Positions 1 through 64,000 of a DNA stretch of 64,000 nucleotides are shown piece by piece (the stretch's first letter is position 1; every line of letters starts with the position of its first letter). The notes beneath the pieces were generated by a model. It worked only from the letters and a program-made list of their open reading frames with translations, did not search any database and was not told where the DNA came from. The position numbers and the translations under genes were made by a program. The stretch comes from Streptomyces sp. Go-475 (GTDB lineage Bacteria; Actinomycetota; Actinomycetes; Streptomycetales; Streptomycetaceae), in assembly GCF_003330845.1 (NCBI RefSeq), contig NZ_CP026121.1, positions 3,453,501 to 3,517,500 on the forward strand, read 5' to 3'.

Positions 1-303
1 CGCGGCCGTCGGGACGAGCGGGGCGGCCAGGCTCAGCAGCCAGTAGCGGTGCGGAGCGAGGGTCGTCCGGCGCCGGAGCGGCGTGTTGGCGAGCCACCAG
101 ATCAGGCCGTACAGCGTGACGACGGGGACGACGATCACGAGCCAGAGGGCCATGCCGTCGTTCTCCGTGGGTTCCCGCGTGGTCCAGCCGAGCGCGGCCA
201 GCGGTCCGTTGGCCATGACGTACCAGATCAGCCAGAACGGCACCACGCCCGGGACTCCGAGCAGGAGGTTCACCAGCAGTGGTGCCGACCAGTGCCGTGC
301 CAT
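1..303 (-). CDS. integral membrane protein, 3' end outside window
   Basis: This partial gene starts at the ATG at 303-301 and runs off the left edge after 101 codons without a stop. The visible protein has a hydrophobic segment at about residues 8-30 (rich in L, V, G, P, W), a short polar loop, a second segment at about 54-76 and the beginning of a third after residue 90. That layout is typical of a small polytopic membrane protein. I recognise no catalytic motif and assign no function. It lies 63 bp downstream of hutI on the same strand, but a hairpin in the gap suggests it is not simply part of the hut operon. Codon use and GC bias match the neighbours. Confidence 0.75.
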   Translation of the reverse strand, partial: MARHWSAPLLVNLLLGVPGVVPFWLIWYVMANGPLAALGWTTREPTENDGMALWLVIVVPVVTLYGLIWWLANTPLRRRTTLAPHRYWLLSLAAPLVPTAA

Positions 304-318
304 CCGTCCCCGCCCTCC

Positions 319-349
319 GGTGGCGCCGGCCGTCCGCCGGCGTGCCACC
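319..349 (-). terminator. imperfect hairpin after hutI
   Basis: GGTGGC-GCCGGC pairs with GCCGGC-GTGCCACC with a two-base bulge. It lies between the hutI stop and the next leftward gene. No T-tract follows, as is common for Streptomyces terminators. Inferred from symmetry only. Confidence 0.4.
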
Positions 350-366
350 GCATTATGGCCGGTGCT

Positions 367-1581
367 TCACACCACGCGTTCCCCGCGCCGCCACACGCCG
401 CTGACCAGCGGGACGCCCGGCCGGTAGGCGAGGTGGACGTGGCTCGGCGCGTCGAGGAGCGCCAGGTCGGCGTAGGCGCCCGGGGTGAGGCGGCCGATGT
501 CGGTGCGCCTGAGGGCAGCCGCGCCGCCCGCCGTGGCCGACCAGACGGCCTCGTCCGGGGTCATCCCCATGTCCCGTACGGCGAGCGCGACGCAGAAGGG
601 GACGGACGAGGTGAAGGACGAGCCCGGGTTGCAGTCGGTGGACAGGGCGACGGTGGCGCCCGCGTCGAGCAGGCGGCGGGCGTCCGGCCACTCCGCGCGG
701 GTGGAGAACTCGGCGCCGGGCAGCAAGGTGGCGACGGTGTCGCTGTTCGCGAGCGCGTCCACGTCCTCGTCCGTCAGGTGGGTGCAGTGGTCGGCGCTCG
801 CGGCGTCGAGTTCGACGGCGAGCCGTACGCCCGGGCCGTACGACAACTGGTTGGCGTGGATGCGGGGGTGCAGCCCCTTGGCCTTGCCCGCGGTGAGGAT
901 CGCCCGGGCCTGGTCGCCGTCGAAGGCGCCCTGCTCGCAGAAGACGTCGATCCAACGCGCGTAGGGGGCGCAGGCGTCGAGCATCTCGCCGGTGACGAGG
1001 GCGACGTACGACGCCGGGTCCTCGGCGTGGTCCGGCGAGACGATGTGCGCGCCGAGGTAGGTGACCTCGTCGGTGTGGGCGGCGGCGATGCGCAGCGCCC
1101 GGGACTCGTCCTCGACGGTCAGGCCGTAGCCGGACTTCGTCTCCATGGTGGTGGTGCCCTGGCGGAGGGCCTCGCGGAGGTAACGGGTGAGGTTGGCCTC
1201 GAGTTCCTCGTCGCTCGCCGCCCGGGTGGCCGCGACCGTCGTGCGGATGCCGCCCGCGCTGTAGGGCCGCCCCGACATCCGGGCGTTGAACTCCTGCGTC
1301 CGGTCGCCCGCGAAGACGAGGTGGGAGTGGGAGTCGACGAAGCCGGGGATGACCGCCCGGCCGCCGGCGTCGACCCGATTGTCAGTGGCGGGTGCTTTGC
1401 TGTGATCACCGGTCCACGCGATGCGGTCGCCTTCGATGACGACGGCCGCGTCCTGGACCAGTCCGAGGGGGGAACCGTCACCGAGGGAGGGGTCGTTGGT
1501 GACCAGGGCGGCGATGTTGGTGATGAGCGTGCTTGCGGTGCTCGCGGAGTGGGCGGGGCTGACGGTCGTCGCGTTGCTCAT
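367..1581 (-). CDS. hutI: imidazolonepropionase HutI
   Basis: 404 aa. It hydrolyses 4-imidazolone-5-propionate to N-formimino-L-glutamate, the third step of histidine breakdown, in the cytoplasm. The protein is a metal-dependent amidohydrolase: an HxH metal motif follows the first beta segment ([10 protein letters not shown]), ETKSGYG sits mid-protein, then SADHCTHL and the late STDCNPGSS motif that carries the metal/catalytic Asp. Length is normal for the family. I chose the ATG at 1581, which has a weak AAGGA about 6 nt upstream. An alternative ATG at 1662 overlaps the hutF stop as ATGA and would add 27 residues rich in Pro and Ala, but has no visible ribosome-binding site. Last recognisable gene of the leftward hut operon, so probably co-transcribed from hutU. 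Confidence 0.93.
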
Positions 1582-1658
1582 GGCGTCCTTGGTGGCCTGG
1601 TCGGCGGTGGGGTCGGGTCCGGGGGCGGGGGCCGGCCGCGCGGGCGGGCGGCCCGGGG

Positions 1659-2999
1659 TCATCCGCGCAGGGCTGCGACGGCGTCCGCGAGGGCGCGCGG
1701 CACATCGGGCACGAGGGTGTGGACCCCGTCCCGTACGACGTGCCGGCCTGCCACGACCGTATGCGACACGTCTGCTGCCGACGCGGCGAATACGGCCGTC
1801 TCGGCCCCGAGCCGCGGAAGCGGCCCTGCCGTCCTGACCGAGTCGAGGGCGATCGTCGTGAAGTCGGCGAGCGCGCCGGGCTCGAGGCGGCCCGCGCCGT
1901 CCCAGCCGAGGGCGGCGTGGCCGTCGGCCGAGGCCGCCCGCAGCAGGGCCGCCGCCGTCCAGTGACCTCGGGTGCGGGTGCGCAGCCGCTCGTTCAGCTC
2001 CATCGCCCGCGCCTCTTCCAGCAGGTCGATCACGGCGTGGCTGTCGGATCCGAGACAGAGCGGGGAGCCTTCGTTCTGCAGGGCGACCGCGGGCCCGATG
2101 CCGTCGGCCAGGTCCCGTTCGGTCGTCGGGCACACGCAGGTGCCGGTGCCGCTGGAGCCGATGAGGGAGATGTCCTCGGCAGTGAGGTGGGTGTTGTGGA
2201 CGCCGGTGGTGCGCGGCCCGAGCACACCGTGCAGGGCGAGGAGCTGGGTCGGGGTGCAGCCGTGGGCTTCCCGGCAGGCGTCGTTCTCGGCGGTCTGCTC
2301 GGACAGGTGCACATGGAGCGGGGCCCGCCGCTCCTCGGCCCAGCGCGCCACGGTCGCCAGTTGCTCGGCGGGCACGGCCCGCACGGAGTGGATCGCCGCT
2401 CCGATCCGTGCGTGATCCCGTTCCTTGAGAACTGAACAGCGTTCTGCCCAGGCGTCCGCCGTGCCGTCGGAGAAGCGGAGCTGGTGGGCGGTGGGGGGCT
2501 GTCCGAAGCCGGAGGAGAGGTAGGCGGTGTCGAGGAGGGTGATGCGGACCCCGGCTTCGGCGGCGGCCGCGACGAGTGCCTCCCCCATCGCGTTGGGGTC
2601 GGCGTAGGGGGCGCCGCCGGGGGCGTGGTGGACGTAGTGGAACTCGCCGACCGCCGTGATGCCGGCCAGGGCCATCTCGGCGTACACCGCGCGGGCGAGG
2701 GCGTGGTAGCTGTCCGGGGTGAGCCGGGCGGCGACGGAGTACATGACCTCGCGCCAGGTCCAGAACGTGCCGGAGCCGACCTGGGCCGTGCCGCGCAGCG
2801 CGCGGTGGAAGGCGTGGCTGTGGGCGTTGGCCAGGCCGGGCAGGGTGAGTCCGCGGAGGATCTCGGCGCCGGGGGGCGGCGCGGCGACCTCGGTCCGGAC
2901 GGCGGTGATGCGGCCGTCCCGCACGTCGAGGGCGACGCCCGGTTCGACGCGCGTGTCGAGCCAGGCGTGCTCCAGCCAGTACGTCTGCGTCACCTGCAC
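1659..2999 (-). CDS. hutF: formimidoylglutamate deiminase HutF
   Basis: 446 aa. It deaminates N-formimino-L-glutamate to N-formyl-L-glutamate and ammonia, the branch of the histidine pathway that then needs a deformylase. An amidohydrolase fold is visible: an N-terminal beta domain, the metal motif in [10 protein letters not shown], the HYVHH segment near residue 140, HVHLSEQ near the middle, and LGSDSHA as the late Asp-containing motif. The GTG at 2999 is preceded by GGAGGG with about 7 nt spacing, so I chose it over the in-frame GTG at 2993. It overlaps the 3' end of the upstream M20 gene by 10 bp, indicating translational coupling. Its presence, with no hutG in view, shows which histidine branch the organism uses. 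Confidence 0.92.
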
Positions 3000-4207
3000 G
3001 CCAGTCCCTCCAGTACGTCGGCGAGTGCGAGCACCCCGGCCACGCAGTCGTCCTCGGTCGCGGACTCGGCCGGCGAGTGGGAGACACCCGTGGGGTTGCG
3101 CACGAACAGCATGGCGGTCGGGATGCTCCCGGACAGGATCCCGGCGTCGTGTCCGGCGCCGGTGCCGAGGACGGGGACCGTGAGGCCGGCGTCCGTGCCG
3201 AGGATGCGGGCGAGTTCGTCGCGCAGGGCGTGGTCGAACTCGACGACGGGGGTGAACGACTCGCGGACGACGGCGAGATCGACCCCGTGGGCGGCGGCGT
3301 ACTCCCCGGCCGCCTTCTCCACGCCGGCGACGACGGCGTCCAGGCTGTCCTGGTCGGCGGCGCGCGAGTCGAGCCAGCCGCGCACCAGGGAGGGGATGGC
3401 GTTGACGCCGTTCGGCTCGACGGCGATCTTGCCGAAGGTGGCGACGGCCCCGGCGAGTTCGGCCTCGCGGCGGGCGGCGAGGACGGTCTCGGCGTAGGGC
3501 AGCATGGGGTCGCGCCGGTCGGCGAGCCGGGTGGTGCCGGCGTGGTTGGCCTCGCCCCGGAAGTCGAACCGCCAGCGTCCGTGCGGCCAGATGGCGCTCG
3601 CGATGCCGACCCGGTCGCCGGACAGGTCCAGGGCCCGGCCCTGCTCGACGTGCAGTTCGACGAAGGCGCCGATGCGGGCGAGCCGTTCCGGGTCGGGCCC
3701 GATGGCGTCCGGGTCGTAGCCGGCGGCCTCCATGGCCCGGGGCAGGGTGGTGCCGTCCCCGTCGGTCAGCCGGTGGGCGTCGGCGACGGTGAGCTGCCCG
3801 GCCGTGAGCCGGGACCCGACGCAGGCGAGCCCGAACCGGGCACCCTCCTCGTCGCCGAAGTTCACGATGCCGAGGGGGCGGGTGAACCGCGCGTCCCGGT
3901 CGCGCAGTTCGTCCAGCGCGGCGAAGGCGGAGACCACGCCGAGGGGCCCGTCGAAGGCACCGCCGTCGGGCACGGAGTCGAGGTGCGACCCGGTGACGAC
4001 GGCGTCGCCGCGGGCGGGGTCCCCGAGCCAGGCCCACTGGTTGCCGTTGCGGTCGGTCTCATAGGTCAGCCCGCGCGCTTCGGCCTGCTCCTGGAACCAG
4101 GCCCGGCAGTCCGCGTCGGCGCCGGTCCAGGCGAAGCGGCGGTAGCCGCCGGAGGCGGAGCTGCGGCCGATCGGCAGCAGCTCCGCCCACATGCTGTGGA
4201 AGGTCAC
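2990..4207 (-). CDS. M20-family amidohydrolase (allantoate amidohydrolase / N-carbamoylase type)
   Basis: 405 aa, a dinuclear-metal peptidase-like amidohydrolase. Metal ligands expected of the family are visible in order: GSHLDSV (His), FDGPLGV (Asp), [10 protein letters not shown] (Glu pair), LHVEQG (His) and GAGHDA (His late in the protein); NHAGTTR marks the dimerisation/lid region. Such proteins are usually labelled allantoate amidohydrolase, but this one is locked inside the hut operon between hutU and hutF, overlapping hutU by 4 bp (GTGA). Family members cleave N-carbamoyl and related N-acyl groups from amino acids, so an obvious inference is that it removes the formyl group from N-formylglutamate, replacing HutG. 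Start: GTG at 4207; an internal ATG at 4192 is possible. Substrate assignment is inference. Confidence 0.88.
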
Positions 4208-5868
4208 GCCTCGTCACCCTCGCGCATCGGGACCCGGACACCGCGCTCGCCGGCGACCGACTCGGCGATGTCGTAGCCCGCGTCGACGTGCCGGATGACG
4301 CCCATCCCCGGGTCGTTGGTGAGGACGCGGCGGATCTTCTCCCCGGCGAGCGGGGTGCCGTCGGCGACCGTCACCTGCCCGGCGTGGATCGAGCGGCCCA
4401 TGCCGACGCCGCCGCCGTGGTGGATGGACACCCAGGACGCCCCGGAGGCGACGTTCACCATCGCGTTCAGCAGCGGCCAGTCGGCGATCGCGTCGGAGCC
4501 GTCGAGCATGGCCTCGGTCTCCCGGTAGGGGGAGGCGACGGAGCCGCAGTCGAGGTGGTCGCGGCCGATGACGACCGGGGCGGCCAGCTCCCCGCTCGCG
4601 ACCATGTCGTTGAACCGCTCACCGGCCTTGTCCCGCTCGCCGTAGCCGAGCCAGCAGATACGGGCGGGCAGGCCCTGGAAGTGCACCCGCTCCCCGGCCA
4701 TCTTGATCCAGCGGGCCAGGGACTCGTTCTCCGGGAAGAGGTCGAGGATCGCCTTGTCGGTCTTGGCGATGTCGGCCGGGTCGCCCGAGAGGGCCGCCCA
4801 GCGGAAGGGGCCCTTGCCCTCGCAGAAGAGGGGGCGGATGTAGGCGGGGACGAAGCCGGGGAAGGCGAAGGCCCGGTCGTATCCGGCGAGCTTGGCCTCG
4901 CCGCGGAGGGAGTTGCCGTAGTCGAAGACCTCCGCGCCGGCGTCCATGAAGCCGACCATGGCCTCGACGTGGCGGGCCATGGACTCGCGGGCCCGGGTGG
5001 TGAAGCCGGCCGGGTCCTTGGCGGCGTAGGAGGCCATCTCGTCGAAGTCGACGCCGAGCGGGAGGTAGGACAGCGGGTCGTGCGCCGAGGTCTGGTCGGT
5101 GACGATGTCGATGGGCGCGCCCATGGCGAGGAGCTGCGGGACGAGTTCGGCGGCGTTGCCGAGGACGCCGATGGACAGCGGGCGGCGGGCGTCGCGGGCC
5201 TCGGTCGCCAGCTGGAGCGCGTGGTCGAGGCTGTCGGCCTTCACGTCCAGGTAGCGGTGCTCGATGCGGCGTTCGATGGCGCGCGGGTCGCAGTCGACGC
5301 ACAGGGCGACGCCGTCGTTCATGGTCACGGCGAGGGGCTGGGCGCCGCCCATGCCGCCGAGGCCGGCGGTGAGCGTGATCGTGCCGGCCAGCGATCCGCC
5401 GAACTTCTTCGCGGCGACGGCGGCGAAGGTCTCGTAGGTGCCCTGGAGGATGCCCTGGGTGCCGATGTAGATCCAGGAGCCGGCGGTCATCTGGCCGTAC
5501 ATGGTCAGGCCCAGCTGTTCGAGGCGGCGGAACTCCTCCCAGGTGGCCCAGTCGCCGACGAGGTTGGAGTTGGCGATGAGGACGCGCGGGGCCCACTCGT
5601 GGGTCTGCATGACGCCGACCGGGCGGCCGGACTGCACCAGCATGGTCTCGTCCTGCTTCAGCCCCTTGAGGGTGCGGACCATCGCGTCGAAGGAGCGCCA
5701 GTCCCGGGCGGCCTTGCCGGTGCCGCCGTAGACGACGAGCTGGTCGGGGTGCTCGGCGACCTCCGGGTCGAGGTTGTTCTGCAGCATCCGCAGGGCGGCT
5801 TCCTGCTGCCATCCCAAGGCGCTCGGTTGCGTGCCGCGCGGCGCTCGGACGGGGCGGGGTCCGGACAT
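4204..5868 (-). CDS. hutU: urocanate hydratase HutU
   Basis: 554 aa, normal length for urocanase. It hydrates urocanate to imidazolonepropionate using tightly bound NAD+ as an electrophile. The dinucleotide-binding Gly-rich stretch [11 protein letters not shown] is near residue 170, and the urocanase signature with its conserved Cys appears as [13 protein letters not shown] near residue 435. Start ATG at 5868 is preceded by GGAGG with about 7 nt spacing. It is the first gene of the operon hutU > M20 > hutF > hutI; a promoter and an inverted repeat lie directly upstream. Histidine ammonia-lyase (HutH) is not in this window. Confidence 0.96.
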
Positions 5869-5910
5869 GGTCTGCCTCCTGGTGGGCTCTCCCGGCGGAT
5901 GTTGCTGCGT

Positions 5911-5947
5911 CTATTCACATCCTGACCTCATGAATAGAGCTAGTCAA
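5911..5947 (-). promoter_or_regulatory. hutU promoter overlapped by CTATTCA inverted repeat
   Basis: Reading leftward, a -35 TTGACT (5947-5942), a 17-bp spacer and a -10 CAGGAT (5924-5919) precede hutU. Two perfect half-sites, CTATTCA (5911-5917) and TGAATAG (5931-5937), separated by 13 bp, fall in the spacer and around the expected start of transcription. This is the geometry expected of a repressor operator. The same half-site lies before the rpiR gene (9120-9126). Regulator identity is inferred. Confidence 0.6.
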
Positions 5948-5995
5948 TACGTCGGGGGGTCGGCGCGGCCGTGCCGTGGGTGTTTGGCTGGACGC

Positions 5996-7363
5996 ATGGG
6001 CGCACACATCGACACGGAAGATCCTTACGGCACGGACGGCTCCGGAGCCGGGGCCGGGCGGGCGGCCCGGAGGGACGAGGCGGTGCGGGCGGCGGTGGAG
6101 CAGGGCCTGCTGGGGCCCGACAGCCCCATCGTCGGGCTGCTGGACGTCACCGGCATCCGGGAGTCGGCGGCGGAGCTGCGGGCGGCGTTCGACGCGGTGG
6201 TGGCGCCGGGCACGCCCGTGCTGCACGCCTTCGCGGTGAAGGCGACCCCGCTGGTGCCGGTGCTGCGGCTGCTGCGTGAGGAGGGCGTCGGCGCGGAGGT
6301 GGCGAGCCCGGGGGAACTGGCGCTGGCCCGGGCGGCCGGGTTGCCGCCGGCCATGACGGTGCTCGACTCGCCCGCGAAGACGCCGGCCGAGCTGCGGGAG
6401 GCGCTGGCCCTGGGCATCGCCGTCAACGCGGACAACCCGCAGGAGCTGGCGCGCATCGACGCGCTGCTGCGGTCGCGGACCAGCCGCTCACCTCTGGGGA
6501 TCCGGGTGAACCCGCAGGTCGGCGGCGGTTCCATCGAGGCGTTGTCGACGGCGACGGCCACCTCGAAGTTCGGGGTGGCGCTGCGTGACGAGGGGGCCCG
6601 GGAGTGGGTCGTGCAGGCGTATCTGGACCGGCCGTGGCTGACCCGGCTGCACGCGCACACGGGCTCCCAGGGGATCCCGCTGTCGCTGATGGTGCGGGGC
6701 GTGGCGGAGACGTACGAACTCGCGGAGGAGATCAACCGGCGGGCCGGGCGGCAGCAGGTCGACACGCTCGACATCGGCGGCGGGCTGCCCGTGAACTTCG
6801 CGTCGGACGCGACGACGCCGACGTACGGGCAGTACGCGCGGATGCTGGCCGAGGCGGTGCCCGGGCTGTTCGACGGGCGGTACGGGCTGGTCACCGAGTT
6901 CGGGCGGTCACTGCTGGCCAAGCACGGGACGGTGGTGGCGCGGGTCGAGTACGCGAAGGCCTCCGGCGGGCGGGCGGTCGCGGTGACGCACGCCGGGGTG
7001 CAGGTGGCCGCGCGGACGGTGTACGCGCCGGGGAGCTGGCCGTTGCGGATCGCGGCGTACGACGCGAAGGGCCGGGTGAAGGACGGGCCCGTCGTGGTGC
7101 AGGACGTGGCCGGGCCGGCGTGCTTCGCCGGGGACCTGCTGGCGGAGGGGCGGTCGATGCCGCTGCTGGAGCAGGGGGACTACGCGGCGGCCCTGGACAC
7201 GGGGGCGTACTACTTCGCGCATCACTACGCGTACAACTCGCTGGTGCGGCCCGCGGTGTACGGGTTCTGGCCCGGGGGGCGGTTCGCCGTGGTCCGGCGC
7301 GCGCAGACCGTGGAGGAGGTCGTCGCCGAGTCCGGTGGGGCGCAGGTGGATGCGCTGACGTAG
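5996..7363 (+). CDS. PLP-dependent decarboxylase, Orn/DAP/Arg group IV, unknown substrate
   Basis: 455 aa. It belongs to the alanine-racemase-fold decarboxylases (LysA, arginine and carboxynorspermidine decarboxylases). HAFAVKATP near residue 80 holds the Schiff-base Lys; RVNPQVGGG follows, then HTGSQG (the His that stacks on PLP), DIGGGLPVNF and the partner-subunit Cys motif GPACFAGDLL. A Tyr/His-rich stretch near the C-terminus (ALDTGAYYFAHHYAYN) is in the position of the PLP-phosphate Tyr. The PACFAGD specificity motif differs from the CESGD of true DAP decarboxylases, so the substrate is probably not diaminopimelate. It shares a 127-bp divergent intergenic region with hutU. ATG at 5996 was chosen because the homology starts soon after; no clear ribosome-binding site is visible. 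A longer reading from 5774 would overlap hutU and is not credible. Confidence 0.85.
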   Translation: MGAHIDTEDPYGTDGSGAGAGRAARRDEAVRAAVEQGLLGPDSPIVGLLDVTGIRESAAELRAAFDAVVAPGTPVLHAFAVKATPLVPVLRLLREEGVGAEVASPGELALARAAGLPPAMTVLDSPAKTPAELREALALGIAVNADNPQELARIDALLRSRTSRSPLGIRVNPQVGGGSIEALSTATATSKFGVALRDEGAREWVVQAYLDRPWLTRLHAHTGSQGIPLSLMVRGVAETYELAEEINRRAGRQQVDTLDIGGGLPVNFASDATTPTYGQYARMLAEAVPGLFDGRYGLVTEFGRSLLAKHGTVVARVEYAKASGGRAVAVTHAGVQVAARTVYAPGSWPLRIAAYDAKGRVKDGPVVVQDVAGPACFAGDLLAEGRSMPLLEQGDYAAALDTGAYYFAHHYAYNSLVRPAVYGFWPGGRFAVVRRAQTVEEVVAESGGAQVDALT

Positions 7364-7420
7364 ACGCCGTACACGCCGTGGGGGTTTCCGTGGTCCCCGG
7401 GCTGGGGGTGCGTCATGGCC

Positions 7421-7444
7421 GTTCGCGCGGTTCCCCGCGCCCCT
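7421..7444. repeat. dispersed Streptomyces-type intergenic repeat, copy 1
   Basis: Read on the minus strand it is AGGGGCGCGGGGAACCGCGC followed by GAAC. The inner GCGCGG/CCGCGC arms with loop TTCC can form a hairpin. A second copy differing at two of 24 positions lies at 16872. I recall this element recurring in intergenic DNA of many Streptomyces genomes. It sits between convergent genes and may also act as a terminator. Confidence 0.6.
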
Positions 7445-7497
7445 GGGTCAGTGATCCGTGCGCCCACACCGGCGCCGGAGTCGGTGACCACGCCCGA

Positions 7498-8079
7498 TCA
7501 CACCAGCGCCGGGGTCTTCCTCCGCGCTCCGCCCGGGGCCGCGTCGCCCGCTGCGATGCCGGTGCTGCGGTAGGCCTTGACCCGCTTGCCCGCGGGATGG
7601 GCCACGCCTCCGCGCAGCCAGTCCACGCGGACCCACAGCAGGGCCTCGCCTTCGCGCTCCCGGCGCCCCAGCCAGGCCGCCTTCAGCCAGAGGCCCGCTC
7701 CGCAGCCGGCCAGGAGCATGCCCCCTGCCGCCGGGGCCGCGACGGCGCTGCCCAGGGCCGCGAGGAAGGCGAGCAGGAGCCACCAGCGGTGGTGGCGGCG
7801 CCAGTTGCGTGCCGTGACCGCGCGGTCCTGGAGCACGTCGTGCTTGCCGGCGCGGGCGGCCGAGGCGGCCAGGGCCGTGTAGCGCTTGCGGCGGGCTGCG
7901 CACACCATGGCCGCGGCCAGGAGGAAGAGGGCCGCTCCCGTCAGCACCCCGATGCGGCGGCCGGTGAGCCCTTCGGGGAGCAGGCCGATACCGGCCGCCA
8001 GTACTCCCAGCCACCACAAGGGTGCGGCACCCGCCCGCACGACAACGGCCACCCGGGCCAGTCCATGTCCTCCACGCAT
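7498..8079 (-). CDS. small integral membrane protein, unknown
   Basis: 193 aa from ATG 8079, which follows GGAGG with about 9 nt spacing. A longer reading from 8136 lacks a ribosome-binding site. Two hydrophobic pairs are visible: one at about residues 20-60 (a Trp/Leu/Ala-rich pair split by an Arg-containing turn) and another at about 98-132. Arg/Lys-rich stretches follow each pair (AARRKRY, NWRRHHRW), giving a four-helix arrangement with basic cytoplasmic loops. The C-terminal 50 residues are polar and basic. No catalytic motif is recognised. It lies downstream of rpiR on the same strand, separated by a tandem repeat array, so co-transcription is possible but not shown. Function unknown. 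Confidence 0.75.
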   Translation of the reverse strand: MRGGHGLARVAVVVRAGAAPLWWLGVLAAGIGLLPEGLTGRRIGVLTGAALFLLAAAMVCAARRKRYTALAASAARAGKHDVLQDRAVTARNWRRHHRWWLLLAFLAALGSAVAAPAAGGMLLAGCGAGLWLKAAWLGRREREGEALLWVRVDWLRGGVAHPAGKRVKAYRSTGIAAGDAAPGGARRKTPALV

Positions 8080-8166
8080 GTCGATCAGCCTCCGTCCGGT
8101 ACCCGAAGCGTCTGAAGAGTGTTGTAGGAGACGCACGTTAGCGATGCAACGTGAGACGAGTCTGAA

Positions 8167-8241
8167 AATCCGGAGTCCAGGAATCCGGAGTACGGGAATC
8201 CGGAGTACGGGAATCCGAAGTCCCGGAATCCGAAGTCCCGG
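8167..8241. repeat. five tandem 15-bp repeats
   Basis: Five consecutive units, consensus AATCCGGAGTACGGG, with variants AATCCGGAGTCCAGG and AATCCGAAGTCCCGG, plus a degenerate sixth start at 8242. They fill the gap between the rpiR stop (8260) and the next leftward gene. The period is a multiple of three, but the array lies outside both genes. Confidence 0.9.
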
Positions 8242-8259
8242 AATCCGCGGCGCGTGCCG

Positions 8260-9102
8260 TCAGTCGACGAAAAGACCCCGCGCCGCCGCCTTCGTGTCGA
8301 ACTCCTCCAGGCGGGACTGCGCCTCGGGCAGGTCGTCGCACATCGCCTCCAGCAGGACCCGACCGAGCAGCATCGGGGCGCAGGCCGTGTCGAAGGCGAG
8401 GCCGGTGCCGACGGCGGCGGGCAGCAGCAGGTCGGACACCTTGGCGACGGGCGCGAACGCGGAGTCGGCGACCGTGACGACGGTCAGCCCGGCCTCCCTG
8501 GCGTAGGCGAGGGCGTCGACGACCTCGCGGGGGTGCCGGGGCAGCGCGAAGCAGAGCAGTGCGGTCGCGCCGGCCCGGGCGGCGGCGTCGATGCGGTCGT
8601 GGAGCATCGTGCCGCCCTCGTTGAGGAGCCGCACGTCGGGGTGGACCTTGGCGGCGAAGTAGGCGAAGCCGTGCGCCTGGGCGGCCGCCGCCCGCAGCCC
8701 GAGGACGGGGAGCGGGCGGGAGGCCGCGAGGAGGCGCCCGGCCCGCCGCACGGGGCCGGGGTCGGCCAGCGCCTCCGCGAGGTGCCGCAGGTTCTCGATC
8801 TCGGCCTCGACGGCCTGCTGGTACTCGTTGGCGGACCCCGCCTCCGCCGCGGGTTCGGCCGGGGCGACCTCGCGCAGATGGCGCCGCAGGGCCGGGTAGC
8901 CGTCGAAGCCGAGGGCCACGGCGAAGCGGGTCACGGAGGGCTGGCTGACCCCGGCCAGCTCGGCGAGCTCCACGCTCGACAGGAACGGCACGTCGGCGGC
9001 GCGGCGCACCATGCTGTGCGCGATGCGCCGCTGGGTCGGCGTCAGCCGGTGGCCCTCGAAGAGCGCCTGCAGCCGCGCGGCAGGGCTGTCGGTCGCGCTC
9101 AT
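8260..9102 (-). CDS. MurR/RpiR-family transcriptional regulator
   Basis: 280 aa. The N-terminal domain (about 1-80) is the RpiR-type helix-turn-helix: LTPTQRRIAHSMV, then SSVELAELAGVSQPSVTRFAVALGF as the recognition region, then a linker. The C-terminal part (about 125-265) is a SIS sugar-phosphate-type domain with PVLGLRAAAAQAHGFAYFA and a typical LCFALPRHPREV segment. ATG at 9102 follows GGGAG by about 7 nt. It is a few kilobases from the hut operon, and its own leader contains the same CTATTCA half-site found in the hutU promoter, so I infer that it represses hut genes and itself. The ligand could be a histidine-pathway intermediate rather than a sugar phosphate. Confidence 0.88.
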   Translation of the reverse strand: MSATDSPAARLQALFEGHRLTPTQRRIAHSMVRRAADVPFLSSVELAELAGVSQPSVTRFAVALGFDGYPALRRHLREVAPAEPAAEAGSANEYQQAVEAEIENLRHLAEALADPGPVRRAGRLLAASRPLPVLGLRAAAAQAHGFAYFAAKVHPDVRLLNEGGTMLHDRIDAAARAGATALLCFALPRHPREVVDALAYAREAGLTVVTVADSAFAPVAKVSDLLLPAAVGTGLAFDTACAPMLLGRVLLEAMCDDLPEAQSRLEEFDTKAAARGLFVD

Positions 9103-9119
9103 GACGTGCTCCCCCTCGC

Positions 9120-9165
9120 CTATTCAGTAGCTGAGGATTCTGCATGAGCATATGCAGCCCGGCAA
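9120..9165 (-). promoter_or_regulatory. rpiR promoter with CTATTCA half-site
   Basis: Leftward -35 TTGCCG (9165-9160), 17-bp spacer, -10 CAGAAT (9142-9137). CTATTCA at 9120-9126 lies just downstream of the expected start and matches the hutU operator half-site. A TGCAT/ATGCA palindrome lies in the spacer. Confidence 0.45.
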
Positions 9166-9246
9166 GCGACGGCAGGGCGTTCCCCCAGTCCGACAGGGGG
9201 GCTAACCCCAGTGCGGCCGGCGCCGGCCCTTCCTACGGTGGAGGGC

Positions 9247-9678
9247 ATGACCGGAATGGACGCGCGGGACACCGACCTGAAGAAGGAACTCGACGCCACC
9301 CTGCACGCGCGCAGAGAGCTGGGCGAGGAGTACGAGTCCGCGCTGGTCGACTCGTTCCTGGAGAAGGTCGACCAGCGGATCGACGGCGCGGTGGACCGGC
9401 GGGTGCGCCGGCAGCTCGCCGAGCAGCAGCTGCAGACGGCCCGGGACTCCCGGTCGCCGGGGGCCACGGACTCCTGGGGGGAGCGCTTCGGCTTCGGGAT
9501 CGTCTCGCTCGTCCTCGCGGTGCCGCTGTCCGCGATCGGCGGGGGCGTGGCCCACCTGCCCGGGCTGCTCGTCGCCTGGGCGGGCATCGTCGGCGTCAAC
9601 GTCGTCCAGGCCGCCCGGACCAACCCGGGCCTGTTCGGCCGCCGCAAGTCCTCCCCGAAGGGGGACTGGGAGGACTGA
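9247..9678 (+). CDS. conserved hypothetical, two-helix membrane protein
   Basis: 143 aa if it starts at the ATG at 9247, 140 aa if at 9256. The GGAGG upstream is very close to 9247 and better spaced for 9256. The first half is charged and likely helical or coiled (LKKELDATLHARRELGEEY to VRRQLAEQQLQ), followed by two hydrophobic segments at about 84-101 and 106-125 joined by a short Gly turn. The tail is basic (GRRKSSPKGD). Streptomyces genomes carry many such one- or two-helix proteins with an N-terminal coiled region; I know no function. It is convergent with the SDR gene, with only 15 bp between stops. Confidence 0.8.
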   Translation: MTGMDARDTDLKKELDATLHARRELGEEYESALVDSFLEKVDQRIDGAVDRRVRRQLAEQQLQTARDSRSPGATDSWGERFGFGIVSLVLAVPLSAIGGGVAHLPGLLVAWAGIVGVNVVQAARTNPGLFGRRKSSPKGDWED

Positions 9679-9693
9679 GCGGGCCCGCGCCGT

Positions 9694-10455
9694 TCAGACC
9701 TGCCGGGTCGGCAGCGCGACGATCTGCCGCAGGTTGACCCGGCGCGGGCGGCTCGTCACATAGGCCACGAGGTCGGCGACCTCCTCGGCGGACAGCGCAC
9801 CCACCTCGTCCAGCATGCCCTCCACCTGCCGGGAGAGTTCCGCGTCGGCGATGTGCGTGCGCAGCTCGCTCTCGACGAACCCGGGCTCGATGTTGGTGAC
9901 CCGGACGTCCCGCGTCCCGAACTCGCCGCGCAGGGACTCCGACAGATGGGTGACGGCCGCCTTGCTCGCGCCGTACACCGCGTAGTTCGGGAAGCTGACG
10001 TGCGCGGCGATGGACGAGATGTTCACGATGTCGGCGCTGCGGCCGTCCTGGGCGGCGCCCACCAGGTCGGTGGTGAAGGCGCCGATCATCCGCAGCACAC
10101 CGGTGACGTTGGTGTCGAGCATCCGCTGCCACTCGTCGGCGCGCCGGGCGTCGACGGGGTGCGGCAGCATGACGCCGGCGGAGTTGACGACCAGGTCGAC
10201 GGGCCCGTACTCGGCGTGGATCCGGTCGGCGGCGTCGGCCACGGACGTCTCGTCGGTGACGTCCGCGACGACGGCCAGGGCCTGCCCGCCGTCGGCGCGG
10301 ATCTTCCCGGCGATCGCCGCGAGCCGTTCCGCGCGCCGGGCCAGCAGCGCGACCCGCGCCCCCTGGGCGGCCAGCAGCACGGCGACGGCCTCGCCGATGC
10401 CGCTCGCGGCTCCGGTGACGACGGCGGTACGGCCGGCCAGGTTCTCGTACGGCAT
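9694..10455 (-). CDS. short-chain dehydrogenase/reductase (classical SDR)
   Basis: 253 aa. Classical SDR features in order: cofactor motif TGAASGIG near residue 15, LARRAERL after beta-2 (Arg residues favour NADP(H)), NSAGV near 91, catalytic Ser in ISSIAAHVS near 144, the catalytic YxxxK as YGASK near 159, and PGFVESELR after it. Substrate cannot be told. ATG at 10455 with GAGGGG about 10 nt upstream. It is divergent from an XRE regulator gene, an arrangement common for SDR/oxidoreductase genes controlled by this regulator class, so local repression is likely. Confidence 0.92.
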   Translation of the reverse strand: MPYENLAGRTAVVTGAASGIGEAVAVLLAAQGARVALLARRAERLAAIAGKIRADGGQALAVVADVTDETSVADAADRIHAEYGPVDLVVNSAGVMLPHPVDARRADEWQRMLDTNVTGVLRMIGAFTTDLVGAAQDGRSADIVNISSIAAHVSFPNYAVYGASKAAVTHLSESLRGEFGTRDVRVTNIEPGFVESELRTHIADAELSRQVEGMLDEVGALSAEEVADLVAYVTSRPRRVNLRQIVALPTRQV

Positions 10456-10601
10456 GGAGTGTTCCCCTCGGTGGTGGCCGGGGCGTCTCCCCGGCGGCGT
10501 CCACCACCCTCGGCTCTCCCGGCGGCCGTACCCAGGGGGGCGCTTTTCCTGGGTCCGGCAGTACCAGGTTCGCCGGCCCCGGGCCGCCTAGGCTCGGCCC
10601 C

Positions 10602-11495
10602 ATGGACGGAGAACTGGGAGACTTCCTGCGCTCGCGCCGCGCCCGTATCCAGCCCGAGGAGGTGGGGCTGGCCTCGTACGGCCGCCGCCGGGTCCCGGGT
10701 CTGCGTCGTGAGGAGGTGGCGCAGCTGGCCGGGGTGAGCGTCGACTACTACATCCGCCTCGAGCAGGGCAGGGGCTCTGGGGGTGCCTCCCGCACCAAGT
10801 CCGGGGGAGTGTCGGACGCCGTGCTGGACGCCATCGCGCGGGTGCTGCGGCTGGACGAGGCGGAGCACGCGTACCTGCGGGCGGTCGCCCGGCCCCGTAG
10901 GCGGTCCGAGGGCGGTCCGGCCGCGTCCGGGGAGTCCGCGACCCGGCAGGCCGCGTCGGCGTCCCGGGTGCGCCCGGGGGTCCAGCTGATCCTCGACGGC
11001 TTGGACCGCAACCCGGCGTACGTGCTGGACCACCGCATGGACGTCCTCGCCTGGAACGCCCTCGGTGACGCCGTGGTCGGTTTCGGCGACAAGACCCCCG
11101 CCGACCGGAACATGCCCCGCCGGGTCTTCCTCGACCCCACCGCCCGCGACCTCTACCCGGACTGGGCGGCGATCGCCGCCCAGACGGTCGCCCACCTGCG
11201 GCTGAAAGCGGGGCACCACCCGGACGACGCCGCGATGGGCCGGCTCGTCGGTGAACTCTCCGCCGCCAGCGAAGACTTCCGCCGCCTGTGGGCCGACCAC
11301 CTGGTCAAGCCCTGCGACCACGGGGTGAAGCAGATCCGTCATCCGGTCGCGGGCCTGCTGACCCTCCCCTACGAGACCCTCACGATCCCGGCCGCCCCGG
11401 ACCAGACGATCGTGGCGTACACGCCCGAGCCGGGCTCGGAGACGGCGGAGCGGCTCGCGCTGCTGGGGAGTTGGGTGACGAGCCGGGCCGGGTGA
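10602..11495 (+). CDS. XRE-family regulator with MmyB-like ligand-binding domain
   Basis: 297 aa. The N-terminal HTH reads LGDFLRSRRARIQPEEVG, RRVPGLRREEVAQLAGVS and DYYIRLEQGRG, the hallmark of the Streptomyces XRE/MmyB group. The C-terminal domain (about 125-290) with NALGDAVVG, LRLKAGHHPDD and HPVAGLLTLPYETLTIP is the MmyB-like ligand-binding fold, reported to bind fatty-acid-like molecules. Between LEQGRG and VSDAVLDAIARVL there are about 12 extra residues (Gly/Ser/Thr-rich) not usual in the family. The ATG at 10602 has no ribosome-binding site, but TAGGCT lies 7 nt upstream, so the mRNA is probably leaderless. Divergent from the SDR gene, its likely target. Confidence 0.9.
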   Translation: MDGELGDFLRSRRARIQPEEVGLASYGRRRVPGLRREEVAQLAGVSVDYYIRLEQGRGSGGASRTKSGGVSDAVLDAIARVLRLDEAEHAYLRAVARPRRRSEGGPAASGESATRQAASASRVRPGVQLILDGLDRNPAYVLDHRMDVLAWNALGDAVVGFGDKTPADRNMPRRVFLDPTARDLYPDWAAIAAQTVAHLRLKAGHHPDDAAMGRLVGELSAASEDFRRLWADHLVKPCDHGVKQIRHPVAGLLTLPYETLTIPAAPDQTIVAYTPEPGSETAERLALLGSWVTSRAG

Positions 11496-11887
11496 CGCCC
11501 GCGAGCGAAAACCGGCCGGGGGACGCCGCAAAGGAAACCGGCCCGCCGACGCCCGTACGAAGAAGATGCGCGGGGACCGCCGCACCCCCGTGAACGGGGG
11601 GCGGGACGACGGCGGTCCCCGCGAAGGACGCGGGCCTGGTCAGGCCGGGCCCCCGCGTCCGTGGCGTCGGTGGAGGTCCGGGAGCCGCTCCGGAGGTCCT
11701 TGACGCCTACGGCGCCGGCCGGGGCGGGGAGCCGCTCCCGCCCTGCCGACACCCCCTAATGTGCAGGACGCGTGTTAAGCGGGTGCTGCGCGGACGTGAC
11801 GCGCTCGTACCACTTCCGCGAAGCCCGCGAAGATCACGGACGCCGCAAGTTCACCCGGTTCACGGGCGGTTCACCGGAGGTTCTCCC
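11496..11887. other. gene-free convergent interval
   Basis: 392 bp between the XRE stop and the cbs stop. It holds the strong hairpin described at 11569-11623, a second weaker hairpin directly after it (ACGCGGGCC pairing with a later GGCCGGGCCC...CGCGT), and further GC-rich self-complementary stretches up to about 11745. I see no credible gene or promoter. Confidence 0.6.
11569..11623. terminator. bidirectional hairpin terminator
   Basis: Perfect 14-bp arms CGCGGGGACCGCCG (11569-11582) and CGGCGGTCCCCGCG (11610-11623) enclose an inner CCCCC/GGGGG stem. It lies between the convergent XRE and cbs genes. Confidence 0.75.
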
Positions 11888-13276
11888 TCACTTCCCCGTC
11901 CGGGCGAGGAAGGACAGCAGGTCCTGCCGGCTGACCACACCGGTCGGCTTGCCCTCGACGAGGACGATCGCCGCGTCCGCCTTGCCCAGCACGGCCATCA
12001 GGTCCGCGACCGGCTCACCGGAGCCGACCTGGGGCAGCGGGGCGGACATGTGCTTCTCCAGCGGGTCGTCGAGCGAGGCGCTCTTGCTGAACAGCGCGTC
12101 CAGCAGCTCGCGTTCCACGACCGAGCCGACGACCTCGGCGGCCATCACGTCGGGGTGGCCCGCGCCCGGCTTGACGACCGGCATCTGCGAGACGCCGTAC
12201 TCGCGCAGCACGTCGATGGCCTGACCGACCGTCTCCTCGGGGTGCATGTGGACGAGGGAGGGCATGCGGTCGCCCTCCTTGTCGGCGAGGACGTCGCCGA
12301 CGCGGGCGCTCGGGCCGGCGTCCTCCAGGAAGCCGTAGTCGGCCATCCACTCGTCGTTGAAGATCTTGCTGAGGTAGCCGCGGCCGCTGTCCGGCAGCAG
12401 GACCACCACGACGTCGTCCTCGCCGAGCCGCGCGGCGACCTCCAGCGCGGCCACGACCGCCATGCCGCAGGAGCCGCCGACCAGCAGGCCCTCCTCCTTG
12501 GCGAGGCGGCGGGTCATCTGGAAGGAGTCCTTGTCGGACACGGCGACGATCTCGTCCGCGACGGTCCGGTCGTAGGCGGTGGGCCAGAAGTCCTCACCGA
12601 CGCCCTCGACCAGGTACGGCCGGCCGGAGCCGCCGGAGTACACGGAGCCCTCGGGGTCGGCGCCGATGACCTTCACCTTGCCGTCGCTGATCTCCTTCAG
12701 GTAGCGCCCGGTCCCGGAGATGGTGCCGCCCGTGCCCACGCCCGCCACGAAGTGGGTGATCTTCCCCTCCGTCTGCTCCCACAGCTCGGGGCCGGTGGAG
12801 TGGTAGTGGGAGAGCGGGTTGTTGGGGTTGGAGTACTGGTCCGGCTTCCAGGCGCCGGGCGTCTCGCGCACGAGCCGGTCGGAGACGTTGTAGTACGAGT
12901 CCGGGTGCTCGGGGTCCACGGCGGTCGGGCACACGACGACCTCGGCGCCGTACGCGCGCAACACGTTGATCTTGTCGGTGCTCACCTTGTCGGGGCACAC
13001 GAAGATGCACTTGTACCCCTTCTGCTGCGCCACGATGGCGAGCCCGACACCGGTGTTGCCGCTGGTCGGCTCGACGATCGTGCCGCCGGGCTTGAGGGCG
13101 CCGCTCTCCTCCGCCGCCTCGATCATGCGCAGGGCGATGCGGTCCTTCACGGAACCGCCGGGGTTGAAGTACTCCACCTTGGCCAGGACGGTCGCCCTGA
13201 TGCCCTTGGTCACGCTGTTGAGCCTCACCAGCGGGGTGTTGCCGACGAGGCTGATCATCGAGTCGTGGAACTGCAC
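11888..13276 (-). CDS. cbs: cystathionine beta-synthase
   Basis: 462 aa. It condenses L-serine and homocysteine to cystathionine in reverse transsulfuration, using PLP. GGSVKDR places the Schiff-base Lys at residue 44. SGNTGVG near 72 is the Asn/substrate loop, and GVGTGGTISGTGRYLK near 180 is the phosphate-binding loop. A C-terminal Bateman module of two CBS motifs (about 335-460) follows, as in other actinobacterial enzymes; no N-terminal haem domain is present. Cysteine synthases lack the CBS pair, which favours this call. The GTG at 13276 has GGAGA about 8 nt upstream. Single gene, convergent with the XRE gene and divergent from the SGNH hydrolase. Confidence 0.93.
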   Translation of the reverse strand: MQFHDSMISLVGNTPLVRLNSVTKGIRATVLAKVEYFNPGGSVKDRIALRMIEAAEESGALKPGGTIVEPTSGNTGVGLAIVAQQKGYKCIFVCPDKVSTDKINVLRAYGAEVVVCPTAVDPEHPDSYYNVSDRLVRETPGAWKPDQYSNPNNPLSHYHSTGPELWEQTEGKITHFVAGVGTGGTISGTGRYLKEISDGKVKVIGADPEGSVYSGGSGRPYLVEGVGEDFWPTAYDRTVADEIVAVSDKDSFQMTRRLAKEEGLLVGGSCGMAVVAALEVAARLGEDDVVVVLLPDSGRGYLSKIFNDEWMADYGFLEDAGPSARVGDVLADKEGDRMPSLVHMHPEETVGQAIDVLREYGVSQMPVVKPGAGHPDVMAAEVVGSVVERELLDALFSKSASLDDPLEKHMSAPLPQVGSGEPVADLMAVLGKADAAIVLVEGKPTGVVSRQDLLSFLARTGK

Positions 13277-13433
13277 CGTTGTCTCCGGATGCCGCAGAAG
13301 TTGGTCTTAGTGGTGCCGCCAGCCTAGGCCCTGCCGGTGGTCCGTGACGGTCGTTCACTGCCCGTTGAGATTGGGCGACGGTCCGTACGGGGCAAGCACT
13401 GGGTGTACGGGTTCGAGGAGGTGGCGGCGACGC

Positions 13434-14462
13434 ATGACGAGCATGTCGAGGGCGAGGGTGGCCCGGCGGATCGCGGCCGGCGCCGCGTACGGCGGCGGCG
13501 GGATCGGTCTGGCCGGGGCGGCCGCCGTGGGGCTGGTGCTGGCGGAGGTCCAGCTGGCGCGGCGCCGGGTGGGCAACGGCACGTCGCCGCACGTGCCGAA
13601 CGCGGACGGGCTGTACGGCCGTACGTACGCCGTCTCCTCCGAGCAGCCGCCGTTGCGGCTGACCATGCTGGGTGACTCCACGGCGGCCGGCCAGGGCGTG
13701 CACCGCGCCGGGCAGACCCCGGGGGCGCTGCTCGCCTCGGGCGTGGCGGCCCTGGCGGAACGCCCGGTGGAGCTGCGCACGGTGGCGATGCCGGGGGCCC
13801 GCTCGGACGACCTGGACCGCCAGGTGGCCCTGGTGCTGGCCGCGCCCGATCCGGTGCCCGACATCTGCGTGATCATGGTCGGCGCGAACGACGTCACCCA
13901 CCGCATGCCCCCGACCCGCTCGGTCCGCTGCCTGTCCTCGGCGGTACGGCGGCTGCGCACGGCCGGTGCGGAGGTCGTGGTCGGCACCTGCCCGGACCTG
14001 GGCACGATCGAGCCGGTCCGGCAGCCGTTGCGCTGGCTGGCCCGACGGGCCTCCCGCCAGCTGGCGGCCGCCCAGACGATCGGAGTCGTCGAACAGGGCG
14101 GCCGCACCGTGTCCCTGGGCGACCTGCTGGGCCCTGAGTTCGCCGAGAACCCGCGGGAGCTGTTCGGCCCCGACAGCTACCACCCGTCCGCCGAGGGCTA
14201 CGCGACGGCGGCGATGGCGGTCCTGCCGACCGTCTGCGCCGCGCTCGGGCTCTGGCCGGCCGAGGAGGAGCGCCCGGACGCCTCGCGCCGCGAGGGCTTC
14301 CTGCCGGTGGCCCGGGCGGCCGCGGAGGCCGCCTCGGAGGCGGGCACGGAGGTCGCGGCGGCGATGCCGTCCGGCCCGAGGGGGCCGTGGGCCCTGCTGA
14401 AGCGCCGCCGGCGCCGGCGGCTGCCCGAGCAGGAACCGGCCCCCGCCACGCCGTCGAACTGA
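13434..14462 (+). CDS. SGNH/GDSL-type hydrolase, membrane-anchored or secreted
   Basis: 342 aa. A hydrophobic, Gly/Ala-rich N-terminal segment (about residues 12-35) after RARVARR looks like an uncleaved signal anchor. The catalytic domain shows GDSTAAGQGV (block I Ser), PGARSDDL (block II Gly), GANDVTHR (block III Asn) and DSYHPSAEGY (block V Asp-x-x-His), in the usual order. The last 80 residues are Ala/Glu-rich and end in a strongly basic, probably disordered tail with KRRRRRR-like content. Likely an esterase or acyl-hydrolase acting outside the membrane; substrate unknown. The ATG at 13434 lies about 12 nt after GAGGAGG, and the ATG at 13443 is an alternative. Confidence 0.9.
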   Translation: MTSMSRARVARRIAAGAAYGGGGIGLAGAAAVGLVLAEVQLARRRVGNGTSPHVPNADGLYGRTYAVSSEQPPLRLTMLGDSTAAGQGVHRAGQTPGALLASGVAALAERPVELRTVAMPGARSDDLDRQVALVLAAPDPVPDICVIMVGANDVTHRMPPTRSVRCLSSAVRRLRTAGAEVVVGTCPDLGTIEPVRQPLRWLARRASRQLAAAQTIGVVEQGGRTVSLGDLLGPEFAENPRELFGPDSYHPSAEGYATAAMAVLPTVCAALGLWPAEEERPDASRREGFLPVARAAAEAASEAGTEVAAAMPSGPRGPWALLKRRRRRRLPEQEPAPATPSN

Positions 14463-14480
14463 GAGGACCCAGCCGGGAAA

Positions 14481-14495
14481 AGCAAGCGCTTAGAA
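14481..14495. promoter_or_regulatory. palindrome upstream of thiolase gene
   Basis: AGCAAGCGCTTAGA contains the perfect palindrome AAGCGCTT about 105 bp before the thiolase start. It resembles operators of TetR-type regulators of acyl-CoA metabolism (KstR2-like AnCAAGnnCTTGnT) with mismatches. The link to regulation is inference. Confidence 0.35.
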
Positions 14496-14598
14496 AACTG
14501 CGGTCAGGGTCACACCGCGACACCCGTGACCCAGCCCATACGTACGGGTAACTTCCCAGACAGCCCAGCCAGACACCCGGTACGTCAATGGAGCCGTG

Positions 14599-15816
14599 AT
14601 GCCCGAAGCCGTGATCGTCTCAGCCGCCCGCTCCCCCATCGGCCGCGCCGTCAAGGGCTCCCTCAAGGACCTCCGCCCGGACGACCTCACCGCCACGATC
14701 GTCCAGGCCGCCCTCGCCAAGGTCCCCGAGCTGGACCCGAAGGACATCGACGACCTGATGCTGGGCTGCGGCCTGCCCGGCGGCGAGCAGGGCCACAACC
14801 TCGGGCGCATCGTCGCCGTGCAGATGGGCATGGACCACCTGCCGGGCTGCACCATCACCCGGTACTGCTCGTCCTCCCTGCAGACCTCCCGCATGGCCCT
14901 GCACGCCATCAAGGCGGGCGAGGGCGACGTCTTCATCTCGGCGGGCGTGGAGATGGTCTCCCGGTACGCCAACGGCAGCTCGGACATGCCCGGCACGCAC
15001 AACCCGCTCTTCGCCGAGGCCGAGGCCCGCACCGCCGCCACCGCCCAGTCCGAGGGCTCCACCTGGCACGACCCGCGCGAGGACGGCCTGCTGCCCGACC
15101 CGTACATCGCGATGGGCCAGACCGCCGAGAACCTGGCCCGCGCGAAGGGCGTCACCCGCCAGGACATGGACGAGTTCGGCGTCCGCTCGCAGAACCTCGC
15201 CGAGGAGGCCATCAAGAACGGCTTCTGGGAGCGCGAGATCACCCCGGTGACGCTCCCCGACGGCACGGTCGTCGCCAAGGACGACGGCCCCCGCGCGGGC
15301 GTCACCCTGGAGGGCGTGCAGGGCCTGAAGCCCGTCTTCCGCCCCGACGGCCTGGTCACCGCCGGCAACTGCTGCCCGCTGAACGACGGCGCCGCCGCGC
15401 TCGTGATCATGTCCGACACCAAGGCCCGCGAGCTGGGCCTCACCCCGCTCGCCCGGATCGTCTCGACCGGCGTCTCCGGCCTCTCCCCCGAGATCATGGG
15501 CCTCGGCCCGGTGGAGGCGAGCAAGCAGGCCCTGAAGCGGGCCGGGCTGACCATCGACGACATCGACCTGGTGGAGATCAACGAGGCGTTCGCCGCCCAG
15601 GTGATCCCCTCCTACCGCGACCTCGGCATCCCGCTGGAGAAGCTGAACGTCAACGGCGGCGCCATCGCCGTCGGCCACCCCTTCGGCATGACCGGCGCCC
15701 GCATCACCACCACGCTCATCAACTCCCTCCAGTTCCACGACAAGCAGTTCGGCCTGGAGACCATGTGCGTCGGCGGCGGCCAGGGCATGGCCATGGTCAT
15801 CGAGCGCCTCAGCTGA
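14599..15816 (+). CDS. acetyl-CoA C-acyltransferase (thiolase)
   Basis: 405 aa. It catalyses thiolytic cleavage or condensation of 3-ketoacyl-CoA and acetyl-CoA. Signatures: nucleophilic Cys90 in [16 protein letters not shown] near residue 330, [16 protein letters not shown] with the catalytic His, and the second catalytic Cys in MCVGGGQG near the C-terminus. Length and motifs fit a degradative (FadA-like) or general thiolase; sequence alone does not separate these. ATG at 14599 preceded by GGAG with 5-nt spacing; the in-frame GTG at 14596 is too close to it. A palindrome upstream and a hairpin downstream suggest a monocistronic, individually regulated unit. Confidence 0.94.
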
Positions 15817-15857
15817 GCGCCGCACTGTAGTCGCCATAGCACACGCTGTGAGGCTTG

Positions 15858-15892
15858 GGCCCAGGACCCTGGAAACACCGGGGTTCTGGGCC
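15858..15892 (+). terminator. intrinsic terminator of thiolase gene
   Basis: GGCCCAGGACCC pairs imperfectly with GGGGTTCTGGGCC across loop TGGAAACACC, followed by GTTTTGTG. It lies 41 bp after the thiolase stop. Confidence 0.65.
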
Positions 15893-16089
15893 GTTTTGTG
15901 ATCCAATCTCCCCCAGGATGTGACCTATCTCCCTTGGCACGGAGAGAAGCCCAGGTCACAGCAGCCACACCCCCTCCCCCGAATCCGAAGCCCTGTCCGT
16001 TTCGTGACGTTACGCACTGACAGCTGGTTAGTCCGCCCTTCAAGCTGATGTAGGAAGTCGGGGGTCGACTTTGAACCGGGAGTACGTCA

Positions 16090-16872
16090 GTGAGCGCCAT
16101 GCCGATCGCGTTGCTGGTCACCACGGCCGCCACGGGCGCCGTGGGCGTCGCCGTCCTGCGCACCGTCCTGCAGCTGCGCCGACAGGTCGCGGCCCTGCAC
16201 ACCGCGCTGGCCGAGAGCCGTGCCGCCACCACCCGCGCACTGCTGCCCGCCGCCCGTACGACGGCCGACACCGACGAGATACGGGCCGCCGTGGCGGCGG
16301 CACTGGCCGAGGAGCGGGAGCGGGAGCTCGCCGAGGCGCGCGCCTTCTGGGCCGCCCAGGAAGCCCGTGACGCCTCCGACGCGCCGTCCCTGCTGGGCCT
16401 GCCCGACACCGATCTGTTCCTGCCCCGGCAGGCCGATTTCGCGGGTCTGGAGCCGGTGTCCGAGCCCGGCGCGGACACCGAGGAGCCGGCCGGCGAGTCC
16501 GCCGAGCTGGCCGCGGCCCGCCGCCGTCACCCCTCCCACCCGGACTTCGTGCCGAACCCGTCGCCGGCCGTGAACGACCACGAGCGCACGGTCGCCACCC
16601 TGGAGGAGCTGGCCGCGTCCCGCGTGGAACTGACGGACGTCCGCCCCGGCCCCCTCGGCACCCTCGACGTCTACGTCTTCGCCGACGGCACGACCCTGTG
16701 CATGACCCCGGGCCACCGGGAGACGGCGGAGCACCTGGCCGAGGCCCTGCGCGCGGGCAAGACCCCGATCCTCCTGGGCGGCTCCGGCATCTCGGGCGCC
16801 TACACCCTGACGTTCGAGTGCGGCGAGGAAAACGTCTACATCCTGGCCGACAGGGTCATCGCGTCCCTCTGA
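16090..16872 (+). CDS. conserved hypothetical, N-terminal membrane anchor
   Basis: 260 aa. GTG at 16090 with GGGAG 7 nt upstream; an ATG at 16099 is possible. Residues 4-25 are hydrophobic (signal anchor), followed by a long Ala/Glu/Arg-rich helix to about residue 95 ([31 protein letters not shown]), probably a coiled coil. Residues 165-260 form a compact domain with [23 protein letters not shown] and [16 protein letters not shown], probably beta-rich. I do not recognise the family beyond its presence in streptomycetes. Isolated between terminators and the small convergent gene at 16931. Confidence 0.8.
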
Positions 16873-16900
16873 GGGGCGCGGGGAACTGCGCGAGCAACCC
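16872..16900. repeat. dispersed Streptomyces-type intergenic repeat, copy 2
   Basis: AGGGGCGCGGGGAACTGCGC followed by GAGCAACCC. It starts at the stop codon of the gene ending at 16872. It matches the minus-strand element at 7421-7444 at all but two of 24 positions. GCGC...GCGC arms could form a small hairpin. Confidence 0.65.
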
Positions 16901-16930
16901 AGGACCACCCGCACCCGCCAACGAAACGGG

Positions 16931-17236
16931 TCACACCCCCGCCCGCTTCTGCGCCTCCTCGACCAACCGCACCGCTTCATCGACGTCGGCGTCAGCGGGA
17001 ATCACCACCGCCAGATCATGCCCGGCAACGGTGATCTGATCTGCGGCCGCAAACATCCCCGCATCCGGCATCTCCCGAGGCTCCACACCCTCGAGGACCT
17101 GGGCCCTCCGGGCCAACTCCCGGGCCAGCCCGAGAGCCTCAGCGGCAGCCCCCCGCTGCAACCGGCTCTGGGGCGCGGCCCTCAAACGATCGGCGAAGTG
17201 CTCCACCGCACGGGTCAGAGGCGTCGTATCAACCAC
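16931..17236 (-). CDS. small conserved hypothetical protein
   Basis: 101 aa from the GTG at 17236 (reads VVDTTPLTRAVEHFADRLR). A longer reading from 17284 adds an implausible N-terminus. The protein is mostly helical in appearance, with VEHFADRLRAAPQSRLQRG and AEALGLARELARRAQ, then a small beta-like segment (ITVAGHDLAVVIP) and a final amphipathic helix DEAVRLVEEAQKRA. No family recognised. No strong ribosome-binding site precedes the GTG. Convergent with the gene ending at 16872 and divergent from the DUF4287 gene. Confidence 0.65.
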   Translation of the reverse strand: MVDTTPLTRAVEHFADRLRAAPQSRLQRGAAAEALGLARELARRAQVLEGVEPREMPDAGMFAAADQITVAGHDLAVVIPADADVDEAVRLVEEAQKRAGV

Positions 17237-17338
17237 GCCGCGAGCGTACGCGTCGCACCGGGACTGTTGCCAACGGGCGAACACTCAGGCACCGTGACCT
17301 GAAGGACCGGCTTACATCCCATGCGTCCGGAGGCGCCG

Positions 17339-17569
17339 ATGTCCCAAGTCTTCTCCGAAGAGACCCACCGCAACATGCTCGCCCGCATCCCCCATTGCAC
17401 CGGTCGTGAGATCTCCGACTGGTTGCGCACCGTCGAAGAAGGCCCGGCACTCTTCCGCTTCGAGGAAAAGGTCAGCTGGCTCCGGCACGAACACAATCTG
17501 GCGTACGGCCACGCCAAGGCGATCATCCACGAGTACGACCTGAGGAGGGCCGCGCGCAAACTGCTCTAG
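17339..17569 (+). CDS. DUF4287-family small protein
   Basis: 76 aa. The sequence GREISDWLRTVEEGP, RFEEKVSWLRHEHNLAYGHAKAI and HEYDLRRA matches the short DUF4287 domain found alone or fused in many bacteria; function unknown. ATG at 17339 lies 5-6 nt after GGAGG (17329-17333), so I chose it over the upstream in-frame ATG at 17321, which the ribosome-binding site would follow rather than precede. Transcribed alone and followed by a strong hairpin. Confidence 0.85.
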   Translation: MSQVFSEETHRNMLARIPHCTGREISDWLRTVEEGPALFRFEEKVSWLRHEHNLAYGHAKAIIHEYDLRRAARKLL

Positions 17570-17606
17570 GCGCGCACCGCTCCGTGGCGTAGGCCTGGAC
17601 GACGAC

Positions 17607-17637
17607 GAAGGGCCCCGGCCGGAAGCCGGGGCCCTTC
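17607..17637. terminator. bidirectional terminator hairpin
   Basis: Perfect 12-bp arms GAAGGGCCCCGG and CCGGGGCCCTTC with a 7-nt loop, between the DUF4287 gene and the convergent Bax-inhibitor-like gene. Confidence 0.85.
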
Positions 17638-17655
17638 GCGCACGACCGTCGAGGA

Positions 17656-18564
17656 CTAGTCGTTGCTGTTGAGGATCGAGATGAGCCTCAGGAACTCCAT
17701 GTAGATCCACACCAGCGTCAGCGTCAGGCCGAAGGCCGCGAGCCACGCCTCCTCGCGCGGGGCGCCGTAGGCGACGCCGTCCTCGACCTGCTTGAAGTCC
17801 AGGGCGAGGAAGCAGGCGCCGAGGATGATGCCGATGACGCCGAAGACGACACCGAGGGCACCGCTGCGGAAGCCGAGGCCGTCACCGCCGCCGAACACCG
17901 CGAACAGCAGGTTCACGGTCATCAGCAGGATGAAGCCGAGCGCGGCCGCCATCACGAAGCCGTAGAAGCGGCGGTTGACGCGGATCCAGCCGGCCTTGTA
18001 GGCGATCAGCACACCGGCGAAGACCGCCATGGTGCCGATCACGGCCTGCATGGCCGCGCCGTCGGCGATGCGGTTGTCGACGATGTTGGACACGACGCCG
18101 AGGAAGACACCCTCGAACGCGGCGTACGTCAGGATCAGCGCGGGCGAGGCCTTGCGCTTGAAGGACTGCACGAACGCCAGGACCATGCCGATCAGCGCGG
18201 CGCCGATACCGATGCCGTAGCTACGGCTGATGTTGGCGTCGTCGACCGGAAGCAGGGCCCAGGAGAGCGCCGCGGTGAGGATGAGCACACCGAGCGTGCT
18301 CGCCGTGCGCAGGACGACGTCGTCGATGGTCATCCGGCCGGTGGTGGCCGGGGCCTGCGGCGGCGCGCCGTACTGCAGGTCCTGCTGGGCGTAAGGGTTC
18401 TGCGCGTACGGGTTCTGCGCGTACGGGTTGCCCGTCGGCTGCGCGTACGGGTTGCCCTGGGTGGCGACAGCGGGACCCCCGGCCTGCGGCGCGGTGTTGA
18501 AGCCCGCGTAGCCGTTGTCGCGGCTGAACCCCCGTCGCGAGAAGACCGGGTTTCTGCTCCTCAT
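17656..18564 (-). CDS. Bax inhibitor-1/YccA-family membrane protein
   Basis: 302 aa. A soluble N-terminal region of about 70 residues is rich in Pro, Tyr, Gln and Asn and carries repeated NPYAQ units (about residues 39-60). Seven hydrophobic segments follow from about residue 88 to the C-terminus, the layout of the Bax inhibitor-1/YccA (UPF0005) family. The conserved late Asp-containing segment (ACFLALDFKQVEDG) and the final RLISILNSND tail fit that family. Known members modulate membrane proteases or ion leak; the role here is unknown. ATG at 18564 is preceded by GGAGG with about 6 nt spacing. An upstream reading to 18603 would place coding sequence across the ribosome-binding site. Confidence 0.9.
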   Translation of the reverse strand: MRSRNPVFSRRGFSRDNGYAGFNTAPQAGGPAVATQGNPYAQPTGNPYAQNPYAQNPYAQQDLQYGAPPQAPATTGRMTIDDVVLRTASTLGVLILTAALSWALLPVDDANISRSYGIGIGAALIGMVLAFVQSFKRKASPALILTYAAFEGVFLGVVSNIVDNRIADGAAMQAVIGTMAVFAGVLIAYKAGWIRVNRRFYGFVMAAALGFILLMTVNLLFAVFGGGDGLGFRSGALGVVFGVIGIILGACFLALDFKQVEDGVAYGAPREEAWLAAFGLTLTLVWIYMEFLRLISILNSND

Positions 18565-18777
18565 TTCACTCCTCCATGGCCACACTGCGTGGCCTTGGCT
18601 CAAGAGTAATAGGTAGGCAAAGGAATGACCCTACTGCTTGGGGAGGATCTTTCCCTCGTCGTGCTGCGCAACACGCTACGCCGCTTCGTGATTCCCCTCA
18701 CCGGAGGGGCTCATTCATCACCAAGCTGCGACACGTCCGGAACCGGTCGGAGATCATCCGCTGACGCCGGTCCTACG

Positions 18778-19953
18778 TCACCCGAACGGGAAGCCCGTGT
18801 ACCCCTCTGCCAGGTCGGTCTCGGCGGCGCGGGAGGAGGCGATGCGCTCCAGCCGGGCGAGCTGGAGTCGGTCGTCGAAGGGGCTCGCGTCGGGGGTGCG
18901 GTGCAGGAGGGTCGTCATGTCGTAGGAGAACCGCTCGGCCTGCCAGACGCGGCGCAGGCAGGTCCGCGAGTAGGCGTCGAGCAGCTCCGGTGAGCCCGTC
19001 TCCTGCTGGTGGATCAGGGCCCGGGCGAACGTCACGACGTCGCCGACGGCGAGATTCAGCCCCTTGGCCCCGGTCGGCGGCACGATGTGCGCGGCGTCGC
19101 CGGCGAGGAAGAGGCGGCCGTGGCGCATGGGCTCGTGGACGTAGGAGCGCATGGGGGTGACCGACTTCTGGGTGATCGGGCCGCGCTCCAGGCGCCAGTC
19201 GTCGGCCGTTTCGAAGCGGCGCTCCAGTTCGTCCCAGATCTCCTCGTCGCTCCAGGCCCCGGCGTCGGTGCCGTCGGGCACCTGGAGGTAGAGGCGGGAG
19301 ACCGACGGTGAGCGCATGGAGAGCAGGGCGAAGCCGCGGTCGTGGCGGGCGTAGACCAGCTCGTCGTGCGAGGGCGGTACGTCGGCGAGGATGCCGAGCC
19401 AGCCGAAGGGATACGTCCGTTCGAAGACCTGGGTCAGTGCGGCCGGGATCGCCTGGCGGGCCACGCCCCAGAAGCCGTCGCAGCCGACGACGTAGGCGCA
19501 CTCCAGGACGTCCTCGCGGTCCTGGTGCCGGAAGCGGACGCGGGGGGTGTCGGTGCCCGCGTCCTCCACGGCCAGCGCCTCCGCCTCGAAGAGCAGCGGG
19601 CCGCCCTCCCGGAGCTGGAGCGCGATGAGGTCCTTGCAGACCTCGGTCTGGGCGTAGACCATCACGGACCGGCCGCCGGTGAGGGCGGGGAAGTCGACGC
19701 GGTGGCGGCGGCGGTCGAAGCGCAGCTCTATGCCGTCGTGGCGCAGTCCCTCGCGGTCCATGCGGGCCCCGGCGCCGGCCGCGCGCAGTACCTCGGCCGT
19801 GCCTTGCTCCAGGATCCCGGCCCGCTGCCGCCGCTCGACGTAGTCGCGGTCGCGGCTCTCCAGGACGACCGAGTCGATGCCGGCGTTGTGCAGCAGCCGG
19901 GCGAGGAGGAGGCCGGCGGGGCCGGCTCCGATGATGCCGACGGTGGTGCGCAT
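18778..19953 (-). CDS. pobA: 4-hydroxybenzoate 3-monooxygenase
   Basis: 391 aa, the usual PobA length. This flavoprotein hydroxylates 4-hydroxybenzoate to protocatechuate using NAD(P)H and O2, feeding the beta-ketoadipate pathway. FAD motif GIIGAGPAGLLLARLL at the N-terminus; DG motif in YVVGCDGFWG near 170; GD motif LFLAGDAAHIVPPTGAKGLNLA near 285. The RQRAGILEQGTAEVLR segment and the Tyr/Ser-containing substrate region MVYAQTE agree with PobA rather than other group-A hydroxylases. ATG at 19953 follows GAGGG by 7 nt; an upstream ATG at 19998 would lie in the operator. A TTGACA promoter and a palindrome precede it, suggesting control by an aromatic-acid-responsive regulator not present here. 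Confidence 0.92.
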   Translation of the reverse strand: MRTTVGIIGAGPAGLLLARLLHNAGIDSVVLESRDRDYVERRQRAGILEQGTAEVLRAAGAGARMDREGLRHDGIELRFDRRRHRVDFPALTGGRSVMVYAQTEVCKDLIALQLREGGPLLFEAEALAVEDAGTDTPRVRFRHQDREDVLECAYVVGCDGFWGVARQAIPAALTQVFERTYPFGWLGILADVPPSHDELVYARHDRGFALLSMRSPSVSRLYLQVPDGTDAGAWSDEEIWDELERRFETADDWRLERGPITQKSVTPMRSYVHEPMRHGRLFLAGDAAHIVPPTGAKGLNLAVGDVVTFARALIHQQETGSPELLDAYSRTCLRRVWQAERFSYDMTTLLHRTPDASPFDDRLQLARLERIASSRAAETDLAEGYTGFPFG

Positions 19954-19981
19954 CGGACGCCCTCTTCTCATCCGTTCGTGT

Positions 19982-20041
19982 GGTGAAATTTTCTTCACCG
20001 CTGTTGGATGTGAGTGTCTGACGGCATGCGACCGCTGTCAA
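19982..20041 (-). promoter_or_regulatory. pobA promoter and palindromic operator
   Basis: Leftward -35 TTGACA (20041-20036), 17-bp spacer, -10 GACACT (20018-20013). In the leader, GGTGAA (19982-19987) and TTCACC (19994-19999) form an inverted repeat with a 6-bp AT-rich centre, placed to block transcription. PobA genes are often run by IclR-type PobR; the binding protein here is inferred. Confidence 0.55.
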
Positions 20042-20087
20042 CGGGCACGCCGCGAACTTCTCAATGGACCACACAGGGATCGGAAGG

Positions 20088-20171
20088 TGCCCGGAGCCGG
20101 ACTCGAACCGGCACGCCCGCGAAGGGGCAGCGAGGTTTAAGCTCGCCGTGTCTGCATTCCACCATCCGGGC
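20088..20171 (-). tRNA. bldA: tRNA-Leu(UAA), bldA
   Basis: 84 nt on the minus strand, CCA not encoded. Acceptor arm GCCCGGA pairs with TCCGGGC (discriminator A). The D arm contains GGTGGAATGCAGACAC. The anticodon stem CGAGC/ACCTCG region encloses loop CTTAAAC with anticodon TAA. A long variable arm, typical of class II leucine tRNAs, follows, then the T arm with GGTTCGAGTCC. In Streptomyces the single tRNA-Leu reading UUA is BldA, required for aerial growth and many antibiotics because TTA codons are rare and concentrated in developmental and secondary-metabolic genes. It lies upstream of pobA on the same strand and divergent from the ABC exporter. Confidence 0.96.
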
Positions 20172-20588
20172 AGGCCATGGGCTCCGCATCGAGGTTCCGA
20201 GACTATCGGGACGGGTCCCCCGAACAGCGGAAGGGCGGACCGATGTTGTCTTATTTTATTGACGTCTGAGGGTGCATCAGCACACGGAACGCGCCATCCG
20301 CACTTGCCAATAGCCTTACGCGCGGCCGTCGGCCGTGTATGCGGAATGACGGAATTTCACCGCCCGAACGAGGGCACTCCACCTGTTCTCGACACGACGC
20401 GCACGCGGCCTCCGACAACCGGGGCCCCTCAGGGGTGTTCGTCATCCCCAGGTATGACACTGCCCGGCTGGGTCAGCCCGCAGTCGGCCCCCGGAACCGG
20501 AACAACGGGTGACTACACGGCGGTGTGGGACCCGGACGATGGAACACGTCCTTCCCCAACACCGTCGTCCCGTCAGGAGTGCCATCCC
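20172..20588. other. intergenic region between bldA and ABC exporter
   Basis: 417 bp with no gene. The bldA side contains an unusually AT-rich patch (TTATTTTATT, about 20245-20254) and a possible leftward -10 GATAGT (20207-20202), 31 bp before the mature tRNA; I could not find a convincing -35 at the right distance. The exporter side ends in the GGAAC...CGTC element described next. The central part holds only GC-rich partial palindromes. Confidence 0.5.
20541..20566 (+). promoter_or_regulatory. possible ECF-sigma promoter of ABC exporter
   Basis: GGAAC (20541-20545), 17 bp, CGTC (20563-20566), followed by an A/G-rich ribosome-binding site CAGGAG at 20575. The pattern resembles promoters of sigma-E-like envelope-stress factors in Streptomyces. 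Motif match by eye only. Confidence 0.4.
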
Positions 20589-21359
20589 GTGACCACCGCA
20601 TCCCTCGCCGACCGGGCCACCACCGTGGCCGCGCGCGCCACGGATCTGTCGAAGATCTACGGACAGGGTGAGACCCAGGTGGTCGCCCTGGACCGGGTCT
20701 CCGTCGACTTCCGGCAGGCCGAGTTCACCGCGATCATGGGCCCGTCCGGCTCCGGCAAGTCGACCCTGATGCACTGCGTGGCCGGTCTCGACACCTTCTC
20801 CTCCGGGTCCGTGCGCATCGGCGAGACCGAGCTGGGCTCCCTGAAGGACAAGCAGCTGACCAAGCTGCGCCGGGACAAGATCGGCTTCATCTTCCAGGCC
20901 TTCAACCTGCTGCCGACCCTGACGGCCCTGGAGAACATCACCCTTCCGATGGACATCGCCGGCCGCAAGCCGGACAAGCAGTGGCTGGACTCCGTCATCG
21001 GCATGGTCGGCCTGGCCGACCGGCTGGGCCACCGGCCCTCCCAGCTCTCCGGCGGCCAGCAGCAGCGCGTCGCCGTGGCCCGGGCGCTGGCCTCCCGGCC
21101 GGAGATCATCTTCGGCGACGAGCCCACCGGAAACCTCGACTCGCGCTCGGGCGCCGAGGTGCTGGGCTTCCTGCGCAACTCCGTGCGGGAGCTGGGCCAG
21201 ACGGTGGTGATGGTGACCCACGACCCGGTGGCCGCCGCCTACGCCGACCGGGTGATCTTCCTGGCGGACGGACGGATCGTCGACGAGATGTACCGCCCGA
21301 CGGCCGAGTCGGTCCTGGACCGCATGAAGGAGTTCGACGCCAAGGGCCGCACCAGCTGA
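20589..21359 (+). CDS. ABC transporter ATP-binding protein (MacB/LolD type)
   Basis: 256 aa. Walker A GPSGSGKST near residue 52, Q-loop IFQAFNLLPTL, ABC signature LSGGQQQR near 158, Walker B EIIFGDEPTGNLDS and H-loop VMVTHDP are all intact. The LLPTLTALENITLPM segment and C-terminal RIVDEMYRPTAESVLDRMKEF are typical of MacB-like ATPases that work with FtsX-family permeases rather than in import. The GTG at 20589 follows CAGGAG by about 10 nt. It is followed after 38 bp by its permease. Very similar to the ATPase at 53333-54121, so a paralogous pair exists in this window. Substrate unknown; possibly envelope lipids, lipoproteins or peptides. Confidence 0.95.
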   Translation: MTTASLADRATTVAARATDLSKIYGQGETQVVALDRVSVDFRQAEFTAIMGPSGSGKSTLMHCVAGLDTFSSGSVRIGETELGSLKDKQLTKLRRDKIGFIFQAFNLLPTLTALENITLPMDIAGRKPDKQWLDSVIGMVGLADRLGHRPSQLSGGQQQRVAVARALASRPEIIFGDEPTGNLDSRSGAEVLGFLRNSVRELGQTVVMVTHDPVAAAYADRVIFLADGRIVDEMYRPTAESVLDRMKEFDAKGRTS

Positions 21360-21397
21360 TCCCCCGTCAGGACCGACAGGACTGAGAAGAAGAACCC

Positions 21398-23926
21398 ATG
21401 TTCCGTACCGCCTTGCGCAACGTGCTCGCGCACAAGGCCCGGCTCCTGATGACCGTGCTCGCCGTGATGCTCGGCGTGGCCTTCGTGTCGGGGACCCTGG
21501 TCTTCACCAACACCATCTCCGACGCGTTCCAGAAGAGTTCCGCCAAGGGCTTCGACCAGGTCGACGTCGCCATGACCGCGGAGTACCAGGACGCCGAGGG
21601 CGACCGGGTCGGCAAACTCCACGAACTGAACCAGGCCGTGCTCGACAAGAGCGAGCGGGTGCCCGGTGCCGCGTCCGCCATCGGGGTCGTGCAGAACTTC
21701 ACCGCCATCGCCGACAAGGACGGCAAGCTGATCGGCGCGGGCTTCCAGTCGCAGGGCGGCAACTACTGGGGCACCAAGGACCCCCGCTACCCCCTGGTCA
21801 GCGGGCACGCCCCCAAGGGCCGAGGCGAGATCCTCATCGACTCCGCGACGGCGAAGCGCGCCGGCTACAAGGTCGGTGACACCGTGCGCATGTCGGTCGA
21901 CGGACCGGTCCTGACGCCGAAGATCACCGGCATCTTCACCACCGACGACGGCAACGTCGCGGCCGGCGGCAGCCTCACCCTGTTCGACACCGCGACCGCC
22001 CAGAAGCTGCTCGGCAAGCCGGGCGTCTACGACCAGATCGTCGTCAAGGCGAAGCCCGGCGTCTCGCAGAGCGCGCTGAAGGCGGAGCTGGACAAGGCGC
22101 TGCCGAAGGGGACCGTCTCGACCACCACCGGCAAGCAACTCGCCGACGACCAGGCCAGGTCGATCGCCGAGTCGATGAGCGGCATGCAGACGGCCCTGCT
22201 GGTCTTCGCCGGCATCGCCCTGTTCGTCGGCACGTTCATCATCGCCAACACCTTCACCATGCTGGTCGCCCAGCGCACCAGGGAGCTGGCGCTGATGCGG
22301 GCGGTCGGCGCCTCGCGCCGGCAGGTGACGCGGTCGGTGCTCATCGAGGCGTTCGTGGTCGGCGCCGTCGCCGCCGTGGCCGGTCTGCTCGCGGGCATCG
22401 GCATCGGGGCCGGACTGCGCTCCCTGATGGGCACGTTCGACGCGACCGTCCCGGACGGGCCGCTGGTGATCAAGCCCGCGACGATCGTCGCCGCGCTCGC
22501 GGTCGGCATCCTGGTGACCATGCTCGCGGCGTGGCTGCCGGGCCGCCGGGCCGCGAAGATCCCGCCGGTGGCCGCCATGAACAGCGTGCACGCCAAGGCC
22601 ACGACCAAGTCGCTGGTGCTGCGCAACACGCTGGGCGCGCTGGTCTCGGCCGCGGGCGTCGCGGTGGTCCTGGTCGCCACGACCATGGACGGCTCGGACG
22701 GCCAGGTGCCGATGGGCCTCGGCGCGGTGCTGCTGATCATCGGCGTGTTCATCCTGACGCCGCTGCTGTCCCGCCCGCTGATCGCCGCCGCGGCGCCGGT
22801 GCTGCGCGCCTTCGGGGTGTCCGGCAAGCTGGCCCGGCAGAACTCGGTGCGCAACCCGCGCCGTACGGCCGCCACCGCCTCCGCGCTGATGATCGGCCTG
22901 ACCCTGATCACCGGCATGACGGTGATGGCGGGCAGCCTGCAGCAGGCCATCGAGAAGATGGCGTCGGCGTCCATCAAGGCCGACTACGTGGTGTCCATGG
23001 CGAACGGCAACCCGCTGTCGCCGGACGTCGAGAAGAAGCTGAAGCAGGCCGGTGACGTCACCGCCACCAGCCCGATGCTCAACGCCGAGTCCCGGATCGA
23101 CGGGCGGAGCGAGTACCTGACCGGTGTCAACGGCGCCGCGCTCGGCGACCTGATCGGCCCGAAGGTCGACGACGGCTCCCTCAAGGTCGGCGGCACGGAC
23201 GTCGTCGTGGACAGCGAGACCGCCAAGTCCTACGGCTGGAAGGCCGGTTCCGGCTTCACCGTCTCCTTCGAGGACGGCAAGAAGGAGCGGCTGACGGTCG
23301 CCGGGACCTACGAGAGCAACGACTTCCTGCGCGGCATCCTGCTCGACGAGAAGACCCTCGCCCCGCACGTGGCGGACCCGTACAACATGAAGGTCATGGT
23401 GAAGACCTCCGACGGCACCTCCGGCGCGGTGCAGGACGAGCTGGAGAAGGCCCTCGGCACCAACCCGGCCATCAAGGTGCAGTCCAAGGACGACATCTCC
23501 AACGAGATCGCGCAGATGTTCACCCTGATGCTGAACATGGTCTACGGCCTGCTCGCCATGGCGGTGATCGTGGCGGTCCTCGGCGTCATCAACACCCTGG
23601 CCATGTCGGTCTTCGAACGCTCCCAGGAGATCGGCATGCTCCGCGCGATCGGCCTGGACCGCAAGGGCATCAAGCGGATGGTCCGCCTGGAGTCCCTGGT
23701 GATCTCGCTGTTCGGCGCGGTGCTGGGCATCGGTCTCGGCGTGTTCTTCGGCTGGGCGGCCGGGGAACTGCTGGCCTCCAAGATGGCGACGTACGAGCTG
23801 GTCCTGCCCTGGGCGCGGATCGGCGTCTTCCTTCTGCTGGCCGCGACGGTGGGCGTCCTCGCGGCGCTGTGGCCGGCCCGGCGCGCGGCGCGGCTGAACA
23901 TGCTGGAGGCGATCAAGGCCGAGTAG
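21398..23926 (+). CDS. FtsX/MacB-type ABC transporter permease
   Basis: 842 aa. One hydrophobic helix near residues 15-40, a long extracytoplasmic domain (about 45-255), three helices at about 262-400 containing the FtsX core with RTRELALMRAVGASRRQV, a further helix pair about 410-460, a second extracytoplasmic domain (about 500-690), and a final three-helix FtsX core with RSQEIGMLRAIGLDRKGIKRMVRLESLVI. This duplicated FtsX layout (two cores, 8-10 helices) is typical of actinobacterial exporters that move substrates mechanically across the outer leaflet. ATG at 21398 with a weak AGAAGAA ribosome-binding site. Operon with the ATPase; a strong terminator follows. Homologous to the permease at 50757-53336. 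Confidence 0.93.
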   Translation: MFRTALRNVLAHKARLLMTVLAVMLGVAFVSGTLVFTNTISDAFQKSSAKGFDQVDVAMTAEYQDAEGDRVGKLHELNQAVLDKSERVPGAASAIGVVQNFTAIADKDGKLIGAGFQSQGGNYWGTKDPRYPLVSGHAPKGRGEILIDSATAKRAGYKVGDTVRMSVDGPVLTPKITGIFTTDDGNVAAGGSLTLFDTATAQKLLGKPGVYDQIVVKAKPGVSQSALKAELDKALPKGTVSTTTGKQLADDQARSIAESMSGMQTALLVFAGIALFVGTFIIANTFTMLVAQRTRELALMRAVGASRRQVTRSVLIEAFVVGAVAAVAGLLAGIGIGAGLRSLMGTFDATVPDGPLVIKPATIVAALAVGILVTMLAAWLPGRRAAKIPPVAAMNSVHAKATTKSLVLRNTLGALVSAAGVAVVLVATTMDGSDGQVPMGLGAVLLIIGVFILTPLLSRPLIAAAAPVLRAFGVSGKLARQNSVRNPRRTAATASALMIGLTLITGMTVMAGSLQQAIEKMASASIKADYVVSMANGNPLSPDVEKKLKQAGDVTATSPMLNAESRIDGRSEYLTGVNGAALGDLIGPKVDDGSLKVGGTDVVVDSETAKSYGWKAGSGFTVSFEDGKKERLTVAGTYESNDFLRGILLDEKTLAPHVADPYNMKVMVKTSDGTSGAVQDELEKALGTNPAIKVQSKDDISNEIAQMFTLMLNMVYGLLAMAVIVAVLGVINTLAMSVFERSQEIGMLRAIGLDRKGIKRMVRLESLVISLFGAVLGIGLGVFFGWAAGELLASKMATYELVLPWARIGVFLLLAATVGVLAALWPARRAARLNMLEAIKAE

Positions 23927-23945
23927 CGGACGACCGGACACCAGG

Positions 23946-23981
23946 AGGGCCCCCTTTCCCGCCGCCGGGAAAGGGGGCCCT
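23946..23981. terminator. strong bidirectional terminator
   Basis: Perfect 15-bp arms AGGGCCCCCTTTCCC (23946-23960) and GGGAAAGGGGGCCCT (23967-23981) with a 6-nt loop, followed by TGTTTCGTTC. It separates the convergent exporter and cfa genes. Confidence 0.92.
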
Positions 23982-23990
23982 GTTTCGTTC

Positions 23991-25283
23991 TCAGTTCCAG
24001 GTGCGGGCGCGCAGCGGCATACCGGACTCCCCGGACTCGGGGGTGCGCACGGCCAGGACCTGGTTGACGCCGATGCGGTTGTGCTCGAAGGCGAGCGCGG
24101 AGGCCGCCATGTACAGGCGCCAGACGCGGGCGCGGCCGGGGCTGGTGAGCCGGACGGCGCGCTGCCAGTCGGCCTCCAGGCGGGCGACCCACTGCCGCAG
24201 CGTGAGGGCGTAGTGCTCGCGGATCGACTCGACGTCGCGCACCTCGAAGCCGGCCCGCTCCAGCAGGGTGACGGTGCTGCCGACGGGCTGGAGCTCGCCG
24301 TCGGGGAAGACGTAGGAGTCGATGAACGCGTCGACGCTGTACGTCGACTCGTCGCGCTGCGGGCGGCGGGCGATCTGGTGGTTCAGCAGCCGCCCGCCGG
24401 GCTTGAGCAGGTCGTACAGGTCGGCGGCGTACCCCAGGTACCGGTCGGCGCCGACGTGTTCGGCCATGCCGATGGAGGAGACGGCGTCGTACGGCCCGTC
24501 GCGGACGTCGCGGTAGTCCTGGACGCGGATCTCGACCTTGTCGGTGAGTCCCTCGTCGGCGACGCGCTTGCGGGCGTAGGCGGCCTGCTCCTGGGAGAGG
24601 GTGACGCCGACGACGCTCACGCCGTGCTCGCGGGCGGCGTGGATGGCCATCGAGCCCCAGCCGCAGCCGACGTCGAGCAGCCGCTGACCGGGCTTCAGGC
24701 CGAGCTTGCGGCAGACGAGTTCGAGCTTGTCGCGCTGGGCCTGTTCGAGGGTGCTGTCCGGGGCGGGCCAGTAGGCGCAGGAGTACACCATGGACGGGCC
24801 GAGGACGATCTCGTAGAAGTCGTTGCCGACGTCGTAGTGGTGGCTGATGGCGCGTCTGTCGGTGCGCTTGGTGTGCAGGTGGCGGCGGGGGCTGCGGGCC
24901 TCCTCGCGGGGCGGTGCGGGCGGCAGCGGCGGGCCGGCGAGCTTGACGAGTCCGCGTACGGCGGCGCGGACCTCGGGGTCGCGCAGGGCCTGGGCGAGGG
25001 TGCGGGCGTCCTCGCCGCGCTCCCAGATCAGGCCGGCCAGCACGTCGAGCGTGGTGTAGAGGTCGCCCTCGATGTCGAGATCGCCCGCCACCCAGGCGCG
25101 GGCCAGGCCCAGTTCGCCCGGCTTCCACAGCAGGCGGCGCAAGGCGCGGCGGTTGCGTACGACCAGGGTCGGCGCGCCCGGCGGGCCCGCCTGCGAACCG
25201 TCCCAGGCGCGGATGCGCACCGGGAGCGGTGCTCCCAGCAACTGTGTGAAGAGGCCCTGCAGCCGCGGCGCGGCGTCTGCCAT
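23991..25283 (-). CDS. cfa: cyclopropane-fatty-acyl-phospholipid synthase
   Basis: 430 aa. It transfers a methylene group from S-adenosylmethionine to double bonds of membrane phospholipid acyl chains. The C-terminal methyltransferase domain has SAM motif I LLDVGCGWGSMAIH near residue 205, preceded by the CFA-type RRAISHHYDVGNDFYEIVLG and MVYSCAYW, and followed by SIGMAEHVG (bicarbonate/catalytic region). An N-terminal domain of about 150 residues contains DLDIEGDLYTTLDVL, as in other CFA synthases. ATG at 25283 follows GGAGGTG with about 7 nt spacing. It lies downstream of ndh on the same strand, but a hairpin at 25393-25426 separates them. Confidence 0.94.
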   Translation of the reverse strand: MADAAPRLQGLFTQLLGAPLPVRIRAWDGSQAGPPGAPTLVVRNRRALRRLLWKPGELGLARAWVAGDLDIEGDLYTTLDVLAGLIWERGEDARTLAQALRDPEVRAAVRGLVKLAGPPLPPAPPREEARSPRRHLHTKRTDRRAISHHYDVGNDFYEIVLGPSMVYSCAYWPAPDSTLEQAQRDKLELVCRKLGLKPGQRLLDVGCGWGSMAIHAAREHGVSVVGVTLSQEQAAYARKRVADEGLTDKVEIRVQDYRDVRDGPYDAVSSIGMAEHVGADRYLGYAADLYDLLKPGGRLLNHQIARRPQRDESTYSVDAFIDSYVFPDGELQPVGSTVTLLERAGFEVRDVESIREHYALTLRQWVARLEADWQRAVRLTSPGRARVWRLYMAASALAFEHNRIGVNQVLAVRTPESGESGMPLRARTWN

Positions 25284-25392
25284 GGTGTACACCTCCGTGA
25301 CGGGGAATCCCGGAATGTCCGACACCACGTAAACACCTGCGGGGCTTCGGCGCAGTCCCCGGCACGCGTCATGTCTGGGCAAAACACGCCGG

Positions 25393-25426
25393 AGGGCCTC
25401 CCGCACCACGGATGGCGGGAGGCCCT
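25393..25426 (-). terminator. terminator after ndh
   Basis: Perfect 12-bp arms AGGGCCTCCCGC and GCGGGAGGCCCT with a 10-nt loop, 27 bp past the ndh stop and upstream of cfa. Confidence 0.8.
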
Positions 25427-25452
25427 TCGTCAGGCGGAAGTCCGACCGGAGG

Positions 25453-26841
25453 TCAGGAGGCCTTGGCCTTCTCCTCGGTCTTCTCCTTCGGCGCGGCGGC
25501 GACCGGGGCCGGCTTGGCGGCCTCGTAGAACTCCTCGCGCGGCGTCTCGATGGCGCCGAGCGAGACGACCTCGCGCTTGAGGAACATGCCGAGGGTCCAG
25601 TCGGCGAAGACGCGGATCTTGCGGTTCCACGTCGGCATCGCCAGGCCGTGGTAGCCACGGTGCATGTACCAGGCGAGACGGCCCTTGAGCTTGATCTTCA
25701 TCTTGCCCATGACGATCATCGCGACGCCCTTGTGGAGGCCGAGGCCGGCCACCGCGCCCTTGTTGGCGTGCGCGTAGTCCTTCTGCGGGAAGCCCCGCAT
25801 GCCGGACAGGACGTTGTCGCCGAGGACGCGGGCCTGGCGCAGCGCGTGCTGGGCGTTCGGCGGGCACCAGGCGTTCTCGTTGCCCGCCTTGCGGCCGACC
25901 AGGTCCGGGACCTGGGCGTTGTCGCCCGCCGCCCAGATGTAGTCGGTGCCCTTGACCTGGAGGGTCGTCTCGCAGTCGACGTGGCCGCGCGGGCCGAGGG
26001 GCAGGCCGTAGCGGGACAGGACCGGGTTGGGCTTGACGCCGGCGGTCCAGACGATCGTGTTGGAGTCGACCTCGAGGCCGTTCTTCAGCACCACGTGGCC
26101 GTCGACGCAGGAGTCCATGGAGGTCGACAGGTAGACCTCGACGCCGCGGCCCTCGAGGTGCTCCTTGCCGTACTTGCCGAGCTTGGGACCGACCTCGGGG
26201 AGGATCTTGTCGGCGGCGTCGACCAGGATGAAGCGCATGTCCTCACGGGACACGTTCTTGTAGTACTTGGCCGCGTCGCGGGCCATGTCCTCGACCTCGC
26301 CGATGGTCTCCGCACCGGCGAACCCGCCGCCCACGAACACGAACGTGAGGGCCTTGCGGCGGATCTCCTCGTCCGTGGTGGAGTCGGCCTTGTCGAGCTG
26401 CTCGAGGACGTGGTTGCGCAGGCCGATGGCCTCCTCGATGCCCTTCATGCCGATGCCCTGCTCGGCGAGGCCGGGGATCGGGAAGGTGCGGGAGACCGCG
26501 CCGAGCGCGATCACCAGGTAGTCGAAGGGCAGCTCGTAGGCCTCGCCGACCAGCGGGGAGACCGTGGCGACCTTGCGGTCCTGGTCGATGGTGGTGACCC
26601 GGCCGGTGAGGACCTCCGCCTTGGGCAGCACGCGTCGCAGCGGGACGACGACGTGGCGCGGGGAGATGTTGCCGGCGGCGGCTTCGGGGAGGAAGGGCTG
26701 GTAGGTCATGTACGACCGGGGGTCGACGACCGTGACGGTCGCCTCGCCGTAACGCATCTTCTTGAGGATGCGCCGAGCTGCGTACAGGCCTACGTACCCA
26801 CCGCCTACTACGAGGATCCTGGGACGCTCCGTGGTGCTCAT
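25453..26841 (-). CDS. ndh: type II NADH dehydrogenase
   Basis: 462 aa. It oxidises NADH and reduces menaquinone without proton pumping; a peripheral membrane flavoprotein. FAD motif VVGGGYVGLYAARRIL at the N-terminus, second dinucleotide motif FVFVGGGFAGAETIGEVEDM near residue 170 for NADH, and WAAGDNAQVPD near 305, which contacts the FAD. The C-terminal region (about 390-430) with RKIRVFADWTLGMFLKREVVSLG is the amphipathic membrane-binding part, followed by an Ala/Pro/Lys/Glu-rich tail. ATG at 26841 lacks a ribosome-binding site, but GATACT lies 7 nt upstream, so it may be leaderless. Own terminator downstream. Confidence 0.93.
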   Translation of the reverse strand: MSTTERPRILVVGGGYVGLYAARRILKKMRYGEATVTVVDPRSYMTYQPFLPEAAAGNISPRHVVVPLRRVLPKAEVLTGRVTTIDQDRKVATVSPLVGEAYELPFDYLVIALGAVSRTFPIPGLAEQGIGMKGIEEAIGLRNHVLEQLDKADSTTDEEIRRKALTFVFVGGGFAGAETIGEVEDMARDAAKYYKNVSREDMRFILVDAADKILPEVGPKLGKYGKEHLEGRGVEVYLSTSMDSCVDGHVVLKNGLEVDSNTIVWTAGVKPNPVLSRYGLPLGPRGHVDCETTLQVKGTDYIWAAGDNAQVPDLVGRKAGNENAWCPPNAQHALRQARVLGDNVLSGMRGFPQKDYAHANKGAVAGLGLHKGVAMIVMGKMKIKLKGRLAWYMHRGYHGLAMPTWNRKIRVFADWTLGMFLKREVVSLGAIETPREEFYEAAKPAPVAAAPKEKTEEKAKAS

Positions 26842-26912
26842 GCCATCGAGTATCCACCCGCTTCAGGGGGGTGGCTCGTGCGCCCCTTCACAAGCTTGCA
26901 CAGGGTGTGTGC

Positions 26913-27070
26913 TATCCTCCGCGGCCCGCGTGATCCACGTCATGGTGACAACCGGGATCCTTTGTGCACCCCGGACCGTTGTCAATGCCGCGTGAGCTGC
27001 CTCTCTGGGGGGAAAGAGCCCCTGTGAGCCCCTCCGGGGGTCCGGTTCCGGGCTCCTTCCCGGACCCCTC
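26913..27070 (+). ncRNA. candidate orphan rightward transcript (sRNA or small-peptide leader)
   Basis: In the 432-bp gene-free gap between ndh and ppx, a rightward extended -10 (TGCTATCCT, TATCCT at 26913-26918) predicts a start near 26926. The -35 is weak. The predicted RNA would contain a TGACAAC/GTTGTCA stem, a reading frame of 17 codons from ATG 26942, and end in a 9-bp hairpin GGGGTCCGG/CCGGACCCC (27037-27045/27060-27068). No rightward gene follows, since the next genes point left, so the transcript would be free-standing. No known RNA family is recognised. Beyond 27070 there is a TGAACATGTTCA palindrome (27084-27095), a GTGAAG/CTTCAC repeat near 27170 and the ppx terminator. Confidence 0.35.
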
Positions 27071-27199
27071 CATACCATGCTTCTGAACATGTTCAAAGGA
27101 CCGTTCGGCCCCCGGACGGGTCAACGCGGCCCTTCTCGTCGCCCGGGAGGGCCGAATTCCTTGTGAAGAACTTCACGAACTTTTCCGACGGGCTGTCGC

Positions 27200-27223
27200 C
27201 GAGGGGCCCCCGAGGGCCCCTCG
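27200..27223 (-). terminator. terminator after ppx
   Basis: Perfect 10-bp arms CGAGGGGCCC and GGGCCCCTCG with loop CCGA, 51 bp beyond the ppx stop. Confidence 0.8.
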
Positions 27224-27273
27224 AACGCGCTCATTCGTGATCCATGCCTGCTCAGAAGCGGGCTGGGCAGGGG

Positions 27274-28215
27274 CTAGGCCACCGACCAGGCGATGCCGTC
27301 GAGGATGTCGTGCTCGCTGACGACGACCTCCTCCGCGCCGATCCGCTCCATGATCGACAGGAGGACGAGGGCGCCCGCCCCGATCACGTCGACCCGGCCC
27401 GGATGCATGGACGGCACGGCCGCCCGCTCGGCGTGCGTGGAGCGCAGCAGCCACTCGGTGATCTCGCGGACCCGCTCGCGGGAGACCCGGGAGTGGTGGA
27501 TGGCCTGCGAGTCGTACTCGGGCAGCTCCTGGGCGATCGCCGACACGGTCGTCACGGACCCGGCGAGGCCCACCAGCGTCCGCGCCTCGCGCAGCGGGAC
27601 CGTCTCCTCGGCGAGGTCGAGCGCGGCCTCGATGTCGGCCCGCATCGCCGCGATCTGCTCCTCGGCCGGGGGGTCGCTCACCACGCCGTCCCGGACCAGG
27701 TGCCTCTCGGTCATGCGGACGCAGCCGATGTCCACCGACCGGGCCGCCCGGACCTGGTCCTCGCCGACGACGAACTCGGTCGAGCCGCCGCCGATGTCCA
27801 CCACCAGGTAGGGCTTGGGCAGGTGGTCGCGCCCGGCCAGCTCCTTGGTGGCGCCGGTGAAGGAGAACTCGGCCTCCTGGTCCCCGGAGATCACCTCGGG
27901 CTCGACGCCCAGGATGTCCAGCACCCCGCGCACGAACTCGTCCCGGTTCTCGGCGTCCCGGGAGGCGGAGGTGGCCACGAACCGCAGCCGCTCCGCCCCG
28001 TGCTCCTTGACGATCCCGGCGTACTCGCGGCACGCCGCGAAGGTCCGCTGGAGCGCCTCGGGGGCGAGCCGGCCGGTGCGGTCGACGCCCTGCCCGAGCC
28101 GGACGATCGTCATCCGGCGGTCCAGGTCGACGAGCTCGCCGGTGGCCGGGTCGGCGTCGGCGACCAGCAGCCGGATGGAGTTCGTACCGCAGTCCACGGC
28201 GGCGACACGGGTCAC
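27274..28215 (-). CDS. ppx: Ppx/GppA-family exopolyphosphatase
   Basis: 313 aa, the short single-unit form found in actinobacteria. It is expected to hydrolyse terminal phosphate from polyphosphate and/or pppGpp. The ASKHA-fold phosphate-1 motif is VAAVDCGTNSIRLLVAD at the N-terminus; VVDIGGGSTEFV near residue 140 is the phosphate-2 motif; VIGAGALVLLSIMER is near the end. The GTG at 28215 overlaps the DUF501 stop as GTGA and is preceded by a strong GGAGGAGGGG. Last gene of the leftward cluster eno > divIC > DUF501 > ppx, the same order seen in Streptomyces and mycobacteria; co-transcription of the last three is likely. Confidence 0.93.
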   Translation of the reverse strand: MTRVAAVDCGTNSIRLLVADADPATGELVDLDRRMTIVRLGQGVDRTGRLAPEALQRTFAACREYAGIVKEHGAERLRFVATSASRDAENRDEFVRGVLDILGVEPEVISGDQEAEFSFTGATKELAGRDHLPKPYLVVDIGGGSTEFVVGEDQVRAARSVDIGCVRMTERHLVRDGVVSDPPAEEQIAAMRADIEAALDLAEETVPLREARTLVGLAGSVTTVSAIAQELPEYDSQAIHHSRVSRERVREITEWLLRSTHAERAAVPSMHPGRVDVIGAGALVLLSIMERIGAEEVVVSEHDILDGIAWSVA

Positions 28216-28811
28216 TTCCCCTCCTCCTCGACCGGCTTGACGGCGAAGTGTCCCGAGTCCGTACCCTCCACCTGCCATCCGTCACCGCCGGGCGGCCCGG
28301 GGGGCGTCACGCAGGCGCCCTTGCGCCACCACTCCGGCAGCATGGCCAGCGCCTCGTCGCCCAGCGGGTTCACCCCGGGGCCCGCGGCCAGCGAGTGGGC
28401 CACCAGCACGTGCAGGCACTTCACCCGGTCCGGCATGCCGCCGGCGCTGGGGAAGTTCTTCAGCTCCTCGATCTCGTCACGGCGCCGGATGTAGTCCTCG
28501 TGCGCCGCCCGGTAGGAGGCCGCCAGCTCCGGGTCCGAGGCCAGCCGCTCGGTCATCTCCTTCATCACGCCGTTCGCCTCCAGCGTGCCGATCGCGGAGT
28601 TCGCCTTCGGGCACGTCAGGTAGTACAGCGTGGGGAACGGCGTGCCGTCCGGCAGCCGCGGGGCCGTCTCGACGACGTCGGGCTGTCCGCAGGGGCAGCG
28701 GTGCGCGATGGCCCGCAGGCCGCGCGGGGGCCGACCGAGCTGCTGCTTGAAGGCCTCGACGTCCGCGTCGGTGGGCTCGGTGCGCGGAGTGGTCGGCGGG
28801 GGCGTTTCCAT
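28212..28811 (-). CDS. DUF501-family protein
   Basis: 199 aa. DUF501 proteins are conserved in actinobacteria next to ftsB/divIC and ppx; no biochemical function is established. Visible features: an N-terminal Pro/Thr-rich stretch, then the conserved core with AIAHRCPCGQPDVVETAPRL, PTLYYLTCPKA and HEDYIRRRDEI, and a C-terminal CLHVLVAHSLA segment. The Cys residues (CPC, TCP, KCLH) could bind metal. I chose ATG 28811. In-frame GTG codons at 28844, 28859 and 28874 would add repeated VTPEN units from a 15-bp tandem repeat, but none has a ribosome-binding site. The 3' end overlaps ppx by 4 bp. Confidence 0.85.
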   Translation of the reverse strand: METPPPTTPRTEPTDADVEAFKQQLGRPPRGLRAIAHRCPCGQPDVVETAPRLPDGTPFPTLYYLTCPKANSAIGTLEANGVMKEMTERLASDPELAASYRAAHEDYIRRRDEIEELKNFPSAGGMPDRVKCLHVLVAHSLAAGPGVNPLGDEALAMLPEWWRKGACVTPPGPPGGDGWQVEGTDSGHFAVKPVEEEGK

Positions 28812-28834
28812 GACTGTCTTCAGGCTGTCTTTCT

Positions 28835-28879
28835 CTGGGGTCACGTTTTCTGGGGTCACGTTTTCCGGGGTCACATCTA
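28835..28879. repeat. three tandem 15-bp repeats at divIC 3' end
   Basis: Units CTGGGGTCACGTTTT (28835-28849), the same (28850-28864) and CCGGGGTCACATCTA (28865-28879). The last unit contains the divIC stop codon (28877-28879). Read leftward each unit gives GTG ACC CCA, in frame with DUF501. Confidence 0.88.
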
Positions 28880-29353
28880 CTGGTCGGAGGCGTCGGACTT
28901 GTCGACCCCGTCCCAGATGTTCGCGTACCAGGGGCGGTCGGCCGCCCCGAGGTCGGCGTGCGACTGCTTCGCCGCGTGCGGATCGACGACGATGAACCCC
29001 GTCTCCCCCGGCATGACGTAGTGCAACCGCTGCCGGATCTGCTGCTCGGCGTAGGCGTCGTCCTGCCAGCGCGCCTTCATGTCGCGCAGCCGTTCGACGC
29101 GCTGGCGGGCCTGCTGCTGCTCGCGCTGCAGGTCGTCGATCTCCGCGCGCTGGGAGACGTACTCCCGCATCGGGTAGGCCAGTGCCACGATCAGCGAGCA
29201 CATCACCAGCGCGAGCAGCGCGGCCCGGCCGGTCAGCCGGGAGCGGCGGGCCTGCCGCTTGGTCTGGGAGCGGTAGACCCGGGCCGCGGTCTGCTCACCG
29301 AGCAGCCGGATCCTGGTCGCGGTGGAGAACCGGTCCCGGTCCTTCACGGCCAT
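28877..29353 (-). CDS. divIC: septum-formation initiator, FtsB/DivIC family
   Basis: 158 aa. A basic cytoplasmic N-terminus (to about residue 40, RRSRLTG), one transmembrane helix at about 42-62 (AALLALVMCSLIVALAYPM), and an extracytoplasmic coiled coil (about 65-100, QRAEIDDLQREQQQARQRVERL) followed by the small conserved C-terminal domain LHYVMPGETGFIVVD. This is the FtsB/DivIC topology: a bitopic divisome protein that partners FtsL/FtsQ. ATG at 29353 follows GGAGG by about 7 nt. It lies between eno and DUF501, the classic actinobacterial location. Its stop sits inside a tandem repeat. Confidence 0.92.
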   Translation of the reverse strand: MAVKDRDRFSTATRIRLLGEQTAARVYRSQTKRQARRSRLTGRAALLALVMCSLIVALAYPMREYVSQRAEIDDLQREQQQARQRVERLRDMKARWQDDAYAEQQIRQRLHYVMPGETGFIVVDPHAAKQSHADLGAADRPWYANIWDGVDKSDASDQ

Positions 29354-29455
29354 GTGTCCGCCTCCCGCTCCGCCGTCATACGCGCGTACGTCCCCGGACA
29401 CGGTACGGGACCGGGTACGGGGACGTACGTACGACGCTGCTACTTGCGGGTCGGG

Positions 29456-30820
<1,365 letters not shown>

Positions 30821-30957
30821 CTAACCGGCTCCGGGCGATCGGCCACCGGGTCGCCCACCCCATGGACAGAACCGAGAGTAAATTGTTTCCGAACGGAACA
30901 AAGCGGGGTTGCAAAGACCGGCCGAAAGATCGGACGGAGAGCCCCGGGCAGAAATGA

Positions 30958-30999
30958 CCCCGCCCCGGCGCGTACGGGGGAACACGCGCCGGGGCGGGG
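30958..30999 (-). terminator. strong terminator after rpfA
   Basis: Perfect 16-bp arms CCCCGCCCCGGCGCGT (30958-30973) and ACGCGCCGGGGCGGGG (30984-30999) with a 10-nt loop, 29 bp downstream of the rpfA stop. Confidence 0.9.
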
Positions 31000-31028
31000 A
31001 GCCCGTGGGGACGGGGACGGGCCGCTGC

Positions 31029-31925
<897 letters not shown>

Positions 31926-31956
31926 CAGCCGGGGCTCGCGGTGGCGAGCGGTCATG

Positions 31957-31986
31957 ACCGTAGGCACGTGATCGCCGGAATTTCAA
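31957..31986 (-). promoter_or_regulatory. promoter of the rpfA riboswitch transcript
   Basis: Leftward -35 TTGAAA (31986-31981), 18-bp spacer, -10 TACGGT (31962-31957), placing the start near 31950, just before the aptamer. Confidence 0.55.
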
Positions 31987-32111
31987 AGACGATCAGGGCT
32001 TCTGAGATCTATCTCTCACCGCACTTATACGGGACATTCGCCGCGAAACATGACGCGAACTCGCGCGGTTTCGGGGTGACTTCCGCCGCCGTTTCCGCTC
32101 TGCCCCACCGG

Positions 32112-33104
32112 CTACCGCTCGTCCGCTTCGACCCCTACCGTGAGCCTCTGACCGGGGCGGATGAGGTTCGGGTCGGTGCCGACGGCGTCCTTGTTGCCGG
32201 CGTAGAGCGCGTGCCATCCGCCGCTGAGGTCAAGGGAGTCGGCGATGGACCAGAGACTGTCGCCGACGCGGACGGTGTAGGAGCCGTCCGCGGCGTCGCG
32301 AGAGGCGTCGCCGCCGCGCGAGGCGTGCCGCCCCGTGGACTCGTCCGTACGGCCGTTCGCGGGCTCGGCTTTCTCGTCGGCGCTGGGGCCGCGGTGGCGG
32401 CCGGAGCCGGTGTCGGTCGGCGCCGAAGAGGTGTCGTCCTGCCGCGAGTTGCCCGACTCGCCGCTGCCGGAACCGGCCGAGGGGGAGCTGCCGGGCTCCC
32501 GGCTCTTCGGTGCGGAGTCCCCGGAATCGGATGACTTGTCGGAGTTGGCCGGTTCGTCCTCCGACGTCGACGGTGCGTCAGGAGACGCGGACGTCGAGGG
32601 GGACGAGGAAGGGGTCGACGAGGAAGGAGTCGACGAGGAATCCGGCTCGATGGAGTCGAGCAATCCGGGCGAGTCGGTCGGACCGGACGAGTCAGATGAC
32701 TCGGATGAGTCCGATGTACCCGATTTCGAGTCCTGCTGGAGGCCGGAGAGCAGTCCGCAGGTGCGCCACGCGCCGACCCCCTGGTCGGCGAGGATTCTCT
32801 CGGCCACGGATATCTGCTGGGAGCGGCTGGCCAGGTCGGCGCTCGCGGCGTAGTCGAGGCCGCCGTAGTTCTCCCAGTCCTCCTGGGACAACGCGAGGCC
32901 GCCGTAGTAGCCGTTGCCGTTGTTCTGGCTCCAGGCGCCGCCGGTCTCGCAGTCCGCGACCCGGTCCCAGGTCGTACCGTCGGCCGCGCTGGCGCCGGAG
33001 GCCCCGAGGAGGGGGATCGCGATGGCGGAGCCGGTCACTCCGGCCGCGACGAGGAGAGCCGGAGCCTGGCGGGGGCGACGGTGCCGACCGTTCCCGGAGA
33101 GCAT
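32112..33104 (-). CDS. rpfB: second resuscitation-promoting factor with LysM domain
   Basis: 330 aa. Signal peptide of about 41 residues (GASGASA-AD); Rpf domain about 42-120 with catalytic Glu53 in ADCETGGAW and GYYGGLALSQEDW; a very long low-complexity linker (about 120-270) made mostly of Ser, Asp, Pro, Glu, Thr and Gly; and a C-terminal LysM (about 283-325, YTVRVGDSLWSIADSL to LIRPGQRLTVG). It is a tandem paralogue of rpfA with a linker several times longer, which could span more cell wall. ATG at 33104 follows AAAGG by 8 nt. No c-di-AMP riboswitch is present upstream; instead there is a promoter with a palindrome over its -35. The symbol follows S. coelicolor usage and is tentative. Confidence 0.92.
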   Translation of the reverse strand: MLSGNGRHRRPRQAPALLVAAGVTGSAIAIPLLGASGASAADGTTWDRVADCETGGAWSQNNGNGYYGGLALSQEDWENYGGLDYAASADLASRSQQISVAERILADQGVGAWRTCGLLSGLQQDSKSGTSDSSESSDSSGPTDSPGLLDSIEPDSSSTPSSSTPSSSPSTSASPDAPSTSEDEPANSDKSSDSGDSAPKSREPGSSPSAGSGSGESGNSRQDDTSSAPTDTGSGRHRGPSADEKAEPANGRTDESTGRHASRGGDASRDAADGSYTVRVGDSLWSIADSLDLSGGWHALYAGNKDAVGTDPNLIRPGQRLTVGVEADER

Positions 33105-33170
33105 ACGGAGACCTTTCGCGAGACAGCAGTGACCGGCGCGGCGCAGGAGCCCGGGCCGCGCTGATGGGTG

Positions 33171-33202
33171 AACGTATCGGCAGACGATCACTTGTCACAA
33201 GT
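33171..33202 (-). promoter_or_regulatory. promoter of second rpf gene with overlapping palindrome
   Basis: Leftward -35 TTGTGA (33200-33195), 18-bp spacer, -10 TACGTT (33176-33171). ACTTGTCACAAGT (33190-33202) is a perfect palindrome about a central C and covers the -35, suggesting a repressor site. Direct GATCAC repeats lie just upstream (33215-33231). Confidence 0.5.
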
Positions 33203-33285
33203 TCATGCCGCGCAGATCACGTGAAGATCACAGGTCTGACGGCGTGTCATGTTTAGCCGGTCGCTCCGCTGGTGAAGGCGGGCTG

Positions 33286-34545
33286 TCACGCCGGGGTGAA
33301 CTCCACGGGCAGGGTGCGCAGCCCGCGCATGATGAGGCCGCCGCGCCACCTCAGGTCGGCCGGGTCCGCCGCGAGCCTGAGGTCCGGGAGGCGGGTGAGG
33401 AGGGTGGCGAGGGCGGTCTGGCCCTCCAGGCGGGCGAGCGGGGCTCCGAGGCAGTAGTGGATGCCGTGGCCGTAGCCGAGGTGCTGGTTGTCGCGGCGGG
33501 AGAGGTCGAGCAGGTCCGGGTCGGCGAACCGCTCCGGGTCCCGGTCCGCGGCGGCCAGGACGACGAGGACCGGATCGCCCGCGTCGATGTGCTGCCCGCC
33601 GATGGTGAGCGGCTGCGTGGCGAACCGCCAGGTGGCGAGTTCGACGGGGCCGTCGTAGCGCAGGAGTTCCTCTACGCCGGTCTCCAGCAGGTCCCGCTCC
33701 CCGGCCGCGAGGGAGGCCTGGAGGCGGGCGCGCTGCTCGGGGTGGGTGAGCAGGGCGTAGGTGCCGTTGCCGATGAGGTTGACGGTGGTCTCGAACCCGG
33801 CGAACAGCAGGATGAACGCCATGGCGGCCGCCTCGTTCTCGGTGAGGTGCTCACCGTGGTCCGAGGCGCGGATGAGACCGGAGATGAGGTCCTCGCCGGG
33901 GACGGGTTCGGCGGGCAGGGCCTCCCGCTTGCGGTGGATGAGGTCGGCGAGGTAGCCGCGCATCTTCTTCACGGACCGCGCGACGCCGCCCCGGGGGCCG
34001 CCCTGGTGGCGGATCATCATGCCCGCCCAGTCTCGGAAGTCGTCCTGGTCCTCGCGGGGCACTCCGAGCAGGTCGCAGATGGCGTAGATGGGGAGCGGGA
34101 AGGCGAACTCGTGGATCAGGTCGGCGGACCCCTGCGCCGCGAACCCGTCGATGAGACCGTCGGTCAGCTCCTGCACGCGCGGCGCGAACTCGGCGACCCG
34201 GCGGGGCGTGAACGCCTTGGACACGAGCCGCCGCAACCGGGTGTGGTCCGGCGGGTCGATGTTGAGCAGGTGCGTCATCAACTCGGCCTTGCGCTCACCG
34301 GGGATCCCGGTCTTGCCCTTGGCGTGCGCGGGTTCGTCGTGGTGCGCCGGGTTCTTGGAGAGCCGGTTGTCGGCGAGGGTCTGCTTGGCGTCGGCGTACC
34401 GCGTGACCAGCCAGGCCTCCACACCGCTGGGCAGCCGCGTCCGGTGGACGGGGGCGTGCTCGCGGAGCCAGGCGTAGGCGGGGTAGGGGTCGGCCGCGAA
34501 CTCCCACGAGAACAGTTCGGGCACCCCGGGCACGTCATGTCGCAT
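33286..34545 (-). CDS. cytochrome P450 (CYP107-like)
   Basis: 419 aa soluble bacterial P450. I-helix FAGFETTVNLIGN near residue 255 contains the oxygen-binding Glu-Thr pair. K-helix ExxR appears as EELLR near 295. The haem loop HLGYGHGIHYCLGAPLARLE near 355 holds the Cys ligand. C-helix HTRLRR contacts haem propionates. Overall resemblance is to the CYP107 group, whose members hydroxylate polyketides and other secondary metabolites; no biosynthetic genes are adjacent, so the substrate is unknown. No ferredoxin gene is next to it. The ATG at 34545 has no ribosome-binding site, but TAGGGT lies 6 nt upstream, so the mRNA is probably leaderless. Divergent from the gene at 34661. Confidence 0.93.
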   Translation of the reverse strand: MRHDVPGVPELFSWEFAADPYPAYAWLREHAPVHRTRLPSGVEAWLVTRYADAKQTLADNRLSKNPAHHDEPAHAKGKTGIPGERKAELMTHLLNIDPPDHTRLRRLVSKAFTPRRVAEFAPRVQELTDGLIDGFAAQGSADLIHEFAFPLPIYAICDLLGVPREDQDDFRDWAGMMIRHQGGPRGGVARSVKKMRGYLADLIHRKREALPAEPVPGEDLISGLIRASDHGEHLTENEAAAMAFILLFAGFETTVNLIGNGTYALLTHPEQRARLQASLAAGERDLLETGVEELLRYDGPVELATWRFATQPLTIGGQHIDAGDPVLVVLAAADRDPERFADPDLLDLSRRDNQHLGYGHGIHYCLGAPLARLEGQTALATLLTRLPDLRLAADPADLRWRGGLIMRGLRTLPVEFTPA

Positions 34546-34660
34546 GCGACGACCCTACGCAGGGCCGGCGGCGCCCCGGACCCACCGGCCACCGCTGTCA
34601 GCGGCCGCCCCTACGCTCGCCGCGTCGAGACAGCAGAGGGCTGGACGAAGGAGGGCCGGG

Positions 34661-35044
34661 ATGCTGGAAGGCGTGCTGATCGCGGAGAGCCTGCGGGTGG
34701 GGGCCGAGTTGGCCGGTGTCCCGCTGCGCGTCACGAGGATCACGAGGGTGGAGGTGGAGGACGCGGCGGCCGGGCAGCCACGGCAGTGGACCCTGCTGGA
34801 CTTCGCCGCGGAGGAGGCCGACGCCGGGGCGCTGGCCGAGCGGCTCGCCGCCTGTCTGTCCCCGACCGGCGGCTGGTACGTCAACTACAACACCGCCGCG
34901 GAGGCGTTCGTGGTCTTCGCCGGCCGGGTCTTCCGCTATCCGCGGGGGCAGGATCCCCGCGGGCGGGCGGAAGGGCGCCGGCAGGCGCGGGCCCACGCGC
35001 GCTCGCTGGGGATCCCGGAAGGGCAGCTGGACTGGCAGGACTGA
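34661..35044 (+). CDS. conserved hypothetical protein
   Basis: 127 aa with a strong AAGGAGGG ribosome-binding site before ATG 34661. The N-terminal two-thirds looks alpha/beta (VLIAESLRVGAELAGVPLRVTRI, QWTLLDFAAEEADAGALAERLAACL), then GGWYVNYNTAAEAFVVFAGRVFRYPRG, an aromatic-rich segment, and a basic helix. I recognise it only as a small protein common in streptomycetes; function unknown. It is convergent with mazG; a hairpin lies between. Confidence 0.8.
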   Translation: MLEGVLIAESLRVGAELAGVPLRVTRITRVEVEDAAAGQPRQWTLLDFAAEEADAGALAERLAACLSPTGGWYVNYNTAAEAFVVFAGRVFRYPRGQDPRGRAEGRRQARAHARSLGIPEGQLDWQD

Positions 35045-35047
35045 CTC

Positions 35048-35068
35048 AGGGCCGGCCTGCCGGGCCCT
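35048..35068. terminator. bidirectional terminator hairpin
   Basis: AGGGCCGGC pairs with GCCGG-GCCCT (one bulged G) and is followed by TTTG. It lies between convergent genes ending at 35044 and 35090. GTCGTCAGG repeats follow at 35071-35092. Confidence 0.65.
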
Positions 35069-35089
35069 TTGTCAGGGTCGTCAGGGTCG

Positions 35090-36103
35090 TCAGTCCCGGC
35101 CCTCGGTCTCCCTGATCGCGTCCCGGTAGGCGCGGGCCGCCGCTCTCAGGGCTGCCTCCGGGTCCACGCCCTCCGCCTCGGCGCGGACCGCCAGGGCCAG
35201 GAGGTCGTAGCCGATGCCTTCGACGGGCGGGAGCGGTATCTCCAGCCCGGCGGTGCGGGCGCGGGAGGCGAGCTTGGCGGCGAGGGCCAGGCCGGGCTGG
35301 CCGAGCGGGATGCCCTCGGTGATCGAGGAGCGCTGCTTCTCGACCGCCTTGGTGCGCAGCCAGTGCTCCTTGACCTCCTCGGGGGTGGTGGCCGTCGCGT
35401 CGCCGAACACGTGCGGGTGGCGGTGGATCAGCTTGGCGACGATGCCGCCGGCGACGTCGTCGATGGAGAAGGGGGCGTCCAGGTCCTCCTCGGCGATGCG
35501 GGCGTGGAAGACGACCTGGAGCAGGACGTCACCGAGCTCCTCGCGCAACTCGTCGCGGTCGCCCTCCTCGATCGCCTCGACGAGTTCGTACGCCTCCTCG
35601 ATGCCGTACTTGGCGAGGCCCTTGTGGGTCTGCTGGGACGACCAGGGGCATTCGGCGCGGATGCGGTCCATGACCTGGACGAGGTCGAGGAGACGGGCGC
35701 CGGGCAGGTCGTAGGAGGCGGGCAGCAGCTCCAGCTCGGGCATGGAGACGCGGCCGGTGCCGGCGAGGCGGGCCAGGCCGTCCGTCAGGGCCGGCTCGCC
35801 CTCGCCCGTCGCCACGACCACCACCGTGCGCCCGCCGGCGCAGGCGTCGACCAGCTCCTGCGCGGTCGGGGACGCCTCGTCGACCGTGATCCCGGCCTCG
35901 CGCAGGTACGGCAGCTGCGGGTGCGCGCCGTCCGCGCACAGCACCTGGTCGGCCGCGTGCAGGGCCTGCCAGGCGGGCCAGGACAGCAGGCCGGGGGCGA
36001 CGCGGTGGCTGGTGGTGAGCAGGACGACGCGGCCGGGGGCGGCGGCCGCGCCGGGGGCGGTCTGCTCGGGGCCCGGGGTGGCTTCGGAGCTGTTGGCGTT
36101 CAC
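35090..36103 (-). CDS. mazG: MazG-family nucleoside triphosphate pyrophosphohydrolase
   Basis: 337 aa. The C-terminal domain (about 145-300) is MazG: CPWSSQQTHKGL, then EEAYELVEAIEEGD (the EExxE metal site), EELGDVLLQVVFHARIAEE (ExxD), and KLIHRHPHVFGD. It hydrolyses non-canonical or excess NTPs to NMP and pyrophosphate. The N-terminal 140 residues resemble a worn-down SAM-dependent tetrapyrrole-methylase-like domain (VVLLTTSHRVAPGLLSW, VVVVATGEGEPALTDGLARL), as seen in many actinobacterial MazG proteins. The GTG at 36103 has no ribosome-binding site, but TAGCTT lies 6 nt upstream, indicating a leaderless transcript. Downstream of the SurA-like lipoprotein gene on the same strand. Confidence 0.92.
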   Translation of the reverse strand: MNANSSEATPGPEQTAPGAAAAPGRVVLLTTSHRVAPGLLSWPAWQALHAADQVLCADGAHPQLPYLREAGITVDEASPTAQELVDACAGGRTVVVVATGEGEPALTDGLARLAGTGRVSMPELELLPASYDLPGARLLDLVQVMDRIRAECPWSSQQTHKGLAKYGIEEAYELVEAIEEGDRDELREELGDVLLQVVFHARIAEEDLDAPFSIDDVAGGIVAKLIHRHPHVFGDATATTPEEVKEHWLRTKAVEKQRSSITEGIPLGQPGLALAAKLASRARTAGLEIPLPPVEGIGYDLLALAVRAEAEGVDPEAALRAAARAYRDAIRETEGRD

Positions 36104-36169
36104 GGTTCGAAGCTATCCCACGGCGCCGACACTGCCGGAAGTTGTCCACAGCCCCGGCGGGCGGGTGTC

Positions 36170-36820
36170 CTACATGGGCTGCTGCTGCGTCTGTGCCGCC
36201 GTCACGTCCCGCACCCACGGAGTCCTGGCGTCGGCGCGGCTGCTCTTCTGGACGTCCCAAGTGCCGTAGCGCGGGTTGAGGTCGACCTTGAGGTCCTTGG
36301 AGGCCTTGGACAGGGCCTTCCAGAACTCGGGGCGGTTGGTGTCGGTGCCGAGCTTCTCGGCGAGCTTCTGGGCCTCCAGCTGGAGGCGGAGGTTGTCGTC
36401 GAGGCGCTGCGGCGGGATGCCGTACTGCTGCAGCCAGGTCGTTTCCAGCGCCTTGGCTCCGCCGGCCTGCTCCTCCAGGGCGGATCGCATGCCCTGGATC
36501 TCCCGGCGGGTGACGGTCACCCCGGCGTCCTCGGCGGCGCGGTGCAGTACCCGGTCGAGGACCATGGTGTGCAGGGTGTCGCGGGTGAGGGTGCCGGTCC
36601 TGGCGATGGCCTGCTGGTACTGGGCGTCGTTCCGCACGGCCGCCCGCTGGGCCGCGCGGACCTCGCCGACCCGGTCCTCCAGCTGGGAGACGGTGATCCG
36701 CTGCCCGCCGACCACGGCCGCCGCGCCAGGATGCGCGTCGTTGCCGCAGGCGGTGAGCAGGGGCGCCGCTGCGGCGATCGCGGCGGTGAGGACGAGCGCG
36801 GTGCGACGGCGGCGGTGCAA
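36170..36820 (-). CDS. SurA-like lipoprotein
   Basis: 216 aa from a TTG at 36820, chosen because GGGAGG lies 5-6 nt upstream and the encoded start is a textbook lipoprotein signal: RRRR, a hydrophobic core, and lipobox LTAC (Cys about residue 27). The mature part begins GNDAHPGAAAVVGGQRITVSQLEDRV, which matches the SurA N-terminal chaperone domain, and is helical throughout with many Gln/Arg residues. No parvulin PPIase domain follows, so it is a SurA_N-only protein. Probably an extracytoplasmic chaperone or foldase attached to the membrane. It lies downstream of the Ser/Thr kinase gene, same strand, 141 bp gap. Upstream ATGs would place coding sequence across the ribosome-binding site. Confidence 0.85.
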   Translation of the reverse strand: MHRRRRTALVLTAAIAAAAPLLTACGNDAHPGAAAVVGGQRITVSQLEDRVGEVRAAQRAAVRNDAQYQQAIARTGTLTRDTLHTMVLDRVLHRAAEDAGVTVTRREIQGMRSALEEQAGGAKALETTWLQQYGIPPQRLDDNLRLQLEAQKLAEKLGTDTNRPEFWKALSKASKDLKVDLNPRYGTWDVQKSSRADARTPWVRDVTAAQTQQQPM

Positions 36821-36961
36821 GGGGACCTCCCGAGGAGATTGTGCGACGGTGCACAAAGTCTTGCGGTGATCGATGGTAGGCAGTGGCCAGGCTCTGGCCA
36901 ACCCATTCGACCAACGATTCACCGGGACTTCCGGCACCGCCGCGCCGCCCCGGCGCTGCCG

Positions 36962-38512
36962 TCAGCCGCGGACCTGCCCCAGCCACTGCAGCGTCCTGCG
37001 GATCTCCGCGCCGAGCGGGTGGCCGGGCCCGTGGGTGCGCTCCACGTCGTGCAGCAGCCGGGCCAGGGTGTCGTGGGCGGCGCCGCGGTCGCCGAGGGCG
37101 AGCAGGAGGTGGCCGATGCGGCGGCGGATGTCGTGCGCGAGCTCGGGGCCGCCGGCGGCGACGTACTGGTTCTCGTAGTACGGCAGCACGGCCCGGTACT
37201 CGGCGAGCGCCGCGGCCGGCTCGCCCAGCTGTTCGAGGCATTGGGCGGCCTCGTAGCGGAAGCGCAGGGACTGCGGGTCGGCCTGGCCCGCCTCGGCGGC
37301 GCGTTCGTCGGCGAGGCGGCGCAGCTCGGGCAGGGCGCGCCGGAACTGGCCGTCGTCCAGGAGGGTGGCCGCGTACTGCTTGCGCAGGGTGCGCACGACC
37401 GGGGAGTGCTCGCCGTGCTGTTCGGCGGCGGCGGGCAGGATCGCGCCGAGGATGTCGACGGCCTGGGTGATGCGGCCCTCGCCGAGGAGCCGCTTGACCT
37501 CGTCGATAGCGCGGGCGATGTCCGTCTTCCCGGCGGTTCCGGCTGTCCCGGCGACGGGCGCGGCGGGCGGCGCGGGCTGGGGCGCCGGGGTGCGGGCCCG
37601 GTCCGGCCAGGGGGCGTGCGGGCGCAGGAACGGGCGGGTGGGGTCGAGGGCTGCCCCGGTGGGTGCCCCGCGCGCGGGCAGGAGCTGCTCCAGGTGCTCG
37701 TAGACCTCCTGCGCGGAGGCGGGCCGGTGCTGCGGGTCCTTGGCGAGCAGGCGCAGGACGAGGGTCTCCAGGGCTTCGGGGACCTCGGGGCGGATGCGGC
37801 GCACGGGCAGCGGGGGCTCGTACAGGTGCCGGTGCAGGACGCCGAGGGCCGTGGAACCGGAGAAGGGGACGTCGCCGCTGAGCAGTTCGTGCAGGACGAC
37901 GCCGAGTGCGTACAGGTCCGTGTACGGGCCGACCGCGCCGCCCATCGCCTGCTCGGGGGCCATGTAGGCGGGCGAGCCGATGGGCGTGCCGGTGTGGGTG
38001 AGGCGGGTGGTGTCGGCGTCCATGACGGAGGCGACGCCGAGGTCGAGGACGGTGACCGTGCCGTCCTGCTTCACCATCACGTTGCGCGGCTTGAGGTCGC
38101 GGTGGACGATCGGCACGGCGTGCACGGCGCTCAGCACGGCACACAGTTGCGCGGCGACGGCGACCGCCCACGGCCAGGGGTACGGGTCGTGCTCGGCGAG
38201 ATGGTCGGAGAGGTCGGCCCCGTCGACGTACTGCATGACGAGGAACAGCTCCTCGCCCTCGCTGCCCGCGTCGTGGACCGTGACCAGGCCCGGGTGGTCG
38301 ACCTGCGCGGTGACCCGGCACTCGCGCACGAAGCAGCGGCGCAGTTCCTCCGCGTCCTGACCGGCCACCTTGTCCGGGCGCAGCAGTTTCACCGCCACGC
38401 GCCGGTCGAGCCGCTGGTCGTACGCCGTCCAGACCTGTCCCATGCCGCCCTGCCCGACGAGCGCGGACAGTTCGTAGCGGCCGGCGACGACACGTCCTGC
38501 CGCCACGGTCAC
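36962..38512 (-). CDS. serine/threonine protein kinase with C-terminal TPR-like region
   Basis: 516 aa. Kinase domain about 10-270: Gly loop VGQGGMGQVW, ATP Lys42 in VAVKLL, catalytic loop VHRDLKPRNVM, metal-binding DLG (in place of DFG) in VLDLGVASVMD, and GSPAYMAPEQA. A Pro/Ala-rich linker (about 280-345) is followed by a helical C-terminal region to 516 with repeat-like segments (RRALPELRRLADERA, AAQCLEQLGEPAAALAEYRAVL, GDRGAAHDTLARLL) resembling tetratricopeptide repeats. No transmembrane helix, so it is a soluble kinase, unlike PknB. The GTG at 38512 overlaps the upstream membrane-protein stop as GTGA, with GAGGA 7 nt upstream, so the two are translationally coupled and may form one signalling unit. 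Confidence 0.92.
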   Translation of the reverse strand: MTVAAGRVVAGRYELSALVGQGGMGQVWTAYDQRLDRRVAVKLLRPDKVAGQDAEELRRCFVRECRVTAQVDHPGLVTVHDAGSEGEELFLVMQYVDGADLSDHLAEHDPYPWPWAVAVAAQLCAVLSAVHAVPIVHRDLKPRNVMVKQDGTVTVLDLGVASVMDADTTRLTHTGTPIGSPAYMAPEQAMGGAVGPYTDLYALGVVLHELLSGDVPFSGSTALGVLHRHLYEPPLPVRRIRPEVPEALETLVLRLLAKDPQHRPASAQEVYEHLEQLLPARGAPTGAALDPTRPFLRPHAPWPDRARTPAPQPAPPAAPVAGTAGTAGKTDIARAIDEVKRLLGEGRITQAVDILGAILPAAAEQHGEHSPVVRTLRKQYAATLLDDGQFRRALPELRRLADERAAEAGQADPQSLRFRYEAAQCLEQLGEPAAALAEYRAVLPYYENQYVAAGGPELAHDIRRRIGHLLLALGDRGAAHDTLARLLHDVERTHGPGHPLGAEIRRTLQWLGQVRG

Positions 38513-39153
38513 CTGCCGTCCTCGTGGTGGCCGTCCCGCCGGCCCTCGCCTTCGTGCCGGCGCAGGTAGTCGCTGAGCTCGTCGAGTTCGGCGCGTACCT
38601 GGTCGATGCGGGCGGGCGAGGGACGCTGGGGGGACGGCGGCGGCTGGACCGGGCCGGGGCCTGGGGGCGTGGCGTCGCGGGGGACGGGTGTGTGCGGTCC
38701 GGGGGGCTGCGGGGCGGGGGGCTGCGGGGCGGGCGTGGTCGTGGGGGCGTAGGGCGGCGCCGGGTGCGGGTAGCCGTACGCGGAGTGGACGGTCGGCGCG
38801 TGCGGCGGCGCGTAGCCGGCGAACTGCCGCTGCTCGCTGTGGTGGGCGATGTCCACGACGAGGAAGTAGACGCCGGCGCCGGCGCCGATCAGGAGGATCA
38901 CGGCCAGCGCGATGTCGGTCCGCACGTCGCTCTCCGGCAGCGCCCCGACCACCGCGAAACACACGATGGACAGGGGCAGGCTCGCCCAGGCCAGCACCCA
39001 GTCGAGGACCCGTCCGCGCAGGACGGCCACCCGGAACAGCGGTACGCAGGCCAGCAGGCCGCACGTGAGGAAGCCGGCGGCGGCGAACAGCACGCGCAGG
39101 GAGATGACCGTTGCCGCGCTGCGGGGAGGCGGCGCCGCGCCGTGGCCGTACAT
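38509..39153 (-). CDS. membrane protein with Pro-rich cytoplasmic tail
   Basis: 214 aa. Three hydrophobic segments at about 15-40, 52-72 and 80-102 (ALAVILLIGAGAGVYFLVV), then a Pro/Ala/His/Tyr-rich tail (about 110-190, PAPQPPAPQPPGP-type repeats) and a charged C-terminal helix (ARIDQVRAELDELSDYLRRHEGEG). ATG at 39153 with AGGAG 6 nt upstream. It overlaps the kinase start by 4 bp, and the C-terminal helix may provide the docking site or substrate for the kinase. No family name known to me. Confidence 0.85.
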   Translation of the reverse strand: MYGHGAAPPPRSAATVISLRVLFAAAGFLTCGLLACVPLFRVAVLRGRVLDWVLAWASLPLSIVCFAVVGALPESDVRTDIALAVILLIGAGAGVYFLVVDIAHHSEQRQFAGYAPPHAPTVHSAYGYPHPAPPYAPTTTPAPQPPAPQPPGPHTPVPRDATPPGPGPVQPPPSPQRPSPARIDQVRAELDELSDYLRRHEGEGRRDGHHEDGR

Positions 39154-39331
39154 GACTGCTCCTGGACCGGTGTAGCCGATAGGACGGATGTGCGAGTGAC
39201 GTAGCCCGATGGGGAATCCGAGCGTATAGCCCGACACGGACAACCGGTTACGGGTTGTACCGAACCGTTGTCGTCCTGATCACTTCGCCCCCACGGCACG
39301 TCCGCGCGGCCCCGGCCGTACCGCCCGCGCC

Positions 39332-40075
39332 TCACAAGGGATGGCGCATCCACACGTTGGGTTCGACGTACACGGCGTACCCGCGGGCCGCCTCGCAGCG
39401 CACCGGCACCAGGGCGCCGGGCACGACGATGTCGCCCTCGGTGTCGAAGGGCAGCCCGGTCCAGCGGCGCCAGTCCGCCAGCGGGGCGGCCACCGTCATG
39501 GACGCCGGGGCCACCGAGTCGATGGTGGCCCCGGCCCGGGCGTGCACCCGCAGCCACGGGTCCTGGGGCAGGCCGTCGGGGCGGACGCGCCGGGCGTACT
39601 CCTCGATGGGCGTGTGCGGTTCGAGGTGCTTGGCGTTGGGGCGGACGGGGGCGACGACCTCCTTGAAGCCGAGGGCGCTGGCGTTGTCGCGCATGGCCGA
39701 GAGCATCACCGCGGACAGTCCGCGGCCCTGCGCGTGCGGGGCGATGGAGACCGAGATCGCGCTGACGGTGTCGGGGCGGACACCGCGGCGCAGGTCCGAG
39801 AAGGCCCATACGAGAACGGTGTCCCAGCCGTTGCCCGGCAGTGTGCCGCGGCCCTCGGCGCCGAGAGCGAAGGGCACGCTGTAGGCGCTCGCGACGACCT
39901 CGCCCCGCTCGTCCTCGGCGAAGAGGACGTACTGCGGGAGTTCGGTGGCGATCCGCGGGTAGTGCGCGGCGCCCACGGGGTCCTGGATGACGAACTCCGG
40001 CCAGGTGTCCGCCATCCCGACGACCCGCTCCAGCATGTCCGGGCGGTCGGCGAGGCTCGATATCTTCGTCTGCAT
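39332..40075 (-). CDS. GNAT-like N-acetyltransferase family protein
   Basis: 247 aa. The acetyl-CoA-binding region is visible in AISVSIAPHAQGRGLSAVMLSAMRDNA (R/Q-x-x-G-x-G/A loop as AQGRGLS). Other features are DTWPEFVIQDP near the N-terminus, LFAEDERGEVVASAYSVPF as the central beta strands, and PDGLPQDPWLRVHARAGATI as a conserved acceptor-domain piece. Longer than standard GNATs because of an extra 70-residue C-terminal part. Substrate unknown. ATG 40075 has no ribosome-binding site; TACCGT lies 6 nt upstream, so leaderless translation is likely. Confidence 0.82.
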   Translation of the reverse strand: MQTKISSLADRPDMLERVVGMADTWPEFVIQDPVGAAHYPRIATELPQYVLFAEDERGEVVASAYSVPFALGAEGRGTLPGNGWDTVLVWAFSDLRRGVRPDTVSAISVSIAPHAQGRGLSAVMLSAMRDNASALGFKEVVAPVRPNAKHLEPHTPIEEYARRVRPDGLPQDPWLRVHARAGATIDSVAPASMTVAAPLADWRRWTGLPFDTEGDIVVPGALVPVRCEAARGYAVYVEPNVWMRHPL

Positions 40076-40185
40076 GCGGTCACGGTAGGTGCGGGAGCGG
40101 AGCACCGGGAATCGAATTACCGGGCGGGAGAACCGGTCCCCCTCGTGGCCGGAAGGGCGGCTCGGTGCGCGTCCCCTCATACCGC

Positions 40186-40237
40186 GTTCTCAGGAACCGC
40201 GCCCGCTCGCCGTTCTCACGAACCGCGCCCGCTCGGC
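40186..40237. repeat. 26-bp tandem duplication at AlkD-like gene 3' end
   Basis: Two adjacent 26-bp units beginning GTTCTCAGGAACCGCGCCCG (40186) and GTTCTCACGAACCGCGCCCG (40212), differing at two positions. The left unit contains the stop codon (40190-40192), so the last residues derive from a duplication. Confidence 0.85.
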
Positions 40238-40909
40238 CGCCGGGAGCAGCTCCGTCGCGTAGCGGACGGTGACGCGCGGCAGGTCGGTGAGGTGCTGTTC
40301 GAGGAACGTCACCAGCAGGGGCGCGTCCCGGCGGCCGATCTCGCGCAGCATCCAGCCGAGCGCCTTGTGGATCAGCGGTTCCGGGTCGCGGCACAGGGCG
40401 CGCACCAGATGGAGGGTCGTCTCGAAACGCCCTTCGCGGATCAGCGCCAGTGTGGCGACGACGGCGATCCTGCGGTCCCAGAGCCGGGACGAGGCGGCCA
40501 GTTCGTCCAGCACGTCCAGGGCGTCCTCGGGCCCGTCCACGAGCCACGGCCCGAGAACGACGTGGGCGGAAGCGTCCACCAGGTCCCAGTTGTCCACACA
40601 CCCGGTGCGCGCCAAGTAGAAGTCGACCAGAAACCGACGCTGCGCACCTCGGGCCGTTCGCATCCGCTCGGCCAGCACCAGCACTCCGGCCAACCGCTCC
40701 TCGTGAACACGGCCGCGCAGCAGCGCGTCCACGTCCTCCCACGCCAGCTCCCGGTGTGCCTGGGCCAGTTTGCGCACCACGGGCACCCGCACACCGAGCA
40801 GTTCGTCACCTGCCGGCGGCCGCAGCACCCGGATCTGCTGGATTTTGACGTCCGGCTCCGCCCTGTCCCGCAGCGCGCTCCGCAGGGCCTCCAGCTCATG
40901 GGTCGTCAT
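40190..40909 (-). CDS. DNA alkylation repair protein, AlkD-like
   Basis: 239 aa, all-helical HEAT-repeat DNA glycosylase family that removes bulky or positively charged alkylated bases without flipping them. The family signature is visible as DNWDLVDASAHVVLGPWL near residue 120 (conserved Trp and Asp), followed by SSRLWDRRIAVVATLALIREG and LIHKALGWMLREIGRRD. ATG 40909 lacks a ribosome-binding site; TACCGT lies 8 nt upstream, again suggesting leaderless translation. The C-terminus was shaped by a 26-bp duplication. A larger reading extending to 41839 overlaps the HNH gene in another frame and is not real. Confidence 0.9.
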   Translation of the reverse strand: MTTHELEALRSALRDRAEPDVKIQQIRVLRPPAGDELLGVRVPVVRKLAQAHRELAWEDVDALLRGRVHEERLAGVLVLAERMRTARGAQRRFLVDFYLARTGCVDNWDLVDASAHVVLGPWLVDGPEDALDVLDELAASSRLWDRRIAVVATLALIREGRFETTLHLVRALCRDPEPLIHKALGWMLREIGRRDAPLLVTFLEQHLTDLPRVTVRYATELLPAAERARFVRTASGRGS

Positions 40910-40959
40910 GTCGGCGGACGGTAGCGCAGGACGGGTGGGTCGATCCGGGTTCTCCTCTC

Positions 40960-41736
40960 TCAGCCGCCGCACTGCCGCAGCATCATCCGCTTGTCGGCGT
41001 CGGTCACGGGCAGGTCGTACTTCAGTGACACCTGGGCGAAGCGCACCGAGTAGGAGCAGCGGATGCTCTTGTTCGGCGGCAGCCAGGACGCCGGACCGGA
41101 GTCTCCCTTCGCGCTGTTGGTCGGCCCGTCCACCGGGACGAGGTTGAGCGGGTCGTTGGCGATGGCCTCCCGCTTGTCCTTCGTCCAGCGCGACGCGCCC
41201 ATCTGCCAGTCGTACGACAGCGGCATGACGTGGTCTATCTGGACCTTCGTCGCACGGGACTTGGTCCACTCGATGACCTTCCCGGTGTACGGGTCGTGCA
41301 GTGTGAGGGAGCTGACGACGCAGTCCGAACCCGAGCGGAAGCGAAGGTTCTCGCCGTCCCTCCGCAGCAGGTCGTTCCGTGTGTCGCAGCCGTTGTGGGA
41401 GTAGGGGACGTCGCGGGGCGCCGAATCCATCCAGGCGTAACCGAACTTGTCCCGTTCGTAGCCGGTGCGGGGGCCGCGTCCCTTGGTCGCCACTTTCTCG
41501 ATCAGAGCCCGGGCACTCGCCCGGTCCGCGGTGGCCGTGATCGCCGCCAGCCCCGGCTTCGTGCCGTCCGGGTTGTCCAGCGGGCTCACCGCCCGGCCGT
41601 TGCCGTCGGCCGGGGCACCGGAGCCGGAGGGTCCGCCGCCGTCCGCAGGCGGGGTCAGTCCTTCGCAGCCGGCCAGCGTCGCACCGGCGAACACCATCGC
41701 GGCAACCGCTGCCGCCCCGCCCCTCAGACGCCTCAC
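40960..41736 (-). CDS. secreted HNH (DUF1524-type) lipoprotein
   Basis: 258 aa. GTG at 41736 with GGAGG 8 nt upstream. Signal: RRLRGG, a hydrophobic Ala-rich core, lipobox LAGC (Cys about residue 24). After a Gly/Pro/Ser linker comes a domain with YERDKFGYAWMD, CDTRNDLLRRD, the HNH core QIDHVMPLSYDWQMGAS (His general base) and DPLNLVPVDGPTNSAKGD (Asn residues), then PASWLPPN. Two Cys pairs are probably disulfides. The DUF1524-like HNH family includes secreted and restriction-associated nucleases. A surface-anchored nuclease in a streptomycete could serve nutrient recovery or competition; that role is inference. Divergent from the small gene at 41915. Confidence 0.88.
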   Translation of the reverse strand: MRRLRGGAAAVAAMVFAGATLAGCEGLTPPADGGGPSGSGAPADGNGRAVSPLDNPDGTKPGLAAITATADRASARALIEKVATKGRGPRTGYERDKFGYAWMDSAPRDVPYSHNGCDTRNDLLRRDGENLRFRSGSDCVVSSLTLHDPYTGKVIEWTKSRATKVQIDHVMPLSYDWQMGASRWTKDKREAIANDPLNLVPVDGPTNSAKGDSGPASWLPPNKSIRCSYSVRFAQVSLKYDLPVTDADKRMMLRQCGG

Positions 41737-41914
41737 CGTACGCCCCTCCCCTGCTTGCCTGTTGCGCTGCTTGCCCGTTCCGCCCGGGCTCGGGCGGCTG
41801 CGCCTGGTCCCACGGTAGCGAGGGAGAGGTACAGACCACACCGGGCCCTAAATGGGCATACCTCGCATGTCACGCGTATCGTCGGTTCTGAGTCACCCCC
41901 GGAAGGAGTTCTGC

Positions 41915-42100
41915 ATGGGCATCTTCGACAAGTTCAAGAGCCAGGCGCGGAACAGGGGCAAGCAAGGCTCCGACACCGCGGAACAGAAGATCAACGAGAA
42001 GACCGGCGGCAAGTACGAGGACCAGGTCGACACCGGGCAGCAGCGCGTCGAAGGCTCGCTCGGCATGGACCGCGACCGCGAGCGGCCCGACCAGCAGTAA
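41915..42100 (+). CDS. MT0933/Rv0909-like small protein (annotated antitoxin)
   Basis: 61 aa, very polar: MGIFDKFKSQARNRG, then DTAEQKINEKTGGKYEDQVDTGQQ. This matches the short MT0933-type family named after a mycobacterial antitoxin. ATG 41915 is preceded by GGAAGGAG with about 7 nt spacing. No toxin gene lies beside it, so either the toxin is elsewhere or the antitoxin label does not apply; the sequence also resembles stress-inducible CsbD-like small proteins in composition. Confidence 0.8.
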   Translation: MGIFDKFKSQARNRGKQGSDTAEQKINEKTGGKYEDQVDTGQQRVEGSLGMDRDRERPDQQ

Positions 42101-42224
42101 GGCCTCCGCCAGCGCGGGGCCGCCCGCGGGGACACACCTTGGGCGTCAGCTCCTGTGTCAGCTCCAACGCCCGCCCTGCGGGCGGCTTCCCCTGTCCGGA
42201 CATGACCGCCCGACGCCCTCATCC

Positions 42225-42272
42225 GGCCTCCCGGCCTCCCGGCCTCCCGGCCTCCCGGCCTCCCGGCCTCCC
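42225..42272. repeat. six tandem 8-bp repeats
   Basis: Unit GGCCTCCC repeated six times without mismatch, followed by a partial GGCC. It lies between the convergent genes ending at 42100 and 42296. Confidence 0.95.
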
Positions 42273-42295
42273 GGCCAGGCTGCTTCGGGCTTGCC

Positions 42296-43237
42296 TCAGA
42301 CCTTGCCTATGCCCAGCGTCGTCTCCGAGGGCAGCAGGCCCGACCCCAGGACCGCGACCCAGTAGTCGCCCAGCAGGCCGGTGAGCCGGTCGACGCCGTC
42401 CGGGCCGAGGGACTGCCAGGGACCGGCGGCCAGTTGGTCGGTGTGGCGCTCCACGCGGTGGCGCAGGGCGCGCCCCGCCTCGGTGGCCGTGCCGTCCACC
42501 TCGACCAGGCCCCTGGCGGTGAGGCGGTCGCGGGCGGCCGCCCATTCGCCGGGGCTCCAGCCTCGGCTTTCGAAGCGTTCCACCGACGCGGCACCTATCG
42601 CGGCGAAGGAGACGAGCGACTCCACAGGATCCAGGCCCGCCAGGAGCAGGGCCGCGAGATGGCCGTCGCCGCGGTGCTCGCGCAGGATCGTCGCGGCGTG
42701 CCACAACTGCAGGTGCGGGGCCTGCGGCCAGGGCAGCGCGGCGTTGGCGGCGGCGAGCGGGCGGGCGGCCGGGTCCGCCGCCTCGGCGGCGCGCCGGGCG
42801 AGCGCGGCGGCCTCCGCCAGCTCAGGGCTGTCCACCCCATCCCCGAAGAGGGCGCGGTAGGCCCGGTCGACCGCTCGCGTCCTCGCCTCCAGCACGGCGC
42901 CCGGGCTCGCGATCCGCCACGCCGGCCCGACATGCTCCGCGACCATGCGCGGGCTGAAGCTGTAGAAGGCCGAGGCCACCCGCTGCGGGCCGGCCTCCCC
43001 CAAGGGGGCTGCGCGGTACGGGAAGTAGCTCGGCCAGCGCTCCCGTGTGTCGAAACCCAGGGCGGCCGCCTCCTCGAAAGCCTCCGGTGCGTAGTACAGC
43101 ACCGCGTGCAAGGGCTCCAGCAGATGCCACAACTGCCGCACGCGGGCCGGCTCCACGCTGCCGCCCTGCGGCGCCGCACCCTCGCCGTTCTCGCTGACCT
43201 GCGACGTCTCGCCGACCTCGCCGACCTGTTCCGGCAT
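42296..43237 (-). CDS. SCO6745-family protein (winged-helix-like)
   Basis: 313 aa. Conserved core of the actinobacterial SCO6745 family: RQLWHLLEPLHAVLYYAPEAFEEAAALG, SYFPYRAAPLGEAG, FYSFSPRMVAEHVG, LVSFAAIGAASVERFESRGWSPGEW, and ARGLVEVDGTATEAGRALRHRVERHTDQLA, the last resembling the wing of a MarR-like helix. Function unestablished. ATG 43237 has GGAGG 7 nt upstream. Divergent from a TetR gene, with two matching operator-like sequences between, so it is a probable target of that TetR; a leftward promoter TTGACA-18-CAATCT lies across them. Confidence 0.85.
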   Translation of the reverse strand: MPEQVGEVGETSQVSENGEGAAPQGGSVEPARVRQLWHLLEPLHAVLYYAPEAFEEAAALGFDTRERWPSYFPYRAAPLGEAGPQRVASAFYSFSPRMVAEHVGPAWRIASPGAVLEARTRAVDRAYRALFGDGVDSPELAEAAALARRAAEAADPAARPLAAANAALPWPQAPHLQLWHAATILREHRGDGHLAALLLAGLDPVESLVSFAAIGAASVERFESRGWSPGEWAAARDRLTARGLVEVDGTATEAGRALRHRVERHTDQLAAGPWQSLGPDGVDRLTGLLGDYWVAVLGSGLLPSETTLGIGKV

Positions 43238-43297
43238 GGCGTGCCTCCACTCTCGTCCGCCCCCTCGGCACGAGACCGGACGGCACCCGATCCCGCA

Positions 43298-43353
43298 CAA
43301 CTTGACAATGACAAGATTGCCTCGACCGCCCCCAACTTGTCAATGGCTAGATT
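43298..43353. promoter_or_regulatory. paired TetR-type operators in divergent promoter
   Basis: Two 21-bp direct repeats, CAACTTGACAATGACAAG+ATT (43298-43318) and CAACTTGTCAATGGCTAG+ATT (43333-43353), each an imperfect palindrome (CTTG...CAAG). They cover a leftward promoter (TTGACA 43343-43338, CAATCT 43319-43314) and the rightward promoter (TTGTCA 43337-43342, TACGCT 43359-43364). Binding by the adjacent TetR is inferred. Confidence 0.65.
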
Positions 43354-43371
43354 CCGCGTACGCTCCTGACC

Positions 43372-43974
43372 ATGAGCTCCAGCAAGGCATCAGCGGACGG
43401 CAAGGGCACCGCGAACCGTCCGTACCACCACGGCGACCTGCGCCGCGCCATCCTCACGGCCGCCCTCGACGCCATCGCGGTGGACGGTCCGTCCGGGCTG
43501 AGCCTGCGCGACCTGGCCCGTCGCGCGGGCGTCTCGCACGCCGCGCCCGCCCACCACTTCAAGGACCGCGCCGGGCTGCTCACCGCGATCGCCGCCGAGG
43601 GTTTCGGGCTGCTCGCGACCGCGCTGCGGGAGGCGGCGGACCTGAAGCAGGCGGGCGTGCGCTACGTACGCTTCGCGCGTGAGCACCCGGCGCACTTCCA
43701 GGTGATGTTCGCCCCCGAGCTGCTGCGCGCCGGCGATCTGGAGCTGACCACGGCCCGGGCCCTCGCCTCGGACGCCCTGCGCGAAGCCGTCACGGCGGTG
43801 CCGCCGGAGGGCCGGGGCGCCGACGCCCGCCTGGCCGGTGTCGCCGCCTGGTCCCTGGCCCACGGCTTCGCCACGCTGCTGCTCAGCCACAACCTGGACG
43901 GCCCGGTGGGCGACCGGGATCCCGAGGAGGTGTTCCGCGAGCTGGCGGAGATGCTGTTCCGGCACGCCGAGTAG
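43372..43974 (+). CDS. TetR-family transcriptional regulator
   Basis: 200 aa. N-terminal DNA-binding domain (about 18-65): YHHGDLRRAILTAALDAIAVDGPSGLSLRDLARRAGVSHAAPAHHFKDRAGLLTAIA, a standard TetR HTH with recognition helix SHAAPAHHFKD. C-terminal effector domain about 75-195 is helical with FAREHPAHFQVMFAPELL, typical of the TetR_C_33-like group. The ATG at 43372 has no ribosome-binding site; TACGCT ends 7 nt before it, so translation is probably leaderless. It likely represses itself and the divergent SCO6745-family gene through the paired operators. Confidence 0.93.
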   Translation: MSSSKASADGKGTANRPYHHGDLRRAILTAALDAIAVDGPSGLSLRDLARRAGVSHAAPAHHFKDRAGLLTAIAAEGFGLLATALREAADLKQAGVRYVRFAREHPAHFQVMFAPELLRAGDLELTTARALASDALREAVTAVPPEGRGADARLAGVAAWSLAHGFATLLLSHNLDGPVGDRDPEEVFRELAEMLFRHAE

Positions 43975-44047
43975 CGGCGGCCGCGCGCCCGGGGCTGGGC
44001 GCCGTGGCAGGCGAACGGCCGCGGGGACACCGTCGTCCCGCGCTTGA

Positions 44048-44067
44048 CCTTGACGCTGGCGTCAAGG
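44048..44067 (+). promoter_or_regulatory. MerR-type palindromic operator
   Basis: CCTTGACGC / GCGTCAAGG, perfect 9-bp arms with 2-bp centre. It sits between a -35 TTGACC (44044-44049) and a possible -10 GACGAT (44071-44076); the long spacer is typical of MerR-activated promoters. The SDR start codon follows the -10 by 6 nt. Confidence 0.7.
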
Positions 44068-44082
44068 CCCGACGATCCCCGC

Positions 44083-44982
44083 ATGGACTCTCCTAACGCG
44101 AACCCGAACCGGACCTCGACCTCGAGCCCGACCTCCACCCCGACCCCGACTCCGCCCTCGAACTCGACCCCGAGACCCATCTCGACGAATCGGCGCGGGA
44201 CTTCGCCGACGACACCCCGAACCGAGACGCCCCGAACCGAGACGCCCCGAACCGTGCTGGTCACCGGCGCCGGTACGGGCATAGGCCGTGCCACCGCCCG
44301 CGCCTTCGCCGACGAGGGCGCGCACGTCGTGGCCGTGGGCCGCCGCGCGGCGCCCCTCGCCGAGACCGCCGCCCATGACCCGTCCCGTATCAGCCCGCTG
44401 GTCGCCGACCTCACGGCCGACGACGGCCCCGAGACCATCGTCCGCACGGTGCTCGACCGGCACGGCCGCATCGACGTGCTGGTGAACAACGCCGGAATCG
44501 TCACCACCCAGTCCTTGCGCACGTACACGCGTGCCGCTGTCGAGCCCCAGCTCGCGACGAACCTCCTCGCACCGGTGCTGCTCGTCCAGGCCGCGCTCCC
44601 GGCGCTGGAGGAGAGCCGCGGTGTGATCGTGAACGTGACGACCTCGGTGGGGCAGCGGGGCTGGCCCGGCAACTCCCTGTACGCGGCGGGAAAGGCGGCC
44701 CTGGAGGTCCTCACGCGCAGTTGGGCGGTGGAGCTCGCGCCCCTGGGGATCCGGGTCGCCGCCGTGGCGCCCGGTGCGATCGACACTCCGATCGCCGACC
44801 ACTCGGGCCTCACCCCCGAGCAGCGTGCGGCGATCCGCGCGTGGCAGCTCGATCACACGCCGCTCGGCCGGATCGGCCGCCCCGGGGAGGTGGCGTGGGC
44901 GATCACTCAACTGGCCTCGCCGGGGGCGTCGTTCGTCACCGGTGTGGTGCTTCCGGTGGACGGCGGCGCGGTCGTCGGCTGA
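44083..44982 (+). CDS. short-chain dehydrogenase/reductase with low-complexity N-terminus
   Basis: 299 aa. Residues 1-55 are almost wholly Thr, Ser, Pro, Asn and Arg, including a repeated PRTET unit; the SDR domain starts at about 57 with VLVTGAGTGIGRATARAF (cofactor motif), VGRRAAPL, NNAGIV near 145, VTTSVGQRG with the catalytic Ser, YAAGKAA with the YxxxK pair, and PGAIDTPIADHSG. The tail IGRPGEVAWAITQLASPGASFVTGVVLPVDGG is typical of SDRs. ATG 44083 has no ribosome-binding site, and the MerR-type promoter is so close that the transcript is probably leaderless. A start nearer the domain is possible, since the extension has no known role. Followed after 11 bp by a merR gene that probably controls it. 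Confidence 0.88.
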   Translation: MDSPNANPNRTSTSSPTSTPTPTPPSNSTPRPISTNRRGTSPTTPRTETPRTETPRTVLVTGAGTGIGRATARAFADEGAHVVAVGRRAAPLAETAAHDPSRISPLVADLTADDGPETIVRTVLDRHGRIDVLVNNAGIVTTQSLRTYTRAAVEPQLATNLLAPVLLVQAALPALEESRGVIVNVTTSVGQRGWPGNSLYAAGKAALEVLTRSWAVELAPLGIRVAAVAPGAIDTPIADHSGLTPEQRAAIRAWQLDHTPLGRIGRPGEVAWAITQLASPGASFVTGVVLPVDGGAVVG

Positions 44983-44993
44983 GACTGGCGCCC

Positions 44994-45389
44994 ATGGCAG
45001 CACCTCGTATGCGGAGTATGCGGATCGGCGAACTCGCCGCGGCGACCGGCACCACGGCGCGCGCCCTGCGCCACTACGAGCAGGCGGGATTCATCACCTC
45101 CGAACGGGCCGCGAACGGCTACCGCCTGTACGACGCCGGTACGGCGGTCCGCGTCCGCAACATCCGCAGCCTGCTGGAGGTCGGGCTGACCCTCGACGAC
45201 GTGCGGGTGTTCCTGCCGTGCCTGGACGGCGACGTCACGGCCGGGCCCGCCTCGGACCGGGCCCTGCGGGTCGCGGCCGACCGGCTCGCGGTGCTGGACG
45301 CGCGGATCGCGGCGCAGGTCGCGGTCCGCGACCGACTGGCTGCGGCCCTGCGCCGGGCCACCGGTACACGGGTGAGACCGGTGGCCTGA
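44994..45389 (+). CDS. MerR-family transcriptional regulator
   Basis: 131 aa. MerR DNA-binding domain MRIGELAAATGTTARALRHYEQAGFITSERAANGYRLYDAGTAVRVRNIRSLLEVGLTLDDVRVFLPCL, then a dimerisation helix (LRVAADRLAVLDARIAAQVAVRDRLAAAL). There is a single Cys in the hinge, so it is not an obvious metal sensor. Candidate starts are ATG 44994, 45009 and 45018; I use 44994 because it is closest to the SDR stop, but none has a good ribosome-binding site. Co-transcribed with the SDR; the palindrome at 44048-44067 is the probable binding site, giving autoregulation. Confidence 0.9.
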   Translation: MAAPRMRSMRIGELAAATGTTARALRHYEQAGFITSERAANGYRLYDAGTAVRVRNIRSLLEVGLTLDDVRVFLPCLDGDVTAGPASDRALRVAADRLAVLDARIAAQVAVRDRLAAALRRATGTRVRPVA

Positions 45390-45429
45390 CGATCCTTCAG
45401 CGGACGCCGACGTCAGACACCCCTGGCCG

Positions 45430-48963
<3,534 letters not shown>

Positions 48964-49212
48964 ACGGGGCTTTTTCCGTCCAGGGGTGGGCAACACGACG
49001 GGCCCGACGCGCGCTGCGGGCCGGGGGTCTCCAGCGTACGACGATGCGCGCCCGCGCGGCGGGCCTGTGGATAACGCCCGTTCTCCCCTGGCCGTGGCCA
49101 GTCCCGCCGGTCAAGGGGGGAATCAGCCGCTCAATCTTCACAACGTCACCCCCACCCGTTGTTTTCACCGCGGCATGATCTGTCCGATTCCCGCCCCTGC
49201 GTAAGGCACGAC

Positions 49213-50652
49213 ATGCCTGCCTCCACCCTCCGAGCCCCGTCGCCCCGGATACCGACGCCGGTCACCCGCGCCCCGGGTGGCCGGCGCCGTCTCGGCGCGC
49301 GATGCGACCCCTGGCTCCTCGCCGCCGCCCTCTTCGCCGCCTACACGACCGTCTCCGTGGGCCGCTACCGGCACATGGCGACCCTCTCCTGGGACCTGGG
49401 CATCTTCGAGCAGGCCGTGCGCGCCTACGCGCATCTGCGGGCGCCGGTCGCCGATCTCAAGGGGCCGGGCTTCGACATCCTGGGGGACCACTTCAGCCCG
49501 GTGACCGCCGTGCTCGCGCCGGTGTACCGGCTGTTCCCCTCGCCGGTCACGCTGCTGGTCGCGCAGGCCGCGCTCTTCGCGCTGTCCGCCGTGCCGGTCA
49601 CCCGCGCCGCCGCCCGGCTCCTGGGCCGGCGCCGGGGTCTGGCGCTCGGCCTGGCCTACGGGCTGTCCTGGGGCGTCCAGCGCGCCGTCGACTTCGACTT
49701 CCACGAGATCTGCTTCGCCGTCCCGCTGATCGCCTTCTCCCTGGAGGCCCTCCTCGCGCAGCGCCGCCGGGCGGCCCTGTGCTGGGCCCTTCCCCTGGTG
49801 CTGGTCAAGGAGGACCTGGGGCTGACGCTGGCCGCGATCGCGCTGGTCGTGGCCTGGCGGGCCCGCGGCCGCTCGCCCCGGGCGGTCCGGTACGCGCTCG
49901 GTGTCGCGGTGTGCGGCGTGGCGGCGACGGTGATCGTCCTCACCGTGGTGATCCCGTCGTTCAGTCCGTCGGGCGGTTACGACTACTGGAACAAGGTCAG
50001 CGAGGCGGGCAGCCCCTTCGAGGGCCTCGGCACCAAGCTGCGCACCCTCGCCTGGCTGCTGATCCCCACCACCGGGCTGCTGGCCCTGCGCTCCCCGCTG
50101 CTGGTGGTCGCGCTGCCGACGCTCGGCTGGCGCTTCCTGTCCGGGGACGCGCACTACTGGGGCACCGACTGGCACTACAGCGCGGTCCTGATGCCGGTCG
50201 TCGTGCTCGCTCTCGCAGACGCCCTCACCACCGCGCGCCTCAGCACGCGCGCGTGGCTGCGGTCGTACGCCGCCCAGTTGCCGGCCGCCGTCGCCGCCGC
50301 GGCGCTGGCCCTGACCACCTCGCTGCCGCTGGCGCAGCTCACCGGGGCCGAGATCTACCGCAAGCCGGCCGCGGTGTCCGGCGTGGAACGCCTGCTGGCG
50401 CGGATACCCGACGGCGCCACCGTCGAGGCCGACATCGGCCCGATCAGCCGCCTCACCTCGCGCTGCCGGGTCTTCTGGCTCGGCAACACCCAGGGCGTCA
50501 CCCCGGAGTACATCGCCCTGGAGAACGTCGACGGCACGTACCGGGACCCGGTGGGCTACGCCCGGGTGCTGCACCCCGGCGCCGAGTACGCCGTGGCGGG
50601 CCAGGCCAACGGGTACGTGGTCCTCCAGCGGCGGACGGCGACCGGTGGCTGA
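49213..50652 (+). CDS. DUF2079 membrane protein
   Basis: 479 aa. About nine to ten hydrophobic segments from residue 33 to 385, with conserved DUF2079 motifs: YTTVSVGRYRHMATLSWDLGIFEQ near residue 45, the FDILGDHFSPV motif near 87 (Asp-His), and VDFDFHEICFAVP near 160. The arrangement resembles GT-C glycosyltransferases, with acidic residues in the first extracytoplasmic loop. A C-terminal soluble domain (about 390-479) carries VEADIGPISRLTSRC and ARVLHPGAEYAV. Function unproved; a lipid-linked sugar transferase is plausible inference. ATG 49213 follows AAGG by 6-7 nt. Convergent with the second ABC exporter, with a strong terminator between. Confidence 0.87.
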   Translation: MPASTLRAPSPRIPTPVTRAPGGRRRLGARCDPWLLAAALFAAYTTVSVGRYRHMATLSWDLGIFEQAVRAYAHLRAPVADLKGPGFDILGDHFSPVTAVLAPVYRLFPSPVTLLVAQAALFALSAVPVTRAAARLLGRRRGLALGLAYGLSWGVQRAVDFDFHEICFAVPLIAFSLEALLAQRRRAALCWALPLVLVKEDLGLTLAAIALVVAWRARGRSPRAVRYALGVAVCGVAATVIVLTVVIPSFSPSGGYDYWNKVSEAGSPFEGLGTKLRTLAWLLIPTTGLLALRSPLLVVALPTLGWRFLSGDAHYWGTDWHYSAVLMPVVVLALADALTTARLSTRAWLRSYAAQLPAAVAAAALALTTSLPLAQLTGAEIYRKPAAVSGVERLLARIPDGATVEADIGPISRLTSRCRVFWLGNTQGVTPEYIALENVDGTYRDPVGYARVLHPGAEYAVAGQANGYVVLQRRTATGG

Positions 50653-50682
50653 CGCGTCTCGCGTTCGGCCGGACAGCGCTGG

Positions 50683-50718
50683 GGCCCGCCCCGGAGGCCG
50701 AGACCTCCGGGGCGGGCC
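50683..50718. terminator. strong bidirectional terminator
   Basis: Perfect 15-bp arms GGCCCGCCCCGGAGG (50683-50697) and CCTCCGGGGCGGGCC (50704-50718), loop CCGAGA, between convergent genes. Confidence 0.92.
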
Positions 50719-50756
50719 GTCCCCCGCAACCCCCGTGTGCGGTGGTTCCTGGTTGG

Positions 50757-53336
50757 CTACTCGGTCGCGATCGCGTTCAGGACGTTCATCCGGCCCGCCC
50801 GGAACGCCGGGATCAGTGCCGCGAACAGGCCCACGAACGCCGAGCCGATGAAGACGCCGATGATGGTCGGCCAGGGGATGTCGAGGATCATCAGGCCCTC
50901 CAGTTCCAGCAGCTGCTGTGCGGTGGCGCCCCAGCCCATGCCCAGTCCGAGGCCCAGCAGGGCGCCGAAGAGGGCGATGACGACGGACTCCATGCGGATC
51001 ATGCGGCGCAGCTGGCGGCGGGAGAGGCCGATCGCCCGCATCAGGCCGATCTCCCTGGTGCGCTCCACCACGGACAGGGCCAGGGTGTTCACCACGCCCA
51101 GGATGGCGACGATGATCGCCAGGGCCAGCAGGCCGTAGATCATGTTGAGCAGCTGGCCGATCTGGTCCTTCAGGGCCTCCTTGTAGTCGGTCTGGTCGCG
51201 CACGGTGTACTGCGGGTAGTCGTGCAGTGCCGACTTCAGGGACTTGTAGGCGGCGTCCTGCTGCCCCTCCTTGGCGCTGGCGAAGACCAGGGAGTCCAGC
51301 GGCATCTTGTCGGCCGGGACGTACTTGGCCATCGTGGCGATGGAGGTGTACATCGCGCCCGCGTCGATCACGACGTCACTGCTGGTGATCGCCCGGACCG
51401 TCAGGTCGGCGGCGGAGCCGTCCTTGAAGGCCACCTTGATCTTCGAGCCGAGGCTGATGCCGTGGTCCTTGGCGAACTTCTCGTGGACGGACATCGAGTC
51501 GGGCTTGTAGGCGTCGGGCAGCTTGCCGGCGACGGTCTCGGTGCGCAGGTCGGTCGCGTACGACGGGTCGGCCGCCGTGATCGCCGTGTCCTTGAGGGTC
51601 TCGCCGTCGGGGGTGGTGAAGTCGGCCTGGGTCCACTTGTACTCGGTGACCCGCTCCAGTTCCGGCGTCGACTTCATGGCCTTGACGGCCTGCGGGGTGA
51701 TCAGCTGGCCACTGTCGGACTGGACGATGAAGTCCGTGCCGACGGTCTTGTCGAGCTGGTCGGTGGCGGAGGCCACCATGGAGGAGCCGACCACGGACAG
51801 GCACGCCACCAGGGCGAGGCCGATCATCAGCGCGGCGCCCGTGGCGCCGGTGCGGCGCGGGTTGCGCAGGGCGTTGCGCTCGGCCATGCGCCCCACGGGG
51901 CCGAACATCCGCAGCAGGACCGCGCCGAGAACGCGGACCACTCCGCCGGCGAGCAGCGGGCCGATCACGACGAAGCCGATCAGCGACAGCACCACGCCGA
52001 TGCCGAGCCACAGCGAGCCGTCGGTGGCCTTGTCGGCCGCCGCCGCCAGGTACAGGGCGAAGACGCCGCCTGCGGTGAGGACGGTGCCGAGGATGCCGCG
52101 GATCCAGCCGGCCTTGGCGTCCGCCGGGGCTCCCGCGTCGCGCAGGGCGGCCATCGGGGAGATCTTGCCGGCGCGCCGGGCGGGCAGGTAGGCGGCGAGG
52201 ACGGTGACGACCACGCCGAGGACGAGGCCGACCACCGGGGTCGTCCAGGCCACCGTCAGGTCGTCGGTGGACAGTTCCATGCCCATCTGGCCCATGAGCT
52301 TCATCAGGCCGACGGCGAGGCCGACGCCCGCGCCCACGCCGAGCACCGAGCCGACGAGGCCGAGCAGCAGCGCCTCGGCCAGCACCGAGCGGTTGACCTG
52401 CTTGCGGGAGGAGCCGATGGCCCGCATCAGGCCGATCTCGCGAGTGCGCTGGGCGACCAGCATGGAGAACGTGTTGATGATCAGGAAGATGCCGACGAGG
52501 AAGGCGATCCCGGCGAAGCCGAGCATCGCGTACTTCATGACGTTCATGAAGCCCTCGACGTCCTTCTGGTTGGCGTCCGCGGTCTCCTTGGCGGTTTTGA
52601 CCTGGTAGCCGCCGCCGAGTTCGGCGGTGACGTTCTTCTTCAGCTGCGCGTCGCTGACGCCGGCGGCCGCGGTGACGTTGACGTTGGTGTAGACGCCGGT
52701 CTCGCCGACCAGGGCCTGCTGGGCGGTCTTCGTGTCGAGGTAGAAGATCGCGGCGCCGGGGTTGGTGACGGTGAAGTCGGCGATGCCGGAGATCTTCGCC
52801 TGGTGCGTGCCGACCGCGCTGATCACCGCGATCTCGTCGCCGAGCTTCAGGCCGTGCTTGTCGGCGGTGTCGGCGTCGACCATGATCTGGTCGCCGCCCT
52901 TGGGTGCCGCACCGGAGGTGATCTTCATGGTGCGGGCGTCGGTGGCGTTCCAGCTGCCGACGACGGTCGGGCCGCCGCTGGTGGGCGAGAGGTTGTCCTT
53001 GTCGGCGTCGACGACGGTGACCGACGTGGAGAAGACCGTGCCCTCGGCGGACTTCACGCCGTCGGCCCCCCGCACCTCGCCGAGCACGGAGGCCGGCATC
53101 ACGGGCGGCTTGCCGTTGTCGGCGGTCGTCTCACCGCTGTCGGAGGCGCCCTTGGCGCTCACCGTCACGTCCGAGGAGGTGGCCGCGAAGAGCTTGTCGA
53201 ACGTGGTGGACATGGTGTCCGTGAAGACGAGCGTCCCGCAGACGAAGGCCACCGACAGCAGGACGGCGATCGCGGAGAGCGCCATGCGGCCCTTGTGCGC
53301 GAGGAAGTTGCGCATCGAGGTCTTCATGACGGTCAT
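50757..53336 (-). CDS. FtsX/MacB-type ABC transporter permease (second copy)
   Basis: 859 aa. Same two-core FtsX architecture as the protein at 21398: one N-terminal helix, a large extracytoplasmic domain (about 40-260), FtsX core with RTREIGLMRAIGSSRKQVNRSVLAEALLLG, a middle helix pair, a second extracytoplasmic domain (about 530-720), and a final core with RTREIGLMRAIGLSRRQLRRMIRMESVVIALFG. It ends NVLNAIATE, where its paralogue ends NMLEAIKAE. ATG 53336 overlaps the ATPase stop by 4 bp (ATGA), so the two are coupled. Substrate unknown. Confidence 0.93.
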   Translation of the reverse strand: MTVMKTSMRNFLAHKGRMALSAIAVLLSVAFVCGTLVFTDTMSTTFDKLFAATSSDVTVSAKGASDSGETTADNGKPPVMPASVLGEVRGADGVKSAEGTVFSTSVTVVDADKDNLSPTSGGPTVVGSWNATDARTMKITSGAAPKGGDQIMVDADTADKHGLKLGDEIAVISAVGTHQAKISGIADFTVTNPGAAIFYLDTKTAQQALVGETGVYTNVNVTAAAGVSDAQLKKNVTAELGGGYQVKTAKETADANQKDVEGFMNVMKYAMLGFAGIAFLVGIFLIINTFSMLVAQRTREIGLMRAIGSSRKQVNRSVLAEALLLGLVGSVLGVGAGVGLAVGLMKLMGQMGMELSTDDLTVAWTTPVVGLVLGVVVTVLAAYLPARRAGKISPMAALRDAGAPADAKAGWIRGILGTVLTAGGVFALYLAAAADKATDGSLWLGIGVVLSLIGFVVIGPLLAGGVVRVLGAVLLRMFGPVGRMAERNALRNPRRTGATGAALMIGLALVACLSVVGSSMVASATDQLDKTVGTDFIVQSDSGQLITPQAVKAMKSTPELERVTEYKWTQADFTTPDGETLKDTAITAADPSYATDLRTETVAGKLPDAYKPDSMSVHEKFAKDHGISLGSKIKVAFKDGSAADLTVRAITSSDVVIDAGAMYTSIATMAKYVPADKMPLDSLVFASAKEGQQDAAYKSLKSALHDYPQYTVRDQTDYKEALKDQIGQLLNMIYGLLALAIIVAILGVVNTLALSVVERTREIGLMRAIGLSRRQLRRMIRMESVVIALFGALLGLGLGMGWGATAQQLLELEGLMILDIPWPTIIGVFIGSAFVGLFAALIPAFRAGRMNVLNAIATE

Positions 53337-54121
53337 GACGTGCGCCCCCGGGCGTCGAAGTCCTTCATGCGGTCCAGGACGGCCTCGGCGGTCGGCTTGT
53401 ACATCTCGTCGACGATGCGGCCGTCGGCGAGGTACAGCACGCGGTCCGCGTACGAGGCGGCCACCGGGTCGTGCGTGACCATGACGATGGTCTGGCCCAG
53501 TTCGTCCACGGACCGGCGCAGGAAGCCGAGGACCTCGGCACCCGCGCGCGAGTCGAGGTTTCCGGTCGGCTCGTCACCGAAGATGATCTCGGGCCGGGCC
53601 GCGAGCGCCCGCGCCACGGCGACGCGCTGCTGCTGGCCGCCGGAGAGCTGGGTGGGCCGGTGCTTGAGCCGGTCGGCGAGGCCTACGGTCTCCACGACCC
53701 GGGCCAGCCACTGCTTGTCCGGCTTGCGGCCCGCGATGTCCATGGGCAGCGTGATGTTCTCTATGGCGTTGAGCGTCGGCAGCAGGTTGAACGCCTGGAA
53801 GATGAACCCGATGCGGTCCCGGCGCAGCTGCGTGAGCTTCTTGTCCTTCAGGCCGGTGATCTCGGTCTCGTCGAGGTAGATCTGCCCGCCGGTGACGGTG
53901 TCGAGCCCGGCGAGGCAGTGCATGAGCGTGGACTTGCCGGAACCCGAGGGGCCCATGATCGCGGTGAACTGGCCGCGTGCGATGTCCACGTCGACGTGAT
54001 CGAGGGCGACGACCCGGGTCTCTCCGGACCCGTACGCCTTCACGACCTGCCGCGCCCGCGCGGCAACGGCCGTACGCCCTCCAGTACCCCCGTGCCTGGG
54101 AATGGTCACAGCCGAAGTCAC
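53333..54121 (-). CDS. ABC transporter ATP-binding protein (MacB/LolD type, second copy)
   Basis: 262 aa. Walker A GPSGSGKST, IFQAFNLLPTLNAIENITLPMDIAGRKPD, signature LSGGQQQR, Walker B EIIFGDEPTGNLDS and VMVTHDP all intact. Very similar along its whole length to the ATPase at 20589, including the C-terminal RIVDEMYKPTAEAVLDRMKDFDARGRTS. The GTG at 54121 has GGAG about 8 nt upstream. First gene of the ATPase-permease operon. The duplicated exporter is probably an old duplication or paralogous family rather than recent, since the permeases differ clearly. Confidence 0.95.
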   Translation of the reverse strand: MTSAVTIPRHGGTGGRTAVAARARQVVKAYGSGETRVVALDHVDVDIARGQFTAIMGPSGSGKSTLMHCLAGLDTVTGGQIYLDETEITGLKDKKLTQLRRDRIGFIFQAFNLLPTLNAIENITLPMDIAGRKPDKQWLARVVETVGLADRLKHRPTQLSGGQQQRVAVARALAARPEIIFGDEPTGNLDSRAGAEVLGFLRRSVDELGQTIVMVTHDPVAASYADRVLYLADGRIVDEMYKPTAEAVLDRMKDFDARGRTS

Positions 54122-54594
54122 GGTATGTCTCCTATATCGGTCAGCAGATGGTGAAGGCGGTCGCCTGGTCGACAGCCGCGGTACGCGTTGCCGGACCACG
54201 AATCCGTCCGACGCGTTTCAGTCTCGCCGCGGGAAGGGGCCCCGCGCCCTGGTGTTCAGCGCAGTCTTTTCCTGTGGAAAACCCCACCCCCGCCGGTGTG
54301 AGAACCGCCCCCCGGCGGCGTAAAGCCAGGTTAAGGAGCGCCGCGTCCGCGTCTCGTCCTCCGCCGGTACGAACCCTCCCCAGGTCGTAGTACGGAGGTA
54401 CCCCTAGGGGCAGTCCACCGAAGGGTGGAGGCCGTCTCAGGGTTGGCTCCACCCGTCGGTCCAGTCAGGCTCCACCCTCCCGCGACGTCAGGGTCAAGTG
54501 GGAAGCTGTCGGGCGGCAGGTAGGTGCAAGGGGCAGGTACAGCGGCGACGGCGCGGGACGGCGGCGTGGCCAGGGCGAGGGGGAGGAACCCGGG
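54122..54594. other. intergenic region with palindrome, between exporter and MFS gene
   Basis: 473 bp without a credible gene. It contains the perfect palindrome CCCCTAGGGG (54401-54410) set in TACGGAGGTACCCC, and an imperfect hairpin TCCACCGAAGGGTGGA next to it. It is probably the control region of the leftward exporter and/or the rightward MFS gene. I could not assign a promoter with confidence. Confidence 0.5.
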
Positions 54595-56088
54595 GTGGGC
54601 AGCACCAGTTCCGCGGCACGTGAGACCACGCGTCCGGCCGCGACCGACCGGCGCGGAGCCGTCGTCGCCGCGCTGATGCTCTCGATGGCGCTGGCGGCGC
54701 TCGACGCCACCATCGTCTCGACGGCCGTCCCGCAGATCGTCGGGGACCTCGGCGGTTTCTCCGTCTTCTCCTGGCTGTTCTCCGGCTACCTGCTGGCCGT
54801 GACCGTCACCCTGCCCGTGTACGGCAAGCTCTCCGACACCTTCGGCCGCAAACCGGTCCTGATAGCGGGCTCGGCCCTGTTCCTCGTCGGCTCCCTGCTG
54901 TGCGCGCTGGCCTGGAACATGGGGGCGCTCATCGCCTTCCGGATCGTGCAGGGCCTGGGCGGCGGCGCCCTCCAGGGCACCGTGCAGACGCTCGCCGCCG
55001 ACCTGTACCCGCTGGAGGACCGGCCCAAGATCCAGTCGAAACTGTCGACGGTGTGGGCGCTGTCCGCGGTCGCCGGCCCGGGCCTCGGCGGTGTGCTCGC
55101 CGCCTATGCGGACTGGCGCTGGATCTTCCTGGTCAACCTGCCGATCGGCGCGGTCTCCCTGTGGCTGATCGTCCGTCACCTCCACGAGCCGGAGCGGGAA
55201 ACGGCGCCCCACGCGCGCGTGGACTGGGCGGGCGCGCTCGCGGTGTTCGCCTGCGGCGGCGTCCTGCTCACGGCCCTGGTGCAGGGCGGGGTGGCGTGGC
55301 CGTGGCTGTCGGCACCCTCACTGGCCCTGTTCGGTGCGGGACTCGTCCTGGTCGCGGTGGTGGTGCTGGTGGAGCGCCGGGCGGCGGAGCCGATCATCCC
55401 GGGCTGGGTGTGGCGGCGCCGCACGATCGCCGCGGTCAATCTGGCCCTGGGGGCGCTGGGTCTGCTGATGGTCGCGCCGACGGTGTTCCTGCCCACCTAC
55501 GCCCAGTCGGTGCTGGGCCTCGCGCCCGTGGCCGCCGGATTCGTGCTCTCCGTGTGGACGTTGAGCTGGCCGGTGTCGGCGGCGCTGAGCCAGCACGTGT
55601 ACCGCAGGATCGGCTTCCGCAACACGGCGATGCTGGGCATCGGAACGGCCTCGCTGATCCTGTTCGCGTTCCCCTTCCTGCCGTACCCCGGGCAGGCGTG
55701 GCAGCCGACGCTGCTGATGCTGCTGCTCGGCGCGGCGCTGGGCCTGTTCCAGCTGCCGCTGATCGTCGGGGTGCAGTCGACGGTGGGCTGGGCGGAGCGC
55801 GGGACGACGACCGCGTCCGTGCTGTTCTGCCGCCAGACCGGCCAGACGATCGGCGCGGCGCTCTTCGGCGCGGTCGCCAACGGGGTGCTGGCCGCCCGGC
55901 TCGGCGGTGCGGGCGACCTCGACTCGGTGACCCGGGCGCTGGATCCGGGCAGCGCTCCGGAGGCGACCCGGCGGGCGATCGCGGACGCGGTGCACGCGGT
56001 CTACCTGGGCGCGGCGGGTGCGGCGGCCCTGGCGTTCCTGGTGCTGCTGTTCCTCGCGCCCCGGAAATTCCCGGTGCTGAAGGACTGA
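54595..56088 (+). CDS. MFS drug-efflux transporter (EmrB/QacA, DHA2 type)
   Basis: 497 aa with 14 hydrophobic segments. Motif D1-like LDATIVSTAVPQIVGDLGG in helix 1, motif A GKLSDTFGRKPV after helix 2, IVQGLGGGALQGTVQTLAADLYP near helix 4 and motif C-like WALSAVAGPGLGGVLAAYADWRWIFLVNLPIG in helix 5-6. Drug/H+ antiport is the usual role of this family. The GTG at 54595 follows GGAGG by about 8 nt. It is followed after 20 bp by an acetyltransferase gene; both could be part of a resistance function, but substrates are unknown. No regulator gene is adjacent. Confidence 0.93.
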   Translation: MGSTSSAARETTRPAATDRRGAVVAALMLSMALAALDATIVSTAVPQIVGDLGGFSVFSWLFSGYLLAVTVTLPVYGKLSDTFGRKPVLIAGSALFLVGSLLCALAWNMGALIAFRIVQGLGGGALQGTVQTLAADLYPLEDRPKIQSKLSTVWALSAVAGPGLGGVLAAYADWRWIFLVNLPIGAVSLWLIVRHLHEPERETAPHARVDWAGALAVFACGGVLLTALVQGGVAWPWLSAPSLALFGAGLVLVAVVVLVERRAAEPIIPGWVWRRRTIAAVNLALGALGLLMVAPTVFLPTYAQSVLGLAPVAAGFVLSVWTLSWPVSAALSQHVYRRIGFRNTAMLGIGTASLILFAFPFLPYPGQAWQPTLLMLLLGAALGLFQLPLIVGVQSTVGWAERGTTTASVLFCRQTGQTIGAALFGAVANGVLAARLGGAGDLDSVTRALDPGSAPEATRRAIADAVHAVYLGAAGAAALAFLVLLFLAPRKFPVLKD

Positions 56089-56108
56089 CCGTCCGTATCC
56101 TCCGGCCC

Positions 56109-56615
56109 ATGCTGACCCTGGAACGGCTGCGCGCCGATCACGCGGACGCCCTGCTGGCCTTCGAGCGGGAGAACCGGGCGTACTTCGCACGGACGGTCCC
56201 GGACCGCGGGGACGACTACTTCACCCCGGCCGGGTTCGCCGAACGCCACCGGGCACTCCTGGCGGAGCAGCACGCGCGCGTGTGCCACTTCCATGTCCTC
56301 CTGGAGGATGAGGCGCTGGTCGGCCGGGTGAACCTGATGGACGCGGCGGACGGCAGCGCCGAACTCGGCTACCGGATCGGCGAGCGCGCCTCGGGCCGGG
56401 GCGTGGCCACGGCCGCCGTCGCACAGATGTGCCGGCTGGCCGCCGCCGAGTACGGGCTGACGTCCCTCACCGCGCGGACGACCCTGGACAATCCCGCCTC
56501 CATGAAGGTCCTGACCCGCAACGGTTTCACGCGGGTGGAGAACACGACCGTCGGCGGCCGCCCAGGAATCCGCTACGTCCGCGAACACCTCACCGCCGCC
56601 CCCGGCACCCCCTAG
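56109..56615 (+). CDS. GNAT-family N-acetyltransferase (RimJ/RimL-like)
   Basis: 168 aa. MLTLERLRADHADALLAFERENRAYFARTVPDRGDDYFT matches the N-terminus of RimJ/RimL-like enzymes; the acetyl-CoA loop is ELGYRIGERASGRGVATAAVAQMC (G-x-G-x-A), and the late strand is LTARTTLDNPASMKVLTRNGFTRVE. Probably acetylates an N-terminal amine of a protein or a small molecule; substrate unknown. No ribosome-binding site before ATG 56109, but TATCCT lies 7 nt upstream (56096-56101), so it may be expressed from its own leaderless promoter as well as from the MFS transcript. Confidence 0.9.
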   Translation: MLTLERLRADHADALLAFERENRAYFARTVPDRGDDYFTPAGFAERHRALLAEQHARVCHFHVLLEDEALVGRVNLMDAADGSAELGYRIGERASGRGVATAAVAQMCRLAAAEYGLTSLTARTTLDNPASMKVLTRNGFTRVENTTVGGRPGIRYVREHLTAAPGTP

Positions 56616-56696
56616 GGCCCGACCCCGACGCCTTTCCGGGACCGGACACTCGTGCGGGTGACGCGCCGTGACGGCCGGTGCGTGTCTGCTGGTGGC

Positions 56697-59201
56697 ATGG
56701 ACTTCAACAGGCGCACGGCGATGGCGGCGGGACTCGGAGCGGTGGCGGCGGCGCACGGCACGCCCGCGGCCCGGGCGGCCACGCCCACGGCGGTGACGGT
56801 GACGGTGCAGGGTGAGGCCGCGGTACGGACGAACATCCCGGTGGTCAGGGACCGCCGGGCGTCCGGCGGGCGGTACCTGAGGTTACGGACGGCCGGGAAA
56901 CCCCCGGCGGGGACCGGCTGGTACGCGACGTACGTCGTGCGCGTACCGCGGCCCGGCGTGTACGCGCTGACCGCCATCGCGACCGCGCCGATGGAGACGC
57001 CGCATACCGAGGCCGTCGCCTCCTACCCGCAACTGTCCGTGGACGACGGCCCGTTCGCGGAGATCGCGCGCTCGCAACCGCACTGGTACGAGTCGCGGCC
57101 CGCCTGGGGCGACTTGTCCGTCCTGGACCTGGGCGTGGTCGAACTGGACGCCGGGGCCCATACGTTCACGTTCCGCGTCGCCGAACCGGCCGTCCTCGAC
57201 GACACGACGGCGTACGCCCTGTCCCTGGACCGCTTCACCCTGCGCCACCTGGCCGGGCACCCGGCCCTGTGCGAACTGTCGGTGCCCCGGCACCGCGTGG
57301 GCGAACCGGCCCGGCTGCGACTCACCCTCGACGGGCGCGCCACACGCGCGTACCGCGTGCGGTACGTCGTCAGCGACCACCGCGGAAGGCAGGCAGCGGC
57401 CGGCCGGGCCACCATCGCCGCGGGGGCCACGAGTGCGACGGTCACGCTGCCCGCCCTGCCCCCGGGGCACTACCGGGTGAGCGCGGACGGCGTGACGGGC
57501 CGGTTCGCCCGCCTGCCCGCGCGCCCCGCCGTCACCGGCCCCACCAGCCGCTTCGGCGTCAACGTCTGGGCGTCCTCCCTCGTCCCGCCGTCCCGGCTGG
57601 CGGACTTCGCCGCGGCCGTGCGGGACATGGGAGCCGGCTGGGTACGCGACGGCCAGTCCTGGCCCGCGGCCGAACCGGCCCCCGGCGCGTACGACACCTC
57701 CCACCACGACCGCCGCACCCGCACCCTGCGCGCCCACGGCCTGGCCGTCCTCGACGTGCTCTCCCCCGCCCCCGAGTGGTCCATGACCGACGCCTCGCTG
57801 CCGCTCCCGGCGGACCTCAGGCACGCCTACCGCTACGCCCGGCACCTGGCGGCGGCCGCCCCCGAGGCACTCCAGCTCTCGAACGAACCGGACGTCGACA
57901 CCACCCGCAGCACCGGCGACGCCCACGCCGCGTTCGTGAAGGCCGCCGCCCTCGGAATCAAGGACGCCGCGCCCGAGCCCTGCCTCGTCGTCCTGCCGGG
58001 CATCGCGCAGACCGGCCCCTTCCAGGACCTGATGCTCGCCAACGACGTCGTGCGGTACGCGGACGTCTGGGCCTTCCACGGCTACCCGGACCCGGCCGAG
58101 CCCGGCGAGCCGCGCTTCCCGGGCATCGCGGAGGAGCAGCACGAACTGGCCCACCGGCACCAGGCACACGTACCACTGTGGATGACGGAGTGCGGCGCGT
58201 TCCAGAAGTCCCGGCCCGGGCAGGACCTGACGCCGGAGCAGGAGATCGTGCAGGCGCGGTACGTGGTGCGGTCCATGGTGGAGGGGCTGGCGGCCGGCAA
58301 CGACCGGCAGTTCTGGTTCGCGGGCCCGCCGCTGCACGACGACGGCGTCTACTTCGGGCTGCTGGACAGGGATTTCCGCCCGCTGCCCGCCTACAGCGCC
58401 TTCGCGGCCCTCACCTCGCTGCTCGGCGCGGCACACTTCACCGGCTTCGCGCCCGGCCTGCCGGACGGCGCCCGGGGGTTCGTCTTCGACAGCGGACGTG
58501 GAGAGCGGGTCATGGTGCTGTGGGCGGAGCGGCCGGTGCGCGTGGACGTGGCGGGGGTTGCGTACGACCTGATGGGCCGCCGTCTGCGGGCGGGGCCGGT
58601 GACCGTCTCACGCGACCCTCTGTACGTCGTCTCCCGCTCGGCCCCCGCAACCGGCCCGGCCCCTGTGGCCTCGGCGACCCCGGTGATCCCGGCGAGCCCC
58701 GTGGCCTCGGCGACCCCTGTGGCCGTGAAGACCCCCGTGACCCCCGCGGTCTCCGCGTCCTCCATGGTCTCCGCGTCTTCCGTACGAGCCGCCGCTCGCC
58801 CCCGGGCCCGCCTCTCCCCCGCCGAGCACATCGTCCTCGCCCAGCGCTTCCCCGCCCGCAACGCCGCCCCCGGCAAGGACGACGGGGACGCGCCGCCGCC
58901 GTACGGCTACCGCCTCGGCCGCCGTACGCGCATGGTCGTCGACGTCTACAACTTCGGTGCCACCGCATTCAACGTGACACTCGCGGCCCGGCCGGTGGGC
59001 GACGGGTGGTCCGTGCGGGCGGAGTCCGGGCGGCGGGAGGAACGCATACGCGTTCCCGCCGGAGGCCGGGTCGGCGTCGGCTTCACGGTTCGCGCCGGCA
59101 GCTCGGTGCGGCGTCGGACCGACCGGCGGCTGGCGTTCGGCGCGACGCTCGACGATCACAGCGAAGTACCGGCGTCCGTGGCGCTGATCCACCTCAAGTA
59201 G
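56697..59201 (+). CDS. large secreted glycoside-hydrolase-like protein, contains a TTA codon
   Basis: 834 aa. The N-terminus has a twin-arginine-like signal (FNRRTAMAAGLGAVAAA). Residues about 30-200 look like beta-sandwich (YATYVVRVPRPGVYALTAIA, HTFTFRVAEP), 280-600 like a TIM-barrel glycosidase of clan A (GH39/GH5-like): FGVNVWAS, WVRDGQSWP, QLSNEPDVD with Glu397 as probable acid/base and LWMTECGAF with Glu498 as probable nucleophile. A Pro/Ala/Ser/Thr/Val linker (about 645-695) and a C-terminal beta domain follow. Codon 63 is TTA (56883-56885), the only in-frame TTA I found in the window, so its expression should depend on bldA. ATG 56697 was chosen because the signal starts there; the GTG at 56652 is an alternative. 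Exact family uncertain. Confidence 0.85.
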   Translation: MDFNRRTAMAAGLGAVAAAHGTPAARAATPTAVTVTVQGEAAVRTNIPVVRDRRASGGRYLRLRTAGKPPAGTGWYATYVVRVPRPGVYALTAIATAPMETPHTEAVASYPQLSVDDGPFAEIARSQPHWYESRPAWGDLSVLDLGVVELDAGAHTFTFRVAEPAVLDDTTAYALSLDRFTLRHLAGHPALCELSVPRHRVGEPARLRLTLDGRATRAYRVRYVVSDHRGRQAAAGRATIAAGATSATVTLPALPPGHYRVSADGVTGRFARLPARPAVTGPTSRFGVNVWASSLVPPSRLADFAAAVRDMGAGWVRDGQSWPAAEPAPGAYDTSHHDRRTRTLRAHGLAVLDVLSPAPEWSMTDASLPLPADLRHAYRYARHLAAAAPEALQLSNEPDVDTTRSTGDAHAAFVKAAALGIKDAAPEPCLVVLPGIAQTGPFQDLMLANDVVRYADVWAFHGYPDPAEPGEPRFPGIAEEQHELAHRHQAHVPLWMTECGAFQKSRPGQDLTPEQEIVQARYVVRSMVEGLAAGNDRQFWFAGPPLHDDGVYFGLLDRDFRPLPAYSAFAALTSLLGAAHFTGFAPGLPDGARGFVFDSGRGERVMVLWAERPVRVDVAGVAYDLMGRRLRAGPVTVSRDPLYVVSRSAPATGPAPVASATPVIPASPVASATPVAVKTPVTPAVSASSMVSASSVRAAARPRARLSPAEHIVLAQRFPARNAAPGKDDGDAPPPYGYRLGRRTRMVVDVYNFGATAFNVTLAARPVGDGWSVRAESGRREERIRVPAGGRVGVGFTVRAGSSVRRRTDRRLAFGATLDDHSEVPASVALIHLK

Positions 59202-59393
59202 CCCACCGGGGTGTCCACAAGCCCGAGTTAACGCCGGTAACACCAGAGGTCGGAAAGGTAAGCGCATACCGACCGATCAGTTTGGCGAAACCCTCGCGCG
59301 GCACCGGTACTCCGAAGTAACGTGCGTGGCCGCTCACCCCCCAACCTCCCTGCGGTCCGCCGCACCGGATAAACCCTCGCAAGGAGCACCGGG

Positions 59394-59828
59394 ATGTCCT
59401 ACGACCCACCCCCGCCCCACCGGTACCCACCGCCCGATTCGTCGCCCTCCTACGACACCTACCCCTGGGTGCCGCGGCAGGATCCCGAGCCGGCCGGGAG
59501 GCCTCCCCGGCGCCACGCCTCCCTCGGGCACCACAGCGACCTGCGGGTGCTGCGCGGCGCCTACCGCTGGCAGCGGCGCGTGGCCACGCTCACGGCGCTC
59601 GGCTACTTCGTCCTGTTCCTGCTCCTGTCGGCGTTCGCCCCGTCGCTGATGACGAGCACCGTCACCGACGGCCTGCCCACCGGCCTGCTCCTCGCGCTCA
59701 TCCAGGTTCCCGTGACCTGGGTGGCGATCGCCCTGTACGAGCAGACGGCCCGCCGCCGCGTCGACCCGATCGCGGACCGGATACGCAAGCAGGCCGCGCT
59801 GGACGCCAAGCGGGAGGGGGCGCGGTGA
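59394..59828 (+). CDS. DUF485 membrane protein
   Basis: 144 aa. A Pro/Tyr/Ser-rich cytoplasmic N-terminus (about 1-45), then LRVLRGAYRWQRRVATLTALGYFVLFLLLSAFAPSLM and a second helix LPTGLLLALIQVPVTWVAIALYEQTA, ending in a basic tail. This two-helix layout with the YxWxRR motif is DUF485 (YjcH), the partner encoded before acetate/cation symporter ActP. ATG 59394 follows AAGGAG by about 8 nt. It overlaps the symporter start by 4 bp (GTGA). Confidence 0.9.
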   Translation: MSYDPPPPHRYPPPDSSPSYDTYPWVPRQDPEPAGRPPRRHASLGHHSDLRVLRGAYRWQRRVATLTALGYFVLFLLLSAFAPSLMTSTVTDGLPTGLLLALIQVPVTWVAIALYEQTARRRVDPIADRIRKQAALDAKREGAR

Positions 59829-61438
59829 CCACCGAGTTCAGCGGCAACGCCCAGGCGATGTCCCTGGTCGGCTTCTCCACGGTCGCCACGATCACGCTGC
59901 TGCTGTGCGTGATGACCGGCCCGGACCGGGACGACCTCGACGAGTTCTACACCGGCTACAACTCCCTGTCCCCCATGCGCAACGGCCTGGCGATCGCCGG
60001 CGACTACATCTCCGCCGCGACCGTCCTCGGCACCGGCGGCGTCATCGCCCTGTTCGGCTACGACGGCACCGTCCTGGCCCTGAGCACGGCCCTGTCGCTG
60101 ATGCTGCTGATGTTCCTGCTGGCCGAACCGCTGCGCAACGCGGGCCGGTTCACCATGGGCGACGCGCTGGCCCGCCGGATGCCGGGACGCGCCGTGCGCA
60201 TCGCGGCCTGTGCGGTGACCCTGGCGGCCCTGCTGCCGCTGATGCTGGTGCAGTTGGCGGGGACCGGGCAACTGATGGCGTTCATCCTCGGCTTCTCCGG
60301 CGAGTCGTTGCAGACGGGCTGCATCATCGGCGTCGGCGCGCTGATGATCAGTTACGCGGCGATCGGCGGCATGAAGGGCACCGCCCTCATCCAGATCCTG
60401 AAGATCGTGATGCTGCTCGGCTCCGGTCTGGTGGTCGCGGTGCTGATACTCCACCGCTTCGACTGGGACCCGGGGGCCCTGTTCGGCGCGGCCGCCGGGA
60501 ACAGCGGTGTGGGCTCGGCGTTCCTCTCGTCGGGCCTGCAGTTCACGGGCGCCGCCAGCCCCGACCTGGACATGATCACGGCGCATCTGACGATCGTCCT
60601 CGGCGGCGCCTGCCTGCCGCACGTCACCATGCGCATGTACACCGCCTCCAGCGCCCGGCAGGTACGGCGCTCGATGTCCTGGGCCGTGTCGAGCGTGGCC
60701 CTGTTCGTGCTCGTCATCACGGTCGTCGGCTTCGGCGCGACCGCGCTGGTCGGGCGGGAGGTCATCGCCCAGGTCGACCCGCAGGGCAACACGGCCTACC
60801 TGCTGGGTTCCCAGGCGGCGTTCGGCGCGGACGTGTCGACGGCGGAGACGTTCCTGTTCACGACCGTCACCACCGCGGTCTTCCTGACGCTGCTCGCCTC
60901 CGTCGCCGGGATGATCCTGGCCTGCGCCAACTCCCTCGCGCACGACGTGTTCGCGGCCCGGGTGCGGGAGATGTCGCCGCGCCGCGAGATGGCACTGGCC
61001 CGGATCTCGGCCCTGGCGGTGGGCGTCCCGGCGATCCTCCTGGCCACGCTCGTCCAGCACCGCAGCCTGCAACCCCTGGTGACGCTGTCCTTCTGCCTGG
61101 GCGCCTCGGCCATCGCGCCCGCGCTGGTCTACAGCCTCTTCTGGCGCCGCTACACCCGAACGGGGCTGCTCAGCACGCTCATCGGCGGCTCACTGGCCGT
61201 CCTGCTGCTGATGCCGGGCACCAACCTGGTCTCCGGCTCGCCCGTCTCCGCCTTCCCCGAGGCCGACTTCAACTGGTTCCCGTTCACCACCACGGGCCTG
61301 CTCTCCATACCCCTGGGCTTCGCCTGCGGCTGGCTGGGCACGGTGGCCTCCGGCCGGCGCAAGTCGGAGGAACAGCGCCACCAGTACGAGGCGGTGGAGG
61401 CCTGGATCCTCGCGGGCGCGGTACGAAGGGACCGCTGA
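59825..61438 (+). CDS. sodium/solute symporter, ActP-like
   Basis: 537 aa, SSS family with about 13 hydrophobic segments. GPDRDDLDEFYTGYNSLSPMRNGLAIAGDYISAATVLG near the N-terminus is close to the ActP consensus. ISYAAIGGMKGTALIQILKIVML (helix 5-6) is the SSS signature region, and LGGACLPHVTMRMYTASSARQVRRSM is also conserved. Expected to import acetate or another short carboxylate with Na+ or H+. The GTG at 59825 overlaps DUF485 by 4 bp. Operon of two; a bidirectional terminator follows. Confidence 0.93.
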   Translation: MTTEFSGNAQAMSLVGFSTVATITLLLCVMTGPDRDDLDEFYTGYNSLSPMRNGLAIAGDYISAATVLGTGGVIALFGYDGTVLALSTALSLMLLMFLLAEPLRNAGRFTMGDALARRMPGRAVRIAACAVTLAALLPLMLVQLAGTGQLMAFILGFSGESLQTGCIIGVGALMISYAAIGGMKGTALIQILKIVMLLGSGLVVAVLILHRFDWDPGALFGAAAGNSGVGSAFLSSGLQFTGAASPDLDMITAHLTIVLGGACLPHVTMRMYTASSARQVRRSMSWAVSSVALFVLVITVVGFGATALVGREVIAQVDPQGNTAYLLGSQAAFGADVSTAETFLFTTVTTAVFLTLLASVAGMILACANSLAHDVFAARVREMSPRREMALARISALAVGVPAILLATLVQHRSLQPLVTLSFCLGASAIAPALVYSLFWRRYTRTGLLSTLIGGSLAVLLLMPGTNLVSGSPVSAFPEADFNWFPFTTTGLLSIPLGFACGWLGTVASGRRKSEEQRHQYEAVEAWILAGAVRRDR

Positions 61439-61480
61439 CCCGGACGGCACGGGGGCGGAGCGGCGGCGGTACGGCGGCGG

Positions 61481-61509
61481 TACGGCCTGCGGTACCGCCG
61501 CAGGCCGTA
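61481..61509. terminator. bidirectional terminator hairpin
   Basis: Perfect 12-bp arms TACGGCCTGCGG (61481-61492) and CCGCAGGCCGTA (61498-61509) with a 5-nt loop, between the symporter and the convergent coiled-coil gene. Confidence 0.85.
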
Positions 61510-61571
61510 CGAGGTCAGGCGTGCCCCTACACGCTGGGGGCGGGCAGGCTGCCACAGTCACGCCCCGCCCG

Positions 61572-62456
61572 TCACTCCGCGGTCTGCCCCGCCCACGCCG
61601 TCAGGCTGGTGTGGACGCGGTCGATGTGGTCCCGTACGTCGTCCGCGCGTTCCGCGTGCTCGCGGAGCACCCGTTCCGTCTCCTCCTCGACGGCCGCCGC
61701 CCGCGCCCGGGCCCGGTCCACCAACTCCGCGGCACGCGCGTGTGTCTCCTCCTCCAGGCTCCGGGCGGAGTCCTCCGCGTCGGCGAAGGCCTGCTCGGCC
61801 TCGGACAACGCGGCCTCGGCGCGCGCCACGGCCTGCGCACGGTCCGCGTCCAGCGCCGCCGCACGGCCGGCCTCCTCCCGTTCCACCCCGGCCCACCGCT
61901 CCTCGCGTTCCTTGGCCTGCTCGGCGAGCATCCCGGACGTGCGCTGCCGCATCTCCCTCAGCGCGGCCAGTGCCTCACCCCGCTGCGCTTCGGCCTCGCT
62001 CCGGGCCGAGCCCCGGATCTCGTCGGCCTCGGCCCGCGCGGCGAGCAGCCGCTGCCGGGCGCGTTCATCGGCGTCGGCGCGCACGGCATCGGCGTACGCC
62101 TGCGCGGACTCGCGCACGCCCGCCGCGGATTCCCGCGCCCCGTCGATGAGTTCCCGCGCTTCCCGTCGCGCCCCCTCCCGTACGGCCGCGGCCTCGTCCC
62201 GACCGAGTTCGAAGAGCCTGTGTGCCCGCTCCCCGAGCGACTCGTAGGTCTGCGGGGCCAGTCGGGCCGCGGCCTCCCGCAGCCGCTCCAGTTCCTCGCC
62301 CATCTCCCGGGCGAGCACCGTCAGCCGGGCGGCCCGTTCCCAGGCCGCGTCACGTTCCGCGGAGAGGGCCTCGGCGTACGCGTCGACCTGCTCGGGACGG
62401 TAGCCGCGCCCCCGCACGGCCACGAAGCCGTGCGGCGACACCGATGCGCTGCTCAT
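61572..62456 (-). CDS. DivIVA-like coiled-coil protein (cellulose-binding-protein family of streptomycetes)
   Basis: 294 aa. The short N-terminal segment FVAVRGRGYRPEQVDAYAEAL matches the DivIVA-type membrane-curvature motif (R-G-Y-x-x-x-Q-V-D). The rest is a nearly continuous Ala/Glu/Arg-rich coiled coil from about residue 30 to 280, with Cys and Trp nearly absent. Related proteins in Streptomyces (often annotated cellulose-binding) act as filament-forming or polarity scaffolds. ATG 62456 follows AGGGG by about 7 nt. Single gene, with its own hairpin downstream. Confidence 0.85.
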   Translation of the reverse strand: MSSASVSPHGFVAVRGRGYRPEQVDAYAEALSAERDAAWERAARLTVLAREMGEELERLREAAARLAPQTYESLGERAHRLFELGRDEAAAVREGARREARELIDGARESAAGVRESAQAYADAVRADADERARQRLLAARAEADEIRGSARSEAEAQRGEALAALREMRQRTSGMLAEQAKEREERWAGVEREEAGRAAALDADRAQAVARAEAALSEAEQAFADAEDSARSLEEETHARAAELVDRARARAAAVEEETERVLREHAERADDVRDHIDRVHTSLTAWAGQTAE

Positions 62457-62598
62457 CCTGGACCCCTCTCCACCACACCGACGCGACACCGCGCAAGAAA
62501 TGGGATGATTTCGCGCACATCTTGGTGGATCAGACGGAAGTGTTCATAACGCGACACTCCGCACGGGGCCACGGGCCCACGACCGGGCCGTACGGCTG

Positions 62599-63060
62599 TC
62601 AGCCCCAGGTGGTGCCGGCGGGCTCCTGGATGGTGGTGTTGATGCGGTTGAAGAGGTTGGTGACCGCGACGGTGAGGATCAGCGCGGAGAGTTCCTTCTC
62701 GTCGAAGTGGTCGGCCACCTCGTCCCACAGCGCGTCCGGGACCGACTCCCCCGACAGGTCGGAGAGCCGCGTCATCGCCTCCGTCAGCTTCAGCGCGGCG
62801 CGCTCGGCGTCCGAGAAGAACGGGGCGTGCCGCCAGGCGGCGACGGCCGCGATGCGCTCCTCGCCCGCCCCGGCCTTGCGGAGGTTCTCCACGTGCCCGT
62901 GCACACAGGCGCCGCAGCCGTTGATCTGACTGGCGCGCAGCCCCACGATCTCCGCCACGTCCTGCGCCAGGCCGCCCTCCCCGATCGCCTGGAACAGGGT
63001 TCCGATGCCCTTCATCGCGCCGGGAAGGACGAACGCCGGGTTCTTCATCCGTGCCTGCAT
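62599..63060 (-). CDS. AhpD-like carboxymuconolactone-decarboxylase family protein
   Basis: 153 aa. All-helical AhpD-fold protein with the redox motif CGACVHGH near residue 49 (C-x-x-C-x-x-x-H), preceded by EIVGLRASQINGC and followed by EERIAAVAAWRHAPFFSDAERAALKLTEAMT. Family members are alkylhydroperoxidases or thiol peroxidase partners. The late segment LILTVAVTNLFNRINTTIQEPAG is typical. ATG 63060 has GGAGG 8 nt upstream. No adjacent partner peroxidase is visible. Confidence 0.9.
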   Translation of the reverse strand: MQARMKNPAFVLPGAMKGIGTLFQAIGEGGLAQDVAEIVGLRASQINGCGACVHGHVENLRKAGAGEERIAAVAAWRHAPFFSDAERAALKLTEAMTRLSDLSGESVPDALWDEVADHFDEKELSALILTVAVTNLFNRINTTIQEPAGTTWG

Positions 63061-63166
63061 GATCTCTGCCTCCTGTGTCGGCGGTGCGTCGCTGTCACTG
63101 CACTGACGGAGCGGCGGCGGGAGTTGTGACAGCCCGGCCGAAGATTTCTCGTACGGGCACGAAAAA

Positions 63167-63204
63167 GAGCCGGGCCCGGTCGTACGAGCGACCGGGCCCG
63201 GCTC
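63167..63204 (-). terminator. intrinsic terminator of the SUKH-4 gene
   Basis: Perfect 16-bp arms GAGCCGGGCCCGGTCG (63167-63182) and CGACCGGGCCCGGCTC (63189-63204) with a 6-nt loop. Reading leftward it is followed directly by TTTTTC, a classic U-tract, rare in this window. Confidence 0.95.
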
Positions 63205-63227
63205 CTCACGGCACGTCAGCCGCGACG

Positions 63228-63331
63228 CGTCACGGCGTCACGGCGTCACGGCGTCACGGCCTTACGACATCACGGCATCACGGCGCGACGGGGGCACGGG
63301 GACACGGCGTGACGGGGACACGGCGTCACAG
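63228..63331. repeat. array of 13 degenerate 8-bp tandem repeats over a gene 3' end
   Basis: Units in phase from 63228: four CGTCACGG, then CCTTACGA, two CATCACGG, CGCGACGG, GGGCACGG, GGACACGG, CGTGACGG, GGACACGG and CGTCACAG. The final unit contains the stop codon of the SUKH-4 gene (63326-63328). Confidence 0.9.
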
Positions 63332-64000
63332 CAACCCGTCCCACATCTGCTCCAGCAGCACCGACCACCAGCTCTCCGGCGACCCCAGCGCCGCCGGGTC
63401 GAGCGCGGCCAACTGGGCCTGGAAGTCGACGGTCCAGCGGCCCGCCTGCTCCTGGTTCAGCCCGAACCTGAGCCGCCACATCCGGCCCAGCAGCGCCAGG
63501 CAGCGCGCGAACTCCGGCAGCCCGGTGTTCACGAACTGCGGCGGTACGGGCGCCCCGCCCGGCCCCGCCTCCACCGGCACGGCGACGATGTTCGCGGTGC
63601 CGTACTGCACGCAGATCGCCTTGCCGAAGTCGCTGCCCATCACCAGGTAGGAACCCGCGTCCGGAGCCGGCTGCACACCGCGCTCGGCCGCCAGCTCCGC
63701 CAGCGTCGGAACGGGCCGCCCCGGCTGCGCCTGCGCCCAGAAGAACGGGCCCATGTCCAGCGGCAGACCGGCCGCGACCAGCGTGTGCGCCACCACCGGC
63801 GGCACACCCTGCCGGGACACGGCTGCCTGCTCGAACCGGAACACCCCCGGCCCGAACGCCGCCGCCAGCTCCTGCGCGATGCCCTCCGGCGGGATCGGCG
63901 GCGCCGCCTGCACCGGCGGCAGCGGGGCGCGCACCGGCGCCGGACGCGCCGGGCCGTCCGCCACCTGGTGCAACTCGCCCTGGTGGGCCAGCAGTTGCTG
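63326..64000 (-). CDS. SUKH-4-like immunity-family protein, 5' end outside window
   Basis: The reading frame is open to the right edge (225 codons, ending with a stop at 63326). The last 190 residues contain GVPPVVAHTLVAAGLPLDMGPFF, GSYLVMGSDFGKAICVQYGTANIVAVPVEAG, FVNTGLPEFARCLALLGRMWRLRFGL and SWWSVLLEQMWDG, matching the SUKH-4 immunity family described beside polymorphic toxins. The visible N-terminal stretch is Pro/Ala-rich and probably a linker, so the protein has another domain upstream. Some streptomycete SUKH-4 proteins are stand-alone or fused to nuclease-inhibitor-like regions, so an immunity role is inferred only. A TTG at 63973 could be an internal start but is not supported. Confidence 0.8.
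   Translation of the reverse strand, partial: QQLLAHQGELHQVADGPARPAPVRAPLPPVQAAPPIPPEGIAQELAAAFGPGVFRFEQAAVSRQGVPPVVAHTLVAAGLPLDMGPFFWAQAQPGRPVPTLAELAAERGVQPAPDAGSYLVMGSDFGKAICVQYGTANIVAVPVEAGPGGAPVPPQFVNTGLPEFARCLALLGRMWRLRFGLNQEQAGRWTVDFQAQLAALDPAALGSPESWWSVLLEQMWDGLL

Follow-up and report, generated by a model that had tools for sequence, protein, structure and literature searches.

The window analysed here, a stretch of 64,000 nucleotides (G000:C1:3453501-3517500, in a chromosome that forms a single contig of 8,570,609 bases), contains an ordinary bldA gene and one potential target of its tRNA, a gene in which a UUA at codon 63 probably gates a predicted secreted GH39 enzyme until the tRNA accumulates. 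The combination of bldA and a TTA-containing gene is in itself ordinary. Control by bldA is textbook biology and the pair alone teaches little; the survey of orthologues was of more use, and it yields a modest new lead, namely that lone early TTAs recur in this GH39 family. The features involved are collected in Table 1.

Table 1 Position and basis of the features discussed
Feature	Position	Strand	Basis
bldA, class II tRNA-Leu, anticodon UAA	20088..20171	minus	ARAGORN, Rfam RF00005
Putative AdpA box TGGCGCGTTC	20287..20296	minus	exact TGGCSNGWWY match, about 116 bases upstream of bldA
Predicted secreted glycoside hydrolase (GH39, PslG-like) of 834 aa, the one gene of the window with TTA	56697..59201	plus	
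Predicted signal peptide with twin arginine, residues 1-28	56697..56780	plus	conservation of R5 and R6, low pLDDT over 1-28
TTA, codon 63	56883..56885	plus	direct reading; TTA also in L002, L003 and fragment L020
Predicted catalytic (beta/alpha)8 barrel, residues about 283-577	57543..58427	plus	strands and helices of the model; inside the range aligned to PslG and 5jvk
E397, predicted acid/base, NEP motif, after strand 391-394	57885..57887	plus	invariant in alignment A3; aligns with NEP of PslG
E498, predicted nucleophile, WMTECG, end of strand 494-498	58188..58190	plus	invariant in alignment A3; aligns with WSTEWG of PslG

The bldA gene and its regulatory loop

The sequence-only reading had taken the tRNA at 20088-20171 for bldA with a UAA anticodon, and both the identity and the position hold. 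ARAGORN called a tRNA-Leu with anticodon taa at 20086-20171 and Rfam model RF00005 matched 20088-20171 with 50.9 bits, in both cases on the minus strand, which that reading had not given; an Rfam run over the whole window at the gathering threshold did not list the tRNA at 20088-20171. The name of this tRNA-Leu(UAA) gene is taken from the literature (PMC2000904, PMC4255298, PMC11836424), where bldA is described as the only UUA tRNA, is activated by AdpA and has a product that rises late. A single tRNA gene also reads UUA in six Streptomyces genomes (PMC4932002), and in S. coelicolor only 2 of 147 bldA-influenced genes contain TTA themselves (PMC2000904), a point that counts against gating of the hydrolase. 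A DNA similarity search, which a divergent second gene could escape, found a single similar copy in the own chromosome, and a best match of 92-99% identity was present in 18 of the 18 other genomes searched.

The AdpA consensus is given as TGGCSNGWWY (PMC4021200), and the window contains three exact matches, at 20287, 32546 and 33633. The first is the putative box upstream of bldA. Of 18 other bldA loci, 12 have the predicted site without mismatch at the same place and the remaining six miss it by one base each, and the same test on background windows of those 18 loci gave 0 of 878. The exact-consensus scan of the window found no AdpA box upstream of the hydrolase gene, and a box for that gene was rejected, these three being the only exact matches. 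Nineteen places in the own genome match PF01965. One of them, adpA-like (L081, at G000:C1:3104527), has a DJ-1_PfpI domain and HTH_18, an AraC-type helix-turn-helix, with a TTA between them whose position was derived by hand; this order is the known layout of adpA (PMC4255298). Two more of the 19 also have an in-frame TTA, in open frames unchecked as genes. The regulatory loop around bldA looks standard: like the genes of S. coelicolor and S. griseus, the window's bldA is a class II tRNA-Leu(UAA) with a single similar copy, a putative AdpA box upstream and a TTA in an adpA-like gene of the same genome, and in this comparison of features no difference was seen.

Some other elements of the window were noted in passing. 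Two separate pairs of an ABC ATPase and a MacB/FtsX-type permease lie at 20589-23926 (plus strand) and 50757-54043 (minus strand), one of them adjoining bldA. A c-di-AMP riboswitch (RF00379, 67.3 bits) at 31717-31883 on the minus strand stands directly upstream of a gene for a transglycosylase-like protein with LysM (31029-31712, minus strand), an arrangement known from genes for resuscitation-promoting factors.

The TTA gene of the window

Two programmed gene callings agreed on the TTA census. Both the 53 genes called by codon usage and the 48 of a second calling, in which TTA was scored neutral, contain one and the same in-frame TTA, that of the hydrolase gene, as had been found by eye in the sequence-only reading. 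Over both strands 51 TTA triplets were counted versus 146 expected from shuffles, so that TTA is strongly avoided in the window. An even sample of 1.2 Mb from this chromosome gave 920 called genes, 10 of them with TTA. This rate leads one to expect 0.58 TTA genes per 53, with a probability of 0.44 of at least one, and one such gene in the window is therefore ordinary. Streptomyces genomes are reported to average 177 TTA genes (51 to 505), 92% of them with one TTA, and most of these codons are poorly conserved (PMC10327506). A 5' bias of TTA has been reported for streptomycetes (PMC4255298); in our small own-genome sample it was not significant (10 TTA at median relative position 0.48 versus 34 CTA at 0.63, p 0.35). 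Six of the 51 triplets lie in the short intergenic stretch 59228-59372, 3' of the hydrolase gene, a local AT-richer spot and perhaps the promoter of the DUF485/symporter pair.

The ATG at 56697 opens MDFNRRTAM, and R5 and R6 were identical in 17 of 17 aligned orthologues; the row starts in this alignment were set by hand, so that M1 adds no separate support. In the leader, GTCTGCTG, which stands a few bases before the ATG, was identical in all nine aligned sequences (one from the L020 fragment). Since both the twin arginine and this leader are conserved, the TTA lies inside real coding sequence, and a true start 3' of codon 63, named in the sequence-only reading as a possible refutation, was rejected. 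A twin-arginine motif is a Tat signal, and from its presence we infer that the hydrolase would be exported by the twin-arginine (Tat) route.

Neither Pfam (no family at E 0.001, nothing relevant at E 5) nor NCBIfam (no family at E 1) assigned the hydrolase protein. A profile of 70 homologues matched PslG, a GH39 glycosidase of Pseudomonas aeruginosa (4zn2, 5bx9, 9g17), with an E value of 4.5e-10, and the AlphaFold model from the same 70 rows had a mean pLDDT of 88.1; an earlier model from 17 rows (54.4) was set aside. Behind the signal peptide the model shows beta domains and then the barrel, followed by a small beta domain; a low-complexity linker at about 650-700 leads to a last beta domain at the C terminus. 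The nearest solved structures by Z are both GH39, 5jvk at 34.8 (rmsd 2.8 over 424 residues) and PslG at 34.2 (rmsd 3.4 over 356 residues), and the next, Xyn30D, falls well below them at 27.7; when hits are ranked by Foldseek E value, 5jvk leads and PslG takes ninth place, several GH2 enzymes with a poor rmsd coming in between. In clan GH-A strands 4 and 7 each carry one of the two catalytic Glu at their end. E397 and E498, which fit this rule on the model, do not vary over the 70 rows of alignment A3 and align with the NEP and STEWG motifs of PslG. On the model, the hydrolase is a clan GH-A barrel with its nearest kin in GH39 (PslG type) and a predicted glycosidase activity. Identity is 23% with PslG and 18% with 5jvk, a GH39 enzyme of Bacteroides cellulosilyticus. 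Unlike PslG, the window enzyme has extra N-terminal beta domains and a C-terminal one, and its neighbours also differ (transporter, acetyltransferase, DUF485, symporter). Titles and abstract openings of the literature on bldA/TTA glycoside hydrolases and on PslG-type or Asl1-like hydrolases in Streptomyces included none about this gene.

TTA and CTA codons in the orthologues

Codons were read in 31 distinct orthologues, namely the window gene and 21 others, and then nine more from later genus draws. Left out were L020 (S. violaceus, interrupted by a run of N, with TTA at codon 63), the fragments L022 and L024, in the latter of which a TTA falls in a wrong-frame extension, and, as duplicates or copies at the same place, L026, L099, L100, L102, L105, L107 and L111. 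Among those retained L011, L013, L014 and L017 lack a complete 3' end, the start of L104 is unsure, and L017 has a frame break, for which its first open piece alone was counted. In this last record (Streptomyces sp. uw30, 1515-3510) the gene appears as two tblastn pieces meeting at residue 472-474, either a break or a sequencing error.

TTA was found in 11 of the 31 orthologues, always exactly one, and is absent from the other 20, so the enzyme does not need it. Numbered by window residues, the sites are 63 (window, iakyrus, tuirus), 60 (L109, L110), 159 (lanatus, uw30, L108) and the singletons 43 (GESEQ-35), 99 (GESEQ-4) and 316 (albicerus). Five of these six sites fall within the first 160 codons, and being different they require at least six origins. 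Codon 63 itself is TTA in three of the orthologues, the remaining 28 having CTG or CTC, and is thus not conserved as a codon; a TTA at the same codon across species is seen in adpA and is not needed for all bldA-dependent genes. In the tree, rows with a common site group together, with two TTA-free rows inside the site-159 group, so that TTA at this site must have been lost again or gained twice. The family resembles the frequent-TTA genes of Streptomyces (PMC4255298, including the cellulose genes celB and celS2) in being accessory, secreted and polysaccharide-active, with TTA in a sizeable minority of members, and differs from them in being absent from the rows of Table 2 seen in that paper and in a TTA position that varies by lineage.

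As the rare A-ending leucine codon that bldA does not read, CTA offers a comparison. The family total of 25,038 codons contains 18 CTA at 15 sites and 11 TTA at the six sites. From background genes of similar GC3 (29 CTA and 7 TTA in 166,153 codons) 4.4 CTA and 1.05 TTA sites would be predicted, so that both are in excess (P 0.00005 and 0.0008). An enrichment of TTA relative to CTA was not borne out over several comparisons (Fisher p 0.26-0.72). By position the two codons separate: the TTA sites are early (median residue 81) and the CTA sites late (median 484, range 209-653; Mann-Whitney p 0.00044), in a test that is post hoc and rests on six TTA sites. TTA is also earlier than all other leucine codons together (p 0.003). 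Of the 15 CTA sites none falls within residues 1-208 of the family, where five of the six TTA sites lie.

We lean, with some reserve, to the view that the TTA at codon 63 is an accident of relaxed codon use in a weakly expressed gene, in which both A-ending leucine codons are tolerated. TTA would then come and go and any dependence on bldA be incidental and unselected, which is compatible with gating of the enzyme, since it concerns the origin of the codon. The excess of CTA agrees with it, as the ratio of TTA to CTA sites (6:15) is close to that of the background (7:29, Fisher p 0.52). So does the fact that leucine is missing from most other rows at five of the six sites with TTA, from which it follows that those TTAs arose together with an amino-acid change. 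The window gene's other A/T-ending codons are kept at 37-50% in its closest relatives, so that keeping one TTA is unremarkable, and an unusually good retention of the codon-63 TTA in the close clade was not shown. Relaxed codon use can explain the number of TTAs, less easily their placing well 5' of the CTA sites. Against it also stand the genes flanking the hydrolase in the fetched loci, where TTA occurs in 0 of 112 at similar GC3 and in 1 of 153 at any GC3 (every called gene overlapping a tblastn match of the hydrolase being excluded), and the sister rows GESEQ-35 and GESEQ-4, which carry their TTA at different codons. These points leave some room for a less likely reading, in which the dependence on bldA is kept by selection on the gene and not on the site: different Streptomyces lineages may have repeatedly gained exactly one early TTA, at different codons, so that the codon moves and the switch stays.

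Linkage to bldA and decoding of codon 63

The hydrolase gene is patchy in distribution. With a DNA query, which will miss distant copies, hits came from 16 of 392 genomes in one draw from the genus, 8 of 150 in an earlier one and 2 of 394 in a draw from the family; a protein query gave 3 of 61 relatives (own genome included in each count). Among the 107 homologous proteins listed, many without an organism name, two were sourced outside Streptomyces (Spirillospora and Actinomadura). Plasmid records gave no homologue of the hydrolase.

In the window 36.5 kb and 30 called genes separate bldA from the hydrolase gene. The pair is linked at 32-40 kb and in the same relative orientation in nine of the 11 records tested (S. 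tuirus, iakyrus, lincolnensis, lanatus, cf386, GESEQ-35, GESEQ-4, S.PB5 and BV286); in the other two, albicerus and AC550, the genes are on different contigs. Such constancy might speak for a function of the closeness itself, for example in co-expression, which we consider extremely improbable. A tRNA acts in trans, 30 called genes intervene in the window, a distant homologue in G007 lies unlinked at 3.6 Mb from bldA, and four of the nine linked copies (lincolnensis, cf386, S.PB5 and BV286) have no TTA. As the tRNA is diffusible and the same distance is kept where the gene has no TTA, the shared window is no link, and the idea that it is meaningful was rejected, also in view of the 0.58 TTA genes expected by chance. 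The closeness is inherited gene order, an old synteny. Another homologue, L104 (G146:C1:102230-103123), is about 102 kb from the contig end in a single-contig genome, a place unlike the bldA-linked one of the nine records.

The most likely mechanism is the standard one, in which the UUA at codon 63, far ahead of the catalytic domain, slows or stops translation as long as the bldA tRNA is scarce. The tRNA, the AdpA box, the TTA of the adpA-like gene, the in-frame TTA of the hydrolase gene behind its well-supported start and the GH39 fold are observed in this genome; the late accumulation of the tRNA, the activation by AdpA and the stalling are inferred from literature on other species. By analogy, AdpA, whose own mRNA contains UUA, would activate bldA, and the tRNA would then read UUA in adpA and other late genes. 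Before it accumulates ribosomes would stall after residue 62 and produce no catalytic domain; afterwards the GH39 enzyme would be made and exported, probably cutting an exopolysaccharide, the substrate being a guess. The early UUA and the bldA tRNA put forward in the sequence-only reading are genuine, and its wording that the gene is expressed only when the tRNA is mature stands as a prediction that the published leakiness of UUA decoding weakens. An adpA-gusA fusion was 15-fold weaker, not silent, in an S. ghanaensis bldA mutant (PMC3814723), and near-cognate tRNAs have been proposed to misread UUA (PMC4932002). With such tRNAs reading codon 63 well enough the gene would in practice be independent of bldA, which we regard as rather unlikely: a moeE5-gusA fusion with two UUA codons was inactive in the same mutant background (PMC3814723), and L63 is nearly invariant in alignment A3, for which Phe or Val at this position may be harmful. 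There is also a claim that the base after the TTA decides dependence on bldA, which we did not meet in the parts of the bldA literature covered.

There is published debate on whether bldA truly serves as a regulatory device (PMC3814723), and a family with recurrent single early TTAs, in which CTA serves as a built-in control, would allow a direct test of this question. If selection does act on the gene, the family would show cleanly how a rare-codon switch can be conserved at the level of the gene without a fixed site. Should the enzyme cut exopolysaccharide, late and under bldA gating, it would also connect development with the remodelling of the extracellular matrix.
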